DNA of 64,000 nucleotides from Tumebacillus sp. BK434 (GTDB taxonomy: Bacteria > Bacillota > Bacilli > Tumebacillales > Tumebacillaceae), in contig NZ_SLXS01000011.1 of the NCBI RefSeq assembly GCF_004340785.1, positions 1 to 64,000 on the forward strand, given 5' to 3'. The notes beneath the pieces were generated by a model, which was not told the DNA's origin, ran no database searches, and worked only from the letters and a program-made list of their open reading frames with translations. Within the stretch, counting starts at the first letter, position 1, and each line of letters opens with the position of its first letter. Shown one piece after another: positions 1 through 64,000 of the stretch. The position numbers and the translations under genes are program-made.

Positions 1-250
1 TGACTCGTATCTCATCTCTGTAACACTCGTTTAGTTTTCAAGGATCAAGAACAGGATGTTCATTGTCCAGCGTTGCGACAGGACGTCGCGTTCTTCGCTG
101 GGCTATCATCACCGCGTGTCTCTCGCGGCGACAAGAGATAATCTATCATATCCAAACTCAGATGTCAACTAGAAGTTTTGATCTTCTCATCACCGCGTCT
201 CTCGCGGCGACAAGAACCATCTTAACACACGCCCCTTCATCCGCTCAATT
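1..250 (-). promoter_or_regulatory. rRNA operon promoters and leader (rRNA genes lie left of the window)
   Basis: Read leftward, this stretch has two promoters in tandem. P1 has a TTGAGC-like -35 at 243-248 and TAAGAT at 219-224 with an 18-base spacer. P2 has TTGACA at 163-168 and TAGATT at 140-145 with a 17-base spacer and an extended TG. Each is followed by a near-identical hairpin (CCGCG/CGCGG stem) at 188-215 and 107-136. A larger hairpin at about 67-103 and a boxA-like antitermination sequence, CCTTGAAAACTAAAC, at about 31-47 follow. This arrangement is typical of Bacilli rrn leaders. The rRNA itself is not in the window. Confidence 0.75.
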
Positions 251-441
251 CGCCTCCGCGAACAAACGCAAACAAACCCAATGAAGAACGGCTCTGCGCA
301 GAGAACCGCTTTCCCATACGCGCTAAGAACCAGGTATTCGCCAAAGTCCGCTTCCACGCAGAGCATGTAAGGTCTAACCGCTCCGCATTTTGTCCATCCT
401 GAATCTGATACAGAAACATATCCAACAAAGGAGCCCGCCCA

Positions 442-879
442 ATGTTTACGCACAAACTCACGCTGACCGCCGCCGCTTTGCTTGCCGCAGCACTGCTCGC
501 CGGCTGCGGTCCCAAAGAAAAGATCACACCCACTCAGCAACATCCGCAGGATACTCCGTCAGCTGCCGCGCTCAGCAACAAAGCGCCGGCCAAGCCCACG
601 CTGCAGATGAAAGTGGACGTCACCGGCACCAGCGCGAAGATCACCTTCCGCACCGACAACATCCGACTCGCGCCGGAACATTACAGCGGGATGCACATCC
701 CCGGCGAAGGCCACATCCACCTCTTTGTCGACGGCAGCATCACCCGCATCGGCGTCAAAGAAAGCACCTACGTCCTGAACGACCTCACCAAAGGCAAACA
801 CACGCTCGAAGCGACGCTGCACACCAACAACCACCAGCCGTATAACGTCAAGGACACTGCCGAATTTCAAATCAACTAA
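442..879 (+). CDS. Putative secreted lipoprotein of unknown function
   Basis: This 145-residue protein has an N-terminal signal peptide ending in the lipobox LLAGC, so Cys21 or so should be lipidated and the protein anchored to the outer face of the membrane. The mature part starts with a Pro/Ser/Thr-rich linker and continues into a compact beta-rich domain with an HIHLFVDG motif and a later KHTLEATLHT stretch, which looks like an immunoglobulin- or cupredoxin-like sandwich. A Shine-Dalgarno AAAGGAG sits 10 bases before the ATG. It stands alone between the rRNA leader and a convergent transporter gene. I do not recognise a specific function. Confidence 0.8.
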   Translation: MFTHKLTLTAAALLAAALLAGCGPKEKITPTQQHPQDTPSAAALSNKAPAKPTLQMKVDVTGTSAKITFRTDNIRLAPEHYSGMHIPGEGHIHLFVDGSITRIGVKESTYVLNDLTKGKHTLEATLHTNNHQPYNVKDTAEFQIN

Positions 880-884
880 CAAAA

Positions 885-918
885 AGAACCCTGCCCGCAC
901 CTCCGCGAACAGGGTTCT
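885..918 (-). terminator. Rho-independent terminator
   Basis: The perfect 9-bp inverted repeat AGAACCCTG/CAGGGTTCT is followed on the minus strand by TTTTT. It lies between convergent genes, so it most clearly ends the leftward EamA transporter transcript and may also act on the lipoprotein transcript. Confidence 0.75.
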
Positions 919-943
919 CCCATCGAAAACGATCATATAAGAA

Positions 944-1843
944 CTACGCCTGCGCCAGATCCCGGCGCTTCGAGCGCATCCTAAGCTCCGACACCACGAT
1001 CCCGGCCAGGATCAACACGATCCCGACCCATTGCACGCCCGCGACGTGTTCGCGCAGGATCACAAACGCGGCGACCACCGCTACCGGCAGCTCGATCGAA
1101 CCGAGCACGCCGGCCAGCGAACCGCCGACACGCGGAATGCCGATGTTAAAGAACACCGGCGGGATGATCTGCCCGAGCGCTCCGATTAGCAGCGCCCAGA
1201 ACCACAGCCCGTCGAACAGCGTCCCGTTCCACAAAAACGTCGGCGGAAACACGAAGAACACCGCCACCGTCGAAGCCACCGCGATGATCGCGGAGTTCAC
1301 CCACGGCGAAGTCCCCTCGCGCACATAGCTCGTAAAATACAGGAATGTGCTGTACGTCACCGAAGACAACAGGCCCAAGAGCAGCCCGGTCATCGAAACA
1401 CTACCCCAATCGGCGTGCAGCAGGTCAACCGCAAACACCGTCCCTGCCAGAATCAGCACCAGCGCGGCCCATTTTGCTTTGTTCGGCTTCCTGCGGGTGA
1501 CCAGAAAATCGATCAGCATCACAATCCACGCAAACTGGAACAGGAGCACGATCGCCAGCGACGCCGGCAGATCGGCCAGCGCCAGGTAATAAAACACGCT
1601 GGTGCCAGTCGACAGCAACCCGAGAAAAACGAACAAGAGCACATCGCGTCCGGTCAGCTTCTTAAAATGACGGAACTGAAAGGCGGCGATCAACAACAGA
1701 ATGGTTGATGCCATGAAGTACTGCGAAGACGTTACATCACCCGGCGTAAAACCGGCGTCATACGCCATCTTTATCACCGGCGAGATCAACCCGTAGCTGG
1801 CCCCGCCAATCAAGACAAATAAGATCGCCCACATGCGGCTCAT
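944..1843 (-). CDS. EamA/DMT-family transporter
   Basis: A 299-residue, very hydrophobic protein with about ten predicted membrane helices arranged as two EamA repeats, the layout of drug/metabolite exporters. The N-terminal GGASYGLISPVIKMAYDAG and the second-half GALGQIIPPVFFNIG segments are typical of the family. The substrate cannot be told from sequence. The chosen ATG at 1843 is preceded by GAAGGTGGG at good spacing. An upstream in-frame ATG at 1870 lacks a ribosome binding site. It appears to be monocistronic. Confidence 0.88.
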   Translation of the reverse strand: MSRMWAILFVLIGGASYGLISPVIKMAYDAGFTPGDVTSSQYFMASTILLLIAAFQFRHFKKLTGRDVLLFVFLGLLSTGTSVFYYLALADLPASLAIVLLFQFAWIVMLIDFLVTRRKPNKAKWAALVLILAGTVFAVDLLHADWGSVSMTGLLLGLLSSVTYSTFLYFTSYVREGTSPWVNSAIIAVASTVAVFFVFPPTFLWNGTLFDGLWFWALLIGALGQIIPPVFFNIGIPRVGGSLAGVLGSIELPVAVVAAFVILREHVAGVQWVGIVLILAGIVVSELRMRSKRRDLAQA

Positions 1844-2020
1844 CGTAATCCCACCTTCTCTGAATCTCACAACACCCTCACAGAATACCGATCATACACT
1901 AGTTCGTTTCCCGATGCACGAGGTCACAGCATCACAATAAAGTAGCGCAAAAGCAGTGCAGAAAAACGGGTTCCTTCTTCCTATATAAGATAAGACATTC
2001 CACTTCGCCTCATCCCAGAC

Positions 2021-2058
2021 AAAAAAAGAGACCCGGACCTCCCGCATAAGGGAGCCGG
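2021..2058 (-). terminator. Rho-independent terminator
   Basis: On the minus strand a CCGG-CTCCC ... GGGAG-(T)CCGG hairpin is followed within a few bases by a run of seven T. It sits just beyond the AlbA_2-domain gene and should end the pgi transcript. Confidence 0.75.
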
Positions 2059-2065
2059 ATCACGC

Positions 2066-2983
2066 TCACAATAGTCCTAACGTCGCCGCCGTGTGCGGCC
2101 CGATGCGCCGCTTGATGTACAGTTCGGCGATCACGTACGGATCATCAACCCACACCGACTGGTTGTTCTGCTTCACCGCCACGCGCCGCCGCTGCTGCCC
2201 GCCGCCGACCGTGTCGAGCACCGAATACATCGCCGTCCCGACCGGCACGTACAAGTGTACAATTTTACGCCCGCTCGCAAGCAGGACCCGCACCTCCGGG
2301 AACGGGGACAAGAGCGGATAGATCCGCGCATGCAGAAGCGATGTCACCGCCAGCAGGTAGCGGTCTTCGCTGCCATAGCGCGCGATCTCGTGGTTGATCC
2401 CGACGACCCGTTTGTCGTCGCTGATCCCGAGATAGAGATTGCCGTTGTTCGAGTTGGCAAACGCCACGACCGACTTGAGAATCTTCTCTTTCGAATTCTG
2501 AAAATCGAGCTTGAATTCGATCTCCTGATTCTCCTCTCGTGCAATCGCCCGAAACACATTGTCCTCCCGTCCGAGGTACAGATAGCGCGAGATCGCCCGC
2601 AGCCGGTACGTGTACGATTCGAACACATCCTGATCGAGCACCACATCTTCGATCCGGTAGCGCACTTCCTGCCAGAGCTGCTGCACGTCCCCGTGCAAGC
2701 AGATGTCGAACTGCACCTTCCGCCCCAGCGCATGGATGTCAAAACCGACCCCGCAATCCGCTTCCTGCGGCTGGTACTGCAGCCCGCCGCTCTCCAGCAC
2801 AAAAACGCCCGCCTGCAGCAGCGCATCGAAATACACCCGCGGCATCGCCAGCTTTTTGCGAATCCGCTCTTTAAAAAGCGGCAGTCCGGCCCGCTCCACC
2901 TCATGAAACAGCCGCAGCTGAACCTCCTGCCCGGCAACCTGTTTTAGAACAGCAACAAATCGACAACTGAGTAATTGATTCAT
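2066..2983 (-). CDS. AlbA_2 (Schlafen-type) domain protein
   Basis: This 305-residue protein has an N-terminal half of about 150 residues that I do not recognise. A putative AlbA_2 domain starts near residue 152 (EIEFKLDF ... VVAFANSNNGNLYLGISDD ... VVGIN), the fold found in ATP-binding and transcription-related proteins of the divergent AAA-4/Schlafen group. The start ATG overlaps the pgi stop codon (ATGA), so the two are translationally coupled and transcribed together. The coupling is clear, but nothing in the sequence links the protein to glycolysis. A regulatory or nucleic-acid-related role is a guess from the domain alone. Confidence 0.75.
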   Translation of the reverse strand: MNQLLSCRFVAVLKQVAGQEVQLRLFHEVERAGLPLFKERIRKKLAMPRVYFDALLQAGVFVLESGGLQYQPQEADCGVGFDIHALGRKVQFDICLHGDVQQLWQEVRYRIEDVVLDQDVFESYTYRLRAISRYLYLGREDNVFRAIAREENQEIEFKLDFQNSKEKILKSVVAFANSNNGNLYLGISDDKRVVGINHEIARYGSEDRYLLAVTSLLHARIYPLLSPFPEVRVLLASGRKIVHLYVPVGTAMYSVLDTVGGGQQRRRVAVKQNNQSVWVDDPYVIAELYIKRRIGPHTAATLGLL

Positions 2984-4296
2984 CCGTTTGTACCCGGTTT
3001 GCCGAGCCGCTGGAACATCTTATTCTTGTACGCTTCCACGCCCGGCTGGTCAAACGGATTGACCCCGAGCAGGTAGCCGCTCAGCGCACATGCCTTTTCA
3101 AAAAAATAGAACAGGTGCCCGACATGCCGCTCATCCAATTGCGCAAGCGTCAACAGCAGATTCGGCACGTTCCCGTCCTGATGCGCCTCGACCGTGCCCC
3201 GATAGGCCTGTTCGTTGACAAAAGTCACGCTTTTGCCGGCCAGGTAATTCAGGCCGTCCGGATCGCCGGGCAGGTCGGGCACCATCCGCTCGCTCCCCGT
3301 CCGCGCCACCCAGAGCACCGTTTCGAACAGATGACGGGGGCCGTCCTGGATGAATTGCCCCAGTGAATGCAGATCGGTCGTAAATTGCGCCGCCGCCGGA
3401 AAGATTCCTTTGCCGTCTTTCCCTTCGCTTTCCCCGAACAGCTGTTTCCACCACTCGGCAAACGCCGCAAACGCCGGTTCATACGCGGCCAAGAGCTCGA
3501 TCTGCTTGCCTTGGCGGTACAGCTCGTTGCGCCAGACGGCGTAGCGGTAACAACCGTTGGCGTCGAGATCGGGCACCGCATACTCCGCGCTCGCTTCCTG
3601 CGCCCCGGCCAGCAGCTCGCGGATGTTCAGCCCGGCCACGCCCATCGGCAGCAGGCCGGCTGCCGTCAGCACCGAATATCGGCCGCCGACATCGTCCGGC
3701 ACCACCAGCGTTCGCCAGCCTTCCCGTTCTGCCAATCCCCGCAGTGCGCCACGCGTCCGGTCGGTCGTGGCGATGATCCGCCTGGCCGTTTCCTGCCGGC
3801 CGTATTTTTGCGTCATCCAGTCCCAGGCGATGCGCAACGCCAGGGCCGGTTCGGTCGTCATACCCGACTTGGAGACAACATTGATTTCGACATCCTTATC
3901 GGCAAGAATCGACAAGACACTATTTATATAGGAAGCAGAAAGATTTTGCCCTAGAAAATATACGGCAGGACCTTTGCGCTCTGCCAGGGGGAGTTGATTG
4001 GAAAAATGCGGCGTGAGCAGCTCGATCGCCGCCTTTGCGCCCGCGTAGGAGCCCCCGATTCCAATGACGAGCAGCGCCTCGGCACGTGCCCGAATCCCTT
4101 CGGCCGTCTCGGTGATCTGCCGTACCTCTTCATCATCCGGCGCCAGCGGGTCGAGCCAGCCGAGCCACTTCTGTCCAGGTCCGCCCTTTCCGTGCAGCAG
4201 GTCGTGCGCCCGCTGCGCCTTGGCCTGCCAGCCGGCCGATTCAATTCCATCCATGTATACAGCGGCGCGGGGAAAATCGACTTGAAGTTTCGACAT
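2980..4296 (-). CDS. pgi: Glucose-6-phosphate isomerase
   Basis: The 438-residue protein interconverts glucose 6-phosphate and fructose 6-phosphate in the cytosol and feeds both glycolysis and sugar-nucleotide synthesis for the nearby polysaccharide cluster. Diagnostic segments are IGIGGSYAGAKAAIELL (sugar-phosphate binding SIS fold), the PGI signature GGRYSVLTAAGLLPMG, the TTDLHSLGQFIQDG segment and the C-terminal GVEAYKNKMF with the catalytic lysine. The ATG at 4296 has AAAGGGG upstream. A longer in-frame extension to 4377 has no ribosome binding site and is not part of the family. The length matches Bacilli homologues (about 440-450). Confidence 0.97.
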   Translation of the reverse strand: MSKLQVDFPRAAVYMDGIESAGWQAKAQRAHDLLHGKGGPGQKWLGWLDPLAPDDEEVRQITETAEGIRARAEALLVIGIGGSYAGAKAAIELLTPHFSNQLPLAERKGPAVYFLGQNLSASYINSVLSILADKDVEINVVSKSGMTTEPALALRIAWDWMTQKYGRQETARRIIATTDRTRGALRGLAEREGWRTLVVPDDVGGRYSVLTAAGLLPMGVAGLNIRELLAGAQEASAEYAVPDLDANGCYRYAVWRNELYRQGKQIELLAAYEPAFAAFAEWWKQLFGESEGKDGKGIFPAAAQFTTDLHSLGQFIQDGPRHLFETVLWVARTGSERMVPDLPGDPDGLNYLAGKSVTFVNEQAYRGTVEAHQDGNVPNLLLTLAQLDERHVGHLFYFFEKACALSGYLLGVNPFDQPGVEAYKNKMFQRLGKPGTNG

Positions 4297-4471
4297 CGTT
4301 CGACCCCTTTCGGACTCCGTTTGCTTTATCCATATGACCAGTCCGCCCGGCTCATACTCCCTCCGGTCATTTAACATTCGGGGCTCCCGAATTGTCCAAA
4401 TATTAAAAACAACTTATTTATCCCGTTAACCCGCTTGATTGCGCTTCCAAGAAGAATGTTAACATTTATCG

Positions 4472-4500
4472 TTGACAAAAACTTGAACTGCAAGCAGAAT
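4472..4500 (+). promoter_or_regulatory. Probable SigA-type promoter
   Basis: TTGACA at 4472-4477 is separated by 17 bases from CAGAAT at 4495-4500, pointing at the first stalk-protein gene. A strong ribosome binding site, GGGGGAGGGG, lies about 8 bases before that gene's ATG. Confidence 0.6.
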
Positions 4501-4545
4501 AGCACTAAGGGTAGAAAGACCTAATTTTTGGGGGAGGGGTAGCAC

Positions 4546-6003
4546 ATGAGAGCACCCAAGAACTGGCTTCTTGGAGCTATCGGGATTGGCCTGGTAGCCT
4601 CCATGCTGGCATTTACGAACGGACAAGCTGCAAGCAACAACGGAAATGGAAATGGGGTTCCGTTTCAGTTGGCCGCTTTGCAAGAGGAGTTTGATGCGCT
4701 GAAGAGCGCCTTTACGGCACAGCAGTCCACAGTTGGCAATCTGCAGGGGATGCAGACTTCACAAGATCAACTGATCGCCCAACTGAAAGCTGAAAATGCA
4801 CAACAAGACCTGGTGATCAAGTCGCTGCAAACCACATCGGCCGATCAAGTGAAGCAGATCAAGACCTTGGAGACCCAATCGGCGGAGCAAACGACCGCTA
4901 TCAGCTCCCTGCAGTCGAAATCGGCAGCTCAAGACCAGCTGATTCAAACTCTGAATGCCCGTTTCACCGCGCAAGACCAAACGATCGCCGGCCTGAATGC
5001 GCAACTGCTGCAAACCGGCGAAGTGATCAAGGGCTATGAAGCACAGCTTCCGGCGTGGATGAACAAAGCAAACGCGCTGCAAACGGAAAATGATGCACAA
5101 GCCGCACAGATCATCGAACTGCAAAACCGCCTGAACAATCTGCAGACACCCGACTACTCCGGCGTGATCGGTCAACTGAACGGCAAGATCGCCGCTCAGG
5201 AAGATGTGATCACAAGCCTGCAGGCGCAACTGGCTGCACTGGAAGCGAAACTTGCCAACCTCGGTTCCAACCCGCAGCTGCCGGGCGGCACCACCACACC
5301 GACTCAGCCCAACCCGGGCACCGAGCCGACCCAACCGACTCCGGGCACCGACCCGACCAAGCCGATCCCGGGCACCGATCCGTCCCAGCCGACTCCGGGC
5401 ACCGACCCGACCAAGCCGATCCCGGGCACCGATCCGTCCCAGCCGACTCCGGGCACCGATCCGACCAAGCCGATCCCGGGCACCGATCCGTCCCAGCCGA
5501 CTCCGGGCACCGATCCGTCCCAGCCGGCTCCGGGCACTGGCCCGACCAAGCCGACCGATGAGGTCATCCTGCCGCAGCTCCCGGAACCGACCGTGCCGAC
5601 CAAGCCGACTCCGGTCCCGACTGCAAAAGGCTCCTACGAAGAAAGCTCCAGCCTGATCAACTACACCGGTGTCTGGACCGACTTCTCCGCTCCGCAAAAC
5701 AGCGGCGGGGCCGTCAAGTACACCGGCGAAAAAGGCGCTTCCTTCAAGGTGAACTTCACCGGTACCGCGCTGCAGATCGTCGGCTACAAGTCCAAGTACA
5801 TGGGCATCGCTGACGTCTTCATCGACGGCAACAAAGTAGCCAGCATCGACTACTACGCCGCTTCCACCATCTACAAGCAAGTGCTGTTCACCGCTGCCGG
5901 CCTGGAGCTGGGCGAACACACCGTTGAGATCGTGGCGACCGGCACCAAAAACAGCGCTGCGCTGAACTCCAACATCAACATCGACAAGATTGTTGTGGAG
6001 TAA
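4546..6003 (+). CDS. Secreted coiled-coil stalk protein with PGTDP repeats and C-terminal beta domain
   Basis: The 485-residue protein starts with a signal peptide or membrane anchor (residues about 8-28, ending NGQAA). Residues about 45-240 form a long Gln-rich coiled coil built of short repeats such as LQTQSAEQ. Residues 257-337 are nine 9-residue PGTDPTKPI/PGTDPSQPT units, a Pro/Thr-rich rigid linker like those of wall-spanning proteins. The last 120 residues form a globular domain (GVWTDFSAPQNSGGAVKYTG ... GYKSKYMGIADVFIDG ... INIDKIVVE) resembling a carbohydrate-binding jelly roll. The same architecture and end domain recur in the next gene. No LPXTG sorting signal is present. A surface or matrix role beside the polysaccharide cluster is inferred. 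Confidence 0.85.
   Translation: MRAPKNWLLGAIGIGLVASMLAFTNGQAASNNGNGNGVPFQLAALQEEFDALKSAFTAQQSTVGNLQGMQTSQDQLIAQLKAENAQQDLVIKSLQTTSADQVKQIKTLETQSAEQTTAISSLQSKSAAQDQLIQTLNARFTAQDQTIAGLNAQLLQTGEVIKGYEAQLPAWMNKANALQTENDAQAAQIIELQNRLNNLQTPDYSGVIGQLNGKIAAQEDVITSLQAQLAALEAKLANLGSNPQLPGGTTTPTQPNPGTEPTQPTPGTDPTKPIPGTDPSQPTPGTDPTKPIPGTDPSQPTPGTDPTKPIPGTDPSQPTPGTDPSQPAPGTGPTKPTDEVILPQLPEPTVPTKPTPVPTAKGSYEESSSLINYTGVWTDFSAPQNSGGAVKYTGEKGASFKVNFTGTALQIVGYKSKYMGIADVFIDGNKVASIDYYAASTIYKQVLFTAAGLELGEHTVEIVATGTKNSAALNSNINIDKIVVE
5314..5556 (+). repeat. 27-bp tandem coding repeat (nine copies, alternating as a 54-bp unit)
   Basis: Nine in-frame 27-bp units encode PGT-(D/E/G)-P-(T/S)-(K/Q)-P-(I/T/A). Two unit types alternate, so the region also reads as near-identical 54-bp repeats. 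Such tracts change copy number easily by slipped pairing. Confidence 0.95.
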
Positions 6004-6023
6004 CAGAGTCCCAGTGCCAAAGA

Positions 6024-6055
6024 ACCACACGTTCGACATGAACGTGTGGTTTTTT
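6024..6055 (+). terminator. Rho-independent terminator
   Basis: The 11-bp perfect stem ACCACACGTTC/GAACGTGTGGT with a 5-base loop is followed by six T. It separates the two stalk-protein genes, which are therefore probably independent transcripts. Confidence 0.9.
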
Positions 6056-6192
6056 GTCGATACAGAGAGACTTTCGTCGTAAAACGATTAAAATTGTTTA
6101 TTTAAACTACTACTTATTGACTAGGTTTATAGGAACAATGCATAATGAGGTTGGGGATACACACTTTCGAGTGCAGGGGGAAGGAGTATGAG

Positions 6193-8301
6193 ATGAAAGC
6201 TGCCAACACGACGCTCATCATGGCGCCTCTCGCAATTGCGACGGCCGTCTTGGCGTTCGTCTTCAGCGGGCCTGAACTGCCGCCGTCGACATCGAGCCAA
6301 GCAGCCGGCAGCGGGTCTGTGACGACGTCACAACAGAATAACGCCACTGCCGACAGTCACGGAGTACCGGGCGATCTGTCCCGTTTGGAGGAGCAGATCA
6401 AGAAATTAACCACCCGGGTGACGAATCAGGATCAAGTGATTCAGACTCTGCAGACTCAACTGACCAGTCAGGAGCAACGCACGTCCGATTATCAAGGGCA
6501 AATTGACGTGCTGCACGCGCAAGCTGCCGCTCAGCAACAGCAGATGGAACGCCTTCAGACCCAGACTTCAACCCAGCACGAAGGCATCACCGAATTGAAA
6601 GCTAAATCCACAGCTAACGAACGTGACATCCGTGAGCTGTTCGCGGCTGCCAAGACCGACCGGCAGAATGTGAAGGAACTGCGGAACATCACCGCCATTC
6701 AATCTTCTGAGATAGATGGTCTCCAAACTGTCACCGCCGCTTATGAGCAACAGATTGCAGGCCTTGAATTGGATTCGAAGCAATATGCAACACAGTTCAA
6801 AGAGGTGCTTCAGGCGTCGACCGACCTGAAGAACAGCCTGGAAGCGGTGAAAAGAGCCAACCAGGACAACGCGAACATGATCGGCGGCGTCAGCAACGCT
6901 CTCTACGCGCAAAGCCTCAAGATCACCGCGCTCGAGCACAACTCCGACAGCGAGGCGATCGAGGAGCTCGACACGCGCATCGGCGAGCTGGAGACGGCGA
7001 AGGCGGCGCTGCAAGCGTCGATCGACACGCTGGAAAACGCCAAGGCGGCGCACGAGATCTCTCTCGAATCGCTGAACACGCTGGCGACCGCCAACAAAGG
7101 CAAGATCGACAACCTGATCGCCCAAGACGCAGCCTTCAGCAGCGACATCACCGCGCTGAAAGCAAAAGACACTTCGCTCGACCAGGACATCGCCGCCGTG
7201 AACACGGCCCTCGGCGCGGAGAAATCCGCGCGACAGCAGGCGGTGACCGACTTGGAAACGGCGCTCGCGACAGAAGCGACCGCCCGCAGCACCAAGGACA
7301 CCGAGCTGTCCGGCATCCTTGCCGCCGAAACATCGGCCCGCATCGCAGCCGACAACAAGCTGACGAGCGACCTCGCGGACGAAGTGACCGCTCGCAAAGA
7401 CCTGGGCATTGCGCTTACGGCGAGCATCGCAAGCCTGAACACCACGCTGACCAGCGAACTGAACGCGCTGAAGACGAAGCTCGCCGACGACCTCGCAGCT
7501 TTGAACAGCGCGATCACCGCGAAGCTGGACGAGCTGTTTACTGCCAATGCAGCGCAAGACCTTGCGTTTCTCTCATTCAAAGAGGGGTACGACGTGCAGA
7601 TCCAATCCCTGCTGACTCGACTTACCGGACACGATAACTCGATCGGCGCTCTGCAAACCGCCTCTTCTGGGCTTACAAGCACTGTCACCACCCTGCAGGG
7701 CAACTTGCAAACCCAGACCAACAACCTGTCGACCTTGACCACAAACGTCGGCGGCATCCGCTCCGACCTGACCAGCGTCGACGGCCGCGTCACCCAGCTC
7801 GAGACCAAAGTCGCCGAGATGATCAAACCGGGCGACGGCACCACCCCAGACCCGGGCACCGACCCCGGCGGCGGCACACCGCCACCAACATGTCCGCCAA
7901 ATAACATCTGCGAAGAAAATAGCTCAATCTTCGACTGGACCAAGTATTCTGGTTGGACTGATGCCCCATCAAGTAAATACCATTTGAATGGGATAGCAAA
8001 AACGGCGATTGCCGGCAACGCGAATACAGCATTGGAATTTGCTTTCTATGGAAAGGGATTTGATCTCGTTGGATATAAATCCGCTTTCATGGGCACCGGT
8101 GAGGTGTTTGTGCTCGAAGGGGCTTCAGCAACGCCTCGCTCACTCGGCATTCTCGATTTTGCGCTCCCATCTGGATCCACCACCCAGTACCAACAGGTAA
8201 TCAAGTCCATGGAGTTGAGCGCAACAGCTGCTATCCATCGGATTCGAATTGTTCCTTTGACCAAAAGCATCAACTTTGACTACATCAGAATCATCCCATA
8301 A
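6193..8301 (+). CDS. Large secreted coiled-coil stalk protein, paralogue of the preceding gene
   Basis: The 702-residue protein has an N-terminal hydrophobic segment (residues about 5-25), then roughly 500 residues of almost uninterrupted coiled coil. The centre carries repeats of the type ATEATARSTKDTEL and AAETSARIAADNKL, similar in style to phage tail fibres and bacterial surface stalks. A short PGTDPGGGTPPP linker leads to a C-terminal domain of about 120 residues. That domain contains GYKSAFMGTGEVFV, matching the GYKSKYMGIADVFI motif in the neighbouring 485-residue protein. GGGGGAAGGAG precedes the ATG at 6193. An earlier in-frame ATG at 6145 has no ribosome binding site. Binding to a glycan or surface partner is an inference. 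Confidence 0.85.
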   Translation: MKAANTTLIMAPLAIATAVLAFVFSGPELPPSTSSQAAGSGSVTTSQQNNATADSHGVPGDLSRLEEQIKKLTTRVTNQDQVIQTLQTQLTSQEQRTSDYQGQIDVLHAQAAAQQQQMERLQTQTSTQHEGITELKAKSTANERDIRELFAAAKTDRQNVKELRNITAIQSSEIDGLQTVTAAYEQQIAGLELDSKQYATQFKEVLQASTDLKNSLEAVKRANQDNANMIGGVSNALYAQSLKITALEHNSDSEAIEELDTRIGELETAKAALQASIDTLENAKAAHEISLESLNTLATANKGKIDNLIAQDAAFSSDITALKAKDTSLDQDIAAVNTALGAEKSARQQAVTDLETALATEATARSTKDTELSGILAAETSARIAADNKLTSDLADEVTARKDLGIALTASIASLNTTLTSELNALKTKLADDLAALNSAITAKLDELFTANAAQDLAFLSFKEGYDVQIQSLLTRLTGHDNSIGALQTASSGLTSTVTTLQGNLQTQTNNLSTLTTNVGGIRSDLTSVDGRVTQLETKVAEMIKPGDGTTPDPGTDPGGGTPPPTCPPNNICEENSSIFDWTKYSGWTDAPSSKYHLNGIAKTAIAGNANTALEFAFYGKGFDLVGYKSAFMGTGEVFVLEGASATPRSLGILDFALPSGSTTQYQQVIKSMELSATAAIHRIRIVPLTKSINFDYIRIIP

Positions 8302-8305
8302 CACA

Positions 8306-8337
8306 AAAACCGCTTACTCCCACGAGTAAGCGGTTTT
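8306..8337. terminator. Bidirectional terminator
   Basis: A symmetrical AAAACCGCTTACTC/GAGTAAGCGGTTTT hairpin lies between the second stalk gene and the convergent polysaccharide operon. T-tracts occur on both strands. Confidence 0.9.
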
Positions 8338-8357
8338 CTTTTCCTTCTTATCCCCTC

Positions 8358-10277
8358 TTATTCCCGAAGGGCTGCCGCTTCGGCCATCGATGCCTGGATT
8401 TCCTGCATCGCGGCCAGAACCGCATCATCCTTCGGCTGCCAGAGGTAAGTCGGCACGATCGCTTTGAACAGAGCTTTGATCTCCTCCGCCTTGTGCTCCA
8501 CGTCGGGCGCGAACGCCATCGCTTCGAGTCGCTTGATCATGAACTGCAGCTCGTCCCACGAAAAGTCCAGCGGACGCCCGACGAAGATCCGGTTGTGCTT
8601 GGTCTCCTCCGTGCCTTCTTCGTTCGTCAAAATCTCCTCAAACAGCTTCTCGCCCGGACGAATGCCCGTGTAGACGATCGCAATGTCCTCATCCGGCCGG
8701 AATCCGCTCAGCCGAATCAAGTCGCGCGCCAGATCGGCGATGTTCACCGGCTCCCCCATGTCGAGGATGAAGATCTCCCCGCCTTCCGCCAAGGCACCGG
8801 CCTGGATCACCAGCTGCGACGCTTCCGGGATCGTCATAAAGTAGCGCACCATCTCCGGATGCGTCACCGTCACCGGCCCGCCGGCGAGGATCTGGCGCTT
8901 GAAGACCGGGATCACGCTGCCCCGGCTGCCCAGCACGTTGCCAAAGCGCACCGCGACAAACTGCGTCTCGGAGATCCGGTCCAGCCCCTGGATGATCATC
9001 TCCGCCACCCGCTTCGACACGCCCATCACCGATGTCGGATTGACCGCCTTGTCGGACGAGATCATCACAAAGCGGCTCACCCCGTACTCATGCGCGCACT
9101 CGGCGACATTTTTCGTGCCCAAGACGTTGTTCTTGATCGCTTCCTGCGGATTGCGCTCCATCAGCGGCACATGCTTGTGCGCCGCCGCATGAAACACCAC
9201 GCACGGCCGGTACGCGGCAAACACCGCATTCAGCCGCTTGCGGTCTTGAATGTCGGCGATGATCGTCACCAGTGGCAATTGCGGATACTTGCTGCGCAGC
9301 TCCAGCTCGATCTCATAGATCGAGTTCTCCCCATGCCCGAGCAACAGCAGCTGCTGCGGCTCAAACTTGCTGATCTGGCGGCAGAGCTCCGACCCGATCG
9401 AGCCGCCCGCGCCGGTGACCAGCACCACTTGCCCGGCCACGTAGCTCGCCACGCCTTCCAGATCGACCTGCACCGCCTCACGCCCGAGCAAGTCCTCGAC
9501 GCTGACTTCGCGGATCATGTTCACCGACACTTTGCCGGCCACGATGTCAGACACGCGCGGCAACGTTTTGATCTGGCAGGTGGTGCGCTTGCAGATGTCG
9601 AGAATCGCTGCGATCTCCGTCTCCAAGGCTGACGGGATCGCGATCAGGATCTTCTGCACGCCGTATCGCTCCACCGCGTACTGGATCGCTTCCCGGCCGC
9701 CGACGACCGGCAGTCCGAGGATGCGCAGCCCCCGCTTCTTGTGATCGTCATCGATAAACGCCACCGGGTTCAGCGTCGAATAGGGCGACGTCTTCAGCTC
9801 CCGTGCGATCAGCGCCCCGGCGCTGCCTGCACCGACGATCAGCACGCGCGGATGGCTCGGCTCGCTCTTCATCACCGAGTCATGGAAGATCCGCCAGGCC
9901 AGCCGCGACCCGCCTACCCCGAGCACCGTGAGCAGCCAGGACAAGAGCAGGACGGTGCGCGGCACTTTGAACCATTCGAACTGCAAATAAATCATTTGAT
10001 GAATCAGTGCAAAGATCAGCGCGGTCACGATCGTGGCCCGCAAAATCGTTTTCAATTCCCCAATGCTGGCGTACTGCAGCACCGAATGATACATCCGCAT
10101 CAGATAAAAGATGCCCGGCGTCAGCACCGCATGCAAGAGCACCACATACGGGAACGCCGCAAAATACGTCGGCATCACTTGAAAATCGAAGCGCAAAAAA
10201 TATGCCAGCGTCACCGCCATCGCAGCGATGCACACATCAATCGTGCCAAGCGTCACCATTCGCAGGCGATAGTTCAC
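8358..10277 (-). CDS. Membrane-bound UDP-sugar 4,6-dehydratase (EpsC/PglF/CapD family)
   Basis: The 639-residue protein has four N-terminal membrane helices (residues about 10-120), a first Rossmann fold (VLIVGAGSAGALIAREL, near 145) and a second, catalytic short-chain dehydrogenase domain (VLVTGAGGSIGSELCRQI, near 285). The family motif SSDKAVNPTSVMGVSKR carries the active-site Met and Lys. Proteins of this type convert UDP-GlcNAc to the 4-keto-6-deoxy sugar, the first step to bacillosamine. A GTG start follows GGGGGGAGAG. It is the last gene of the operon, next to PglE- and PglD-like genes, which fixes the likely substrate route. Confidence 0.92.
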   Translation of the reverse strand: MNYRLRMVTLGTIDVCIAAMAVTLAYFLRFDFQVMPTYFAAFPYVVLLHAVLTPGIFYLMRMYHSVLQYASIGELKTILRATIVTALIFALIHQMIYLQFEWFKVPRTVLLLSWLLTVLGVGGSRLAWRIFHDSVMKSEPSHPRVLIVGAGSAGALIARELKTSPYSTLNPVAFIDDDHKKRGLRILGLPVVGGREAIQYAVERYGVQKILIAIPSALETEIAAILDICKRTTCQIKTLPRVSDIVAGKVSVNMIREVSVEDLLGREAVQVDLEGVASYVAGQVVLVTGAGGSIGSELCRQISKFEPQQLLLLGHGENSIYEIELELRSKYPQLPLVTIIADIQDRKRLNAVFAAYRPCVVFHAAAHKHVPLMERNPQEAIKNNVLGTKNVAECAHEYGVSRFVMISSDKAVNPTSVMGVSKRVAEMIIQGLDRISETQFVAVRFGNVLGSRGSVIPVFKRQILAGGPVTVTHPEMVRYFMTIPEASQLVIQAGALAEGGEIFILDMGEPVNIADLARDLIRLSGFRPDEDIAIVYTGIRPGEKLFEEILTNEEGTEETKHNRIFVGRPLDFSWDELQFMIKRLEAMAFAPDVEHKAEEIKALFKAIVPTYLWQPKDDAVLAAMQEIQASMAEAAALRE

Positions 10278-10312
10278 CCGACTCTCCCCCCTACTGCACC
10301 CAACGACGGCTG

Positions 10313-11440
10313 TTATTTTACAACCGGCTCTTTTGCATTCGCAATCTCTTCTTTGATCGCCGCGACCACAGCTTCAACTTCTGCTTCGGTCAGGTTGTTA
10401 AAAAACGGGATTGCCAGCGTCTTGTCGGCCACGCGCTCCGTCACCGGGAAGTCGCCGCGCTTATACCCAAAGCGCTCGACATAAAACGGCTGCAGGTGAA
10501 TCGGCGTAAAGTATGGACGGCAGCCGATCCCGCGCTTGCTGAGCCGCTCCATCACCAGATCGCGGTCTACGTCTTCCGCAAAGCGGATCACGTAGACGAA
10601 CCAGCTCATCTTCACGTTGTCCTCCACGTGCGGCACGATCACTTCCGCCACGCCTTGCAGCCGCTCCGTATACATCGCCGCGACCCGGTCGCGCTTCGCC
10701 AGGATCTCGTCGATGCGCTCCAATTGCGCCACGCCAAGCGCTGCGCTCAGCTCGTCCATGCGGAAGTTGTAGCCGAGGCGCACATGCGACAGCCACAGGC
10801 CGTCTTCGCCGCGCCCTTGGTTGCGGATCGAGTGGCAGAGCTCGGCGATCTCGTCGTTGTTGGTGACGATGATGCCACCTTCGCCGGTCGTCATCTGCTT
10901 GTTCGGATAAAACGCAAACACCCCGGCATCGCCGAGGCCCCCGACGCGCTCGCCGTTCCACTCCCCGCCGATCGCTTCACAGGAGTCTTCGATCACCCAC
11001 AGGCCGTATTGCTTCGCCAAGACGCGGATCTCGTCCATGTTCGCCGGCTGGCCAAACACGTGCACCGGCAAAATCGCCTTCGTCTTTGGCGTGATCTTCG
11101 CCTCGATCTGCGTCACGTCGAGGTTGTACGTCTTTTCGTCGATGTCGACAAAAACTGGCACGGCGCGCTCAAACAGAATGCAGTTCGCCGACGCCACGAA
11201 CGAGAACGAGGTGGTGATCACTTCATCGCCTTCGCCGATCCCCATCGCCGCGATCAGCATGTGCAGGCCGCTCGTCCCGCTGTTGCAGGAGATCGCATGC
11301 TTGACGCCCACATAGTCGGCCATCATCTGTTCAAACTGCTTCATCTTCGGCCCGAGCCCCAGAATGCCCGAATCGAGTACTTCCATGACGAGATCTTTCT
11401 CGCGCTGTGTAATATCCGGTCCCGAAAGTGGAATCATCAT
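10313..11440 (-). CDS. PLP-dependent sugar aminotransferase (DegT/DnrJ/EryC1, EpsN/PglE-like)
   Basis: The 375-residue protein is predicted to transfer an amino group, usually from glutamate, to C4 of the 4-keto sugar made by the adjacent dehydratase. The PLP-binding lysine is in AFYPNKQMTTGEGG (about Lys181). SCNSGTSGLHM near residue 55 and EDSCEAIGGEWNG near 155 are family landmarks. Two ATG codons in tandem (11440, 11437) follow GGAGAG; either may start translation. The order PglC-PglD-PglE-PglF equals that of the Campylobacter pgl cluster, and the same enzymes are EpsL/M/N/C in Bacillus subtilis. Confidence 0.93.
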   Translation of the reverse strand: MMIPLSGPDITQREKDLVMEVLDSGILGLGPKMKQFEQMMADYVGVKHAISCNSGTSGLHMLIAAMGIGEGDEVITTSFSFVASANCILFERAVPVFVDIDEKTYNLDVTQIEAKITPKTKAILPVHVFGQPANMDEIRVLAKQYGLWVIEDSCEAIGGEWNGERVGGLGDAGVFAFYPNKQMTTGEGGIIVTNNDEIAELCHSIRNQGRGEDGLWLSHVRLGYNFRMDELSAALGVAQLERIDEILAKRDRVAAMYTERLQGVAEVIVPHVEDNVKMSWFVYVIRFAEDVDRDLVMERLSKRGIGCRPYFTPIHLQPFYVERFGYKRGDFPVTERVADKTLAIPFFNNLTEAEVEAVVAAIKEEIANAKEPVVK

Positions 11441-11449
11441 CGTCTCTCC

Positions 11450-12088
11450 TCAACTGTTCGTTTTGATAACTTTGGCCGGCACGCCCACCGCCGTCACATC
11501 GTCCGGGATGTCCCGCACGACGGCGGCGCCTGCGCCGATCACCGCGCGCGCCCCGATCTTGACCGTCTGAATCACCACAGCGCCGATGCCGACATGAGCC
11601 AGCGCCCCGACTTGCACCGCACCGGCCAGATGGACGCCGGGCGACAGGTGCGCATAGTCCCCGACCGTGCAGTCGTGGTCGACCGTCGCCGCCGTGTTGA
11701 GGATCGTCTGCTGCCCGATCCGGCTGTCCGCGTTGATGATGCATCCGGGCATCACCAGCGTCCCGCTGCCGATCGTCACGCCGCTGCCGAGGATCGCCGA
11801 CGGGTCGATCAGCGTGGCGAACTCCACGCCCCTTGCCGCCAGCTGCCCGGCCACCTTTTGCCGTACGGCGTTGCTGCCGATCCCGATGAAAAAGCGGGTG
11901 TCGCGGTGCGCCTCATACGGGAAATCATCCACCGTGCCCAAGTACGCCCCCTGCGGCGCGGCAGGTTCGCGGTTGTCCAGAAAGCCGAGCAACTCATAGC
12001 CGCTCCGCTTCGCCACATCGGCGACCACTTTGCTGTGGCCGCCCATGCCGATGATGATCAGTTGGCCTTGCTTCGCTTCAACGTTCAC
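11450..12088 (-). CDS. Sugar O/N-acetyltransferase, hexapeptide-repeat (NeuD/PglD/EpsM-like)
   Basis: The 212-residue protein has an N-terminal nucleotide-sugar-binding Rossmann part ([17 protein letters not shown]) and a C-terminal left-handed beta helix of hexapeptide repeats (about residues 95-205), including [21 protein letters not shown] with the family's catalytic histidine. It is expected to acetylate the 4-amino sugar to give UDP-diNAc-bacillosamine using acetyl-CoA. The GTG start at 12088 overlaps the stop of the upstream gene (GTGA) and has AAAGGAG before it. The longer reading frame to 12265 only overlaps that gene and is rejected. Confidence 0.92.
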
Positions 12089-12696
12089 GTCGTTTGGCTC
12101 CTTTGGCCCTGCTTGCCTTGAAACTTGGCGATCGTCACATGCCCGGTCTGGTTGATGCCTTCGGAGCGCACCACTTTCCTCAAGGTCATGTACAAGATCT
12201 TCAGATCCAGCCAAAACGACTGGTGATCGACATACCAGACATCGAGCCGGAATTTTTCTTCCCACGAGATCGCGTTGCGCCCGTTGACCTGCGCCCAGCC
12301 GGTGATGCCCGGCTTGACGTGGTGGCGGCGCGCCTGCTCCTCCGTATACAGCGGCAGGTACTCTTTCAGCAGCGGGCGCGGCCCGACCAGCGAGATGTCG
12401 CCTTTCAGCACGTTGAACAGCTGCGGCAGCTCGTCGAGGCTGGTCTTGCGCACCAGCTTGCCAAACGCCGTCAAGCGCACGTCGTCAGGCAGCAGCTCGC
12501 CGTTTTCGTCGCGCTCGTCGGTCATCGAGCGGAACTTGTACAAGGAAAATAGCTTGCCGTGCAGACCCGGACGCTCCTGCTTGAAGATCACCGGCGACCC
12601 GAGCTTTTGCCGGATCAGATACGCCGTGATCAGGATCACAGGCGACAATACCATAAGCAGGACGGCAGACACCGTCAGATCAAATAACCGTTTCAT
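12085..12696 (-). CDS. Initiating phosphoglycosyltransferase (bacterial sugar transferase, PglC/EpsL-like)
   Basis: This 203-residue monotopic membrane enzyme should move a phospho-sugar from UDP to undecaprenyl phosphate and so start each glycan repeat. It has one N-terminal re-entrant hydrophobic segment ([15 protein letters not shown]), the FKQERPG and YKFRSM motifs, the catalytic Asp-Glu in TSLDELPQL (about residues 88-89) and the GPRP and [13 protein letters not shown] signatures. The small-domain size matches PglC rather than the larger WbaP type. Given its neighbours, diNAc-bacillosamine phosphate is the probable donor sugar, an inference from gene order. Confidence 0.93.
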
Positions 12697-12725
12697 CTAG
12701 ACCCCACCCCATCAGCAACATGACT

Positions 12726-13895
12726 CTAACCCATTCTTCCCTGTGCGGCCGCTTCCGCATAGACCCGCATCATCTCGGAGCGGATGATCGCGATGTCATA
12801 CTGCGCGGCCAGCTCCCGGCTGCGCTGCCCCATTGCCAAGCGCAACGCCGGATCTCTGTATAGTTTGGAAAAAGCGTCTGCGGTCGCACCCGCATCATCC
12901 GGCGCCACGAGATACCCATTCTCGCCGTTATGCACCAGATCGCGGTTGCCCCGCACATCGGTCGCCACGATCGGCAGACCGGCAGCCATCGCTTCCATCA
13001 CGGAGCGCGGCAGCCCTTCTCGTCGCGACAACAGCGTCGCGGCGTCGGCCGCCTGCATCAGGTCGGGGATGTCCAGACGGTACCCGAGGAAGGTCACCGC
13101 CTGGCCGAGCCCCATCGCTTCGACCTGCTGCATGTACGCCTCCTCCGCCTCGCCCGTCCCGACGAGCAGGCAGCGGGCGGCGATGCCTTGCTGCTGCAGC
13201 TGCTGCATCGCGCGGAACAGCTGCCCTTGGTTCTTGTTCGCGTTCAGCTCGGCGACGCAGAGGATCAGCAGTTCGTCCTCCGCAGCGCCAAGCTCCGCGC
13301 GCAGCTTGCTTCGGATGCCGGCTGCCGTCTCCCGGTCAGGCTGGAACTGCGACGTGTCGAGCCCGACGCCCGGCACGTACAGCACGTCGCCGCGCACGGG
13401 AAACGTCTGCGCCCGCGCGTAGTCTTCCCGGTTGATCGTCAGCAGCACGTTGGTCTGCCGCGCCATCAGCCACTCCACCGGCGCAAACAGGAGCCAGTTC
13501 GCTGTTGGCGCCCCTTGGAAAAAGTGGAAGCCGTGCGCCGTGTACAACACGCTTGGCACCCCGGTCAGCCGGGCGGCGATGCGGCCGAGGATCGAAGCGA
13601 CCGGAGTGTGGACATGCACCAGCTCGAATTGTTCCTCGCGAAACGACCTCACGAGCTCGCGCAGCGCCTTGATGTTCTTCGGCTGGAACGGGCTGCGTTC
13701 AAACCGGACATCGTGGCAGATCAGCCCCCGCGCTTCGAGGCGCTCTCTGGCGTAGTCGGGTGAAGCGTAGACGTGCACCTCATAGCCTTGCTCTTGCAGC
13801 CCGGTCAGAAACGGGATGTGAAAGAGTTCAAAATGGCGGTACACCGAGGCCACAAAAGCTGCTTTTTGCTGCGGTGCAGACGTTACAGTCTCCAC
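12726..13895 (-). CDS. GT4 glycosyltransferase (EpsD/PglA-like)
   Basis: The 389-residue protein has the GT-B fold. The N-terminal half contains HVHTPVASILGRIAARLTG and the YTAHGFHFFQGAP motif characteristic of the PglA/EpsD subgroup. The C-terminal donor site includes LSRREGLPRSVMEAMAAGLPIVATDVRGNRD with the EX7E motif. PglA adds the second sugar onto lipid-linked bacillosamine in Campylobacter, which fits its position just upstream of the PglC-like gene. Its start overlaps the end of the dehydrogenase gene by 13 bases, indicating one operon. Confidence 0.92.
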   Translation of the reverse strand: METVTSAPQQKAAFVASVYRHFELFHIPFLTGLQEQGYEVHVYASPDYARERLEARGLICHDVRFERSPFQPKNIKALRELVRSFREEQFELVHVHTPVASILGRIAARLTGVPSVLYTAHGFHFFQGAPTANWLLFAPVEWLMARQTNVLLTINREDYARAQTFPVRGDVLYVPGVGLDTSQFQPDRETAAGIRSKLRAELGAAEDELLILCVAELNANKNQGQLFRAMQQLQQQGIAARCLLVGTGEAEEAYMQQVEAMGLGQAVTFLGYRLDIPDLMQAADAATLLSRREGLPRSVMEAMAAGLPIVATDVRGNRDLVHNGENGYLVAPDDAGATADAFSKLYRDPALRLAMGQRSRELAAQYDIAIIRSEMMRVYAEAAAQGRMG

Positions 13896-15160
13896 AGGAC
13901 AACACCTTCCGGGCAGTCGCGCTGCTCCAGCATGTTTTTCACGTCGACGACGATGCCGGTGCGGTGTTCCAGCAGGTTCTGCACGCCGGTCCAGCCGAGG
14001 TCGCGGTACGCTTGGTGCGGCACGGCGACGACGACCGCGTCGGCCGGGGGCAGCTCGTCCAGCGGAAGCAGCGGCAAGCCGTACTCATGCTGCGCTTCCT
14101 CCGCATCGGCGAGCGCGTCGGTGACGCTGACCTGCACGCCGAACTCGCGCAGCTCTTCGATGATGTCGATGACGCGGGAGTTGCGCAGGTCGGTGACGTT
14201 TTCCTTGAACGTCAGGCCGAGCACAGCAACGCGCGCGCCTTGAATCAGTTTATTCTGCAGCGCCAACTGTTTGACGAGCGAAGTGGCGATAAATTTGCCC
14301 ATCGAGTCGTTGATGCGGCGTCCGGCGAGGATCACCTGCGGGTGGTAGCCGATGCTTTCCGCCTTGTAGGTCAGGTAGTACGGGTCAACGCCGATGCAGT
14401 GCCCGCCGACCAGACCTGGCGTGAAGTTCAGGAAATTCCACTTCGTGCCGGCCGCGGCCAGCACTTCGCTGGTGTCGATCCCGAGGCGGTCGAAGATGAT
14501 CGCCAACTCGTTCATCAAAGCGATGTTCAGGTCGCGCTGCGTGTTTTCGATGACTTTGGCCGCTTCGGCGACTTTGATCGAAGAAGCGCGGTAGACGCCG
14601 GCCTGCACGACCATGCCGTAGGTGTCGGCGACGACTTGCAACGTGTCTTCGTTCATGCCGGAGACGACTTTGACGATGCTGGTGAAGGTATGTTCTTTGT
14701 CGCCCGGGTTGATCCGCTCCGGCGAGTACCCGACAAAAAAGTCGGTGCCGCAGACGAGCCCGGACATCTGCTCCAGGATCGGCACGCAGACTTCTTCGGT
14801 CGTGCCCGGGTAGACGGTCGATTCATAAACGACGATCGTGCCTTTGGACAGATGCTTGCCGACCGTCTCCGATGCTTTGACCAGCGGCGTCAGATCCGGC
14901 TTCTTGGCCTGATCGATCGGCGTCGGCACGGCGACGATGATGAAGTCGCACGCGGACAGGCGCGCCGGATCGGCGGTGTAGTCGATCTGCGTGCGCGCAA
15001 GCTCCGCTGCCGACATTTCGTTGGTGTAGTCAACCCCTTGTTGCAGCGTTTCCACGCGGTGCCGGTTGATGTCAAAGCCGACGACCGGCACCACTTCCCC
15101 AAACGCGGCTGCCACCGGCAAGCCGACATAGCCAAGCCCTACAATCGCGATCTTTCTCAT
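13883..15160 (-). CDS. Nucleotide-sugar 6-dehydrogenase (TviB/WbpO type)
   Basis: The 425-residue NAD-dependent enzyme oxidises C6 of a UDP-hexose to a uronic acid. The N-terminal IVGLGYVGLPVAAAFG binds NAD, and the catalytic cysteine is in VGGHCIGVDPYY (about Cys255). Subfamily features (GFDINRHRVETLQQGVDYTNE, VYESTVYPGTTEE) place it nearer UDP-GlcNAc/GalNAc dehydrogenases such as TviB and WbpO than UDP-glucose dehydrogenase. With the downstream-acting epimerase encoded next to it, it probably supplies UDP-GalNAcA or UDP-GlcNAcA, giving an acidic polymer. Confidence 0.93.
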   Translation of the reverse strand: MRKIAIVGLGYVGLPVAAAFGEVVPVVGFDINRHRVETLQQGVDYTNEMSAAELARTQIDYTADPARLSACDFIIVAVPTPIDQAKKPDLTPLVKASETVGKHLSKGTIVVYESTVYPGTTEEVCVPILEQMSGLVCGTDFFVGYSPERINPGDKEHTFTSIVKVVSGMNEDTLQVVADTYGMVVQAGVYRASSIKVAEAAKVIENTQRDLNIALMNELAIIFDRLGIDTSEVLAAAGTKWNFLNFTPGLVGGHCIGVDPYYLTYKAESIGYHPQVILAGRRINDSMGKFIATSLVKQLALQNKLIQGARVAVLGLTFKENVTDLRNSRVIDIIEELREFGVQVSVTDALADAEEAQHEYGLPLLPLDELPPADAVVVAVPHQAYRDLGWTGVQNLLEHRTGIVVDVKNMLEQRDCPEGVVLWRL

Positions 15161-15161
15161 C

Positions 15162-16184
15162 TCAGTTCACCCCGTAGTAATCTTTGTACCAAGCGACAAA
15201 TTGGCCGATACCTGCTTCGATCGGCGTGGCCGGTTTGAAGTCCACGTCGCGCATCAGGTCATCGACGTTTGCGAACGTCGCGGGGACATCGCCGTCCTGC
15301 AGCGGGAGCAGCTCTTTGATCGCCGTCTTCCCGACCGCTTTTTCGATCGTTTCGATGAAGTAGGACAGCTGCACCGGCGAGTTGTTGCCGATGTTGTAGA
15401 TCTTGTACGGTGCGTACGAGGTGCCCGGATCGGGCGCATCGCCCGACCACTGCGGGTCCGGTTCCGGGATCTTGTGCGTCAGGCGGGCGATCCCTTCGAC
15501 GATGTCATCGACGAACGTAAAGTCGCGCTTCATTTCGCCGTTGTTGAACACTTTGATCGGCTTCCCTTCGAGGATCGCCTTCGTGAACAGGAACAAGGCC
15601 ATGTCCGGACGCCCCCACGGGCCGTAGACGGTGAAGAAGCGCAGCCCCGTCGTCGGCAGCCCGAACAGATTGCTGTAGGTGTGGGCCATCAGCTCGTTCG
15701 ATTTTTTCGTCGCCGCGTACAGGGACAGCGGATGGTCGACGTTTTGATGCACGGAAAACGGCATCTTGGTGTTCGCGCCGTACACAGACGAAGACGATGC
15801 GTAGATCAGATGCTTCACCTTGTGATGGCGGCACCCTTCCAAGATGTTCAGGAAGCCGACCACGTTGGAGTCGATGTAGGCGCGCGGGTTCTCCAGCGAG
15901 TAGCGCACCCCGGCCTGCGCCGCGAGGTTGATCACCGTGTCGAACTCATGCTCAGCAAACGTCCGCTCGACGAGCTCGCGGTCTTCAAGCGATGCCTGCA
16001 CGAAGGTGAAGTTCGGATGATCGTGGAAGCGGGCCAGACGGTCTTTTTTCAACTGCACATCGTAATAGTCGTTCAGGTTGTCGATCCCGACGACCTCTGC
16101 CCCTTCCGACAGCAGGCGGATCGCCAGGTGTGAGCCGATAAAGCCGGCCGCTCCCGTGATCAGCACCTTTTGCGTGTTCCCCAT
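15162..16184 (-). CDS. NAD-dependent uronate 4-epimerase (UDP-GlcA/GlcNAcA epimerase family)
   Basis: The 340-residue extended short-chain dehydrogenase has the cofactor motif [15 protein letters not shown], the Ser of SSSSVYG and the YAATKK catalytic Tyr/Lys pair. [18 protein letters not shown] and [17 protein letters not shown] are hallmarks of UDP-glucuronate 4-epimerases (CapI/LpsL). Because the adjacent dehydrogenase is of the N-acetylhexosamine type, the true substrate may be UDP-GlcNAcA instead. Only one base separates it from the dehydrogenase gene. It acts in the cytosol before sugar transfer. Confidence 0.92.
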
Positions 16185-16211
16185 GTTTCTTGCCCCTTTC
16201 CCCCTGCACCT

Positions 16212-17393
16212 CTAGCGGGTGCGCTGCTCGGCCAAACGCCGCAAGCGCGTGTAAAAAGTGGTGCGGCGCTCGCTGAGCAGGTTTGCGTGATATTCTTTCG
16301 CTTTGTGCCAGTTCTGATCGGAGCGCTCCGTGTACAGCTTGGCATCCTGGAGCATTTCGGCGATGCGCTCGGCCAGCGCCCCCGCATCTTCCACCGGCAC
16401 GAGGTCCTCCTGTTCGAGCAGCTCCGGAATCCCGCCGACATTGGTGCCGATGCAGGGCAGGCCCCGCGCCATCGCTTCGATCACCGCACGCGGCAGGCCT
16501 TCGGTGCGCGAAGGCAGGATGAACAGGTCGGAGCGGTCCAGCTCCCGACGCACCGCTTCCGGCCCTGGCAACAGTCCTAAAAAGTCGACCTTGTCCGAAA
16601 GCTCTAACGACGCGGCCACCTCTTCGAACTGCGCCCGGCAGACGCCGTCTCCGGCCAGCACGAGGCGGGCGTTGATACCGCGTGCGCGCAGCTTGTGCAG
16701 GGCTTGTATCTGCACGTCCTGCGCTTTGTACAAAGTCGCCATGCTGCCGGCGTTGAAGATGCGCACTTCCCCGTGCGGCGCTTCGGTGCGCGGCGAGTCG
16801 GCATAGGCGTTGTCGTACAGCTCGATCGACGAGTAGTGCGTGTAAAAAGCGGCCCGGTTCGGATAGCGGCGCTGCAGCGTTTTTTCCGTCACGTAGGAGA
16901 CGCCGTCCGCCTGCTCGCATTGGCGCTTCAAGTTCCAGGTGGTCAGCACCCTGGCCAGCGGGCGGGCGATGCTTTGCACCGTGCCCGGCGCCAGCGAGTC
17001 CCACGGATCACCGACGACTTCGCAGGCGTACGGCTTGTTCGTTTTTTTCACGACGTTCCAGACCAGCGTGCCGATCGCGCCCGGAACGCGAAGCATGACG
17101 GCGTCGCAGGCCTTGACCGCCTTTTTGATCTCTTCTCGCAAGGCGCGGCGCCGTTTGAGATACTGCCACGGTCCCTGATAGTCGGGCAGGCACCAGAACT
17201 CGATGTTCTCGCCGCCGGACAGCTTCCACTTCGGATCGGCCGTCTCGACCTGCTTGACGCGGGCGACGACGAGGACTTCCGGGAAGACCTTGAGGTAGCG
17301 CTGCCAAAACGATGCGTCCGAGACCGAGTCATTCCAGACCCGGCCGTCCGGCGTGCGGTAAAAATGTGCTTCCAGTGCGACTAACAGTTTCAT
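16212..17393 (-). CDS. GT4 glycosyltransferase of the polysaccharide operon
   Basis: The 393-residue GT-B glycosyltransferase has the donor-binding motif LPSRTEGLPRAVIEAMARGLPCIGTNVGGIPELLE (EX7E; quoted in parts: SRTEGLPRAVIEAMARG). Its N-terminus (MKLLVALEAHFYRTPDGRVW) differs from the other GT4 of the cluster, so it should add a different sugar to the lipid-linked repeat. It overlaps the polymerase gene by four bases (ATGA), implying translational coupling. Specificity cannot be read from sequence. Confidence 0.9.
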   Translation of the reverse strand: MKLLVALEAHFYRTPDGRVWNDSVSDASFWQRYLKVFPEVLVVARVKQVETADPKWKLSGGENIEFWCLPDYQGPWQYLKRRRALREEIKKAVKACDAVMLRVPGAIGTLVWNVVKKTNKPYACEVVGDPWDSLAPGTVQSIARPLARVLTTWNLKRQCEQADGVSYVTEKTLQRRYPNRAAFYTHYSSIELYDNAYADSPRTEAPHGEVRIFNAGSMATLYKAQDVQIQALHKLRARGINARLVLAGDGVCRAQFEEVAASLELSDKVDFLGLLPGPEAVRRELDRSDLFILPSRTEGLPRAVIEAMARGLPCIGTNVGGIPELLEQEDLVPVEDAGALAERIAEMLQDAKLYTERSDQNWHKAKEYHANLLSERRTTFYTRLRRLAEQRTR

Positions 17394-18919
17394 CGGGCAA
17401 TCTCCTTTTGGTCCAGCGCGTTGTGAAACACCATTTCTTTTTTCGAGGCGAGGAAGAGGATCATGAACGGCACCGCGCCGTTTTTGATCAGGACGAAGAC
17501 GATGTTGTCGCCGTCCGAGCCGAGCATGAGCAGACTCAGGTTGATCAGGAACGGCAGGATCAAGACCCGGGCGTCATCTTTGTCCCACGTCAGCATCCAG
17601 TAGCGGATTCGCCTGACGTAGACCGCAAAGACGATATACGAGGCCGGCGCGGCGAAGATCCCGAAGTTGAGCATCGCTTCCCCGGTCAGGCCGTAGATCC
17701 GCGAGGAGTATTTCATCCCCGGCGAGTCTTCGAGCGAGCCGTATTGGAGCTCTGTGCCTTCCTTGATCTTCGTCTCCGGACGGCCCGGCCAGAGCGAGGA
17801 AGGAATGAGCAGCGTGACCGAGCCGATGTACGTCCGGCCCCAGGCGTACTTGAACCCGTTGTCGGGGATGTTCAGCCGGTAGAGCAGGAACGCCTGCACG
17901 TCGCTTCGTCCGAGGTCGGCGAGCAAGGTGGTCTCGATGCCGCGGTTGTGCGAGGACTGCAGCTCCTCTTTGGCCGAGCCGCCTTCCATCAGCGCCTGAA
18001 TGCCTTCCGTCCCGGCCGCTTTGTAGAAGCCGTAGATGTACATGAAGGAGATCAGAAAGACCATGGCGACGGCGATAAACTGTTTGGACATCGGCCTGAC
18101 CCACATGTGGATCAGCCCGGCCGCCCAGAACAGTCCCCAGATCGTGTTCGAGCGGGAGCCGCGCAAGCCGCCGAACAGCAGCTTGAGGATAAAATAGACG
18201 GCGAGGATCCCGATGATCATCACCCAGCTCTTCGCCCACTTTTTGTCCTGCGTGATGATCACCCAGAACATCAGGAAGAGGATCGGGAAACTTTCCGAGA
18301 TCATGAACACGAAGCCCATGCCTTTGAAGTTTTCGGAAGACCCTTCTTCAAATGCGGTGATATAGCCGACGATCCCGCCGCTTTGCGCGTAGACGAGCAT
18401 CTGCAGGGCGCCGGTGACAGCAAGGCCTGCCGTGAGCAGCAGCAGGAGCCGCTTGCGGTCGATCTTCCACTTCATGAACATCTTCGGCTTGCTCTTGGTG
18501 CTGAAGCCGAAGTCGCGGATCACCCGGTAGATGATCAGTCCCAGGAAATTCAGCCAGGCCATCCAGCCCAGCCAGTCCCGCCAGTCGGACGGCGGGATGA
18601 TGTAGCGCATCCAGTAGTCGTACGTGATGTGCATAAGTGGCGCGGAAAAGAAAAAGTGCGCCATGAACAGCCCGAGGATGCCGGCCGGGTCGAACAGGTC
18701 GTAGCGGCCGGTCATCCAGTTCACCGCGTCGATCAGCACGATCAGCCCGCTGAGCCCGATCGGCACGAGAAACCAGTGCAGATAGCGGGCGTCTTTAAAG
18801 ACGAGCCAGGTGAAGATGAGAGCCACGATGTAGAAGGGCAGTACGTAACTCAGGATGCGCATGTTGGCTTCATGACGATCAGTTCTCGTTCGCAGTTGCA
18901 ATTGTTGCAGATTCGTCAT
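17390..18919 (-). CDS. Wzy-like polysaccharide polymerase (polytopic membrane protein)
   Basis: The 509-residue protein has at least ten hydrophobic segments and a large extracellular loop in the second half, the layout of O-antigen/capsule polymerases that join repeat units outside the membrane. Sequence conservation in this family is low, so the call rests on topology and context: it lies between the flippase and glycosyltransferase genes. The ATG at 18919 follows AAGGGGG with 7-base spacing and overlaps the flippase gene end by 41 bases. A later ATG at 18862 has no ribosome binding site. Confidence 0.8.
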   Translation of the reverse strand: MTNLQQLQLRTRTDRHEANMRILSYVLPFYIVALIFTWLVFKDARYLHWFLVPIGLSGLIVLIDAVNWMTGRYDLFDPAGILGLFMAHFFFSAPLMHITYDYWMRYIIPPSDWRDWLGWMAWLNFLGLIIYRVIRDFGFSTKSKPKMFMKWKIDRKRLLLLLTAGLAVTGALQMLVYAQSGGIVGYITAFEEGSSENFKGMGFVFMISESFPILFLMFWVIITQDKKWAKSWVMIIGILAVYFILKLLFGGLRGSRSNTIWGLFWAAGLIHMWVRPMSKQFIAVAMVFLISFMYIYGFYKAAGTEGIQALMEGGSAKEELQSSHNRGIETTLLADLGRSDVQAFLLYRLNIPDNGFKYAWGRTYIGSVTLLIPSSLWPGRPETKIKEGTELQYGSLEDSPGMKYSSRIYGLTGEAMLNFGIFAAPASYIVFAVYVRRIRYWMLTWDKDDARVLILPFLINLSLLMLGSDGDNIVFVLIKNGAVPFMILFLASKKEMVFHNALDQKEIAR

Positions 18920-20159
18920 CAGGGACCCCCTTGCCAAGCGCGTAGAGGTTGAGACCAAGCGTCGCCAGCGTCAGGAACGCGTAGCTGGCGGTCATCGCCA
19001 CCGCCGCGCCCATGATGCCTTGCGACGGGATGAGCAGCCAGGAGACGGCCGTCACGACGACGGTCATCAGCGCAAACAGCGGCACCTGCGCTTTGAACAG
19101 GCGGGCGGCCGTCGCGCCGTACCAGAAGATCGACGACAGGTTGGACAAGCCGGAGCCGATCATCAGCATCAAGAGCACATCGTTGTGCGCCGCATACTCC
19201 GGCCCGTACGACAGACGAAGGAACCATTCGCCGAACAGCCAGACGCACAGCACGCCGAACGTGCCGAGCCCGGCACCCATCAAGGCCAGCTTGACGAGCA
19301 GCTTTTTAAAATGCGCGCGGCTGCTCTGATAATAAGCGGCGAGCCTGGAGGCAGCGGTCTGGCCGAGCGCGTTGATGATCGTCTGGTTGGCGAGCCACAG
19401 ATAGGCGAGCGCCGCATAGATGCCCAGTTCGGCGACGCTCAACTGCTGCTCGATGAAGTAGCGCGGCACGTTGGCGTTCAAGTTGGTCAACAGGGACGCG
19501 ATGCCCATCGGCAGCGCGAGCCGTGCGAGGCTCCACAGGCGGTCGCTGTTAAAACCGGGCTTGGTGCCAAACGGCTCCGGTGCGGCATGGGCGAGCCGGT
19601 TGCCGTTTTTCACGTCGTAAAAGGCGAGGCTGGCCAGCCAGAACACAGCTTGGGCAGCCGATGCCCAGATCACCGAGCCTGTGGCAAACAGGCAGATCAC
19701 GAACAGGAGCAAGGTGCCTGCGCCGCGCAGCACCAGCGATTTCGAGACGAGGTCCATCCGCTCGCGCTGTTGGAACAGCCCGTAGTAGACGTCAGACACC
19801 GCTTCGAACGCTTTGGCCAGCCCGACGAGCAGCACGACGGCGGCGGTGACCGCGTCGTAGCCGAGCGCGAGGGTGAGGCCGGCGATGACGAGCAGCGACA
19901 GCAGCGCCATCAACAGCCGAAGTCCGAGATAATCGGCGAAGATGTACGAGCGCTTCGCGTCGGTCGCCTGCACCATGCGCAGCTGCAAGTTCAGGAACAG
20001 CACGACCGGTGCGGTCAGAGCCAGCCCGAGCGCGTACTGCCCGACCATCTCCGGATTCCCCAACTGTGCCAGCGCGACCATCATCCCCCACTGGCAAGCC
20101 GTATACCCGACATTCCCCCCAATCGTCCAAGAAAAGTTCCGTCGAAGCGAAAAAGCCAT
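18879..20159 (-). CDS. Polysaccharide/oligosaccharide flippase (Wzx-like, MATE/MVF clan)
   Basis: The 426-residue protein has about 12-14 membrane helices and begins with RRNFSWTIGGNVGYTACQWG, the typical N-terminal amphipathic-plus-TM1 motif of Wzx flippases. These move undecaprenyl-linked repeat units to the outer leaflet, where the Wzy-like protein next door would polymerise them. It is the first gene of the leftward operon, 100 bases from an extended -10 promoter. No Wzz/tyrosine-kinase chain-length regulator is seen within the operon. Confidence 0.9.
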   Translation of the reverse strand: MAFSLRRNFSWTIGGNVGYTACQWGMMVALAQLGNPEMVGQYALGLALTAPVVLFLNLQLRMVQATDAKRSYIFADYLGLRLLMALLSLLVIAGLTLALGYDAVTAAVVLLVGLAKAFEAVSDVYYGLFQQRERMDLVSKSLVLRGAGTLLLFVICLFATGSVIWASAAQAVFWLASLAFYDVKNGNRLAHAAPEPFGTKPGFNSDRLWSLARLALPMGIASLLTNLNANVPRYFIEQQLSVAELGIYAALAYLWLANQTIINALGQTAASRLAAYYQSSRAHFKKLLVKLALMGAGLGTFGVLCVWLFGEWFLRLSYGPEYAAHNDVLLMLMIGSGLSNLSSIFWYGATAARLFKAQVPLFALMTVVVTAVSWLLIPSQGIMGAAVAMTASYAFLTLATLGLNLYALGKGVPDDESATIATANEN

Positions 20160-20260
20160 CTCCCTCTCAAATCCCCCAGTAGCATGCCATTTAATATTAG
20201 TTACATTAGCCGTAACTCTCTTCTTTTTTAATATGCATTAGAGCAGAACTCTACGAGGTA

Positions 20261-20269
20261 ATTATACCA
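20261..20269 (-). promoter_or_regulatory. Extended -10 promoter of the polysaccharide operon
   Basis: On the minus strand TGGTATAAT (a perfect TATAAT with an upstream TG) lies about 100 bases before the flippase start. I see no convincing -35 at 17 bases, consistent with an extended -10 promoter or activator dependence. The A+T-rich leader between promoter and gene shows no riboswitch I recognise. Confidence 0.5.
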
Positions 20270-20413
20270 TATCTCCCCCCAATTTCTTTGATAGATTCGT
20301 GGAAAGTCGACAAATAGTTACAATTCTGTTGTTTAATATCATGATCAATATTAAGCGCCACAACAGGAGATATTTTACGACCCACGCGTAGCTCGCGTCC
20401 CGGTTTGAACATG

Positions 20414-20447
20414 AAAAAGTCCCGGACCGGTTGCGGTCCAGGACTTT
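20414..20447 (-). terminator. Rho-independent terminator
   Basis: On the minus strand an AAAGTCC-GGACC ... GGTCC-GGACTTT hairpin is followed by TTTTT. It overlaps the stop codon of the decayed gene just upstream, of which it is presumably the original terminator. Confidence 0.65.
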
Positions 20448-20680
20448 ACTTTGTCTCCTTCACCTTGAACACTTTGCGCAGGTACTTCGCCGCCTCGGCC
20501 GGCAGATAACAACAGCGGAAACAGCTTGGCGTCGATCAGCACCGGCTTTTTCGCGAAAAACCGCCCGTACGCCGCCACGCCTTCCCCCCGCGAACCGGTC
20601 CCGCCACAGCCACGGGTCGGTCTTCAGCCCCGTGTGCCAGTGACTGTCATCTCGCCCCACCCTTCCCAATACCAGATCTT
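20446..20680 (-). pseudogene. Decayed 3' end of a gene, possibly an AlkZ-related protein
   Basis: Three consecutive segments read in different frames but join into one plausible protein tail: HWHTGLKTDPWLWRDRFA, then EGVAAYGRFFAKKPVLIDAKLFP, then EAAKYLRKVFKVKETK and a stop. The first frame change is at a run of six C (20584-20589), consistent with a one-base insertion. The second is near 20490-20510. The wording TDPWLWRDR ... YGRFFAKKP resembles AlkZ-related proteins of Bacilli, but I am not certain of the family. No start codon or upstream part of the gene is recognisable. Confidence 0.5.
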
Positions 20681-20721
20681 TCCCCTATTGTAAGCCTTAG
20701 AAAATTTTTTTTAAAACCAGT

Positions 20722-20746
20722 GAACGTTTTCCCGCAGTCAGTCGTA
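20722..20746 (+). promoter_or_regulatory. ECF-type promoter, probably autoregulated by the downstream sigma factor
   Basis: A GAAC -35 core (in TGAACGTTTT) at 20722-20725 and a CGTA -10 core at 20743-20746 with a 17-base spacer sit 33 bases before the sigma-factor start. The AAC/CGT pair is the standard signature of ECF sigma promoters, and a T-rich tract lies immediately upstream. Confidence 0.6.
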
Positions 20747-20779
20747 CTATCATCGAAATCAACGCCGGAGGCACCCGAT

Positions 20780-21319
20780 ATGGAAGAGAGAGAGGAACAG
20801 GAACTGATCAGGCTGGCTGTGCGCGGCGACGCGGTGGCGCTGTCGCTGCTGATGCAGCAGCACTATTCCTTCCTGATGAAATATCTGATCAAAGTCACGC
20901 TCAATCCCACGCTGGCCGAAGATGTCACGCAGGAGACGATGATCAAATGCATCGAGAAAATTCACCTCTACAACGGCAAGGCCAAGTTCTCCTCGTGGCT
21001 GATCACCATCGCCACCAACCTGTACATCGACGACCTGCGCAAGAAAAAGCGCGAACAAAACTGGCAGGAGCAGGAACAGTCGCTCCGCAAAATGCGCTGG
21101 CAGGCCACCCAGCACCAAGAGGACTGGCCGCTCGTGCTCGACGCGCTGGGCGGGCTGTCCGAAGATGTGCGCCTGCCGATCATCTTAAAACACTATTACG
21201 GCTACTCCTACGACGAGATCGCCGAGATCATGCAGCTCGCCGCCGGAACTGTCAAATCCCGCATTCACAACGGCTTGAAAAGCCTGCGAAAGGAGTTGTC
21301 CCCCGATGACCGCTCATGA
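20780..21319 (+). CDS. sigY: ECF RNA polymerase sigma factor, SigY-like
   Basis: The 179-residue sigma-70 family protein has region 2 (LAEDVTQETMIKCIEKIHLYNGKAKFSSWLITIATNLYIDDLRKKKR; core DVTQETMIKCIEKI) and region 4 (LPIILKHYYGYSYDEIAEIM), a helix-turn-helix for the -35 element. ATG 20780 is set by GGAGG 8 bases upstream; the longer frame from 20720 lacks one. The next two genes resemble the anti-SigY proteins YxlC and YxlD/YxlE, matching the sigY operon of Bacillus subtilis, and the promoter upstream looks self-recognised. The downstream regulon here is unknown. Confidence 0.88.
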   Translation: MEEREEQELIRLAVRGDAVALSLLMQQHYSFLMKYLIKVTLNPTLAEDVTQETMIKCIEKIHLYNGKAKFSSWLITIATNLYIDDLRKKKREQNWQEQEQSLRKMRWQATQHQEDWPLVLDALGGLSEDVRLPIILKHYYGYSYDEIAEIMQLAAGTVKSRIHNGLKSLRKELSPDDRS

Positions 21320-21623
21320 CGAGCAATCCACCCTCGACGAGATGAAAAAAGGCCTCGACCAGCTCGACCGCCTGCATCCGGTGTACACGCCCGACCTGCA
21401 ATGGTTCCAAGCCCGCATCGCCGCCGAGCAGAAAAAACTGCGCCGCCGTCTGCTCCAAGATCTGCTGCTCTTTTGGCTGGTCGCAGCGGTCGTGCTCACC
21501 GTCACCCTCGCCGTCTATACGCAAAACCGCAGCCTGTACCTGATCCTGCAGGCGCTGGCCGTCTTCGTGCCTGTCGTCTGGCTCCTGCGCACGAACGCCC
21601 GAAAGCAGGTGGACACCAAATGA
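21306..21623 (+). CDS. yxlC: YxlC-like anti-sigma factor (membrane protein)
   Basis: The 105-residue protein has an acidic/charged cytosolic N-terminus of about 50 residues (LDEMKKGLDQLDRLHPVYTPDLQWFQARI) followed by two membrane helices. The PDLQWF-A-RIAAEQKK segment is typical of YxlC, which holds SigY inactive at the membrane in Bacillus subtilis. Its start overlaps the sigma-factor end by 14 bases, and the next gene overlaps it by ATGA, so stoichiometric co-expression is expected. The signal that releases the sigma factor is not known. Confidence 0.8.
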   Translation: MTAHDEQSTLDEMKKGLDQLDRLHPVYTPDLQWFQARIAAEQKKLRRRLLQDLLLFWLVAAVVLTVTLAVYTQNRSLYLILQALAVFVPVVWLLRTNARKQVDTK

Positions 21624-21814
21624 CGCACGACGAACTGCTCGTCCTCGCCGCCATCGTGCCGCTGATGCTGCTGCAAAGCACCTGGCTGTTCATCAACGCC
21701 CGCAAGCACGGCCACAACCGCTGGTTCTGGGGCATCTGGGGCCTGATCCAGTGCCCGTTTCCGACGATCTTTTATCTGTTGTTCGCCCGTAAAATCCTCA
21801 GCAAAAGGACGTGA
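21620..21814 (+). CDS. Small membrane protein, YxlE/YxlD-like negative regulator
   Basis: The 64-residue protein has two hydrophobic helices joined by the NARKHGHNRWFWGIWG motif, the pattern of phospholipase-D N-terminal (PLDc_N) mini-proteins to which YxlE belongs. It overlaps the anti-sigma gene by four bases and is presumably part of the same inhibitory membrane complex for the SigY-like factor. The assignment rests on context and size more than on sequence. Confidence 0.7.
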   Translation: MTHDELLVLAAIVPLMLLQSTWLFINARKHGHNRWFWGIWGLIQCPFPTIFYLLFARKILSKRT

Positions 21815-21819
21815 CCTTC

Positions 21820-22758
21820 ATGCAAGCACAAGACGTAACCGTACCAAGCGCATTCCCGCTCCAAGGCACCCTCACCCTGCCGCACAGCGGCGGCGAAAAG
21901 TTCCCGGCCGTGCTGTTCCTCCACGGCTCCGGCCCGATCGACCGCAACTCGGACGCCAAAGGTCTGCCGATCAACGCCTTCAAGCAGTTTGCCGAACAGT
22001 TCGCCCGCATCGGATTCGCCTCGCTCCGCTATGACAAAAGAGGGGTCGGCAAAAGCGGCGGCAGCTTTGTCGAGACCGGCATGTACGACCTCATCGACGA
22101 CGCGGTGGCGGCGGTGAAGTTTCTGAAACAGCAGCCGCAGATCGACCCGGAGCGGATCTACCTCCTCGGCCACAGCGAAGGTGCGATTCTGGCGCCGCAG
22201 GTGCTCGAGCGCGAACCGGTCACCGGCCTGATCCTGCTCTCCGGCGTCGCTGAGTCGCTGAAAGCCACCGTCGACCGCCAGAACGAGATGGTGATCACCG
22301 AGCTCGACAAACTGACCGGCTTCAAAGGCTTCCTGATCCGCCTGCTTGGCGTCGCCAACAAAGTGCGCAAAGACAGCGTCAAGACGTACCACAAGCTGAC
22401 GAGCTCCACCACCGACACGATCCGCATCAAAGGGATCAAAGTCAACGCCAAATGGTTCCGCGAGCATTACGCCTACGACGTCAGCACGTCGCTTGCCAAC
22501 GTGACCTGCCCGACGCTCGTCATCACCGGCAGCAAAGACATCCAAGTCCTGCCCGCCCACGCCGAAGCGATCGCCGCGCTCGTCCAAGGCCCCGCCGAGT
22601 GGCACGTCATCCAAGGACTCACCCACATGCTGCGCAAAACGGATGTCGAACCGACCATGCTCGGCCTGAAAAAAGACTACGCCCAAGCGGTCAGACAACC
22701 GATCGACCAGGAGCTGGTCAGCCTCGTCAACAACTGGTTGCAAGCGCAGCATGCCTAG
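21820..22758 (+). CDS. Alpha/beta hydrolase (dienelactone-hydrolase-like)
   Basis: The 312-residue predicted cytosolic esterase/peptidase-like hydrolase has an oxyanion HGSGPIDRN motif near residue 36 and the nucleophile elbow GHSEGA (Ser about 121). The likely acid is in VITGSKDIQV and the catalytic His in IQGLTHML. AAAGGA lies 10 bases before ATG 21820; a GTG nine bases earlier is too close to it. The gene follows the sigY block with a five-base gap and is probably co-transcribed. The substrate is unknown. Confidence 0.87.
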   Translation: MQAQDVTVPSAFPLQGTLTLPHSGGEKFPAVLFLHGSGPIDRNSDAKGLPINAFKQFAEQFARIGFASLRYDKRGVGKSGGSFVETGMYDLIDDAVAAVKFLKQQPQIDPERIYLLGHSEGAILAPQVLEREPVTGLILLSGVAESLKATVDRQNEMVITELDKLTGFKGFLIRLLGVANKVRKDSVKTYHKLTSSTTDTIRIKGIKVNAKWFREHYAYDVSTSLANVTCPTLVITGSKDIQVLPAHAEAIAALVQGPAEWHVIQGLTHMLRKTDVEPTMLGLKKDYAQAVRQPIDQELVSLVNNWLQAQHA

Positions 22759-22768
22759 CAATTTCTGA

Positions 22769-22790
22769 GAAGCCTCCGGGCTTCTTTTTT
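22769..22790 (+). terminator. Rho-independent terminator
   Basis: GAAGCC-TCCG-GGCTTC followed by six T closes the sigY-hydrolase transcript. The downstream two-component genes begin 32 bases later. Confidence 0.85.
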
Positions 22791-22821
22791 GTTATCATGG
22801 TCTCGAAAGGTGGGATCTCCC

Positions 22822-23496
22822 GTGATTAAAATCCTCATCACCGACGATGATCCGCATATTCGCGAACTGATCAAACATTATCTGCAAAAAGAAGGCTTCC
22901 ACACCCTGGAAGCGCAAAACGGGGTGGAAGCGTTAGCACTCATGGAACAGGAACTGCCCGAGCTGATCGTGCTCGACATCATGATGCCGCAGATGGACGG
23001 CTATGAATTTTGCCGCACCGTGAAACGGCAGTACGACCTGCCGATCCTGATGGTCACCGCCAAAGGCGAGTCGGAGCAGAAGATCAAAGGCTTTCAGCTC
23101 GGCACGGACGACTACCTCGTCAAGCCGTTCGATCCGCTGGAGCTGGTCATGCGCGTCAAAGCGCTGCTCAAGCGCTACCGGATCAACGCTTCGCAGACGA
23201 TTCGCATCGGCGATGTGCAGATCGACCGCCTGACCTTCGAAGTGATCGCCGCCGACCAGCGCCTGTCCCTGCCGCCGAAAGAATTTGAGCTGCTCTACAA
23301 GCTCGCCGGCTACCCCGGGCAGATTTTTACCCGGGCGCAGCTGATCGAAGACATCTGGGGGCTCGATTACGAAGGCGATGACCGCACCGTCGACGTGCAT
23401 GTCAAGCGGCTGCGCGAACGCCTGCAGCCGCTGACGTCCGACTTCAAGATCGCCACCGTGCGCGGGCTCGGCTACCGCTTGGAGGTCACTCTATGA
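22822..23496 (+). CDS. OmpR/PhoB-family response regulator
   Basis: The 224-residue protein has a receiver domain with acidic pocket DDD (residues 8-10), phosphoacceptor Asp52 (IVLDIMMP) and the conserved Lys of DYLVKPFDP. A winged-helix DNA-binding domain follows (LPPKEFELLYKLA ... DRTVDVHVKRLRERL). The GTG start at 22822 has AAAGGTGGG upstream; the longer frame includes the terminator and is rejected. It overlaps the sensor kinase by ATGA. The RND transporter directly downstream is the likely target. Confidence 0.95.
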   Translation: MIKILITDDDPHIRELIKHYLQKEGFHTLEAQNGVEALALMEQELPELIVLDIMMPQMDGYEFCRTVKRQYDLPILMVTAKGESEQKIKGFQLGTDDYLVKPFDPLELVMRVKALLKRYRINASQTIRIGDVQIDRLTFEVIAADQRLSLPPKEFELLYKLAGYPGQIFTRAQLIEDIWGLDYEGDDRTVDVHVKRLRERLQPLTSDFKIATVRGLGYRLEVTL

Positions 23497-24857
23497 TCAA
23501 AAGCCTCTACTTGCGCATCGTCCTGACCTTTATCGGCGTCGTGCTGCTCAGCCTGATCGTCTCCTTTTTCATCTCGGTGCAGCTGTTCAAGACGCAGGCG
23601 TTAGAAATCATGCAGTCCGACATGGGCCGGGTCGGACAACAGGTGCTCCGGCTCTATGACAATCAGCGCGAGCACAACCTCGACGCCTATTTTCACAATC
23701 TGGCCGACCTGAACTACTACACGTTTCTCGTCTACAGTGAAAACGGAGCGAAAAAAACGTTCGTGCCGAACAACGGCAAATTCAGCTTCGACATCGAGAC
23801 CGACGTGGTGCAAAAAGTCCTGCACGGCGGCGTCTACCGCAGCTCGCTGGAAGGCAGCGTCAACTTCCGGCACCTCGCCGTTGGCTTGCCGTTCCAATCG
23901 GAAGGCAAGCGCTATGCGCTCTTTTTGCTGCCCGCGCCGGGACAGGAAGAGATGACCGGCCACAGCTATCTCTTGATCGTGCTGTCGATCATCCTCGCGG
24001 TCGGCTCGCTCCTGATCCTGATCGCCTCGCGCTTTCTCGTCCGCCCGCTCGTGCAGATGACGGCGGCGACGAAGCGTTTGGCCAAAGGCGATTTTGACGT
24101 GCGCATCTCCTACAAGCGCCGGGACGAGCTGGGCACGCTCGCCGACAGCTTCAACCACATGGCCGCAGAGCTGCAGCAGATCGAGCAGAACCGCCAGGAT
24201 TTCGTCTCCAACGTCTCGCATGAGATCCAGTCGCCGCTGACTTCGATCAAAGGCTTCTCCAAAGCGCTGCAAGAAGACGAGCTGAACCGGGCGGACCGCC
24301 TGCGCTACCTGCAGATCATCCACGATGAGAGCGAGCGCATCTCCCGGCTCAGCGAAAATCTGCTCCGCCTCGCCTCGCTGGAATCGGAGCATCACCCGTA
24401 CCGTCCGCAAGCGTACGCCTTGGATGAAGGCATCCGCCAAGCGGTGATCGCCGCCGAACCGCTGTGGTCGGCAAAAGACCTCGACATCGAGCTCGACCTG
24501 CCAGCCGTCACGCTCGCCGCCGACCCGGATCAACTCAGCCAAGTCTGGACCAACCTGCTCGCCAACGCGGTCAAATACACCCCGCCCGGCGGCTCGATCT
24601 CCCTCACCGCCACCTTGCAGGCCGACACCGTCACCGTCTCCGTTCAAGACACCGGCATCGGCATCGCGCAAGAAGAGCTGCCGAAGATCTTCGAACGCTT
24701 TTACAAAGTCGACAAGTCCCGCGACCGCTCGCTCGGCGGCAACGGCCTGGGGCTCGCCATCGTCAAAAAGATCATCTCCATCCACGGCGGCACGATCACC
24801 GTGGACAGCACGCCTGGCAGCGGGACAACTTTTTTGGTAATCCTGCCCAAGGGGTAA
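23493..24857 (+). CDS. Sensor histidine kinase (HAMP, HisKA, HATPase)
   Basis: The 454-residue membrane sensor has a TM helix at about 8-30, an extracellular domain of about 130 residues (ends near 155), a second TM at about 158-182, a HAMP linker (FLVRPLVQMTAATKRLAKGDF), the phosphoacceptor His243 in VSNVSHEIQSPLTSIKG, and ATP-binding N, G1 and G2 boxes (NLLANAVKYTPPGG, DTGIGIAQEEL, GNGLGLAIVKK). Paired with the response regulator by overlap. Given the following RND pump, the input may be membrane-active compounds, an inference. Confidence 0.95.
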   Translation: MIKSLYLRIVLTFIGVVLLSLIVSFFISVQLFKTQALEIMQSDMGRVGQQVLRLYDNQREHNLDAYFHNLADLNYYTFLVYSENGAKKTFVPNNGKFSFDIETDVVQKVLHGGVYRSSLEGSVNFRHLAVGLPFQSEGKRYALFLLPAPGQEEMTGHSYLLIVLSIILAVGSLLILIASRFLVRPLVQMTAATKRLAKGDFDVRISYKRRDELGTLADSFNHMAAELQQIEQNRQDFVSNVSHEIQSPLTSIKGFSKALQEDELNRADRLRYLQIIHDESERISRLSENLLRLASLESEHHPYRPQAYALDEGIRQAVIAAEPLWSAKDLDIELDLPAVTLAADPDQLSQVWTNLLANAVKYTPPGGSISLTATLQADTVTVSVQDTGIGIAQEELPKIFERFYKVDKSRDRSLGGNGLGLAIVKKIISIHGGTITVDSTPGSGTTFLVILPKG

Positions 24858-24932
24858 GGTTGTTCATACTCAGTTCATATTGGCACACTATGCTTACCTC
24901 AGAACTTACAGGAAAGGGGTAAGCATTTTTTT

Positions 24933-27900
24933 ATGAGCGGACTTACCAAACTCAGTTTGAAACATACGGTCGCCGTCATCATCCTCTGTGTGCTGGTGCT
25001 GGTCGGCGGTCTGTTCTCCACCAACCAGATCAAGATCGAAACGTTCCCCGACGTTTCCTTCCCGGCCCTGATGGTGCAGGGGATCTACCCGGGCGAGGCG
25101 GCTTCCGATGTGGAAGCGGAAGTCACCAAGCCGTTGGAAACCTCGCTGTTGAACGTCAAAGGGCATGACAGCATCACCTCATCCTCCAGTGAAAACGCAT
25201 CGATCATCATGATCATGTATCCGTTTGGCACCGACATGGAAAAGATGTCTTCCAAAGTCGAAGAGGCGGTCGGCAAGATCGCACTGCCCGACCGCGCCGA
25301 TGTCAAAGTCATCCGCATGACGGGCAACTCGATGCCGGTTTACCAAGTCGCCGTCTCCGGCGATAACGCAACCGAGCTGCAAGGCCTGCTCGAAAAAAGC
25401 GTGATGCCGGAGCTGAAACAGGTCGACGGCGTCGCGTCTGCCTCGCTGAAAGGCACGCAGTCCACCGACCTGCAAGTGGTCGTCGATCAGGCGAAAGCGC
25501 AAGCGATGGGCCTGTCGCTGTCCAAGATCAAAGAAGCGATCCAAGCCAAAAAGTATTCGCTCCCGCTTGGCAATGTCGAAACGGAAGGCAACTCGATCCC
25601 GGTGCGTCTGACCGGCGATCTCAACACCGTGGAAGAGCTGAAAAAGCTGCAGCTCAGCTCCGGCCAGTCGGCTGCGCAAGCTCCTTCGGCTGCTGGCGGC
25701 GGCATGTCGCACATGATGCCGGACGGCTCGCAGATGGCCGGCCAGATGCCGTCTGCAGGTGCCACGGCGCAGAACGCCCAAGCTCCTGCTGCCAAACCGG
25801 TGCTGCTCCAAGATGTCGCCACGATCTCCGAAGTCACCACGCAGTCGGAAATCACCCGCTACAACGGCCAGCCGTCGATGACGATCGAAGTGCTGAAGTC
25901 GCAGGACGCCAACACGGCCGAAGTGGTCACCGAAGTGAAAGACGTGCTGCAAAAGTGGCAGGATCAACACTCCGGCCTGACCTATCACGTGATCTTCGAC
26001 CAAGGCGCCGAAGTGGAAAAATCGGTCTCGGCGCTGGTCCGCGAAGGGCTGCTCGGCGCGCTGTTCACCGTCATCGTCATCCTGCTGTTCCTGCGCAGCA
26101 TCCGGGCGACGCTGATCTCGATTCTGTCCCTGCCGCTGTCGATCCTCGGCACGATCTTCGTGCTGAACCAGTTCGGCTACACCTTGAACATCATGACCCT
26201 CGGCGGTCTCGCCGTCGCCGTCGGGCGCATCGTCGACGACTCGATCGTCGTCATCGAAAACATCTACCGCTGGCGTCAGAAAAAAGGCACTGAGCTGAGC
26301 GGCAAAGCGCTCGCCTACCAGGCGGCCAGAGAAGTCACCGGCGCCGTCGCTTCCTCGACGTTTGCCACCGTCGTCGTGTTCGCGCCGCTGGCGATCGTCT
26401 CCGGCATCATCGGCGAGTTCTTCCGCCCGTTTGCCGTCGCGGTCGTCACCTCGATCCTCTTGTCCCTGCTCGTGTCGCTGGTGCTGATCCCGGTGCTCGG
26501 CAGTTCGTTCTTCAAGAAGATCAAACTCTCGCACAAAGAAGGCAAGATCACACAAGGCTTTGAAAAGCTGCTCCGCGGCTCGCTGCGCAAAAAGGGCCTC
26601 GTCCTCTCCCTGACCGTCGTGCTTTTGATCGGGTCGCTTTCGATGATCCCGGTGCTCGGCGTGTCCTTCCTGCCGCAAGGGGAAGGCAAGCAGTTCAGCG
26701 CAACGATGAAGCTCCCGAACGGCACCTCGCTCGAACGCACCGACGAAGTGTCCAAAGAAGTAGAATCGTATTTGAAAAAACTGAACGGCGTCGAGTACAG
26801 CCAGATGACGATCACCTCCGGCACGACGCTCGACTTCAACAACATCGGCGCCACGCCGAACGTTGCGAAGTTCACCGTCCACCTCGAAGCGGACGCATCG
26901 CTTGAGAACACGATGGCGACGACGCAAAAAGAGCTGACCAGCCTTGTGCAGCAGTTGGAGCATGACGCGGAGATCACCGTCCAGGAAAGCCAGACGCATG
27001 CCGGCCCGCCGTCGGGCAACAACGTCACGATCCAGCTGTTTGGCGACGATCTGACCGCGCTCGGCAAAGCGGCCACCCAAGTTGAAGATGTCCTGAAGCA
27101 AAACGAGAACCTCAAAGACGTCACCAACAACATGAACGAACAGCGCCCGAAATGGGTCGTCACCTTGAATCAAAAAGGAGAAGACGCCGGCGTCAGCGGC
27201 TATGTGCTGATGGGTGCCGTCTCCGAACAGCTGCGCCCGGTGGAAGTCGGCACGTATCAGTTGGGCGGCAACACGTGGAACCTGACCTTGAAATACGACA
27301 AGGCGATCACCACCAAGGATCAGCTCGCCGCCGTCAAACTCCCGACCGCTGCCGGCATTGTCTCCCTCGGCGACATCGCCAACATTGCGGTCGAAGAGAC
27401 GCCGGTCTCGATCCCGCACAAAAACGGCAAGCCGTACGCCGACCTCGCCGCGACGATCAAAGGCAACGACACGGCAAAAGTCACTCAGGACGTCATCGCC
27501 GACCTCGACATGATGACCCTGCCGGCCGGCGTGACCTACGAGACGGGCGGCGGTATGGAAATGATCACCAAAGGTTTCTCCGATCTGGGCATGGCGATGG
27601 TCGCTGCCGTCTTCCTCGTCTTCCTGATCCTGAGCGTCACCTTCGGCGGTCTGAAAACGCCGCTGGTCATCCTCTCCTCGCTGCTGTTCGTGCCGATCGG
27701 CGCGCTCGGCATGCTGCTGATCACCGGTGAACCGCTGTCGATGAGCGGGATGATCGGTCTGCTCATGCTAATCGGGATCGTCGTCACCAACGCGGTCGTC
27801 CTGCTCGACCGCGTGGAGAAAAACCGCGACACCGGCATGGAGCTGACCGAAGCGGTCGTCGAAGCGGCGAAGACGCGCCTGCGTCCGATCGTGATGACGG

Positions 27901-28085
27901 CGCTGGCCACGATTTTCGCCCTGCTGCCGCTCAGCCTGTCGCAGGAGGAAGCCGGCCTGATCTCGAAAGGCCTCGCCTTGACGGTCATCGGCGGCTTGAC
28001 CACCTCCACCTTCCTGACCCTGCTGTTCGTGCCCGTGCTGTACAGCATGGTCTCGAAAAAGCGCAAACCGCGTGAGAAGTTTTAA
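24933..28085 (+). CDS. swrC: RND-family efflux transporter (SwrC/AcrB-like)
   Basis: The 1050-residue transporter has the twofold RND layout: TM1, a large extracytoplasmic domain, TM2-6, then a repeat with a second large domain and TM8-12. The conserved proton-relay region is seen in TM4 (LGGLAVAVGRIVDDSIVVIENI) and its counterpart LLMLIGIVVTNAVVLLDRVE. Gram-positive members such as SwrC export surfactin and other hydrophobic agents without a TolC partner. A Met/Gln/Ala-rich insertion (GGGMSHMMPDGSQMAGQMPS) occurs in the first external domain at about residues 255-285. A weakly spaced AAAGGGG precedes the ATG. Confidence 0.93.
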   Translation: MSGLTKLSLKHTVAVIILCVLVLVGGLFSTNQIKIETFPDVSFPALMVQGIYPGEAASDVEAEVTKPLETSLLNVKGHDSITSSSSENASIIMIMYPFGTDMEKMSSKVEEAVGKIALPDRADVKVIRMTGNSMPVYQVAVSGDNATELQGLLEKSVMPELKQVDGVASASLKGTQSTDLQVVVDQAKAQAMGLSLSKIKEAIQAKKYSLPLGNVETEGNSIPVRLTGDLNTVEELKKLQLSSGQSAAQAPSAAGGGMSHMMPDGSQMAGQMPSAGATAQNAQAPAAKPVLLQDVATISEVTTQSEITRYNGQPSMTIEVLKSQDANTAEVVTEVKDVLQKWQDQHSGLTYHVIFDQGAEVEKSVSALVREGLLGALFTVIVILLFLRSIRATLISILSLPLSILGTIFVLNQFGYTLNIMTLGGLAVAVGRIVDDSIVVIENIYRWRQKKGTELSGKALAYQAAREVTGAVASSTFATVVVFAPLAIVSGIIGEFFRPFAVAVVTSILLSLLVSLVLIPVLGSSFFKKIKLSHKEGKITQGFEKLLRGSLRKKGLVLSLTVVLLIGSLSMIPVLGVSFLPQGEGKQFSATMKLPNGTSLERTDEVSKEVESYLKKLNGVEYSQMTITSGTTLDFNNIGATPNVAKFTVHLEADASLENTMATTQKELTSLVQQLEHDAEITVQESQTHAGPPSGNNVTIQLFGDDLTALGKAATQVEDVLKQNENLKDVTNNMNEQRPKWVVTLNQKGEDAGVSGYVLMGAVSEQLRPVEVGTYQLGGNTWNLTLKYDKAITTKDQLAAVKLPTAAGIVSLGDIANIAVEETPVSIPHKNGKPYADLAATIKGNDTAKVTQDVIADLDMMTLPAGVTYETGGGMEMITKGFSDLGMAMVAAVFLVFLILSVTFGGLKTPLVILSSLLFVPIGALGMLLITGEPLSMSGMIGLLMLIGIVVTNAVVLLDRVEKNRDTGMELTEAVVEAAKTRLRPIVMTALATIFALLPLSLSQEEAGLISKGLALTVIGGLTTSTFLTLLFVPVLYSMVSKKRKPREKF

Positions 28086-28097
28086 GTTTTGACCGAC

Positions 28098-28137
28098 AAA
28101 CAGCCCCCTTGGAACCGGGTTCCAAAGGGGCTGTTTT
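28098..28137 (+). terminator. Rho-independent terminator
   Basis: A long AAACAGCCCC(CT)TTGGAAC ... GTTCCAAAGGGGCTGTTT hairpin followed by TT directly ends the RND transporter operon. Confidence 0.88.
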
Positions 28138-28164
28138 CTGTCTGCTTTCCTTTTTTACCAATCT

Positions 28165-28173
28165 TGTTATAAT
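28165..28173 (+). promoter_or_regulatory. Extended -10 promoter candidate for the LysR gene
   Basis: TGTTATAAT, a perfect TATAAT with TG one base upstream, lies 86 bases before the LysR start. No good -35 hexamer is visible. LysR genes are often autoregulated at such sites. Confidence 0.4.
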
Positions 28174-28258
28174 AGCCTTAACTACTTTTCTTTCCATCAG
28201 TAAAATTTTTCTTCATGATTTTTTATATTAACTTGAACGAATAAAAGGAGGTGACGCG

Positions 28259-29155
28259 GTGACGCTGCTCCAATTTCAGGTGTTTGTGACGGTGACCGAA
28301 ACGAAAAGTTTTACCAAAGCAGGCGAACAGCTCGGGCTGACCCAGTCGGCCGTGTCGCAGGCGATTTCATCGCTGGAATCGGCGCTCGGCGTGACGCTGC
28401 TCCATCGCAGCCGCAGCGGGATCACACCGACGCAGATCGGCGAGCGGATGCTGCTCCACGTGCGGGAAGTGCTGCGCCGGACGATGCTGATGAAGCAGGA
28501 GGCGTCCGCGTCCCTCGGGCTGGAGTCCGGTACGCTGCGCATCGGTGCAATCCCGGCCATGGCGGCGAAGCTGCTGCCGGGTATCCTCGGCGGCTTCAAA
28601 AGCCGCTTTCCGGGGATCGAGCTGATCTTGCTGGAAGGCAGCCGGAACGAGGTGGCCGAATGGGTGCTGCACTCGGTCGTCGATGTTGGCTTGCTGCCGC
28701 TGCCGATCGACGGGCTGCCGCTTCACTCCCTGCCGCTGGTCGAGGACCGCTTCCATGTGTACCTGCCACCCGGCCATGCCTTGGAGCGGGAGCAGGCGCT
28801 GCGGCCTGAACAGTTGAATGGCGAGCCGTTCCTGTTATCAAAAGGGAGCTGTGACGCGCCCGTCCGCACCTTGTTTGCAGCGCGGGGACTGACGCTCAAT
28901 GTGCAGTTTGAGGTGCGCGATCCGGCGACGATCCTCGCGATGGTGCAGGAAGGGCTCGGCATCACGGTGCTGCCGGAGCTGTGCATTCCGGCGAGCCTGC
29001 CAGACGTGACGGCGCTGCCCTTGGCGCCGGAAGCGACGCGCACGCTGGGCTTGGCGGTGCGCTGTCTGCAGACGGTGTCGCCGGCGGCTGCCGGGCTGAT
29101 CAATCTTGCCCAGGCGTACGTCAGACAGCAGTGCCCGGGCTGTGTCGCTGTGTAA
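28259..29155 (+). CDS. LysR-family transcriptional regulator
   Basis: The 298-residue regulator has an N-terminal winged helix-turn-helix (FTKAGEQLGLTQSAVSQAISSLESALGVTLLHRS, quoted core GLTQSAVSQAISSLE) and a C-terminal periplasmic-binding-like effector domain (residues about 90-290). The start is a GTG with an ideal AAGGAGGTG ribosome binding site. An MFS transporter follows after 18 bases in the same direction and may be its target, although LysR targets are more often divergent. Confidence 0.93.
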   Translation: MTLLQFQVFVTVTETKSFTKAGEQLGLTQSAVSQAISSLESALGVTLLHRSRSGITPTQIGERMLLHVREVLRRTMLMKQEASASLGLESGTLRIGAIPAMAAKLLPGILGGFKSRFPGIELILLEGSRNEVAEWVLHSVVDVGLLPLPIDGLPLHSLPLVEDRFHVYLPPGHALEREQALRPEQLNGEPFLLSKGSCDAPVRTLFAARGLTLNVQFEVRDPATILAMVQEGLGITVLPELCIPASLPDVTALPLAPEATRTLGLAVRCLQTVSPAAAGLINLAQAYVRQQCPGCVAV

Positions 29156-29173
29156 GAGTGGAGGATTTGAACC

Positions 29174-30370
29174 ATGAATTCAAAATTGGTTCGCAACAAC
29201 GTCTGGCTGATCTACGCCTACACGTTTGCGACCGGACTGTTTTTTGACCGTGCGCTCTGGGTCTTGTTCTTAGTCGAGCGCGGGATGAATATGGCGCAGG
29301 TCGGCTTGCTGGAATCACTCCTGCATGTGGCGATCCTGCTGTTCGAAGTGCCGACCGGCATCGTCGCCGACCTCTACGGACGGCGCAAAAGCATGTTGAT
29401 CGGCACGTTTATCTCGCTGTTTTATGCGCTGTTCATGATGATCTCCGGCAACTTTTTCACCTTTACGCTCGCCTTCGCCCTGATGGGGCTGTCAGCCACG
29501 TTCAAGACCGGCGCGTCGCAGGCCCTGCTCTATGAAACGCTGCAGGCCGGGGGCCGGGAGAGCAGCTACACGAAGATCATGGGCAACGAGACCGCTCTGT
29601 TCCTGCTGTCGCTGTCGATCGCGCAGTGGACGGGCGGCTTGATGGCCGGGGTGAGCTGGACGGTGGTCTACACTTCGATCATCATCGCGCAACTCGTGGC
29701 GATGGCGCTGGTCTTCTTCGTCAAAGAGCCGGAGCGGGTACACCATTCGGAGGAACGGGAGCAGACGGGGAAAAAGTCGACCTGGCAGCTGTGGGCCGGG
29801 CAGTTCGCCGACACGCTGTCGATCTGGAAAAAGGAGCCTTCGCTGCGCAAGCCGGTCGTGCTGTTCGTGGCGGTGGTGACGATCATCACCGTCGTGATCT
29901 TCTACGCGCAGGAGCATTTCAAAAGGCAAGGGTTTACGACGGGCGAGATCGGGTTCATCTTCATGGCCGAAGCGCTGCTCAGCGCGCTGGCGGCGAAACT
30001 GGCGCATCGGGTGGAAAGCAAGATCCAATTTTCCAAGCTGTTTCAAGGGATCTATTTCGGATTTCTGGTCTTGCTGCTGATCTTCGCGGTGCTCAAAGGC
30101 TGGATCGCCGTCTTGCTGCTCTATGCGATGGGGATGCTGTCGACCGGGCTTGAACCGATCTTCTCCAACTTCGTGCAGGCCAAGCTGACCGCACAGGTGC
30201 GGGCGACCTTTTTCTCGATGATCTCGCTGTTGACCTCGTTTGGCATCATGCTGATCTTCCCGCTGTTCGGCGCGGTGGTCGACGTGATCGGCTTCACCTA
30301 CTCATTCGCCGGGCTGGCTGTGCTGCTGGTCTTGATGCGCATGGTGATCCGCCGACCGGCTGCTGTATAA
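29174..30370 (+). CDS. MFS transporter
   Basis: The 398-residue protein has 12 predicted membrane helices and the MFS loop 2-3 motif as GIVADLYGRRKSM. A central charged loop (about residues 185-215) separates the two six-helix halves. GGAGG precedes the ATG. It is likely co-transcribed with the LysR gene and ends at a clear terminator. The substrate is unknown; the family includes drug exporters. Confidence 0.9.
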   Translation: MNSKLVRNNVWLIYAYTFATGLFFDRALWVLFLVERGMNMAQVGLLESLLHVAILLFEVPTGIVADLYGRRKSMLIGTFISLFYALFMMISGNFFTFTLAFALMGLSATFKTGASQALLYETLQAGGRESSYTKIMGNETALFLLSLSIAQWTGGLMAGVSWTVVYTSIIIAQLVAMALVFFVKEPERVHHSEEREQTGKKSTWQLWAGQFADTLSIWKKEPSLRKPVVLFVAVVTIITVVIFYAQEHFKRQGFTTGEIGFIFMAEALLSALAAKLAHRVESKIQFSKLFQGIYFGFLVLLLIFAVLKGWIAVLLLYAMGMLSTGLEPIFSNFVQAKLTAQVRATFFSMISLLTSFGIMLIFPLFGAVVDVIGFTYSFAGLAVLLVLMRMVIRRPAAV

Positions 30371-30409
30371 AGCAAACCGAGATGGAAATATTATACCTGA
30401 CATACGAAA

Positions 30410-30436
30410 GGGAAGCCTCGCGGAGGCTTCCCTTTT
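30410..30436. terminator. Terminator between convergent MFS genes
   Basis: GGGAAGCCTC-GCG-GAGGCTTCCC followed by TTTT on the plus strand. It ends the LysR-MFS transcript. Confidence 0.85.
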
Positions 30437-30484
30437 ATGACTTGTACACGATGTCATAGACGGCGATCTCGGCGTGGCAAGCGC

Positions 30485-31726
30485 CTACTTGGCCGAACTT
30501 GGGAAATTGGACATCGGCATGGCATTCACTTGCCTGCGGGTGAGCAGCACATACCCAAAGATCAGCAAGTTGCCGATCACCAGCACCTGCAAGACTGTGA
30601 ATATGCCCAGCCAGTCTGTCAGCAAGCCCACCGGGAAGGAAATCAGCTGTGCGGCAGAAACGACGGCGCTCTGCACTCCCATCACCTTCCCCATGTGCTG
30701 ATCCGGGGCGGTCATTTGCAAAGCGGTAGCGATCACGATCCCGCCAATGGATGCTGCGGCTGCCCGTATGAAGAGCGCCAGACAGTCCAGCCATAAAAAA
30801 GGCGAGACAGCGATCACCCATGTGGTCAGGCACAGCGCGGCTACATTGAAGATGATGGTGCCGAAGACATTTCGTTTGAAATACTGATCGAATGTTCCGC
30901 AGATCACCGACCCCACCACATAACCGATGCCCAATGACGAGTTCAGCCAGCCGGCCGTTTCCACACCAAGATGGAGCAGGTTGTCGGAGATCGAAGGGAA
31001 CAGATAGTCGATCCGTCCCAAGGCAATAAACAAAAAGTTAAGAATGACCATCGTCAGCAGCACCCGCTGCATTCGAAACGCTTCCCCCGCATGTTTCAGT
31101 TCGGAAAACAGGGTCGGCTTGACGCTCACGTCCTGAATTTTGTCCGGTATCTTCATCTGCCAGATCGCATAGAGGATCGCCGAGAAGCTCAAGAAGTTTA
31201 TGTAGAACACCATTTTGTATCCAAACAGAGCAACCAGCGCAGAGCCGATGACCGGCCCGGCAAACAGCGCCAACTGAAAGGTTGCATTATAGACTGACAG
31301 CGCTTTGGACAATTGCTCGGCCGGCACGATGTTCGGCACGATCGAGCGCCGGGCAGGAAGATCCAGCCCGATCAGCAAACCATACAAAAAGTTGATCGTA
31401 TAGTACAAGTAGAGCTCCATCACGTTGAACGTGATCAACACGGCGAGCAGCAAGGTCAGAACTGCTTGCGCTCCTTGCGTAAAGAACAAGAGTTTCCGCC
31501 GATTGAAACGGTCGGCAAGGATCCCGCCGATGAGCATGAACAGAATGTTTGGCAAGGCCTGCGTAAAGATCAGCAGCGAGACGTCCGTCGCGGAGTTATG
31601 GAAGGAGAAAATATACCATTGCTCCGCATAGAGCTGCGCCCATGTTCCAAGGTTGGAGACGATCAGCCCCAGCCAGAGCAGACGGAAATCGCGGATTTTC
31701 AGGACGGTAAACAGATTGGAAGCCAT
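30485..31726 (-). CDS. MFS transporter (MDR-type exporter)
   Basis: The 413-residue protein has 12 membrane helices, the loop 2-3 motif GGILADRFNRRKLLF and a second-half GTFDQYFKRN. It belongs with macrolide/drug-type exporters (MefA/EnfA-like MFS_3 group) but the substrate is not evident. ATG 31726 has GGAGAGG at 7 bases; a GTG three bases upstream is an alternative. It is transcribed from its own promoter and is unrelated in sequence to the convergent MFS gene. Confidence 0.9.
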   Translation of the reverse strand: MASNLFTVLKIRDFRLLWLGLIVSNLGTWAQLYAEQWYIFSFHNSATDVSLLIFTQALPNILFMLIGGILADRFNRRKLLFFTQGAQAVLTLLLAVLITFNVMELYLYYTINFLYGLLIGLDLPARRSIVPNIVPAEQLSKALSVYNATFQLALFAGPVIGSALVALFGYKMVFYINFLSFSAILYAIWQMKIPDKIQDVSVKPTLFSELKHAGEAFRMQRVLLTMVILNFLFIALGRIDYLFPSISDNLLHLGVETAGWLNSSLGIGYVVGSVICGTFDQYFKRNVFGTIIFNVAALCLTTWVIAVSPFLWLDCLALFIRAAAASIGGIVIATALQMTAPDQHMGKVMGVQSAVVSAAQLISFPVGLLTDWLGIFTVLQVLVIGNLLIFGYVLLTRRQVNAMPMSNFPSSAK

Positions 31727-31790
31727 CACTACACCTCTCCGGATGATCCGCCCGATTCAAGGCTGTCGCGGATTCCTTTTTCTTCAAGTT

Positions 31791-31820
31791 ACTATACTGC
31801 TGATCCTCCGCTTGCGTCAA
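31791..31820 (-). promoter_or_regulatory. SigA-type promoter of the leftward MFS gene
   Basis: On the minus strand TTGACG (31815-31820) is followed after 18 bases by TATAGT (31791-31796), 64 bases before the MFS start. Confidence 0.65.
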
Positions 31821-31870
31821 CAAAATCATCTGAAAATATTAATGTTCAATTTACTTATCGGGATGACAGC

Positions 31871-31903
31871 AAAAAAGAGTCAAGTGTGTACACAACTCGA
31901 CTC
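31871..31903 (-). terminator. Rho-independent terminator
   Basis: On the minus strand an imperfect GAGTCGAGTTGTG/CACACTTGACTC hairpin is followed by TTTTTT, just after the TerC-family gene. Confidence 0.8.
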
Positions 31904-31921
31904 CTCGATTGGCAGATCGAC

Positions 31922-32608
31922 TTATTTTCTTGAAAACGGCACGCTGACCACGCGGTTTTGCTGCTTCCGTCCGTACAACAGGAACGCTGCGACGAGCAGC
32001 CAGGGGATGAACGCTTCCGCTTGGGTGAGGTGGGTGGTGAGATAGGGGCCGACGAAGCGGTCTTCGCGGACCAGCTCCCAGGCGGTGTAGCCGAGGAAGG
32101 CGGCGGCGAGGGTGATCACGTAGGGGTAACGGTGCATGATCCGGGTCACGAGGCCGGCGCCAAACATGATCACCGGGACGGAGACGAGCAGCCCGATCCC
32201 GATCAACAGCAGGTCTCCACCGGCAACGGCGGCGACGGCGACCGTGTTGTCGACGCTCATCACGAGGTCGGCGATCATGATCGTTTTCACGGCGCTCCAC
32301 AGGGTGGACTGCCGGCTTTGGGCCTGTGTTTGCTCATGCTCTTGGCGGAGCAGGGAGATCGCGATGTAGACGAGCAGCACCCCGCCTGCCGCCTGCAGGA
32401 AGGGGATCTCCAACAGCCTGGCCGCGATAAAGGTCAAGGCGACTTTTAACACCACCGTCCCCATGCTTCCCCACCAGAACGCTTTTTTCTGCAGCTGGGC
32501 GGGCAGGTTGCGGCAGACGAGCGCGATCAGCAAGGCGTTGTCACAGCTGAGCACGATGTTGATCAGGATGAGTTTGATCAGTTCGGCTGCAAATGAATCG
32601 GCGAGCAT
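31922..32608 (-). CDS. TerC-family integral membrane protein (YjbE-like)
   Basis: The 228-residue protein has seven or so membrane helices and the two paired TerC motifs with intramembrane aspartates: LSCDNALLIALVCRNLP and DLVMSVDNTVAVAAVAGGD. This family has been linked to metal (notably manganese) efflux and metalation of exported enzymes. GGAGGTG lies 8 bases before the ATG. It is followed by its own terminator. Specific substrate not shown by sequence. Confidence 0.92.
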   Translation of the reverse strand: MLADSFAAELIKLILINIVLSCDNALLIALVCRNLPAQLQKKAFWWGSMGTVVLKVALTFIAARLLEIPFLQAAGGVLLVYIAISLLRQEHEQTQAQSRQSTLWSAVKTIMIADLVMSVDNTVAVAAVAGGDLLLIGIGLLVSVPVIMFGAGLVTRIMHRYPYVITLAAAFLGYTAWELVREDRFVGPYLTTHLTQAEAFIPWLLVAAFLLYGRKQQNRVVSVPFSRK

Positions 32609-32682
32609 GTCAGGTGCACCTCCGGCTTGTCAGTCATTCCACCTTCTACTGTATGTGCGGCAAGGGAGGAGTCATGACCATT

Positions 32683-33501
32683 TCAAGGGAGAAAGCCTTG
32701 TTGGGAGATGAAGATCGTATCCGGCGGAAACTCGGCTTGCAGACGGTGCAGGACACGGAGATAAGCGTCGCGGCTGTACCAGTCCTCAAAGCCGTGCTCA
32801 TGGTACATGTCCCCGATGCGCAGTCGCTCAGTGCGCTTGCCGCCGCTGCCGTCGCCCATGAAGAAGTCGTCGAGGCAGACGCGGCTGACGATGCCGGCGA
32901 GCGTGCGGGCGAAATGGTCGCTGCTCGGCAAAACGGGCGCGATCGTCGCTTGCACCGGGATGCCCGCGTCGGCGAGCGTTTGCAGAGCTTTGAGCCGGGC
33001 AGGGATCGGCGGGGCTTGCGGCGAGAAGAGCTTGCGGATGTCGTCGCGGTCGGTCTCGACGGTGACCGAGACGCGAATGCGATCCTTTAGCGCCTGAAAC
33101 AGGTCGAGGTCGCGGGCGACGAGCGGGCTGCGGGTCTGGACGAACAAGAAGTCGGGCGGATGCTCCACCATCGTTTCCAGCAAGCTCCGGGTGACTTTTT
33201 CCTGCGCTTCGAGCGGCTGGTACGGGTCGGTGCTGGAAGACATGAAGATGGTGACCGGGCCTTTTTGGCGGGCGTTCTGCAGCTCTTTGTTCAGCTTGGC
33301 GGCCGCTTCCGTTTTGACATCGATCCAGGTGCCCCACGCTTCGCCCCGAAACAGCGCCACCGGCATCTGGCGGACGTAGCAGTAGGAGCAGGCATAGGAG
33401 CAGCCGGTGTACGGGTTGAGGGTGTGGCTGTAGCCGGTGAGATAGCCGCTCGCCGGGTTGAGGAGCTTGGACGGCTTTTTATGGGTGATCGTGTGTTTCA
33501 C
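32683..33501 (-). CDS. Radical SAM protein, SPL-like (Rv2578c family)
   Basis: The 272-residue protein has the Fe4S4/SAM-binding CxxxCxxC motif in YTGCSYACSYCYVRQ (about residues 33-42), and the family segments MSSSTDPYQPLE and VSVTVETDRDDIRKLFSP. It resembles the spore-photoproduct-lyase-like radical SAM proteins of unknown reaction. Its start overlaps the end of the M81 peptidase gene by 23 bases, so they share a transcript. No partner enzyme reveals the chemistry. Confidence 0.88.
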   Translation of the reverse strand: MKHTITHKKPSKLLNPASGYLTGYSHTLNPYTGCSYACSYCYVRQMPVALFRGEAWGTWIDVKTEAAAKLNKELQNARQKGPVTIFMSSSTDPYQPLEAQEKVTRSLLETMVEHPPDFLFVQTRSPLVARDLDLFQALKDRIRVSVTVETDRDDIRKLFSPQAPPIPARLKALQTLADAGIPVQATIAPVLPSSDHFARTLAGIVSRVCLDDFFMGDGSGGKRTERLRIGDMYHEHGFEDWYSRDAYLRVLHRLQAEFPPDTIFISQQGFLP

Positions 33502-35002
33502 AGCAAGCCTCCTCTGCGATTTCGTCGAGCGGCCAGACCGGGCGCGGGATGTTTCGGTAGGGAAAGCGGTGCAGGCTCGGGTTGGCCGGGCCGGGCGCGT
33601 CGACTTCGAGGATGGAGCTGGCGATCGGCTCGAAGGAGGCGCGGAAATGGCCGCGGGACTTGATGACCAGCACGGGCATCGCGGCCGGGTCGATGCCGAC
33701 GCTGGTGAAGACGGCGGTGTCGATGCAGGCGCGGCGGTGCGTGGTGATGACGAGCTTCAGACCGCCCGTCTCGATGACGGCGGTCGGGCCCATGTCTTGC
33801 TCGCCCCGGCTGACCGGGGAGGTCGCCGTGAAGCGGCCGTCGGTGAGGGCGAGGACGGTGCCAACGACCTCCAGCGGTGCGCCGTAGTCGGGGCAGGATC
33901 GGCCGCCGATGGTGAAGCGGGCGGTGTTGTTCAGGCCGGTGCTGATGGCCTGCTCGACCGTCTCCGGGTCGTGGATGCAGGCGACAGCAACGCCTGTGAC
34001 GCCGCAGCGCAGCAGTTCGTGGAGCAGGACGGTCGTGTCGGCAGCCCCTCCCCCGGTCGGGTTGTCGGCGACATCGGCGAGGATGATCGGGCCGGAGGGG
34101 CGGTTGACGTCTGCCAAAAGAGAGAGCGTTTGCCGGACGGCCGCTTCGTAAGTGGGGATTTCTTTGAGAAATTGGTCGCGGATCTCCCATGCTTTGGCGG
34201 CGATAGCGGTGGCGCATGCGGCCGCGAGGGATGAGTCGCCGTCCGCGGTGGCGACGATGGAGAGACCGGCACCGGAAAAATCGCAGTACGGGAAACCTCC
34301 GAAGACGGAAACGTTTAAGATACCCGGTCGCTCCTCCCACTGGCGGGCAAGGGCGAACAGCTCGGCCATCGGACCTTCTGCTGTGCGCATGTTGATCGTC
34401 GGCGGGAGCATGCGGTGCGGCGGATCGGCATGCGCGGTGACCGGGCGGATGGTGCCGAGCAGGGCCTGCTCCATGCAGGCGGCAGCTTCGGTGGCGCGCT
34501 CGATCAGGTCGATGTGCGGGTTGGTGTCAAAGGCAAAGACCCCGTCACAGTGCGCGCACATCTCCGGTGTGATGTTGCCGTGCAGGTCCATGGCGAGGAT
34601 CAGCGGCCGGTCGCCGATGATGCCCTTCACCGCCCGGCAGATGTCGCCTTCGACGTCGTCGGTGCCTTCCGCCATCATCGCGCCGTGCATGAAGAGGAGT
34701 ACGCCGTCCGGCTGTTCGCGCTCGATGGGGGCGAGCAACTGCTCTTTCATCCACCGATAGTGCTGTGCATCGGTCGGCTTGGAAGGCAGTGTCTGCGCAG
34801 CCAAAGTGGGGATGACTTCCCATCCTGCTTGTTCCGCATAATCGAGAAACGCGCCGACGGGGGTATGGCTCCCCTTCCAGATCGTCAAAATGTCTGCGCC
34901 TGCGGTCAGACCCCATGTTTCCCATTCGGAGCGCGGGGTGGATACGGGGGAAAAGCTGTTCGATTCGTGGCTGATCATGCCGATGGCGACGCGTTTTTTC
35001 AT
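33479..35002 (-). CDS. M81-family metallopeptidase (MlrC / microcystinase C-like)
   Basis: The 507-residue protein starts with KKRVAIGMISHESNSFSP, the typical MlrC N-terminus, and carries zinc-ligand candidates in ISHESNS, MDLHGNIT and FAFDTNPHIDLIERA. A C-terminal MlrC_C domain follows with ADVADNPTGGGAADTT. Family members hydrolyse linearised peptides or peptide-like substrates. CGGAGG precedes ATG 35002; the longer frame to 35131 runs back through a terminator and is rejected. It lies directly after the small peptide genes but across a terminator, so a role in peptide turnover is only a possibility. Confidence 0.9.
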   Translation of the reverse strand: MKKRVAIGMISHESNSFSPVSTPRSEWETWGLTAGADILTIWKGSHTPVGAFLDYAEQAGWEVIPTLAAQTLPSKPTDAQHYRWMKEQLLAPIEREQPDGVLLFMHGAMMAEGTDDVEGDICRAVKGIIGDRPLILAMDLHGNITPEMCAHCDGVFAFDTNPHIDLIERATEAAACMEQALLGTIRPVTAHADPPHRMLPPTINMRTAEGPMAELFALARQWEERPGILNVSVFGGFPYCDFSGAGLSIVATADGDSSLAAACATAIAAKAWEIRDQFLKEIPTYEAAVRQTLSLLADVNRPSGPIILADVADNPTGGGAADTTVLLHELLRCGVTGVAVACIHDPETVEQAISTGLNNTARFTIGGRSCPDYGAPLEVVGTVLALTDGRFTATSPVSRGEQDMGPTAVIETGGLKLVITTHRRACIDTAVFTSVGIDPAAMPVLVIKSRGHFRASFEPIASSILEVDAPGPANPSLHRFPYRNIPRPVWPLDEIAEEACCETHDHP

Positions 35003-35041
35003 AAGTACCTCCGTTACGTGCAGATAGATAAATTTTACCAC

Positions 35042-35071
35042 AAAAAAAAGGGAAGCCCTTGCGGGCTTCCC
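35042..35071 (-). terminator. Rho-independent terminator of the small peptide operon
   Basis: On the minus strand GGGAAGCCC-GCAA-GGGCTTCCC is followed by eight T. It lies 20 bases after the first small peptide gene and should end the three-peptide transcript. Confidence 0.92.
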
Positions 35072-35090
35072 TGCTCTGTGTGCGCTTGGC

Positions 35091-35225
35091 TTAGCCGCGC
35101 GCCATGTAGCTGTACTGCGGCGGGGTGTCACCGGTGTTGGCTGCCGCTTGCGACGAGGTCGCCGGTGCGCCGATCACGATGATCGAAAAGGCCAGTGCGG
35201 TCATGAAAGCGATGCTTTTTTTCAT
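35091..35225 (-). CDS. Small secreted peptide precursor A (44 aa, Phr-like layout)
   Basis: The peptide has a signal sequence (KKS, then IAFMTALAFSIIVIG, with likely cleavage after SSQA) and a short exported tail ending QYSYMARG. The first 23 residues are identical to those of precursor C, and both end in YMARG, while the spacer between differs. A perfect AAGGAGG sits 9 bases before the ATG. The layout (signal peptide plus 5-8 conserved C-terminal residues) is that of Phr/RRNPP-type signalling peptides. No receptor gene is nearby, so the role is inferred. Confidence 0.8.
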   Translation of the reverse strand: MKKSIAFMTALAFSIIVIGAPATSSQAAANTGDTPPQYSYMARG

Positions 35226-35260
35226 GGTGGTTTCCCTCCTTAGTGGTTGACGAATTTGGT

Positions 35261-35362
35261 TTAGAAGCAGACTTCGATCGACATGATGGCGATGATTTTG
35301 CTTTCCGGAGTTTCCGAGTGCTGAACGGTTACGTCGAGATCGAACATGTTTTGGTTTTCCAT
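35261..35362 (-). CDS. 33-aa peptide with class I lanthipeptide-like leader (FDLDV)
   Basis: The peptide carries the motif FDLDV at residues 7-11, matching the FNLD-type leader box of nisin/subtilin/gallidermin precursors recognised by LanB. It ends IIAIMSIEVCF, where SIEVC has the Ser-x3-Cys spacing of nisin ring A (SISLC). It has no signal peptide. A strong AAGGAGG precedes the ATG and it lies between two near-identical secreted peptide genes on the same strand. No LanB, LanC, protease or ABC transporter gene is in the window, so it may be a shortened, repurposed or trans-modified precursor. Confidence 0.75.
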   Translation of the reverse strand: MENQNMFDLDVTVQHSETPESKIIAIMSIEVCF

Positions 35363-35397
35363 AGGTTTTTGCCTCCTTAGGTAGGTGTGATTTTGTC

Positions 35398-35517
35398 TTA
35401 ACCGCGCGCCATGTACGGCTGCGGCGTGTCGCCGGCCGCTTGCGTTGTGGTCGCCGGTGCGCCGATCACGATGATCGAAAAGGCCAGTGCGGTCATGAAG
35501 GCGATGCTCTTTTTCAT
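35398..35517 (-). CDS. Small secreted peptide precursor C (39 aa, paralogue of A)
   Basis: It has the same 23-residue signal sequence as precursor A at both protein and nearly DNA level, a shorter spacer and the end QPYMARG. GAGGTGA precedes the ATG. As the first gene of the trio it probably shares one transcript with the other two. The high identity of the signal region and tail, with divergence between, points to a recent duplication under selection on both ends. A secreted signalling pentapeptide or hexapeptide is the most likely product. Confidence 0.8.
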   Translation of the reverse strand: MKKSIAFMTALAFSIIVIGAPATTTQAAGDTPQPYMARG

Positions 35518-35639
35518 TGTGGTCACCTCGTTTTGTGTGTGGTGTGTTTCCCTTGACTTAAATATAAACCATACGGGGGTATCCTACATCGCAATTGTTG
35601 CGGGCGTGGAATGTCAATTTTTGCAACTTGCAGGCAAAC

Positions 35640-35668
35640 AAAAAAGCCCTGTGCAAACGCACAGGGCT
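35640..35668 (-). terminator. Terminator of the purine operon
   Basis: On the minus strand AGCCCTGTGC-GTTT-GCACAGGGCT is followed by TTTTT, 12 bases beyond purD. Confidence 0.92.
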
Positions 35669-35680
35669 CTTGAGTCACAC

Positions 35681-36943
35681 TTAGCGAAACGCTTTTTCGG
35701 CGATGTCTTTGCGGTAATGCACGCCTTCGAACTGGATCTGCTCGACGGTGCGGTACGCTTCTTCCTGCGCCGCTTTCAGGTCTGTGCCGAAGCCAGTGAC
35801 GCCAAGGACTCGGCCGCCGTTCGTGACAATGCCTGCGTCGGTCCGCTTGGTGCCGGCGTGGAAGACGACCGCGTTGTCACCGGCAGTCTCGAGGCCGCTG
35901 ATCAGGTCGCCTTTCTCGTAATCGGCCGGATAGCCACCCGCCGCCATGATCACGCAGACCGCCGCGCGGTCGCTCCACGTTACGTCGAGGTCGGCCAGCG
36001 TGCCGTCGACGACCGCGTTGAAGATGTCCAAGAGGTCGGTTTCGAGACGCGGCAGCACGACTTGGGTCTCCGGGTCGCCGAAGCGGGCGTTGAACTCGAT
36101 CACTTTCGGGCCGTCGGCGGTGAGCATCAGGCCTGTGTACAAGGTGCCTTTGTACGGGGTGCCGTTGTTGGCGAGGAAGTGGATCACCGGGCGGATGATC
36201 TTCTCTTCCACCTCTTGCAGCAGCGCCGCATCGACCACCGGCACCGGGGAGTAGGTGCCCATGCCTCCGGTGTTCGGGCCTTGGTCGCCGTCATAGGCCG
36301 GCTTGTGATCTTGCGCCGGGACCATCAGCTTGACGGTGTCGCCGGAGATGAACGCCATCACGGTCGCTTCCGGGCCGGTCAGGAACTCTTCGACCACCAC
36401 TTGCGAGCCGGAGTCGCCGAACGCCTTGTCTTTCATCATCATGTCCAGCGCGGCTTCCGCTTCTTCCACCGTCTGGGCCACGACGACGCCTTTGCCCGCG
36501 GCGAGACCGTCCGCTTTGATCACGATCGGTGCGCCTTGGGCGCGGACATACTCTTTCGCCGCATCCAGCGAGCCAAAATACGCCGCACCCGCTGTCGGCA
36601 CCTGCTTCGCCGCCATGACTTCTTTAGCGAACGCTTTCGAGCCTTCGATCAGCGCGGCACCTTTTTTCGGGCCGTAGATGCGCAAGCCGCGCTGTTCGAA
36701 CTCATCGACGATGCTGAGCAAGAGCGCCGCTTCCGGGCCGACGACAGTAAGCTCAATGCCTTCCTGTTCCGCAAAATCGGCCAGTGCGGTCACGTCTTCT
36801 GCGGAGATGTTCACGCACGTCGCCAGCTCGGCGATGCCCGGGTTGCCCGGCGCGCAGTACAGCTCAGGCTGACGGGGCGACTGGGCCAGTTTCCAAATGA
36901 TCGCGTGCTCGCGGCCACCGCCGCCTACTACCAATACTTTCAT
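35681..36943 (-). CDS. purD: Phosphoribosylamine-glycine ligase (GAR synthetase)
   Basis: The 420-residue ATP-grasp enzyme makes GAR from phosphoribosylamine, glycine and ATP, step 2 of de novo purine synthesis. It has the N-terminal VLVVGGGGREHAIIWKLAQS, ATP-grasp segments (IKADGLAAGKGVVVA, EEFLTGPEATVMAF) and C-terminal FNARFGDPETQVVLPRL with metal ligands. It is the last gene of the eleven-gene operon, in the same place as in Bacillus subtilis. Confidence 0.98.
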   Translation of the reverse strand: MKVLVVGGGGREHAIIWKLAQSPRQPELYCAPGNPGIAELATCVNISAEDVTALADFAEQEGIELTVVGPEAALLLSIVDEFEQRGLRIYGPKKGAALIEGSKAFAKEVMAAKQVPTAGAAYFGSLDAAKEYVRAQGAPIVIKADGLAAGKGVVVAQTVEEAEAALDMMMKDKAFGDSGSQVVVEEFLTGPEATVMAFISGDTVKLMVPAQDHKPAYDGDQGPNTGGMGTYSPVPVVDAALLQEVEEKIIRPVIHFLANNGTPYKGTLYTGLMLTADGPKVIEFNARFGDPETQVVLPRLETDLLDIFNAVVDGTLADLDVTWSDRAAVCVIMAAGGYPADYEKGDLISGLETAGDNAVVFHAGTKRTDAGIVTNGGRVLGVTGFGTDLKAAQEEAYRTVEQIQFEGVHYRKDIAEKAFR

Positions 36944-36958
36944 TGGATGGCCTCCCTC

Positions 36959-38506
36959 TTAGTGTTTGAAGTGACGTACAGACGTGAAGATCATCGCGAT
37001 GCCCGCTGCATCGGCTGCTGCGATCGAATCGGCATCTTTGATCGAACCGCCCGGCTGGATGATCGCCGTCACGCCGGCAGCTGCTGCCGCCTGCACAGTG
37101 TCGGCCATCGGGAAAAAGGCGTCGGACGCCAGCACGGCTCCTTTTGCCAGTTCGCCTGCCTGCTCAATCGCGATCTTCGCCGCGCCGACGCGGTTCATTT
37201 GGCCTGCGCCAACGCCGATCGTGCGGTCTTCGCTGGCGAGGACGATGGCGTTCGATTTGACATGTTTGACCACTTTCCACGCGAAGAGCAACTGCTTCAG
37301 CTCGTCTGCGGTCGGTTGACGCTTCGTCACCACTTGCACGTCCGCTGCGGTGACCGCTTTCAGGTCGAGGTCTTGGATCAGCAGACCGCCTTGCACTTTC
37401 AGCGTCGTGCGCGGCTCGCCGAGTCCCGGGATGCCGCCTTGCGGGGTCATCGCCACGGTCATCACGCGCAGATTTTTCTTTTGCGTCAAAATCTCCATCG
37501 CCTCTGCCGTGTAGGACGGCGCGAGGATGATCTCCAGGAACAGCTCGCTCATCTTCTGCGCGGTCGGGGCGTCCACTTCGCGGTTCAGAGCAACGATGCC
37601 GCCGAAGATCGAGACCGGGTCGGCCTCGTACGCTTTGATGTAAGCATCATAGATGTTCTCGGCGATGCCGACGCCGCACGGGTTGGTGTGCTTGATCGCG
37701 ACGACGGCCGGTTCGGTGAACTCCTGCACGATGGAGAGCGCCGCGTTGGCGTCGTTGATGTTGTTGTAGGACAGCTCTTTGCCGTGCAGCTGTTTGGCCC
37801 CGGCGATGGTGTGGTGCGCGGCGCCCGGTTCGGCGTAGAACGCTGCTTGCTGGTGCGGGTTCTCGCCGTAGCGCAGGTCCTGCACTTTTTCGTAAGTGAC
37901 AGTCAGGCGCTCCGGGAACTCCTCGCCGGTCGCTTTGGACAGGTATTGGGAGATCAGCGCGTCGTAAGCGGCGGTGTGGCGGAATACTTTCGCGGCCAGG
38001 GCGAGTTTCTCATCGCGGGACAGCGGGTTGTTGTTGTCGAGCGCGTCGATGATGCGGGCATAGTCGCTGCTGTCGACGACGACGGCGACGTCCTGATAGT
38101 TTTTCGCCGCCGCGCGCAGCATCGACGGGCCGCCGATGTCGATGTTTTCGATGGCGTCTTCGAACGAGACGTTCGGCTTCTCGATCGTCGCCTGGAACGG
38201 GTAGAGGTTGACGAAGACGTAATCGATCGGCTGGATGTTCAGGCCGCCGATTGCGCCCATGTGCTCGTCGTTCGAGCGGATCGCCAGCAGGCCGCCGAAG
38301 ATGTTCGGATGCAGGGTCTTCACGCGGCCGTCCATGATTTCCGGGAAGCCGGTGATGTCCGAGATGTTCGTGACCGGCACACCCGCGTCCTGGAGCAGTT
38401 TATGCGTGCCGCCGGTGGACACGACCTCCACGTCATGGCGGACCAGCGCTTGCGCCAGCTCGACGACGCCCGTCTTGTCCGATACTGAGATCAGTGCGCG
38501 TTTCAT
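36959..38506 (-). CDS. purH: Bifunctional AICAR transformylase / IMP cyclohydrolase
   Basis: The 515-residue protein catalyses the last two steps to IMP. The N-terminal cyclohydrolase (MGS-like) begins [20 protein letters not shown]. The C-terminal transformylase has the KHTNPCG motif ([16 protein letters not shown]) with catalytic Lys and His. GGAGG precedes ATG 38506; an upstream ATG at 38542 within the purN end is rejected because it lacks a ribosome binding site and adds a non-family extension. It uses 10-formyl-THF. Confidence 0.98.
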
Positions 38507-38541
38507 AAGGTAAGTTCCTCCGTTCAGTTCGTCTCTCTCCA

Positions 38542-39150
38542 CTACTTGTTCTCTGTCTCGATCTTGCCGTTCACAAGCCGGATCTGTCCGGTCAAAAATT
38601 GCGCCGCCACTTCCGGCAACACGCGGTGCTCGGCCGCATGGATCTTCTCGGCCAGCGACTCCAAGCTGTCTGCGGGATCGATCATGACCGTCTCTTGGCG
38701 GATGATCGGGCCGGTGTCGACGCCTTCGTCGATAAAATGCACGGTGACGCCGGTGTATTTCACGCCCGCTTCGAACGCATCGCGAATCGCGTGCAGGCCT
38801 GGGAACAGCGGCAGCAAGGACGGGTGCAGGTTGATCGTCCGCCCCGCGTACGCTTCCAAAAAAGTCGGCCCGCAGATGCGCAGGTAGCCCGCCAGCACGA
38901 TATACTCCACACCGCGCGTCCGCAGGTCGGCCACCACTTGCGCCTCGTAGGCCGCTTTGTGATCAAACTCTTTCGGTGAATAAACGAGCACAGGAACCTC
39001 CGCTGCCTCTGCTCGTTCGATCACTTTCGCCCCCGGCCGGTCACAGACCAGACAGGCCAGTTCGGCGTCGATCTTGCCTTCCTGTACCCAATTGATCAGG
39101 ACCTGGGCGTTCGACCCAGATCCTGATGCAAAAATTGCAAACTTCGCCAT
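38542..39150 (-). CDS. purN: Phosphoribosylglycinamide formyltransferase
   Basis: The 202-residue enzyme formylates GAR with 10-formyl-THF (step 3). [14 protein letters not shown] binds the phosphate; [21 protein letters not shown] carries the catalytic His and [14 protein letters not shown] the catalytic Asp of the formyltransferase family. It is separated from purM by four bases and from purH by 35. Confidence 0.97.
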
Positions 39151-39154
39151 CTGC

Positions 39155-40189
39155 TTAAATCCCCTTCAGCTGAACGTCGTGCGGACCTTCGATGATCGCG
39201 CCGATGATGTTCGCTTCTTCGCCAAGCTCCGTTGCCGCTGCCACGATGTCTTTCGCCTGTTCAGCGGGCACGATCAAGATCATGCCGATGCCCATGTTGA
39301 ACGTGCGGAACAGGTCGAACGACTCGATGTTGCCGAGGCGGCGCATCGTGTTGAACACCTGATGGATCGGCCACGAGCCGACTTGGATCTCCGCCGACAG
39401 CCCTTCCGGCAGCGCCCGCGGGATGTTTTCCAAAAATCCGCCCCCGGTGATGTGCGCCATCGCGTGGATGTCGAAGCGCTCCAGCAGGTTCAAGATCGTC
39501 TTCACGTAGATCTTGGTCGGGGTGAGCAGCACTTCGCCGAGCGGCTGCCCGATCTCCGGGAACACATGGTCGAGCGAGTATTCGTTGTCGCCGAAAAACA
39601 GCTTGCGCACCAGCGAGTAGCCGTTGGAGTGAATCCCGCTCGAGGACAGGCCGACGATCAGGTCGCCCGCCTGGACGTTCCTGATGTCGATCAGCTTCTC
39701 CTTGTCGACCACGCCGACGGTGAAGCCGGCGATGTCATATTCGCCGTCCTGGTACATGCCCGGCATCTCCGCCGTCTCGCCGCCGATCAGCGCGCAGCCG
39801 GACTGTTCGCAGCCGTCGGCGATGCCTTTGACGATGCTTTCGATCGTCTCCGGCACCACTTTGCCTGTCGCGAGGTAGTCGAGGAAAAAGAGCGGTTCCG
39901 CGCCCATCACCACGATGTCGTTGACGCACATCGCCACCGCATCGATGCCGATCGTGTCGTGTTTGTCCATCGCAAACGCCAGCTTCAGCTTGGTGCCGAC
40001 GCCGTCCGTGCCGGAGACCAGCATCGGGTTCTTGTATTTGGATACGTCGAGCTGGAACCCGCCGCCAAATCCGCCGAGCATCGTCGCCACTTCCGGGCGC
40101 ATCGTGCGCGCCACGTGGGATTTCATGCGGTTGACCGCTTCGTTGCCCGCGTCGATGTCGACGCCCGCCGCTTTGTACAGTTCGCTCAT
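39155..40189 (-). CDS. purM: Phosphoribosylformylglycinamidine cyclo-ligase (AIR synthetase)
   Basis: The 344-residue enzyme closes the imidazole ring of AIR using ATP (step 5). It has the N-terminal [16 protein letters not shown], the metal/ATP loop [14 protein letters not shown], and the [11 protein letters not shown] motif of the PurM/SelD/HypE superfamily. AGGAGG sits 7 bases before ATG 40189. Placed between purF and purN as in Bacillus subtilis. Confidence 0.98.
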
Positions 40190-40200
40190 TTTGTATCCTC

Positions 40201-41643
40201 CTAGCGATCCATGATCGATTTGCTCAGGTCTTCGTACACTTCGGTCGGGTATTTCCCGTTGAAGCATGCGTTGCAGTGTCCGTGGTCTTTGCCGTCCATG
40301 ATGCCAAACGCCTGCATCATCGTCCCTTCCGTCAGGTAGGAAAGCGAATCGGCGCCGATGTATTCGCGAATCTCTTCGACCGTCTTGTTCGACGCGATCA
40401 GCTCATGGCGGGCCGAGGTGTCGATGCCGTAGAAGCAGGAATGCGTGACCGGCGGCGAGGCGATGCGCACGTGCACTTCCACCGCGCCCGCTTCGCGCAG
40501 CATGTCGACGATGCGGCCCGAGGTGGTGCCGCGGACGATCGAGTCGTCGATCATCACGACGCGCTTGCCTTCGACGATCTTGCGCACCGCGTTCAGCTTG
40601 AGCTTGACGCCGCGCGCGCGCAGCTCCTGGCTCGGCTGGATGAAGGTGCGGCCGATGTAGCGGTTCTTGATCAGGCCGATCTCGTACGGGATGCCCGACT
40701 CTTCCGCATAGCCGATCGCCGAGGAGATCGAGGAGTCCGGCACGCCGATGACGACGTCCGCTTCCACCGGATGCTCGCGGTACAGCAGCTTGCCGAAATC
40801 TTTGCGCACCGCATGGACGTTAAAACCGTCGATGTCCGAGTCCGGACGCGCAAAGTAGATGTATTCGAACGTGCACAGCGCGCGCTTCGCCGCGCTGGCA
40901 AAGCGGGTCGATTCGATGCCGTCTTTGGAGATGATCAGCATCTCGCCAGGCTCGATGTCGCGGACGATCTCCGCGCCGATCGTGTCGAAGGCGCAGGATT
41001 CGGAGGAGACGCAGTACGCGTCGCCGATCTTGCCGAGCACCATCGGGCGCAGGCCGTTCGCATCGCGCATCGCGTACAGCTTGTCGTCTGTCAAAATGCA
41101 GAACGCATACGCGCCTTTGACGATCGACAGAGCTTCGCGGATGTTGTCCGCCATGTCCGGATTGCCGGCGCGGGCGATCAGGTGGGCGACCACTTCCGTG
41201 TCGGAGGTCGATTGGAAAATGGCGCCGCGGCGCTCGAGGAAGCTGTGCAGCTGGTGCGCGTTGACGAGGTTGCCGTTGTGCGCCAGCGCCATGTTGCCGC
41301 GCTGGAAGTTGAACACCAGCGGCTGCGCGTTCAACAGCTGCGAAACGCCCGTCGTGGAGTAGCGCACATGGCCGACGGCCGACTGACCTTTGGACAGACG
41401 AGGCATGGCCTCGTTCGGAATTGCTTCCGCAACGAGACCCATGCCTTTCTGATGATACAGTTTCATGCCGTCAACCGTGGCGATCCCGGCCGACTCCTGG
41501 CCGCGGTGCTGCAGCGCGACCAAGGCGTAATAGGTCAGTTGTGCCGCATTCGGATGTCCGAAGATCCCAAACACGCCGCACTCTTCATGCCATTTGTCAA
41601 AGATCTCGTCGTCGGTCATGTCCCTGTTCAGTTCATCAGACAT
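40201..41643 (-). CDS. purF: Amidophosphoribosyltransferase
   Basis: The 480-residue enzyme commits PRPP to purine synthesis (step 1), moving ammonia from glutamine. Cys22 in [12 protein letters not shown] becomes the N-terminal nucleophile after removal of a 21-residue propeptide. [18 protein letters not shown] is the PRPP loop. Cysteines in SCFYGIDT and GHCNACF are the Fe4S4 ligands of the Bacillus-type enzyme, which makes it oxygen-sensitive. GGAGAGGAG precedes ATG 41643, which overlaps the purL end by 16 bases. Confidence 0.98.
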
Positions 41644-43862
41644 GGGATGGCTCCTCTCCAAGTGGCTTCCAAATGCTCGACCTTGTCTTCCACCACGGTG
41701 CTGCCGTTGACGCGGATCGTCAGCGCCTCGCCGCCGAGGATGCCCAGTGCGGTGAAGGTAACGCTCTGATCCGCCATCAAGGCTTCAAAAGCCGCTTCGT
41801 TCTCCTGCTTCACTTCGACGATGATGCGGGACGCCGCTTCGCCAAACAGAATCTCATCGAGGCGCTGTTCGGACGCGATCTCGATCGTCGCGCCGATCTG
41901 GCCGCCGATTGCCGACTCGGCCAGCGCCACGGCGAGGCCGCCCTCGGCGAGGTCGTGTGCCGCTGCGATCAGGCCGGATTGGATCGCGACAAGCGTCGCG
42001 TGCTGCACCGCTTTTTCCACGTTCAGGTCGAGCGGCGGCGCATCGCCGGCGATCGTGTCGTGCACGACACGCAGGTACTCGGAGCCGCCGATCTGGCCGG
42101 TCGCTGCCGGGCCGATCAGGTAGACTTTGCTGCCTTCCGCTTTGAACGCTTGCGTGGTGATATGGCCGGTGTCTTCGATCAGGCCGACCATCCCGATGAT
42201 CGGGGTCGGGTAGATGTCGACGTCGTTGGTCTGGTTGTACAAGGAGACGTTGCCGGAGATGACCGGCGTCTCCAGCACGCGGCACGCTTCGGAGATGCCG
42301 GCGCAGCTCTCTTCGAACTGGTAGAAGATCTCCGGCTTCTCCGGCGAGGAGTAGTTGAGGCAGTCGGTGACAGCCAGCGGTTTCGCGCCGGAGCAGACCA
42401 GGTTGCGCGCCGATTCGGCGATCGTGTGCGCGCCGCCCGTATACGGGTTGAGGTACACATAGCGTCCGTTGCCGTCGGTGCTCATCGCCAGCGCCTTTTG
42501 GGTGCCGCGGATGGAGACGACAGCCGCATCGGAGCCCGGGCGCACGACGGTGTTGGTGCGCACCATGTAGTCGTATTGCTGATAAACGTACTCTTTGGAC
42601 GCGATGGTCGGCGTGCGGAGCAGTTCATGCAAGGTGTCGGTCAGGTTGTCCGGCACGGTCACGCCCGCTGCGTCAAACGCCAGCGTCGCATCGAGGTAGG
42701 CAGGACGCTGGGACGGACGGTGGTAGACCGGCGCGTCGTCGACCAGCGTGGTGACGACGATCTCAGCGACCGTCTCGTCTTCCCACTTCAGACGGAGCAT
42801 GCCATCGTCTGTGACGCGGCCGATGACGGCAGCTTCCAGACCCCATTTTTCAAAAATCTCGGTCGCGATGTGCTCTTTGCCTTTTTCCATGACCACGAGC
42901 ATGCGCTCTTGCGATTCGGACAGCATCATCTCGTACGGGGTCATGCCTTCTTCGCGGCACGGCACTTTCGTCATGTCCAGCTCAATGCCGGAACCGGCGC
43001 GGGCTGCCATCTCCGAGGAGGAGGAAGTCAGGCCTGCTGCGCCCATGTCCTGAATGCCGATCACGTCGCCGGTGGCGATCAGTTCGAGGCAGGCTTCGAG
43101 CAGCAGCTTTTCCATGAACGGGTCGCCGACTTGCACGGCGGAGCGCTCTTTGCTGTGCGGGTCTTCGGTGGATGCGAAGGTCGCGCCGTGGATGCCGTCG
43201 CGGCCGGTGCGGGCGCCGACGGCGAGCACCGGGTTGCCGACGCCGCTTGCGAAGCCCTTCGCGATCTCATCGTGCGTCATGATGCCGACGCACATCGCGT
43301 TGACCAGCGGGTTGTGACGGTAGCGGTCGTCGAACACCACTTCGCCGCCGACGGTCGGGATGCCGATGCAGTTGCCGTAGCCGGCGATGCCGGAGACGAC
43401 GTTCGAGAAGAGGTAGCGGTTGTGCACGTTGTCATCGCCTTCGATCTCACCGAAGCGCAGCGAGTTGAGCAGCGCGATCGGGCGCGCGCCCATCGTGAAG
43501 ACGTCGCGGATGATACCGCCGACGCCGGTCGCCGCGCCTTGGTACGGCTCGATCGCAGACGGGTGGTTGTGCGATTCGATCTTAAAGGACACGGCGAGGT
43601 TGTCGCCGATGTCGATGATGCCGGCGTTTTCGCCCGGGCCTTGCAGGACGTGCGGACCCGAGGTCGGGAACTTTTTCAAAACCGGGCGGGACGATTTATA
43701 GGAGCAGTGTTCAGACCACATGACCGAGTAGATGCCCGTCTCGGTGTAGTTCGGCTGACGGCCCATCAAGGAGACGATGCGCTCATACTCTTCGTCATTC
43801 AGCCCGAACGTGCGATAGATTTTGTCGTCAGCAATTTGCTTGGGAGTCGGTTCGTTACGCAC
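41628..43862 (-). CDS. purL: FGAM synthase, large subunit
   Basis: The 744-residue small-type PurL works with PurQ and PurS as a three-part FGAM synthase (step 4). It has the [13 protein letters not shown] signature, [18 protein letters not shown] and the paired PurM-like ATP-binding domains. The start is GTG at 43862, overlapping the purQ end by eight bases. The size (about 740) is as expected when separate purS and purQ genes exist. Confidence 0.98.
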
Positions 43863-44535
43863 CTTGTTTGTCCCTCCATGCTTTCAGAATCGACGTGAAC
43901 AGCGCTTTGCCGTCGGCCGAGCCCAGCAGTTCGTGCACAGCACGCTCCGGGTGCGGCATCATGCCCAGCACGTTGCCCGCTTCGTTGCAGATCCCGGCGA
44001 TGCGCTCCAGCGAACCGTTCGGGTTGTGCTCGTGATAGCGGAAGACGATCTGGTTGTTCGCTTTCATCTTCGCCAGGGTCTCTTCATCCACATGGTAGTT
44101 GCCTTCGCCGTGGGCGATCGGGATGTTGATCACTTGGCCTTGCTCGTAGTCGGACGTGAACGGCGTGCTGTTGTTCTCGACGACGAGCGGCGAGATCGCG
44201 CAGCGGAACTGCAGGTGGTCGTTGTGGCGCAGTGCGCCCGGCAGCAGGCCGGACTCGGTGAGGATCTGGAAGCCGTTGCAGATGCCGATGACAAATTTGC
44301 CGTTGGCAGCTTCACGCTTTACCGCTTCCATCACCGGGGAAAAACGGGCGATTGCGCCGCAGCGCAGGTAGTCGCCATAGGAGAAGCCACCCGGTACGAT
44401 GATGGCGTCATAATCGGACAAGTCGGTGGTCGTGTGCCAGACCGGCTCGACGCTTTCGCCGAGCACGTCTTCCACCGCTTTCACTGCGTCGATGTCACAG
44501 TTGGAACCCGGAAAAACCAGGACGGCGAACTTCAT
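43855..44535 (-). CDS. purQ: FGAM synthase, glutaminase subunit
   Basis: The 226-residue class I glutamine amidotransferase delivers ammonia to PurL. The nucleophile Cys is in [12 protein letters not shown], and the His/Glu partners are in [22 protein letters not shown] is the typical N-terminus. Three bases separate it from purS. Confidence 0.98.
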
Positions 44536-44538
44536 CGT

Positions 44539-44787
44539 TTAGGCCTCCACAAGTTCGAATTCGTATTTTTCGATCACGGTGTTGGCGAGCAGTTTTTCGC
44601 ACATTTCGGTCACGCGCGCTTCCGCTGTTGCCTTGTCGGTCGTGTTGATTTTCAGTTCGAGGAATTTGCCGATGCGCACATCGTTCACTTCGCTGTAGCC
44701 CAGCGCGTGCAGCGACTTGGTGACGGCGGTGCCTTGCGGATCGAGTACAGATTGCTTCAAGGTGACGTGAATGCGAGCGATGATCAT
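44539..44787 (-). CDS. purS: FGAM synthase, small subunit
   Basis: The 82-residue protein is needed to assemble the PurL-PurQ complex. It contains the conserved start [19 protein letters not shown] and the [16 protein letters not shown] segment. Its start overlaps the purC end by four bases. Confidence 0.97.
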
Positions 44788-45503
44788 ACTTCGACTCCTC
44801 CCAGACGGCGCAGCATCTCTTGATACGCTTCTTCTACATTGCCCATGTCGCGGCGGAAACGGTCTTTGTCGAGCTTCTCGTTGGTGTCCGCATCCCAGAA
44901 GCGGCAGGTGTCCGGGGAGATCTCATCGGCGAGGATCAGTTCGCCTTGCGGAGTGATGCCGAATTCGAGTTTGAAGTCGACGAGTTTGACTTTGCGGTCC
45001 TTGAGGTAGCCGATCAGGATGTCGTTGATCTTGCGGCCGTACTCGGCCATCTTCGCCACCGTCTCCGGGGTAGCCAGTTCCAGCACGTCGATATGCGAAT
45101 CGTTGATCAGCGGGTCGCCGAGGTCGTCGTTTTTGTAGTAGAACTCGACGACCGCTCTCGGCAGCACGGTTCCTTCCGGCAGGCCGAGGCGCTTCGCCAG
45201 GGAGCCGGCAGCGATGTTGCGGACCACCACTTCAAGCAGGACAATTTCGACTTTTCGAACCAGTTGCTCGTTGTCGTTCAGCTTGGAGATGAAGTGGGTC
45301 GGGATGTTTTGCTCGTTGAGCATCTCCATGAAGATGGTGGAGATGGCGTTGTTGAGCTGGCCTTTGCCGGTGATGGTGCCTTTCTTCTCACCGTTGAATG
45401 CGGTGGCGTCGTCTTTGTATTCCACGATATATTGATCCGAGTGGTCGGTATGATAAACGCGTTTTGCTTTGCCTTCGTAGAGCATTTCGCCTTTGGTGGT
45501 CAT
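44784..45503 (-). CDS. purC: SAICAR synthetase
   Basis: The 239-residue enzyme couples CAIR and aspartate with ATP (step 7). It has [17 protein letters not shown] at the N-terminus, the [21 protein letters not shown] signature region and [14 protein letters not shown] near the C-terminus. AAGGAGG precedes ATG 45503. A 111-base gap separates it from purB, larger than other gaps in the operon. Confidence 0.98.
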
Positions 45504-45614
45504 GTTAGAAATCCTCCTTTTAATAAAAACACCGGGACTCACTCCCCGCCTCCTCTCGGTCAAGGGATGAAGGCGGTCCGGCAGTCAAGCCCCGGATGTG
45601 GATGTATTTACAGC

Positions 45615-46907
45615 TTACAGGCCGAGACGGTCGAAGATCGTATCGACGTGCTTGAGGTGCCAGTTGTAGTCGAAGCAGTCGTCGAGCTCCGCTTGCGACA
45701 GGTGCGCGGTGATCAGCTCGTCGCTCTCCACGATGTCGCGGAAGGAGCGCTGCTCTTCCCAGGATTGCATCGCGCGGGCTTGGACGGTGTCGTACGCTTT
45801 TTCGCGGGTCAGGCCTTTGTCGATCAGAGCGAGCAGGACGCGCTGGGAGTAGATCAAGCCGAATGTGCGGTCCATGTTGCGCTTCATGTTTTCCGGGAAC
45901 ACGGTCAGGTCTTTGATGATGCGAATCATCTTGCGCAGCATGTAGTTGACGAGAATCGTGCTGTCCGGGATGATCACGCGCTCAACCGACGAGTGCGAGA
46001 TGTCGCGCTCATGCCAGAGCGGCACGTTTTCGTACGCCGCCAGCGAGTTGCCGCGCAGGATGCGCGCGAGGCCGGAGACTTGCTCACAGGAGACCGGGTT
46101 GCGCTTGTGCGGCATCGCCGAGGAGCCTTTTTGGCCTTTGTAGAACGGCTCTTCCGCTTCGCGGAACTCGGTTTTCTGCAGGGCGCGGATCTCGGACGCG
46201 ATCTTGTCCAAGGTGCAGCCGATGATCGCCAGCGTGCTCATGTAGTGCGCGTGGCGGTCGCGCTGCAAGGTCTGCGTGGAGATCGGCGATGCCTTCAGGC
46301 CGAGCTTCTCGCAGACGAACTTTTCCACAAACGGGTCGATGTTCGCGTAGGTGCCGACGGCGCCCGACATCTTGCCGTACTCGATGGTGTCGCACGCTTG
46401 GCTGAAGCGCTCCAGGTTGCGCTTCATCTCTTCGTACCACAGGCCGACTTTCAGGCCGAACGTGGTCGGTTCGGCGTGCACGCCGTGCGTGCGGCCCATC
46501 ATGACGGTGTATTTGTGCTCTGTTGCTTTCGCGCCGAGCACTTCGATGAAATCTTCGATGTCTTGACGGATGATCTGGTTGGCTTGGCGGATCTGGCTGG
46601 ACAGCGCGGTGTCGACGACGTCGGTAGAAGTCAGGCCGTAGTGCACCCATTTCGACTCTTCGCCGAGCGATTCGGACACGGCGCGGGTGAAGGCGACCAC
46701 GTCGTGGCGGGTCGATTCTTCGATCTCCAGGATGCGCTCGACGGTGAACGTTGCTTTTTCACGGATCAGCTTCACGTCTTCTGTCGGGATCACGCCGAGT
46801 TCTGCCCAAGCTTCGCATGCGAGAATTTCAACTTCGAGCCAGTTGGCGAAGCGGTTGTGCAGTTCCCAGATCTTGCCCATTTCCGGTAAGGTGTAACGAT
46901 CGATCAC
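45615..46907 (-). CDS. purB: Adenylosuccinate lyase
   Basis: The 430-residue enzyme acts twice, on SAICAR (step 8) and adenylosuccinate (AMP branch). The superfamily signature is [16 protein letters not shown], and [10 protein letters not shown] carries the catalytic His region. The length is normal for Bacilli. It follows purE directly; in Bacillus subtilis purK lies between them, here it does not. Confidence 0.98.
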
Positions 46908-46959
46908 AGTTGGTTCCTCCCAAAGTCCCCAATGATAGCAGGTCTGTAAGTTGTAAAGT

Positions 46960-47472
46960 TTAGTTGTTCAGGTATGCTTCCACGCCGATGGTTTGCAGTT
47001 TTTCGTCTTTCGCAATCACTTCGGCGGCGAGTTGTTCACGGTAGGTGACGAGGCGGTTCGCGAGGTCTTCATCTGCACCGGCGAGAATCTGTGCAGCCAG
47101 CAGGCCTGCGTTGTATGCACCGTTGACGGCGACCGTTGCGACCGGGATGCCCTTCGGCATCTGCACGATCGCGTAGAGCGCGTCGACGCCTTGGATCGCG
47201 CCGCCTTGGATCGGCACTCCGATCACCGGCAGGGTGGTGCATGCTGCCACCACGCCCGGGAGATGCGCAGCGAGGCCGGCGCCGGCGATGATCGCGCCGA
47301 AGCCGTTTTCGCGTGCTTCACGCGCAAGTTTCATCGTTTTGTCCGGCACGCGGTGTGCGGAAGAAACGCGGATCTCCGTTTCCACTTCCAGCGCTTGCAG
47401 CGCTTTTGCCGCTTCGTTCATCACTTTCAAGTCAGAGTCGCTACCCATGAGAATCAGTACTTTTTTTGCCAT
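46960..47472 (-). CDS. purE: 5-(carboxyamino)imidazole ribonucleotide mutase / AIR carboxylase
   Basis: The 170-residue protein is the first of the operon and acts at step 6. It has [30 protein letters not shown] and [15 protein letters not shown] motifs, the class I pattern with the catalytic His in AAHLPG. Class I PurE uses N5-CAIR made by PurK, but no purK is present in the operon. Either purK is elsewhere or this PurE uses CO2 and AIR directly. The segment [23 protein letters not shown] replaces the usual IGVPV-x-SSAL of class I. Confidence 0.96.
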
Positions 47473-47546
47473 TGTCGTTTCCCTCCAATTAGTGAACCAG
47501 CGTTAGTTTTTAGCAAATCCTCTGGTGCTACACGCAAAAGTTTCAT

Positions 47547-47619
47547 AAAAAAGCCCAGATGGGTAGAATTCGTCGCTGCACCTGGTGCTGTCGAGCGAAA
47601 CCTACCCGCCTGGGCTTTT
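47547..47619 (-). terminator. Riboswitch-controlled terminator upstream of purE
   Basis: On the minus strand a long stem AAAAGCCCAGGCGGGTAG ... CTACCCATCTGGGCTTTT is followed by TTTTTT, 74 bases before purE. It is the expression platform of the guanine riboswitch. Confidence 0.9.
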
Positions 47620-47704
47620 CTCCCTTCGGTGTCATGTCCACTCCTGGTAGACATGTGAATCGCTTGGACCTACTCAGAGCGAGCGGAACCCTAGATTCAC
47701 TTTC

Positions 47705-47770
47705 GTTCGTAGTCCGGCGATTCCGGTCGCCGGGTAGAGACTCTCAGGCCAATCCCCGAGTATATACGAG
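47705..47770 (-). promoter_or_regulatory. Guanine riboswitch aptamer controlling the pur operon
   Basis: The minus strand matches the purine aptamer: P1 strands CGTATATAC / GACTACG, the core GTCTCTACC, and J3/1 GACTACG with the C that pairs with guanine (the adenine type has T here). Loops L2 and L3 carry the kissing bases (GGGGATTGGCC and CGACCGGAATCG). It sits 35 bases after the -10. Guanine binding should favour the downstream terminator and shut the operon off. Confidence 0.93.
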
Positions 47771-47801
47771 CTATTGTCGGTTGATGTCATTGTCTACCGT
47801 A

Positions 47802-47831
47802 AGCATACCAAAAGCGATCTGGGCACGTCAA
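47802..47831 (-). promoter_or_regulatory. pur operon promoter
   Basis: On the minus strand TTGACG (47826-47831), an 18-base spacer and TATGCT (47802-47807) with an upstream TGG lie just before the riboswitch. Confidence 0.8.
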
Positions 47832-47835
47832 CGTA

Positions 47836-47879
47836 AAATACGAACATTAGGCGTGAACATTTTATGATCGTTCGAATTT
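47836..47879. promoter_or_regulatory. Paired PurBoxes (PurR operator) of the pur operon
   Basis: Two inverted boxes with core CGAAC flank an 18-base spacer: AAATACGAACATT at 47836-47848 and, on the other strand, AAATTCGAACGAT at 47867-47879. This fits the Bacillus PurR pattern AWWWCCGAACWWT in pairs about 17 bases apart. The boxes lie upstream of the -35 and also just upstream of the divergent gene at 47965. Confidence 0.8.
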
Positions 47880-47964
47880 TGGCCCGTTTTTCTCGCCCAG
47901 ACATAGTTTTCGGCCCGCGCCAATAGACTGGTAGTAGAGCCGGAACTGTATGGAGTGATTGGAC

Positions 47965-48402
47965 ATGGCACGCATCTATCGGATTCGCGACACCCAGCGT
48001 TTTATTTTTCTGCCGCTTTTGTTCCCGTTGATCCCGCTGCTGTTGCAATGGATGCGCCCGGGCAATGCCTGGGTGTTTGTTGCCGTGGTGGCGGTCTATG
48101 TGCTGTTCACCTTTCGGGTGCTGTTTCAGATCCGCGAGCTGGAGGTCGGCGAGGAGGAGATCCGCATCGACCGGGGACGCTGGCAACAGGTGTTTTCGCA
48201 TGAGCAGATCTATGAGATCTTCCTGACCAAAAACAACGTTGTGCAGTTGCGCGTCGGCGAGCACAACCGATACCTTCGCGTGTACGCGGCCGACTACTGG
48301 GAAGCGATGAGCGCCTTGCAGCGCTTTGCCTGGCGCCATGCGATCCCGCTGACCGACAAGCGGCCCCGACGAATGAAAGAGCCGAGGAGGGACGTTTCAT
48401 GA
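47965..48402 (+). CDS. Membrane protein with PH-like domain, unknown function
   Basis: The 145-residue protein has two hydrophobic helices (about residues 13-30 and 37-55) followed by a cytosolic beta-rich domain (LEVGEEEIRIDRGRWQQVFSHEQIYEIFL) resembling bacterial pleckstrin-homology domains. ATG 47965 has GGAG 9 bases before it. It is divergent from the pur operon, whose PurBoxes lie about 86 bases upstream, so PurR may affect it. It overlaps the next gene by ATGA. I cannot assign a role. Confidence 0.75.
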   Translation: MARIYRIRDTQRFIFLPLLFPLIPLLLQWMRPGNAWVFVAVVAVYVLFTFRVLFQIRELEVGEEEIRIDRGRWQQVFSHEQIYEIFLTKNNVVQLRVGEHNRYLRVYAADYWEAMSALQRFAWRHAIPLTDKRPRRMKEPRRDVS

Positions 48403-48800
48403 TGCTCTGCGACTATCTGCGGACGCTGCCGCCGTCCCATCTCTACGACCTGTACGAGACCTTATACCTCCCGCAGACCAAAGTGACCCTGAGCGAAGCC
48501 GAGCTGTGCGAGCAGATCGTGACCTACTGGGACGACCCGGCGCACTGGGATCGGTTCGTCCGCGCGCTCTCCCCTTTCGAGCGCCGCGCGATGACCCGCC
48601 TCGCCCTGCACGAGCGCTGCCCGATCGACGCCTTCATGGAAGAGGCCGCCTCGCTCGGCCTGCTCATCCTCTATCGCGAGCAGAACCGCTACGAGATGCC
48701 CGATGATGTCCGCGTGCAGCTCTTAGCGCGGCTCCCCTCTCTCGGCGACCTGCTCGGTGCCCACGAGCCGGGCGATGCGGACGGGACGGCGCCGGTGTAA
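48399..48800 (+). CDS. Hypothetical protein coupled to the PH-like membrane protein
   Basis: The 133-residue soluble, leucine- and acid-rich protein (YLRTLPPSHLYDLYETLYLP at the N-terminus, then helices ending MPDDVRVQLLARLPSL) looks like a small winged-helix or helical bundle. GAGGAGG is well placed for the ATG-ATG start. The ATGA overlap with the preceding gene implies a functional pair. I do not recognise the family. Confidence 0.75.
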   Translation: MMLCDYLRTLPPSHLYDLYETLYLPQTKVTLSEAELCEQIVTYWDDPAHWDRFVRALSPFERRAMTRLALHERCPIDAFMEEAASLGLLILYREQNRYEMPDDVRVQLLARLPSLGDLLGAHEPGDADGTAPV

Positions 48801-48807
48801 GCGCATG

Positions 48808-48836
48808 AAAAAAAGCCCTTCGTGTGAAGGGCTTTT
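48808..48836. terminator. Bidirectional terminator
   Basis: AAAAGCCCTTC-GTGT-GAAGGGCTTTT with T-tracts on both strands lies between the convergent hypothetical pair and the guaA-permease unit. Confidence 0.92.
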
Positions 48837-48846
48837 CGTTGTGCCT

Positions 48847-50247
48847 TTACTCCCCGGCGAGCAAGATGTAGCGGGCCAGGGCGAGCAGGGCGATCACCCA
48901 CATCAGCCAGTGGATGCTGACCTTTTGGTCGGCATCTTTGGTGAAGAGGTTGCGAACCACGTTCAGGACGACGTAGAAGATGATCCCGATCGAGATGCCG
49001 TTGGCGATGGAGTAGGTGAACGGCATCAGCGCGATGGTCAGGAACGCCGGCATCGCGATGCCGAAGTCGTCCCACTTGATGTGACGGACGGAGCTCATCA
49101 TCAGCACGCCGACCACGATCAGCGCCGGTGCGGTCGCCGCATCCGGAATCACTTGTACGAACGGCGCCAGCAGCACGACAGACAGCAGGAACAGAATCCC
49201 CGTCGTCACGGCGGTCAGGCCGGTGCGGCCGCCCGACTCGATCCCAGCTGCCGACTCGACATATGCGGTCATCGGCGTAACCCCGAGCAGGGCGCCGATC
49301 GAAACGCCGGAACCGTCAACGAACATCGCGCGGCCAAGGCGCTTCTCGCCGTCCGGGCGGTTGAGCAGACCTGCGCGGTTCGCAGTGCCGACCAAAGTGC
49401 CAAAAGAGTCAAACAGTGTGACGAATACGAAGATGATGACAACTTCCCAGAAGATCCCGCTGCTAAGCATCGAGAAGTCGAGCTTGAACAGGGCCAGCTC
49501 GCCAAAGTTCGGCAGGAACGTCGGGTTGCTCAAGGACGACGTGTTGGTGACGCCAAGCGGAATCCCGATCAACGTGGTGAGGATGATCCCGATCAGCAGT
49601 GCGCCACGCACGCGCAGGGTGGTCAAGATCCCCGCGATCAGCAGACCGATCAAGGTCAGCGCCGCCACTTTGTTGGCGATGAAGTCGGTCAGGCCGATGT
49701 TCCATTCGAAGAACAGCAGGTTGACGACCGGCGCGCCCGCTTTGATCGCTTCTGCAGACGGACCGCCGACAAACGTAACGGTGGTGACTTGGCCCAGTTT
49801 CAGGCCGATCAGGGTGATGAACAAGCCGATCCCGACGGTGATCGCATATTTCAGCGAATCGGGCAGCGCTTTGACCAGCAATTGGCGGAACCCGGTCACC
49901 GTCAGCAAGATAAAGATAAGACCGGCGACAAAAACGGCACCGAGCGCCACTTGCCAGGTCATCACGCCGCCGTTAGCGGCTGCGACGACTGCGAAATACG
50001 CGTTCAGACCCATTCCCGGCGCCAAACCAACCGGGAAGTTAACGAACAGACCCATCATCAACGTCACAATGCCGGCGCCGACCGCCGTCGCGAAGAAGAC
50101 GGCCCCCTCCGACATGCCCGTGCCTTTCAAGATGGCCGGGTTCAAAAACAGAATGTAAGCCATCGTGACGAAGGTGGTGATCCCCGCGATAATCTCTGTG
50201 CGCGGGTTGGTGCCAAACTCGCCTAGTTTAAAAAGACGTTCCAACAT
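48847..50247 (-). CDS. pbuG: NCS2-family purine permease (PbuG/AzgA-like)
   Basis: The 466-residue protein has about 12-14 membrane helices. The N-terminal GTNPRTEIIAGITTFVTMAYILFLNP and VGLAPGMGLNAYFA are the hallmarks of the AzgA branch, which imports hypoxanthine, guanine or adenine with protons. It follows guaA after 39 bases and lacks its own promoter, so the guanine riboswitch upstream of guaA should control both: uptake and GMP synthesis are shut off together when guanine is plentiful. Exact substrate is inferred. Confidence 0.93.
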   Translation of the reverse strand: MLERLFKLGEFGTNPRTEIIAGITTFVTMAYILFLNPAILKGTGMSEGAVFFATAVGAGIVTLMMGLFVNFPVGLAPGMGLNAYFAVVAAANGGVMTWQVALGAVFVAGLIFILLTVTGFRQLLVKALPDSLKYAITVGIGLFITLIGLKLGQVTTVTFVGGPSAEAIKAGAPVVNLLFFEWNIGLTDFIANKVAALTLIGLLIAGILTTLRVRGALLIGIILTTLIGIPLGVTNTSSLSNPTFLPNFGELALFKLDFSMLSSGIFWEVVIIFVFVTLFDSFGTLVGTANRAGLLNRPDGEKRLGRAMFVDGSGVSIGALLGVTPMTAYVESAAGIESGGRTGLTAVTTGILFLLSVVLLAPFVQVIPDAATAPALIVVGVLMMSSVRHIKWDDFGIAMPAFLTIALMPFTYSIANGISIGIIFYVVLNVVRNLFTKDADQKVSIHWLMWVIALLALARYILLAGE

Positions 50248-50286
50248 CGCAAATGCTCCCCCTTTTTCCCCTCTGATTCTGCTCTG

Positions 50287-51825
50287 TTATTCCCACTCGA
50301 TCGTCGCCGGCGGCTTCGACGTGATGTCGTACACCACGCGGTTGACGTCGCGCACTTCGTTGACCAGCCTTACAGACAGGCGCTCCAGCACATCAAACGG
50401 AATGCGTGCCCAGTCGGCCGTCATGCCGTCGCTCGAGGTGACGGCGCGGATGGCGATCGTGTACGCATACGTGCGCTCATCGCCCATTACACCGACGGAG
50501 CGAACGTCCGGCAGCACCGCGAAGTATTGCCAGATCTCACGGTCGAGACCGGAGCGGCGAATCTCGTCGCGGACGACAAAGTCGGCGTCTTGCAAAATCT
50601 CCAGCTTGTCGGACGTCACGTCGCCGATGATGCGGATCGCCAGACCCGGACCTGGGAACGGTTGACGCCAGACGATCTCGTCTTTGATGCCAAGCTCGGT
50701 GCCGGCAGCGCGCACTTCGTCTTTGAACAGCGCGTTCAGCGGCTCGACGAGTTCGAACTGCATGTCCTCCGGCAGGCCGCCGACGTTGTGGTGCGACTTG
50801 ATCGTCGCCGCCGTCGCCGTGCCCGACTCGATGATGTCGGTGTACAAGGTGCCTTGCGCCAGGAAGTCGAAGTGGCCGAGCCCTTTGGACTCTTCTTCAA
50901 AGACGCGGATGAACTCTTCGCCGATGATCTTGCGCTTGCGCTCCGGATCGGATACGCCTTCCAGACGGCCGAGGAAGCGGTCGCGGGCGTCGATCTTGAC
51001 GACGTTCATCTTGAACTCGCCGGCGAACATCTCCATCACTTGCTCCGCTTCGTTCTTGCGCAGCAGGCCGTGGTCGACGAACATGCAGGTCAGGTTGTCC
51101 CCGATCGCGCGGTGCACCAGCACGGCCGCCACGGAGGAATCCACGCCGCCGGACAGCGCGCAGAGCACTTTTTTGTCACCGACTTGCGCTTTGATCTTGA
51201 GGATCGCTTCTTCCACAAACGAGGCGGATGTCCAGGAGCCGCCCGCTTCGCACACGTCGTACAGGAAGTGCTTCAGCTGCTCTTGCCCAAACTCGCTGTG
51301 GTTGACTTCGAGGTGGTACTGCACCGCATACAGCTTGCGGGACGCATCGCTCATCGCCGCCACCGGGCAGGTGGTCGTCGTCGCGTCGACGCGGAAGCCG
51401 GCCGGCACCGACACCACTTTGTCGGAGTGGCTCATCCAGACCTGCTGCGCAGCGGGTTGGCCGCTGAACATCACGTTGTCGCTCTGCACGTCGATCATCG
51501 ACTTGCCGTACTCGCGCACGTCGGCGCGCTCGACTTTCGCTTCAAAATGGTGCGCCATCAGCTGCATGCCGTAGCAGATGCCGAGGATCGGCACGCCCAG
51601 TTCGAAGATCGCAGGGTCGACTTTCGGCGCGCCTTCCGCATAGACGGAGTTCGGGCCGCCGGAGAAGACGATCCCTTTCAGGTTCAGTTTCTTCAGCTCT
51701 TCTGCAGTCGTCTGGAACGGCATCAGCTCCGAGTAGACGTTCAGTTCGCGAATTCGGCGGGTGATCAGTTGGTTGTACTGACCCCCAAAGTCAAGCACGA
51801 CGACGATCTCTTTGTTTTCCATCAT
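50287..51825 (-). CDS. guaA: GMP synthase (glutamine-hydrolysing)
   Basis: The 512-residue enzyme converts XMP to GMP. The N-terminal glutamine amidotransferase has its Cys in [13 protein letters not shown] and the His-Glu pair in [10 protein letters not shown]. The ATP-pyrophosphatase domain has the P-loop [13 protein letters not shown]. The C-terminal dimerisation part ends PPATIEWE as usual. ATG-ATG start after GGGAG. Regulated by a guanine riboswitch and PurBoxes upstream; in Bacillus subtilis guaA itself is not under that riboswitch, to my knowledge. Confidence 0.98.
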
Positions 51826-51861
51826 CAGATACGCTCCCGTCCCTCTAAGTTGTAAAAAATG

Positions 51862-51940
51862 AAAAAAGCACCCTGACTTTCCTCAAACACCTTTAGTATG
51901 GAAAAACCATACGCAAGGCATACGAGGAGAACAGGGTGCT
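51862..51940 (-). terminator. Riboswitch-controlled terminator upstream of guaA
   Basis: On the minus strand the arms AGCACCCTG and CAGGGTGCT, separated by about 50 bases with an inner CGTATG/CATACT hairpin, are followed by TTTTTT. The inner TCCTCGTATGCC can compete with P1 of the aptamer as an antiterminator. Confidence 0.85.
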
Positions 51941-51965
51941 CGAATGGCTGGCACGATGTCGAATC

Positions 51966-52030
51966 CTCGTAGTCAGTTCTTTACGGGAACTGGTAGAAAC
52001 TTCCGGGCCATATCCCCGGCTATATACGAG
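51966..52030 (-). promoter_or_regulatory. Guanine riboswitch aptamer controlling guaA-pbuG
   Basis: A near-consensus purine aptamer on the minus strand: P1 CTCGTA/TACGAG, TATATAGCCGGGGATATGGC, GTTTCTACC, CCGTAAA in loop 3, then GACTACGAG whose C specifies guanine. It is the second such element in the window and its loops match the consensus better than the first. Confidence 0.95.
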
Positions 52031-52049
52031 ACAACTTGTTTTCGACATC

Positions 52050-52105
52050 ATTCTACTCCAAAATACGAACATTCGTCAACCGCAATTCGCACATCGTTCG
52101 CGTTA
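52050..52105 (-). promoter_or_regulatory. guaA promoter with overlapping PurBox pair
   Basis: TTGACG (52074-52079), 18 bases, TAGAAT (52050-52055) on the minus strand. PurBox 1, AAATACGAACATT at 52061-52073 on the plus strand, is the same 13-mer as in the pur operon but lies between -35 and -10. A weaker inverted CGAACGAT box at about 52093-52105 overlaps the end of the transglutaminase gene. Repression by direct promoter occlusion is expected. Confidence 0.72.
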
Positions 52106-54289
52106 ACGCTTTTTTAAACGTCCCGCTTTCCGCACGATGCGCGTCCAGAGGTCTTGAATTTGTGACTTTTCACCGTCCGACACGTCGCGTTTGCCGTAGC
52201 GCACGCGCTCGAAGATCTGGGCCAGCGGAATCATCTCCCGCCCGCGCAGGTCCGGGTTGGCAGAGAGGAACAACGCGTACTCGCGCAAACTCATGTCCTC
52301 CTGCCGCTTCCAGCCGAAGCGGGTCATGATCAGCATCAGGCGCAGGATCGCGTTCATGATCACATCGCCGTCGCCTTTGTACGCCCGGCGCAGGTAGTAG
52401 GCGGTGATCAGCTTGCGGCGGTTGAAGAACGCTGCGATCAGCAGGACGAGCGCTGCGATGCCCGTGTACAAGCCCACCACTTTCCAGTTGATGTCAAAGG
52501 AGAAGAGGGCGGTCTTGGACTTGGCAGCCTGGTCTTCTTCTTTCTCTTCGCCTTTCGGATTGTTGACCGGCGGCACGATCGTTGGCTGGGTCTCATCCGG
52601 TTTGTACAGCGGGCGCATTTGGAACGAGGCGGTCGGCTCGAACGACACCCAGCCGATCCCGTCAAAATACACTTCCGCCCAGGAGTGGGCGTTTTTGTTG
52701 CGGACGGTGTAGAGGTACTCATCGTCCGTCTTTCCGTCCCACGTCAGATCGACATCGCCGCGGGTGAAGCCTTTGACCCAGCGGGTCGGCATGCCCAATG
52801 TGCGGGCCATGACGACGAACGACGACGAGAAGTGGTCGCAGTAGCCGCGGCGCGATTCGAACAGGAACTGGTCGACAAAGTCCTGCTTGTCGCCCGGGAT
52901 CGGCACGTCGCTCGTCTCATAGCGGTAGTTGCCGTGCAGGTAGTCCTCCAGCGCCTTGGCGCGCTCATACGGCGTCTTGGCGTCTTTGGTGACTTCCAGC
53001 GCCAGTTCGCGGATCCGCTTCGGCAGGTTGGCCGGCAGCGAGATGTACGACTGCAGCACGCTGGTCAGCAGATCCTGCGGCGGCAGGGAGGCGTTCTTCA
53101 GCGCCACTTCGTCGTGGTACGGCACTTCCGAGATGACCGAATAGGTATCGCCCGGCTCCAGCTGCCCCGCTTCCAGACGGCTGTCGAGGAAGGAATAGCT
53201 GAGCGTGCCAGGCGAGATGTTCGGTCCGGAGACCCCGGTGATCTGGGGGTGGCCAAAGATCAGCGGCACCATCGTGTCCTGCACGCTGACCGTCTGCTCC
53301 ACACGCTTCGTCTCCAAGGTCGTCGGCGGGAGGTACATGTCCGACTGCACGTGATCCGGATTGGACACCGGCTCGGCCGGCGCGACAGACAGCCAGCCCT
53401 TCCCGGTATAAAATGCTTTCGTCTCGCCCCGGTAGTAGCCTTCGACGGTCGAGGTCACGGTGAAGACGACCGTTTCGTCCATCTCGAACGGGCCGCCGAG
53501 ATGGTCGTCATTGTTGCCGTAGCCGATCTTCTGGCGCACGGCGCCGCCGTCTTTCATCCCCTGCAGGTATGACACCGGGTCCGGCCAGGCCGGATCTTCC
53601 GCTTTCGGGACGACGAGGCCGACGCCGGTCACGACCAGGGACAGGATCAGCGTCCACGCCAGCCAATGCGTCGGCCAGCCTTTGAGGTGGCGCGGCATGC
53701 GGGCCAGGCGCTCCACCGCCGGCAGTTGGCGGAAGGCGAGGATGACGAGGCCGAACAGCAGGAACAGCACGATGTGCCCTGCCGTCTCCTCGACATAAAA
53801 CGTGTCGAGCACGCCGAGCCCGACCAGCCCGAGCACGAAGAACACAAACATCCAGACCTTCGCTTTCAGGCTCTGGCGGAACAAGACTTGGAACAGCCAG
53901 AGCCCGAGCAGCATCGCCGTCGACTTCGCCGACATCGTCATCGCGGCAAAATCGCCCGCCTGCAGCGAGTAAACGGCAGCCGTCAGATCGCCGAACCAAT
54001 GGCCCAGCCATCCGGACAGGTCGAAGAAGCTGTAGAGGACTTTATAGTGGTACTGAAACACGAAGTTCAGGAACACGACCGCTTTCAGCAGAAAGCGCAG
54101 GATCAGGTGTCCGACCAGCAAATCGCTGACGAACAGCAGCAGCAGGAAGGACAAGAAGAGCCAGATCGACTGGATCTCGCCCGCCTCCCCGAGCGGAAGG
54201 AGCACTTGAGCGAGCCACAGCCAGACCAGCGTGTAGAGCACGGTGTCGCGCAGCGGACTGCCCGTCACCCATCTAGCCGTTTGAAGCAT
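52103..54289 (-). CDS. Transglutaminase-like membrane protein (TgpA/DUF3488-DUF4129)
   Basis: The 728-residue protein has several N-terminal membrane helices (about 200 residues), an extracellular region, a transglutaminase-like core with Cys in RRGYCDHFSSSFVVMARTLG, His in NAHSWAEVYFDG and Asp in WVSFEPT, a further TM helix (VVGLYTGIAALVLLIAAFF) and a C-terminal cytosolic DUF4129 domain. The core faces outside the cell. Its start overlaps the DUF58 gene by 17 bases in the order MoxR-DUF58-TgpA, a common unit whose role may be envelope protein processing. Confidence 0.92.
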   Translation of the reverse strand: MLQTARWVTGSPLRDTVLYTLVWLWLAQVLLPLGEAGEIQSIWLFLSFLLLLFVSDLLVGHLILRFLLKAVVFLNFVFQYHYKVLYSFFDLSGWLGHWFGDLTAAVYSLQAGDFAAMTMSAKSTAMLLGLWLFQVLFRQSLKAKVWMFVFFVLGLVGLGVLDTFYVEETAGHIVLFLLFGLVILAFRQLPAVERLARMPRHLKGWPTHWLAWTLILSLVVTGVGLVVPKAEDPAWPDPVSYLQGMKDGGAVRQKIGYGNNDDHLGGPFEMDETVVFTVTSTVEGYYRGETKAFYTGKGWLSVAPAEPVSNPDHVQSDMYLPPTTLETKRVEQTVSVQDTMVPLIFGHPQITGVSGPNISPGTLSYSFLDSRLEAGQLEPGDTYSVISEVPYHDEVALKNASLPPQDLLTSVLQSYISLPANLPKRIRELALEVTKDAKTPYERAKALEDYLHGNYRYETSDVPIPGDKQDFVDQFLFESRRGYCDHFSSSFVVMARTLGMPTRWVKGFTRGDVDLTWDGKTDDEYLYTVRNKNAHSWAEVYFDGIGWVSFEPTASFQMRPLYKPDETQPTIVPPVNNPKGEEKEEDQAAKSKTALFSFDINWKVVGLYTGIAALVLLIAAFFNRRKLITAYYLRRAYKGDGDVIMNAILRLMLIMTRFGWKRQEDMSLREYALFLSANPDLRGREMIPLAQIFERVRYGKRDVSDGEKSQIQDLWTRIVRKAGRLKKR

Positions 54290-55499
54290 AGGATACCGGC
54301 CCCCTCACTACATCTTCCAGTTCATTTTCGTCCCGCACCACATAGGTGTGAACGCCGAGCATCTCCAATTTCCCCATGTGCGCCAGATCGACTTCGTTCA
54401 GTTGGCGGCCGCCGACGATGTAGAACAGCTCCGTCTTGATCTTGCGGTATTCCAAAAAGCCGATCAGTTGCACCAGCGGCTGGTCGAGCACCGGCGTGAC
54501 CAGCACGATCGTCGAACCGCGCTGCAGATGGTTCACCTCGCGCAGGATCGCGTCATTGTACTCGTCGGCGCCGTCCGCCTGCACGATCGCCAAATGCTCG
54601 ATGATGCGCAGGTATTGCTCAAAATTGCGGCTTTGTGCGATCGTCACGCGCTCGCGGCCGTAGGAAGTCAATCCGACCGAGTACTTTTTGCTCGACGCGT
54701 GTTTGATCAGCGAAGCCGCCGTGGTCACCGCCAGCTCGAACAGCTGGTTGGAGCCGCCGCGATAGGCGTCTTCGGAGCGGTTGAGGAAAAACATCATATC
54801 GTTGGTCACGTGCAGCTCGAACTCTTTCGTCTTCAACGAGCCGGTGCGCGCCGACGCGCGCCAATGAATGCGCGACAGCCGGTCGCCTTGCGCGTAGTCG
54901 CGCACGCCGATCACGTTCGAAGAGTCTTCCGCCATCCGGTTCTGAGCGTTGGTGTGACCGAGGTTGAATTTGTTGATCGTATGCCAATAGGGAATCGGAA
55001 TGATCTTCGGATAGACGGTCACCTCATCGCTCCGCTTGTGCACCAGCTCTTTTTTGGTCAGGCCAAAAATGTCGCCGGTGACGAGCCGGGTGTCGCCGAG
55101 GACGTATTTGCCCCGCGGCATGTTCGGCAGCGAATAGCGGAGGCGCAGCTTGCGGTTATAACCCGGGAAATGGAGCTCGCGGTTCGAGCCGCTCTGCAGC
55201 AGCAGCCGGGTCGGCAGCGTATCTTCGACGACCAGCCATGGCAGCGGCCATTTGCGGCCTTCGATCTCGATCATGATGTCCACTTCCAGCGTCTGGCCGG
55301 CATTGACTTTCAGCGAGGACAGGCGGCGCTCCGACTTGGCGCCCCGCAGCGCGTAGCGGGCTGTGCCCAGCTCGTAGCCGGCGAGCAGGAACGCTGCGTA
55401 AAACATAAACCACGCCGCAAATCCGCCTTGGAACTTGCCATATGCAAACGTGACGAACAACAGGGTCAGCCACAGGAGAATGCGTCCGAATCTCCTCAC
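54273..55499 (-). CDS. DUF58 domain protein
   Basis: The 408-residue protein has two N-terminal TM helices (about residues 8-45), a beta-rich middle part and the DUF58 motif region GVRDYAQGDRLSRIHWRASARTGSLKTKEFE, followed by a von-Willebrand-A-like C-terminal half. DUF58 proteins work with MoxR AAA+ ATPases. The gene begins one base after moxR and overlaps the transglutaminase gene. Substrate unknown. Confidence 0.92.
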   Translation of the reverse strand: MRRFGRILLWLTLLFVTFAYGKFQGGFAAWFMFYAAFLLAGYELGTARYALRGAKSERRLSSLKVNAGQTLEVDIMIEIEGRKWPLPWLVVEDTLPTRLLLQSGSNRELHFPGYNRKLRLRYSLPNMPRGKYVLGDTRLVTGDIFGLTKKELVHKRSDEVTVYPKIIPIPYWHTINKFNLGHTNAQNRMAEDSSNVIGVRDYAQGDRLSRIHWRASARTGSLKTKEFELHVTNDMMFFLNRSEDAYRGGSNQLFELAVTTAASLIKHASSKKYSVGLTSYGRERVTIAQSRNFEQYLRIIEHLAIVQADGADEYNDAILREVNHLQRGSTIVLVTPVLDQPLVQLIGFLEYRKIKTELFYIVGGRQLNEVDLAHMGKLEMLGVHTYVVRDENELEDVVRGPVSYASNG

Positions 55500-55500
55500 A

Positions 55501-56517
55501 TCACTTCACCCTTTCACGGGCTTTTGCGGAGGAAAATTCGCGGGTGACCGGCACCGGCACCGCTTTCATGATCTCAGACAGCACTTTCTCCACCGTCGTG
55601 CCGCCGAGGCGCGCTTCCGATTTCAGAATCAGGCGGTGGGCGAGCGTCACCGTCGCCAACTGCTTCACATCGTCGGGAATCACATAGTCGCGGCCGAGCA
55701 CAAACGCCAGCGCCTGTGCAGCTTTAAACAGCGACAAGGAGCCGCGCGGCGAGGCGCCGAGGTAGACGGCCGGGTGTTTGCGGGTCTCGGTGGTGATATT
55801 GACGATGTATTCACGGATCGACTGTTCGACATAGATCTCGCGCACTTTCTGCTGCATCGACTGCAAGGTCTCCTGATCGGTGACTGTTTCCAGCCCTTCG
55901 ATCGGATGCACCAGCTGCTGACGGCCAAGCAGATCGACTTCGTGCTCCGGCGTCGGGTAGCCGAGGTTCAGCTTCAGGAGGAAGCGGTCGAGCTGAGCTT
56001 CCGGCAGCGGGAAGGTGCCTTCGTACTCGATCGGGTTCTGCGTCGCCATGACGAGGAACGGGGAAGGCAGCTTATAGGTCGTGCCGTCGACCGTCACGTT
56101 GTGCTCTTCCATCGCTTCGAGCAGCGCGGACTGCGTTTTCGGCGAGGTGCGGTTGATCTCGTCGGCGAGAATGATGTTGCCCATGATCGGGCCGGGACGG
56201 AATTCAAATTCATTGGTCTTCTGATTATAGATCGAAACACCTGTCACGTCGGAAGGCAACAAGTCAGGCGTGAATTGAATGCGTTTAAAGGAACAGCCCA
56301 AGGATTTGGCCAGCGAGCGCACCAGCATCGTCTTGCCGACACCCGGAACGTCTTCGAGCAGCACATGTCCGTCGCAGAGCATGGCGACCATGCAGAGCTG
56401 GACCGCTTTGGACTTGCCGATGATCACTTTTTCGACGTTGTTCACCACATCGGTCAGAACTTTGTGCGGATGATCAAACTCACGGTTCACAAGTTCTTTC
56501 TCATCTGTATATTGCAT
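55501..56517 (-). CDS. MoxR-family AAA+ ATPase
   Basis: The 338-residue AAA+ protein has Walker [11 protein letters not shown], Walker [11 protein letters not shown] and sensor 1 [22 protein letters not shown] typical of MoxR chaperone-like ATPases, which help assemble or activate protein complexes, often with metal-binding partners. It leads the three-gene MoxR-DUF58-transglutaminase operon. The 290 bases upstream hold no gene; I see only a terminator belonging to the M23 gene. Confidence 0.95.
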
Positions 56518-56767
56518 TCTCTACTTCCTCCAATTCAAAAGATTGCCAGTCATCTATACTTCTCCTAGGTATGACGAAAGTCCTCCCGATGCGTTTCCAA
56601 TTGTTAGCATTTTCATACAGCTCTGCAGAATCGAACTTGTCAAAAGCATAACAGAGTGGGAGAAACTTTGTCCTCGCACAAGTATTGGATGGATGGACGA
56701 GTGTCTACCCTCTTAATATATATGAAAATTCACATTAATCTCTACAAAAATATAGACAAATATAGAC

Positions 56768-56798
56768 AAAAAAATCTCCGGTGCGAAAAACCGGAGAT
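56768..56798 (-). terminator. Rho-independent terminator
   Basis: On the minus strand ATCTCCGG-TTTTTCGCA-CCGGAGAT is followed by TTTTTTT, 12 bases after the M23 peptidase gene. Confidence 0.9.
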
Positions 56799-56809
56799 CC
56801 AAGAGCCGA

Positions 56810-57847
56810 TTATTGCAGAAATGCCATCGGATTGACGTATGCGCCGCCGCTTTGCATCGACAGATGCAGATGCGGGCCGGTCGAATAGCCGTCATTGCCG
56901 GTCGTGCCGATCACCTGTCCCTGGCGCACCGTCTGGCCGGTGCTGACGAGGATGCCGTTGCCGTACATGTGGCCATAGACGGAGGTCACGCCGTTGCCGT
57001 GGTCGATGACGATCCAGTGCCCGTACCCGCTCGCCGAGCCCGCCTGCACGACCACGCCGTCAGCCACCGCGACAAACGGCGTGCCGATCGGAGCGGTGAT
57101 GTCGATCCCTTTGTGGAACTCGGAGCCGCGCATGCCGTAGCCCGAGGAGATCGTAAACGAGGACGGCACCGGCCAGGCGTACGAGCCGTTGCCTCCAGCC
57201 GCCGGAATGAACTGCGGCCCGGTGTAGCTCTGGTAGGCCTGCTCGACGACATGCTGGTCTTCCGCCGGTGCGGCCAGCGCTGCGGCGAGATCGCCTTTCA
57301 GGTTTTTCGCTTTCGCCTGCAGATCCTGCTCCGCCTTGCGCAGCGTCTCCTGGCGGGTGCGGCGCTCCTTTTGTTGCGCGTCGAGCTGCTCTTTGGCCGT
57401 TTTCAGCTTGGCCTGATCGGTGCGCAGCTGTTTGATCAGATCCTGATCCTGCTCGACGATCATCGACAGCAGCTGGAGCCGCTCCAGAAAGTCGGAAAAG
57501 TCTGTCGCTTTGAACAAAACTTCCCAGAAGGAGACATCGCCTTTTTGATACATCACTTTCACGCGCTCTTTCAGCTTCTCGCGATGCTTTTCGATGCGCT
57601 GCTCCAGCGCGGCGATCTCCCGCTTCATCTTTTCGTTCTCTTTCATCCCTTGAGACAATTCCGCCTCCAGGTCTTGCATGTTCTTCAATGTATCTTGCAG
57701 TTCCTTGTCGACTCCGTTAAGTTCTTGCTGAATCTTCTCTGCTTGCTCGCCCTTTTGCTCGGCAGCCAGCGCGTTCCCTGGCAGCGCTGTGGTCAAGAGC
57801 AAACCGGCCAATAAGCAGGCGGTCATCCGTTTTTGCCTGTAGCTCAT
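56810..57847 (-). CDS. M23 (LytM) peptidase with coiled coil, EnvC-like murein hydrolase
   Basis: The 345-residue secreted protein has a signal peptide (ending GNALAAE), a long coiled coil (residues about 30-200) and a C-terminal M23 domain. The domain shows zinc-ligand motifs HKGIDITAPIGTPFVAVADG (H and D) and VYGHMYGNG plus GPHLHLSM (HxH), so it is probably catalytically active on cell-wall cross-links. AAAGGAG precedes ATG 57847. The architecture matches the EnvC/PcsB-type hydrolases that act in division or wall growth. Confidence 0.93.
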   Translation of the reverse strand: MSYRQKRMTACLLAGLLLTTALPGNALAAEQKGEQAEKIQQELNGVDKELQDTLKNMQDLEAELSQGMKENEKMKREIAALEQRIEKHREKLKERVKVMYQKGDVSFWEVLFKATDFSDFLERLQLLSMIVEQDQDLIKQLRTDQAKLKTAKEQLDAQQKERRTRQETLRKAEQDLQAKAKNLKGDLAAALAAPAEDQHVVEQAYQSYTGPQFIPAAGGNGSYAWPVPSSFTISSGYGMRGSEFHKGIDITAPIGTPFVAVADGVVVQAGSASGYGHWIVIDHGNGVTSVYGHMYGNGILVSTGQTVRQGQVIGTTGNDGYSTGPHLHLSMQSGGAYVNPMAFLQ

Positions 57848-57970
57848 CCCTTCTTTCACTCCTTTTCGTGTCTCATACTACCGAATGGAAGCGGGGCGGA
57901 CAACCTTTTTCGACAATTTGTAACCAAGATGTCAATGTTTTGGCAAGCTTTGGACAGGTTTTGCAAAAAG

Positions 57971-58004
57971 AAAAAAACCACCCTCACAAAGGAGGGTGGT
58001 TTTT
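57971..58004 (-). terminator. Terminator of groESL
   Basis: On the minus strand ACCACCCTC-CTTTGT-GAGGGTGGT with flanking A/T tracts and a following T-rich run ends the groESL transcript 14 bases after groEL. Confidence 0.88.
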
Positions 58005-58018
58005 CGAAAGGGGTGGGC

Positions 58019-59707
<1,689 letters not shown>

Positions 59708-59737
59708 CTATGTGTTCCGGACCGGGCCCGGAGTCGC

Positions 59738-60022
59738 TTACGCTTCGACGATCGCGAGGATGTCAGCTTCGCGCAGGATCAGGTACTCGACGCCGTTGTA
59801 CTTCACTTCGGTGCCTGCGTACTTGGAGAAGATGATGCGGTCGCCAGCATGTACGTCCAGTGCAACAACGGAGTTGCCTACTACTTTGCCGGTGCCAACT
59901 GCTACAACTTCACCTTCTTGCGGCTTCTCTTTCGCGGTGTCCGGCAGGAACAGCCCGCTTGCAGTCTTCTCTTCACGTTCCACAACTTTGATGACGACGC
60001 GGTCGCCAATCGGTTTAATCAT
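59738..60022 (-). CDS. groES: Co-chaperonin GroES (Hsp10)
   Basis: The 94-residue lid protein of the GroEL chamber begins [33 protein letters not shown], containing the mobile loop and the family signature, and ends DILAIVE. It lies 87 bases before groEL on the same transcript. Confidence 0.98.
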
Positions 60023-60061
60023 GCAAAACCCTCCTCAGATTTTGATGAGCGATGTGTTCTG

Positions 60062-60110
60062 TTAGCACTCGTCATCACTGAGTGCTAATTCCAATTCTTA
60101 TGATAGTCAA
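60062..60110 (-). promoter_or_regulatory. groESL promoter with CIRCE operator
   Basis: The CIRCE inverted repeat TTAGCACTC-N9-GAGTGCTAA (60062-60088) is perfect. A -35 TTGACT (60105-60110) and -10 TAGCAC (60082-60087) 17 bases apart on the minus strand place CIRCE over the -10, as usual for HrcA repression. hrcA itself is not in the window. Confidence 0.95.
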
Positions 60111-60282
60111 ATGCCCTGTTGTTTGCAAGAGGGAACAACAAAAATTTTGCATTACATTTTTGTAAATCCCACACAAAGCTCTAGGGTGCCCCCTGCTGGC
60201 AACATTATACATAGAGCGGACAAGAAGTTACCATAGGAAGTTTTCGCGAATGAGCTCGAACGGCGCGACTAAAAAATGACAA

Positions 60283-60307
60283 AGCCGGGCAGTGCCATTG
60301 CCCGGCT
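60283..60307 (-). terminator. Rho-independent terminator
   Basis: On the minus strand AGCCGGGCA-ATGGCAC-TGCCCGGCT is followed by TTGTCATTTTTT. It abuts the stop codon of the DUF4230 gene. Confidence 0.8.
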
Positions 60308-60308
60308 C

Positions 60309-61070
60309 TTATTGAAAGTTCACAGTCAACTTGTAGCCCAAATGTCCGTACAGCTCCTGCAGCGCTTTTTCGGCGTTGCGCTCCGCCGTCTGCAGCACGC
60401 CGGTCGCGCCCGCTTCGGAGCGGAGTTTGGCGAGCACCATGTCCTGCGACATCAGTTTCAGCCCTTCCTGCAGATCGGTCGAGCCGCGGAACAGGCCTTC
60501 GCTGGTGAACACTTTGATCCCGTCCATCTGGATCGACTCTTCCAAGAACACGGCGTGCGGCAGCGTGATCGCAATCGTCTTCCGGTCATGGTCGATGCGG
60601 ACATCGTCTTCCTGCAGCTGTCCGAGTTCGACGCCGGCGAGCAGTTTGGCCGGGACGACGAACAGGTACGAGCGCTTGGTGCCGGGGACATCCATCGGAA
60701 TCTCGATGCCGAAGATCTTGTTGTCCGCCCCTTCGAGCGTGGTCATCACATACGCTTCGGCCGTCGCCAAGGCGGACAGCTCGCGCACGCCGGTCACAAA
60801 GACTGCCGTGCTCGGCTTCTCCTGCACGTTCAGAACATACCACGCACCGGCCGAGCCTGCAGCCAGCAAGGTGACCAGCAGAGTCAGCAGCAGGCGCTTC
60901 TTGCCGAACCACCCGTTGAGCTTCCAAGGCCGGGACTTCGCTTCCGTGCGGTCGGGCAACAGCTGCACACTGCCTGCCGCGATGGCTGCCGATGTTTCTT
61001 CCTGTGCTTGTTTCAACTGTCGCACCACCTCTTCCAATTCGGAAATGGATGGCTGTTTCGGATCGCTCAC
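60309..61070 (-). CDS. DUF4230-family membrane protein
   Basis: The 253-residue protein has a short cytosolic N-terminus, one TM helix (LLLTLLVTLLAAGSAGAWYV, about residues 60-80) and an extracytoplasmic DUF4230-type domain (VRELSALATAEAYVMTTLEG ... ITLPHAVFLEESIQMD ... AEKALQELYGHLGY). The GTG start at 61070 has AGGGGGAG seven bases upstream; the longer frame back to 61286 crosses a terminator. Function of DUF4230 is unknown. It is separated from the Mau-like cassette by a terminator, so it is probably a separate unit. Confidence 0.85.
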   Translation of the reverse strand: MSDPKQPSISELEEVVRQLKQAQEETSAAIAAGSVQLLPDRTEAKSRPWKLNGWFGKKRLLLTLLVTLLAAGSAGAWYVLNVQEKPSTAVFVTGVRELSALATAEAYVMTTLEGADNKIFGIEIPMDVPGTKRSYLFVVPAKLLAGVELGQLQEDDVRIDHDRKTIAITLPHAVFLEESIQMDGIKVFTSEGLFRGSTDLQEGLKLMSQDMVLAKLRSEAGATGVLQTAERNAEKALQELYGHLGYKLTVNFQ

Positions 61071-61143
61071 CTGCACACTCCCCCTTACATAGATAGTGGT
61101 CAACTTGCGGAAATATGTCCGCTTCCATTCTACACCGTCCGAC

Positions 61144-61185
61144 AAAAAACGAACAGCCTGTTCCCGATCCGGGAGAGGCTGTTCG
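61144..61185 (-). terminator. Terminator of the Mau-like/Tat cassette
   Basis: On the minus strand CGAACAGCCT ... AGGCTGTTCG with an inner CTCCCG/CGGGAAC stem is followed by TTTTTT, 20 bases after the MauA-like gene. Confidence 0.88.
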
Positions 61186-61204
61186 TGCCGTTCGCGTCTG
61201 CTGC

Positions 61205-61615
61205 CTACAGATAAGCAAAGCATCCGCAGTCGCTGGACGTTTGTTTGCTGGCGTTCGAGTTCGTGGTCGGCGTGCAGTCGCAGCACGTCGCACCTTCAAT
61301 GCGCCCGCCTTGCGCGATGCACCAGCAGCCGGTGGAACTGTACCCCCATGCGTAGGATACTTTATAGCCGCTCGGGCATTTCGAACTTGAGCTGCAGCCG
61401 GAGCAGTATTTGCCGTTCGGCGGAGCGCAGGATTGCGTCGCCCACACCGTCTCACACCAGCTGATGCTGTTGGCTCGTGCCGACTTGCTGCCAGCGAATG
61501 TCAACACACCCAGAAAAGTTGTGCCCACTGCCGCTTTCAGGAAACCTTTGCGGTCTACTTTGCGCGCCACATCTTCGGAGACGAGTTTGAAAAATCGTTC
61601 CAGCATTTTAAGCAT
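61205..61615 (-). CDS. Tat-exported, 12-cysteine MauA-like protein (methylamine dehydrogenase light chain fold)
   Basis: The 136-residue protein has a Tat-type signal (VDRKGFLKAAVGTTFLGVLTF, with RK in place of RR) and a likely cleavage after SARA. The mature 86 residues hold 12 cysteines, the number that forms six disulfides in MauA. The pattern CSGC ... KCPSGYKVSYAW ... TGCWC ... ATCCDC ... DCGC aligns with MauA, placing Trp90 at the first TTQ tryptophan (Trp57 of Paracoccus). The chain stops where MauA continues to the second TTQ tryptophan, so a TTQ cofactor is unlikely. Strong AAGGAGG. TatC, TatA and a MauD-like gene precede it. Confidence 0.8.
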   Translation of the reverse strand: MLKMLERFFKLVSEDVARKVDRKGFLKAAVGTTFLGVLTFAGSKSARANSISWCETVWATQSCAPPNGKYCSGCSSSSKCPSGYKVSYAWGYSSTGCWCIAQGGRIEGATCCDCTPTTNSNASKQTSSDCGCFAYL

Positions 61616-61631
61616 GTCCTATCTTCCTCCT

Positions 61632-62453
61632 TCAATCGGATAAGTTGGCATCGTTACCGGCCGCGGCTTGCTCGGCCGCTTCCGCTTCTTCGAGCTCCCG
61701 TTGCGCTTCCTCTTCCCGATGCAGCTTCGCGATCCGCTTTTTCCACACAAAGCGCGAGACGGTGATCGACAGTTCAAAGAACAGGATCATCGGCACCGCG
61801 GCCATCAGGTGGGAGACCAGCTCCGGCGGCGAGATCAGCGAAGCGATGATCACGCAGATCAGATAGGCGTAGCGGCGGCTTCTCGCCAGCATGAACGGCG
61901 TGATGATCCCCAGGGCGGTCATGAAGGCGACCGCGACCGGCAGTTCGAAGATAAATCCAAACGGCAAGACGACATTGGTCAGGAAGCCGAGATAGTTGCC
62001 GGCGGTAAACATCACGTTGAACTGCTCCATGCCGAGCGTATAGAGAAACTTGAACATCACCGGGAACACCACGAAGTAGCCAAACAGGATACCTACGCAA
62101 AACATCCCCGCCACCAGGGGCAAAAACTTCAGAAAGTGGCGTCGAACTTCCTGATCCACAGCCGGTGCCAGAAAGCGGTAGGCGTGGTACAGCAGCACGG
62201 GAAGGGTCAGACCCAAAGCTGCGGCGCCAGCGAGCAGAAAATAGATTTTCAAGATCTCTCCCGGGCCGAGCACCGTCATTTTGATTTCCCCGATCTCAGG
62301 GAACATCCGCGTCGCGTCGCTCGCCAAGTAATGAAAGAGATCGGTGACGAACAGAAAGGCGATCATCACCAGCAAAATAAATGTGACCAGCGTCCAGATC
62401 AGACGCCCGCGCAGCTCAGCCAAATGTTCCAAAATCGTTTGCTCCCGACTCAT
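61632..62453 (-). CDS. tatC: Twin-arginine translocase subunit TatC
   Basis: The 273-residue protein has six membrane helices and begins ILEHLAELRGRLIWTLVTF, the TatC signature that recognises twin-arginine signals; FELPVAVAFMTALGIITP is the second conserved motif. ATG 62453 follows GGAAGGGGACAGG and overlaps a small upstream reading frame. It lies between tatA and the MauA-like gene, so this TatAC pair may be dedicated to that substrate. A long charged C-terminal tail (KLHREEEAQRELEEAEAAEQ) is unusual. Confidence 0.95.
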   Translation of the reverse strand: MSREQTILEHLAELRGRLIWTLVTFILLVMIAFLFVTDLFHYLASDATRMFPEIGEIKMTVLGPGEILKIYFLLAGAAALGLTLPVLLYHAYRFLAPAVDQEVRRHFLKFLPLVAGMFCVGILFGYFVVFPVMFKFLYTLGMEQFNVMFTAGNYLGFLTNVVLPFGFIFELPVAVAFMTALGIITPFMLARSRRYAYLICVIIASLISPPELVSHLMAAVPMILFFELSITVSRFVWKKRIAKLHREEEAQRELEEAEAAEQAAAGNDANLSD

Positions 62454-62524
62454 GGGCCTGTCCCCTTCCTGCAATCCCTTTCATCCGGCACCTCATCTGG
62501 CACCTCATCCGGCACTGTCAGCAT
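62450..62524 (-). CDS. Possible 24-codon coupling ORF with VPDE repeats upstream of tatC
   Basis: A small reading frame, MLT-VPDE-VPDE-VPDE-RDCRKGTGP, ends with a TGA that overlaps the tatC ATG (ATGA). Three 12-bp repeats (TCATCYGGCACC at 62481-62516 on the plus strand) encode the VPDE units. A purine-rich GGGGGG lies 13 bases upstream of the ATG. It may be a translational coupling leader or chance. Confidence 0.25.
   Translation of the reverse strand: MLTVPDEVPDEVPDERDCRKGTGP
62481..62516. repeat. Three 12-bp tandem repeats between tatA and tatC
   Basis: TCATCCGGCACC, TCATCTGGCACC and TCATCCGGCACT follow one another directly. The 3n unit length keeps the frame open on the minus strand. Confidence 0.85.
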
Positions 62525-62595
62525 CGGGGACGGCAAGCCCCCCTGCCAAACGCGTGCCGCACCATGCGATGCCGGCGGAACCGCTTTTTCGATTC

Positions 62596-62862
62596 CTACT
62601 TGCTCGGTACTGCTTCTTTCAGTTCTTGCTGCGGCTCAAGCTGTGCCTCAGCTTTCGGTTCTGGCAAAGCTGATTTTGCTTCCTTGCCTTTTGCACCCTC
62701 GTCAGCGTCATCGTCGTCCGTGAAGCCTTTTGCGGCGCCGCGGAACTCTTTGAGCGTCTTGCCGACTGCGCGTCCGATTTCCGGCAGCTTGTTCGGTCCA
62801 AAGACGATCAGCGCGATGATCAAGATGAGAATCAGGCCCGGAAAGCCAATGTTTTGCAGCAT
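62596..62862 (-). CDS. tatA: Twin-arginine translocase subunit TatA
   Basis: The 88-residue protein has one N-terminal TM helix ([26 protein letters not shown]) with the FGP hinge, an amphipathic helix with [13 protein letters not shown], and an acidic/charged tail. TatA oligomers form the export passage with TatC. Found 142 bases before tatC in the same orientation. Confidence 0.95.
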
Positions 62863-62878
62863 CGCAACTCCTCCTCCG

Positions 62879-63478
62879 TTACAGATGGCTCCCGCTGTGC
62901 GCGTACAGCAGTGCCAAGAGAATCAGCAGTGACAATCCGTTGAGCACGCCGTTTCGGCGCCGCAGTCGCATGATGTCCCGCGTGTCTGCTTGCTCCCCGG
63001 CAGAGAGCATCTGCTTGTACCACAGCCAGACGGTCGGCAAGGCACGGGTCAAGCCGTACACCGCTCCGAAGAGCAGGCCTTGATACGGTTCGCCAAAGAA
63101 GCCAAGGTACAGATACAGCATGTAGAACGTGACGTGCGGAATATAGGTGAGAATCCCCGCTCCGAGGATCGAGCCCCAGACCAGCATGTTTTGCTGCGGC
63201 GTGAATTGCACCCAGGTCTCCGGAATCTGCCACTGGCGCTGCGGAATCACCAGCCGGATCAGCCCAAACTCATGACAAACATAGGCGATCACCAAAATCC
63301 CCAAGCCGATCGCTTTTACTGTCGTCGGCAGCCAAAAGCTCAGCAAGTAGATCAGCAGGACGTACAGGAACCCGAACACCGCACCGGAGATTGCCGTTGT
63401 GAAACTGTAGACACCTGCCATCGACCAAAAGTTTTTCCATTTTCCCGCCTCACCGAGGGGGACGACCGTCAAGGTCAC
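62879..63478 (-). CDS. CcdA-like polytopic membrane protein, part following an in-frame TGA
   Basis: This 199-codon frame encodes about five membrane helices. The segments [30 protein letters not shown] and [19 protein letters not shown] ... [13 protein letters not shown] resemble TM2 and TM4-5 of CcdA/DsbD-type thiol transporters, although the TM4 Cys-Pro pair is changed to TYIPH. A GTG at 63478 with GAGGGG upstream could start it. It is in the same frame as the 30-codon ORF upstream, with only TGA-GGG-GTC-AAT between, so the two may form one 234-residue protein if the TGA is decoded. Confidence 0.7.
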
Positions 63479-63487
63479 ATTGACCCC

Positions 63488-63580
63488 TCAGGCGGTGCAA
63501 AGTTTCGTCGTTCCCGCCACCGTGGCGAGCAGGAGCAGGATCCACACTTCAGCTTGTCCGACAAGCGTTACCCATTCCAT
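63488..63580 (-). CDS. 30-codon ORF: first membrane helix of the CcdA-like protein, ending in TGA
   Basis: It starts at an ATG with AAGGGGG 8 bases upstream and encodes MEWVTLVGQAEVWILLLLAT and then VAGTTKLCTA before TGA at 63488-63490. Aligning AG-x7-C of CcdA TM1 (AGLLSFLSPC) with AGTTKLCTA-TGA puts the stop exactly at the conserved redox cysteine, making a potential C-x-x-U. A short hairpin (GUGACC-UUGAC-GGUCGU) begins about 10 bases after TGA. It may be the N-terminus of a selenoprotein, a nonsense-mutated gene or a separate mini-membrane peptide. Confidence 0.6.
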   Translation of the reverse strand: MEWVTLVGQAEVWILLLLATVAGTTKLCTA

Positions 63581-63622
63581 CCTCACAACCCCCTTTCGTG
63601 CAGGTTTTAGTAGTTCGAGCCG

Positions 63623-64000
63623 TTACGCGTTCGCCCGCTCCTCTTGCAGTTGGATGAGCTGCTGTTTGGCCGGGTGTTCGACTTGAATGAACTGATTTTT
63701 TACAGACGACATCAAGCCTTGAATGTGCTCTGCGCTGTTCAGCAATCCTTTGCCGGTTACCACCCCTTTTTCATCTAACATAATCCCAAACGGTGTCACT
63801 CTCACTTTGCAGTCGGTGAGCAGAATCTGACGCGTGTCTATGAGAAGTTCCCCCTGAATGGGAATCTTGGCTAACAGCTCTTCCCATTGGTCCCGTTCCC
63901 CGAGACCAACCATGACAAAGTTGACGTGCGTGCCATACTGGGCAATCGCTTTGTTCCAATCTGGAAACAGTTCACGGCACGGTTTGCACGTGGTCGAAGT
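63623..64000 (-). CDS. MauD-like thioredoxin-fold protein (5' part cut by the window edge)
   Basis: At least 125 codons are open to the window end. The visible part begins with the redox motif TTCKPCRELFP (CxxC), continues through VNFVMVGLGERDQW and reaches the cis-proline loop VRVTPFGIMLDEKGVV, then GKGLLNSAEHIQGL, a close likeness to MauD (KGLVNTREHLE type). MauD is the thiol-disulfide protein required for disulfide formation in MauA. It is first of the genes seen in the cassette and 42 bases upstream of the CcdA-like ORF. The N-terminal membrane anchor, if any, lies outside the window. Confidence 0.82.
   Translation of the reverse strand, partial: TSTTCKPCRELFPDWNKAIAQYGTHVNFVMVGLGERDQWEELLAKIPIQGELLIDTRQILLTDCKVRVTPFGIMLDEKGVVTGKGLLNSAEHIQGLMSSVKNQFIQVEHPAKQQLIQLQEERANA

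What the first reader, a model, noticed from the sequence alone, without database searches (positions are those of the whole stretch)
35091..35517. Three-peptide locus: two near-identical secreted peptides flanking a lanthipeptide-like peptide
Seen: three short genes with strong ribosome binding sites on one strand, ended by a clear terminator. The outer two share an identical 23-residue signal sequence and the C-terminus YMARG, with divergent middles. The inner one has FDLDV and no signal peptide. Inferred: a signalling pair (Phr/RRNPP style) surrounding a ribosomally made, possibly modified peptide is an arrangement I do not know from described systems.
Basis: partly seen in the sequence, partly recalled or inferred. 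Interest (0 to 1): 0.84.

Follow-up and report, generated by a model that had tools for sequence, protein, structure and literature searches.

The report
Secreted-peptide operon carrying an orphan lanthipeptide precursor
A small Tumebacillus operon pairs two copies of a short exported peptide that looks like a signalling pheromone with one member of a large scattered set of lanthipeptide precursors, suggesting that cell signalling and a mix-and-match peptide factory may be wired together.

Summary
The three short genes are real. They show dN below dS, good ribosome binding sites and a terminator, and a rearranged set sits at the same purD/M81 site in Tumebacillus avium. The outer peptides have a Sec-type signal and an invariant C-terminal YMARG. 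Lone homologues (KYMARGN) lie beside a ypiB-like gene in two sister-genus genomes. All four YMARG loci share the upstream element GCAAAAATTG-N12-CGCAA-N31-TANNNT. The peptides look like Phr-type pro-pheromones, but no receptor was found nearby and none is assigned.

The middle peptide has a class I lanthipeptide leader. It is just under the NCBIfam cut-off; two T. avium counterparts pass it. No LanB lies on its contig. Another contig holds LanB, an ABC transporter and LanC. Of 23 FDLDV-type precursors read in the genome, 16 lie away from any LanB. The one family genome of seven without LanB has no such peptides. Best reading: an orphan precursor modified in trans, like prochlorosins but class I, inside a pheromone-type operon. 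T. avium has the order F-Y-F, so the flanking arrangement is not conserved.

The parts
35398..35517 (-). Ya: 39-aa exported pro-peptide, Sec-type signal, C-terminal YMARG
   Evidence: selection; homologues
35261..35362 (-). F: 33-aa class I lanthipeptide-like precursor, FDLDV leader, conserved Ser-X3-Cys near the C-terminus (S28, C32)
   Evidence: T. avium counterparts above the NCBIfam cut-off
35091..35225 (-). Yb: 44-aa paralogue of Ya, same signal and YMARG, longer middle
35049..35072 (-). intrinsic terminator ending the operon
35598..35624 (-). upstream element GCAAAAATTG-N12-CGCAA, present at all four YMARG loci (two genera)
35561..35566 (-). candidate -10 hexamer TATATT, exactly 31 nt after the element in all four loci; no -35 consensus in front of it
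   Evidence: assignment is inference; the sigma-70 scan found no site
35569..35583 (-). GATACCCCnGTATGG, dyad-like block conserved in the two trio loci only
35642..35671 (-). terminator between purD and the trio

Best explanation
The trio is one operon with its own, probably activator-dependent, promoter. Shown: the genes are under selection; the YMARG peptide and its upstream element occur together in two unrelated chromosomal places; FDLDV-type precursors are many, dispersed and partly conserved in place, and among seven family genomes occur only in those with LanB. Inferred: the three genes share one message; Ya and Yb are exported, trimmed to a C-terminal peptide ending in YMARG, and act as a cell-density pheromone on a receptor encoded elsewhere; F is dehydrated and cyclised in trans by the distant LanB/LanC (one Ser28-Cys32 ring is the simplest product) and exported by the ABC transporter next to them. 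Placing F genes inside the YMARG operon would make this one lanthipeptide of the set follow the pheromone operon's regulation.
For: Selection. Rearranged set in T. avium. Invariant YMARG in five peptides whose identity to the first is as low as 40%. Shared element with the 31-nt spacing in 4 of 4 loci, and no other exact match in the 1,159,647 bases held, overlaps counted. Leader family. LanB (PF04738, PF14028), ABC transporter and LanC (PF05147) on contig C4, with six FELDV/FDLDV-type ORFs beside them. FDLD-profile hits at E <= 1: G000 25 (21 at E <= 0.01), G005 26, G006 19, G001 22, G002 23, G004 15, G003 0. PF04738 in the same 6 of 7 genomes and not in G003. Several orphans keep similar cores and shared neighbours between species (judged by eye).
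Against: No RNA, proteomic or chemical evidence. The window's F scores 18.8 bits against a cut-off of 20 and has a single Cys. No receptor was found by any YMARG gene examined (window and three loci of 11-14 kb). Short secreted ORFs beside receptors are of another type. YMARG peptides are present in 4 of 398 sampled class genomes, and the trio in 2 of 7 family genomes. One relative keeps only a remnant without signal peptide. The element does not fit a ComA box, so its activator is unknown, and with up to 3 mismatches it has scattered hits in real and shuffled DNA. Co-occurrence of LanB and FDLD rests on seven related genomes.
Confidence: 0.5

Rival explanations
1. The YMARG peptides are exported but act outside the cell, for example as small antimicrobials or surface-acting peptides, and F is simply co-expressed. 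No intracellular receptor exists.
For: No receptor found next to the YMARG loci examined. The secreted-type short ORFs beside receptors in these genomes mostly carry proline-rich motifs such as PPEP or PPDP, not YMARG.
Against: Conservation is concentrated in the signal and the extreme C-terminus (YMARG invariant, middles free). The C-terminus is the usual place of a Phr-type signal (passages of PMC7425212).
Confidence: 0.25
2. F is a decaying orphan lanthipeptide gene that is no longer modified; the operon is in the course of loss.
For: Window F is below the NCBIfam cut-off; one Cys only; only a remnant of the locus in G005.
Against: Three F copies keep FDLD, Ser28 and Cys32. dN 0.23-0.28 against dS 0.61-1.27. 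T. avium keeps two copies above the cut-off.
Confidence: 0.15
3. Ya and Yb are small membrane peptides (type I toxin-like) rather than secreted pro-peptides.
For: About 40 aa with one hydrophobic stretch and a short tail.
Against: Small-residue triplets of signal-peptidase type (SQA, TQA, THA, HVA/VAA, ASA/SAA) follow the hydrophobic stretch in the five homologues (by eye; no signal predictor was run). The Rfam scan listed three hits in the window, none here, though it would miss an undescribed antisense RNA. Two copies in one operon do not suit a toxin (inference).
Confidence: 0.07

Closest known systems
Phr/AloP-type pro-pheromones of RRNPP systems (B. subtilis, Paenibacillus polymyxa; PMC7425212, passages)
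   Same: Short ORF, N-terminal export signal, functional part expected at the C-terminus.
   Different: No adjacent receptor found; two copies with the same ending in one operon with a RiPP precursor; YMARG unlike the proline-rich peptides beside receptors in this family.
Class I FDLD lanthipeptides (NCBIfam NF038155)
   Same: Leader box FDLDV; T. avium counterparts score above the cut-off; LanB and LanC in the genome.
   Different: Precursor encoded on another contig from the enzymes; a single Cys, with Ser-X3-Cys.
Prochlorosins (class II, ProcM; PMC10783134, start of abstract in a search listing; PMC7268733, passage)
   Same: Many precursors, many of them encoded far from one synthetase.
   Different: Here class I enzymes (LanB/LanC) and FDLDV leaders instead of LanM and Nif11-type leaders; Bacillota.
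Class I cluster of Tumebacillus flagellatus with 10 precursors (PMC7268733, one passage)
   Same: Same genus name; probably the G002 cluster L086, where ten FDLDV-type ORFs precede LanB (identity inferred).
   Different: That survey looked within seven genes of the LanC-domain gene, so dispersed precursors such as the trio's F lay outside it.
ComA-controlled promoters (PMC4797271, passages)
   Same: TTGCGG/CGCAA-like half-sites in the sister-genus element.
   Different: Spacer of 8, while ComA bound inverted repeats only at 4 or 5; TTGACA in place of TTGCGG in the trio loci.

Membership tests
Class I lanthipeptide precursor (FDLD family) | FxLD-type leader recognised by the curated model | tested here: inconclusive
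   Window peptide 18.8 bits, cut-off 20; T. avium counterparts 22.1 and 23.2; 8 of the 10 peptides pass, one LanB-side peptide (16.6) and one array peptide do not
Class I lanthipeptide precursor (FDLD family) | C-terminal core with Ser/Thr and Cys | tested here: met
   S28 and C32 invariant in three copies; only one Cys
Class I lanthipeptide precursor (FDLD family) | LanB and LanC available | tested here: met
   In trans only: PF04738 in four genes of the genome, none on the window contig; LanC beside the C4 LanB. LanC was not searched genome-wide
Class I lanthipeptide precursor (FDLD family) | thioether rings in the product | not testable with these tools
   needs co-expression and mass spectrometry
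RRNPP pro-peptide (Phr-like) | short ORF with export signal and conserved C-terminus | tested here: met
   (signal of the YMARG peptides judged by eye, no dedicated predictor)
RRNPP pro-peptide (Phr-like) | receptor gene adjacent | tested here: not met
   tblastn of 30 receptors against the window and the loci L016, L019, L020: one weak hit (E 0.002) inside purD
RRNPP pro-peptide (Phr-like) | re-imported peptide binds a TPR receptor | not testable with these tools
   25 HTH-TPR receptor matches in the genome; none assigned
ComA-regulated promoter | TTGCGG-N4-CCGCAA | tested here: not met
   spacer 8 in all four loci; spacers other than 4 or 5 reported incompatible with binding (PMC4797271 passage)

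The most novel reading that the evidence does not exclude
Tumebacillus runs a class I counterpart of the prochlorosin system: one LanB/LanC set serves some two dozen scattered precursor genes. Individual precursors have been placed under separate regulators. The YMARG operon is the case in which a pheromone-type peptide and a single-ring lanthipeptide are made from one message, so that a modified peptide is released as part of a cell-density signal.
Probability: 0.25. Interest if true: 0.75.

Novelty: new variant of a known kind. Interest (0 to 1): 0.52.

Why it matters
Dispersed in-trans precursors are known for class II (ProcM). A class I version with separate LanB and LanC would show that combinatorial lanthipeptide biosynthesis arose more than once, and would offer many natural substrates of one LanB. 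The trio ties one of these substrates to an exported pheromone-like peptide with its own conserved control element. That makes the open question of why a cell keeps so many lanthipeptides testable: they may be regulated one by one.

Tried and rejected
Receptors as orphans: one search suggested that receptor genes lack secreted peptides. That scan looked on one strand only while the loci are not oriented; searches corrected it. One search lists one secreted-type ORF in each of 15 of 30 loci. In G000, 18 receptors were fetched (the 18 shown in the cut listing, which counts 25): seven loci list an ORF, six kept, L175's opposite-strand one judged spurious. CsoR-like (copper) control from GATACCCCnGTATGG: a lead dropped. 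In 7 genomes only the two trio loci carry it exactly; two one-mismatch hits lie elsewhere and their neighbours were not read. ComA control: rejected on spacing. Mobile element: no match to Yb in plasmids or phages. Wider family: the profile listed a weak fifth genome of 398 (G376, E 5.5e-4) matching model positions 1-34 of 43, not YMARG; L098 and L099 match only query residues 1-27 and 1-26. These three were dropped. Pfam gave nothing for the three peptides, NCBIfam nothing for the outer two. A literature search for YMARG showed 10 of 75 papers, all unrelated by title; searches on Tumebacillus with RRNPP or quorum sensing gave 0 papers and 12 off-topic ones.

Full report
OBSERVATION. On the minus strand between purD (35681-36943) and an M81/MlrC-type peptidase gene (33479-35002) lie three short ORFs: Ya 35517-35398, F 35362-35261 and Yb 35225-35091. 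Each has a good ribosome binding site. The gaps are 35 nt each, and the scan lists no terminator between the genes. The purD terminator (35671-35642) and a strong terminator (35072-35049) close both ends. Ya and Yb share residues 1-23 exactly and both end in YMARG.

REALITY AS GENES. Codon counts: Ya/T. avium Y dS 0.389, dN 0.035; Ya/Yb 0.283, 0.074; Yb/T. avium Y 0.517, 0.116; F pairs dS 0.61-1.27, dN 0.23-0.28; purD 0.408, 0.047. In the five YMARG codons every change is synonymous. These are short genes, so single values are rough. The third genome of the genus, G005, keeps YMARG codons and a terminator-like stretch beside a shortened M81 start; the frame before YMARG meets a stop and has no signal peptide. 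An ancestor F-Y-F-Y that lost the first F in one line and the last Y in the other fits these facts (inference).

THE YMARG UNIT. Two of four genomes of the sister genus (G001, G002) have one homologue each, ending KYMARGN, between a ypiB-like gene (UPF0302 and IDEAL domains) and a creatininase gene (domains from the G001 copy). At the same place no such ORF was listed in G000, G003, G004, G005 and G006. A profile found the family in 4 of 398 genomes drawn evenly from the class, all in this bacterial family; a fifth, weak match does not reach YMARG and was dropped. In all four loci the upstream region holds GCAAAAATTG-N12-CGCAA, then exactly 31 nt, then TATATT, TATATT, TAAGAT or TATGAT. 32 of 84 columns are invariant. 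Cross-genus pairs share 41-45 of 84 bases, against at most 30 at other registers. Within 1,159,647 held bases (overlaps counted) the exact element occurs only at these four loci. Four other places match with 2 mismatches and many with 3; shuffled DNA gives 10-16 hits with up to 3 mismatches per 669,324 bases. Whole genomes were not scanned for it. No -35 consensus precedes the hexamer, so an activator is likely (inference). It is not a ComA box: the half-sites are 8 nt apart, and ComA bound inverted repeats only at 4 or 5 (PMC4797271, passages).

RECEPTORS. The genome has 25 matches to an HTH-TPR (RRNPP-like) receptor at E <= 1e-8, and the other six family genomes 25-49. Thirty receptors used as queries gave one weak hit, inside purD, in the window and in three YMARG loci. 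Where secreted-type short ORFs sit beside receptors, most carry a proline-rich motif in the C-terminal part. So the outer peptides resemble Phr-type pro-peptides in build but fail the test of an adjacent receptor; a distant receptor stays possible. 'RRNPP' is a mechanism proposed, not membership shown. A survey of RRNPP systems (PMC10075063, one passage) counts ten candidate biosynthetic clusters with such systems in Alicyclobacillaceae; the word Tumebacillus is not in its main text.

THE MIDDLE PEPTIDE. NCBIfam NF038155 (FDLD class I lanthipeptide) gives 18.8 bits against a cut-off of 20. The two T. avium copies reach 22.1 and 23.2, and 8 of the 10 peptides scanned pass. All 11 peptides of alignment A5, chosen before the genome-wide search, match at E <= 0.1. 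Ser28 and Cys32 are invariant. PF04738 finds no LanB on the window contig. Contig C4 has LanB (PF04738, PF14028), an ABC transporter and LanC (PF05147) with six FELDV/FDLDV-type ORFs beside them.

DISPERSED PRECURSORS. A profile of these peptides found 25 hits in G000 at E <= 1, 21 of them at E <= 0.01. I fetched and read 23 of the 25; the hits on C24 and C6 were not fetched. 19 of the 23 pass my ribosome-binding-site pattern. Six lie at the LanB-transporter-LanC cluster, one beside a second LanB, and 16 elsewhere: 15 of these are 135-314 kb from the nearest LanB on their contig, and the trio's contig has none. Ten form an array at C4:474-476 kb with cores such as TAVGSCAFVC (L133). Arrays and single orphans recur with shared neighbours and similar cores in G005 and G006 (L138, L143; L134/L144; L135/L141/L145; L136/L146, by eye). 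A second G005 array (L139) is nearly the same as that of G000 but has other neighbours. Across 7 family genomes, 6 have PF04738 and the same 6 have FDLD peptides; G003 has neither. Seven genomes are few and related, so this is support, not proof. Prochlorosins are the known parallel in class II (PMC10783134, start of abstract in the listing; PMC7268733, passage). PMC7268733 notes a T. flagellatus class I cluster with 10 precursors but searched only within seven genes of the LanC-domain gene. Among the titles and abstract starts shown by my searches (2 of 2; 15 of 106; 12 of 23; 12 of 28) none is on dispersed class I precursors. I read passages of two of these papers, and the library lacks most subscription papers.

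HOW IT MOST LIKELY WORKS. An activator at the conserved element turns on one message. Ya and Yb are exported and trimmed to a YMARG-ending peptide that reports cell density through a receptor elsewhere. F is modified in trans by the distant LanB/LanC. Shown: gene layout, selection, shared element, leader family, dispersed precursors, co-occurrence with LanB in seven genomes. Inferred: single transcript, processing, receptor, ring, export, and the link between signal and lanthipeptide.

VERDICT. The 'pair of signals around a peptide' reading is only partly right, because the order is not conserved and both outer genes are copies of one gene. The wider finding, a dispersed class I lanthipeptide precursor set with one member inside a pheromone-like operon, is a new variant of known kinds.

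Noticed in passing
L133:8334-10004 (G000:C4:474-476 kb); L138, L139 (G005); L143 (G006): Arrays of 8-10 FDLDV class I lanthipeptide-like precursors with SCAFVC-type cores, with no PF04738 hit in the regions read; in L133, L138 and L143 near an RluA-type gene and a permease-like gene.
   Followed up: partly
L137:6062-6262: 66-aa FDLDV peptide with six Cys, about 228 kb from the nearest LanB; best NF038155 score of the ten peptides (27.5 bits).
   Followed up: partly
L045-L074, L160-L177: Large expansion of HTH-TPR receptors (25-49 matches per genome); 15 of the 30 best and 6 of 18 in G000 have a short secreted-type ORF, mostly upstream on the same strand and with a proline-rich motif.
   Followed up: partly
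L045 (G001:C4:255914-257741), L135: FDLDV peptide pairs lie a few hundred bases to about 1.7 kb downstream of an HTH-TPR receptor; possible direct pairing of receptor and lanthipeptide genes.
   Followed up: no
window 33479-35002: M81/MlrC-type peptidase gene directly downstream of the trio (in T. avium an extra small reverse ORF lies between); may be chance.
   Followed up: no
L078:6408-6753; L083:9712-10253: Identical tandem Ser/Cys-rich precursors (MEIKALEVTGLEVMDLNDAMALPETAASSG...) near a LanB-like gene (PF04738), thiopeptide-like by recall.
   Followed up: no
window 51950-52049 and 47690-47789, minus; 48-113, minus: Two purine riboswitches and a Bacillaceae-1 RNA.
   Followed up: no
window 35569-35583: GATACCCCnGTATGG block between element and hexamer, exact only in the two trio loci; unexplained.
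   Followed up: partly
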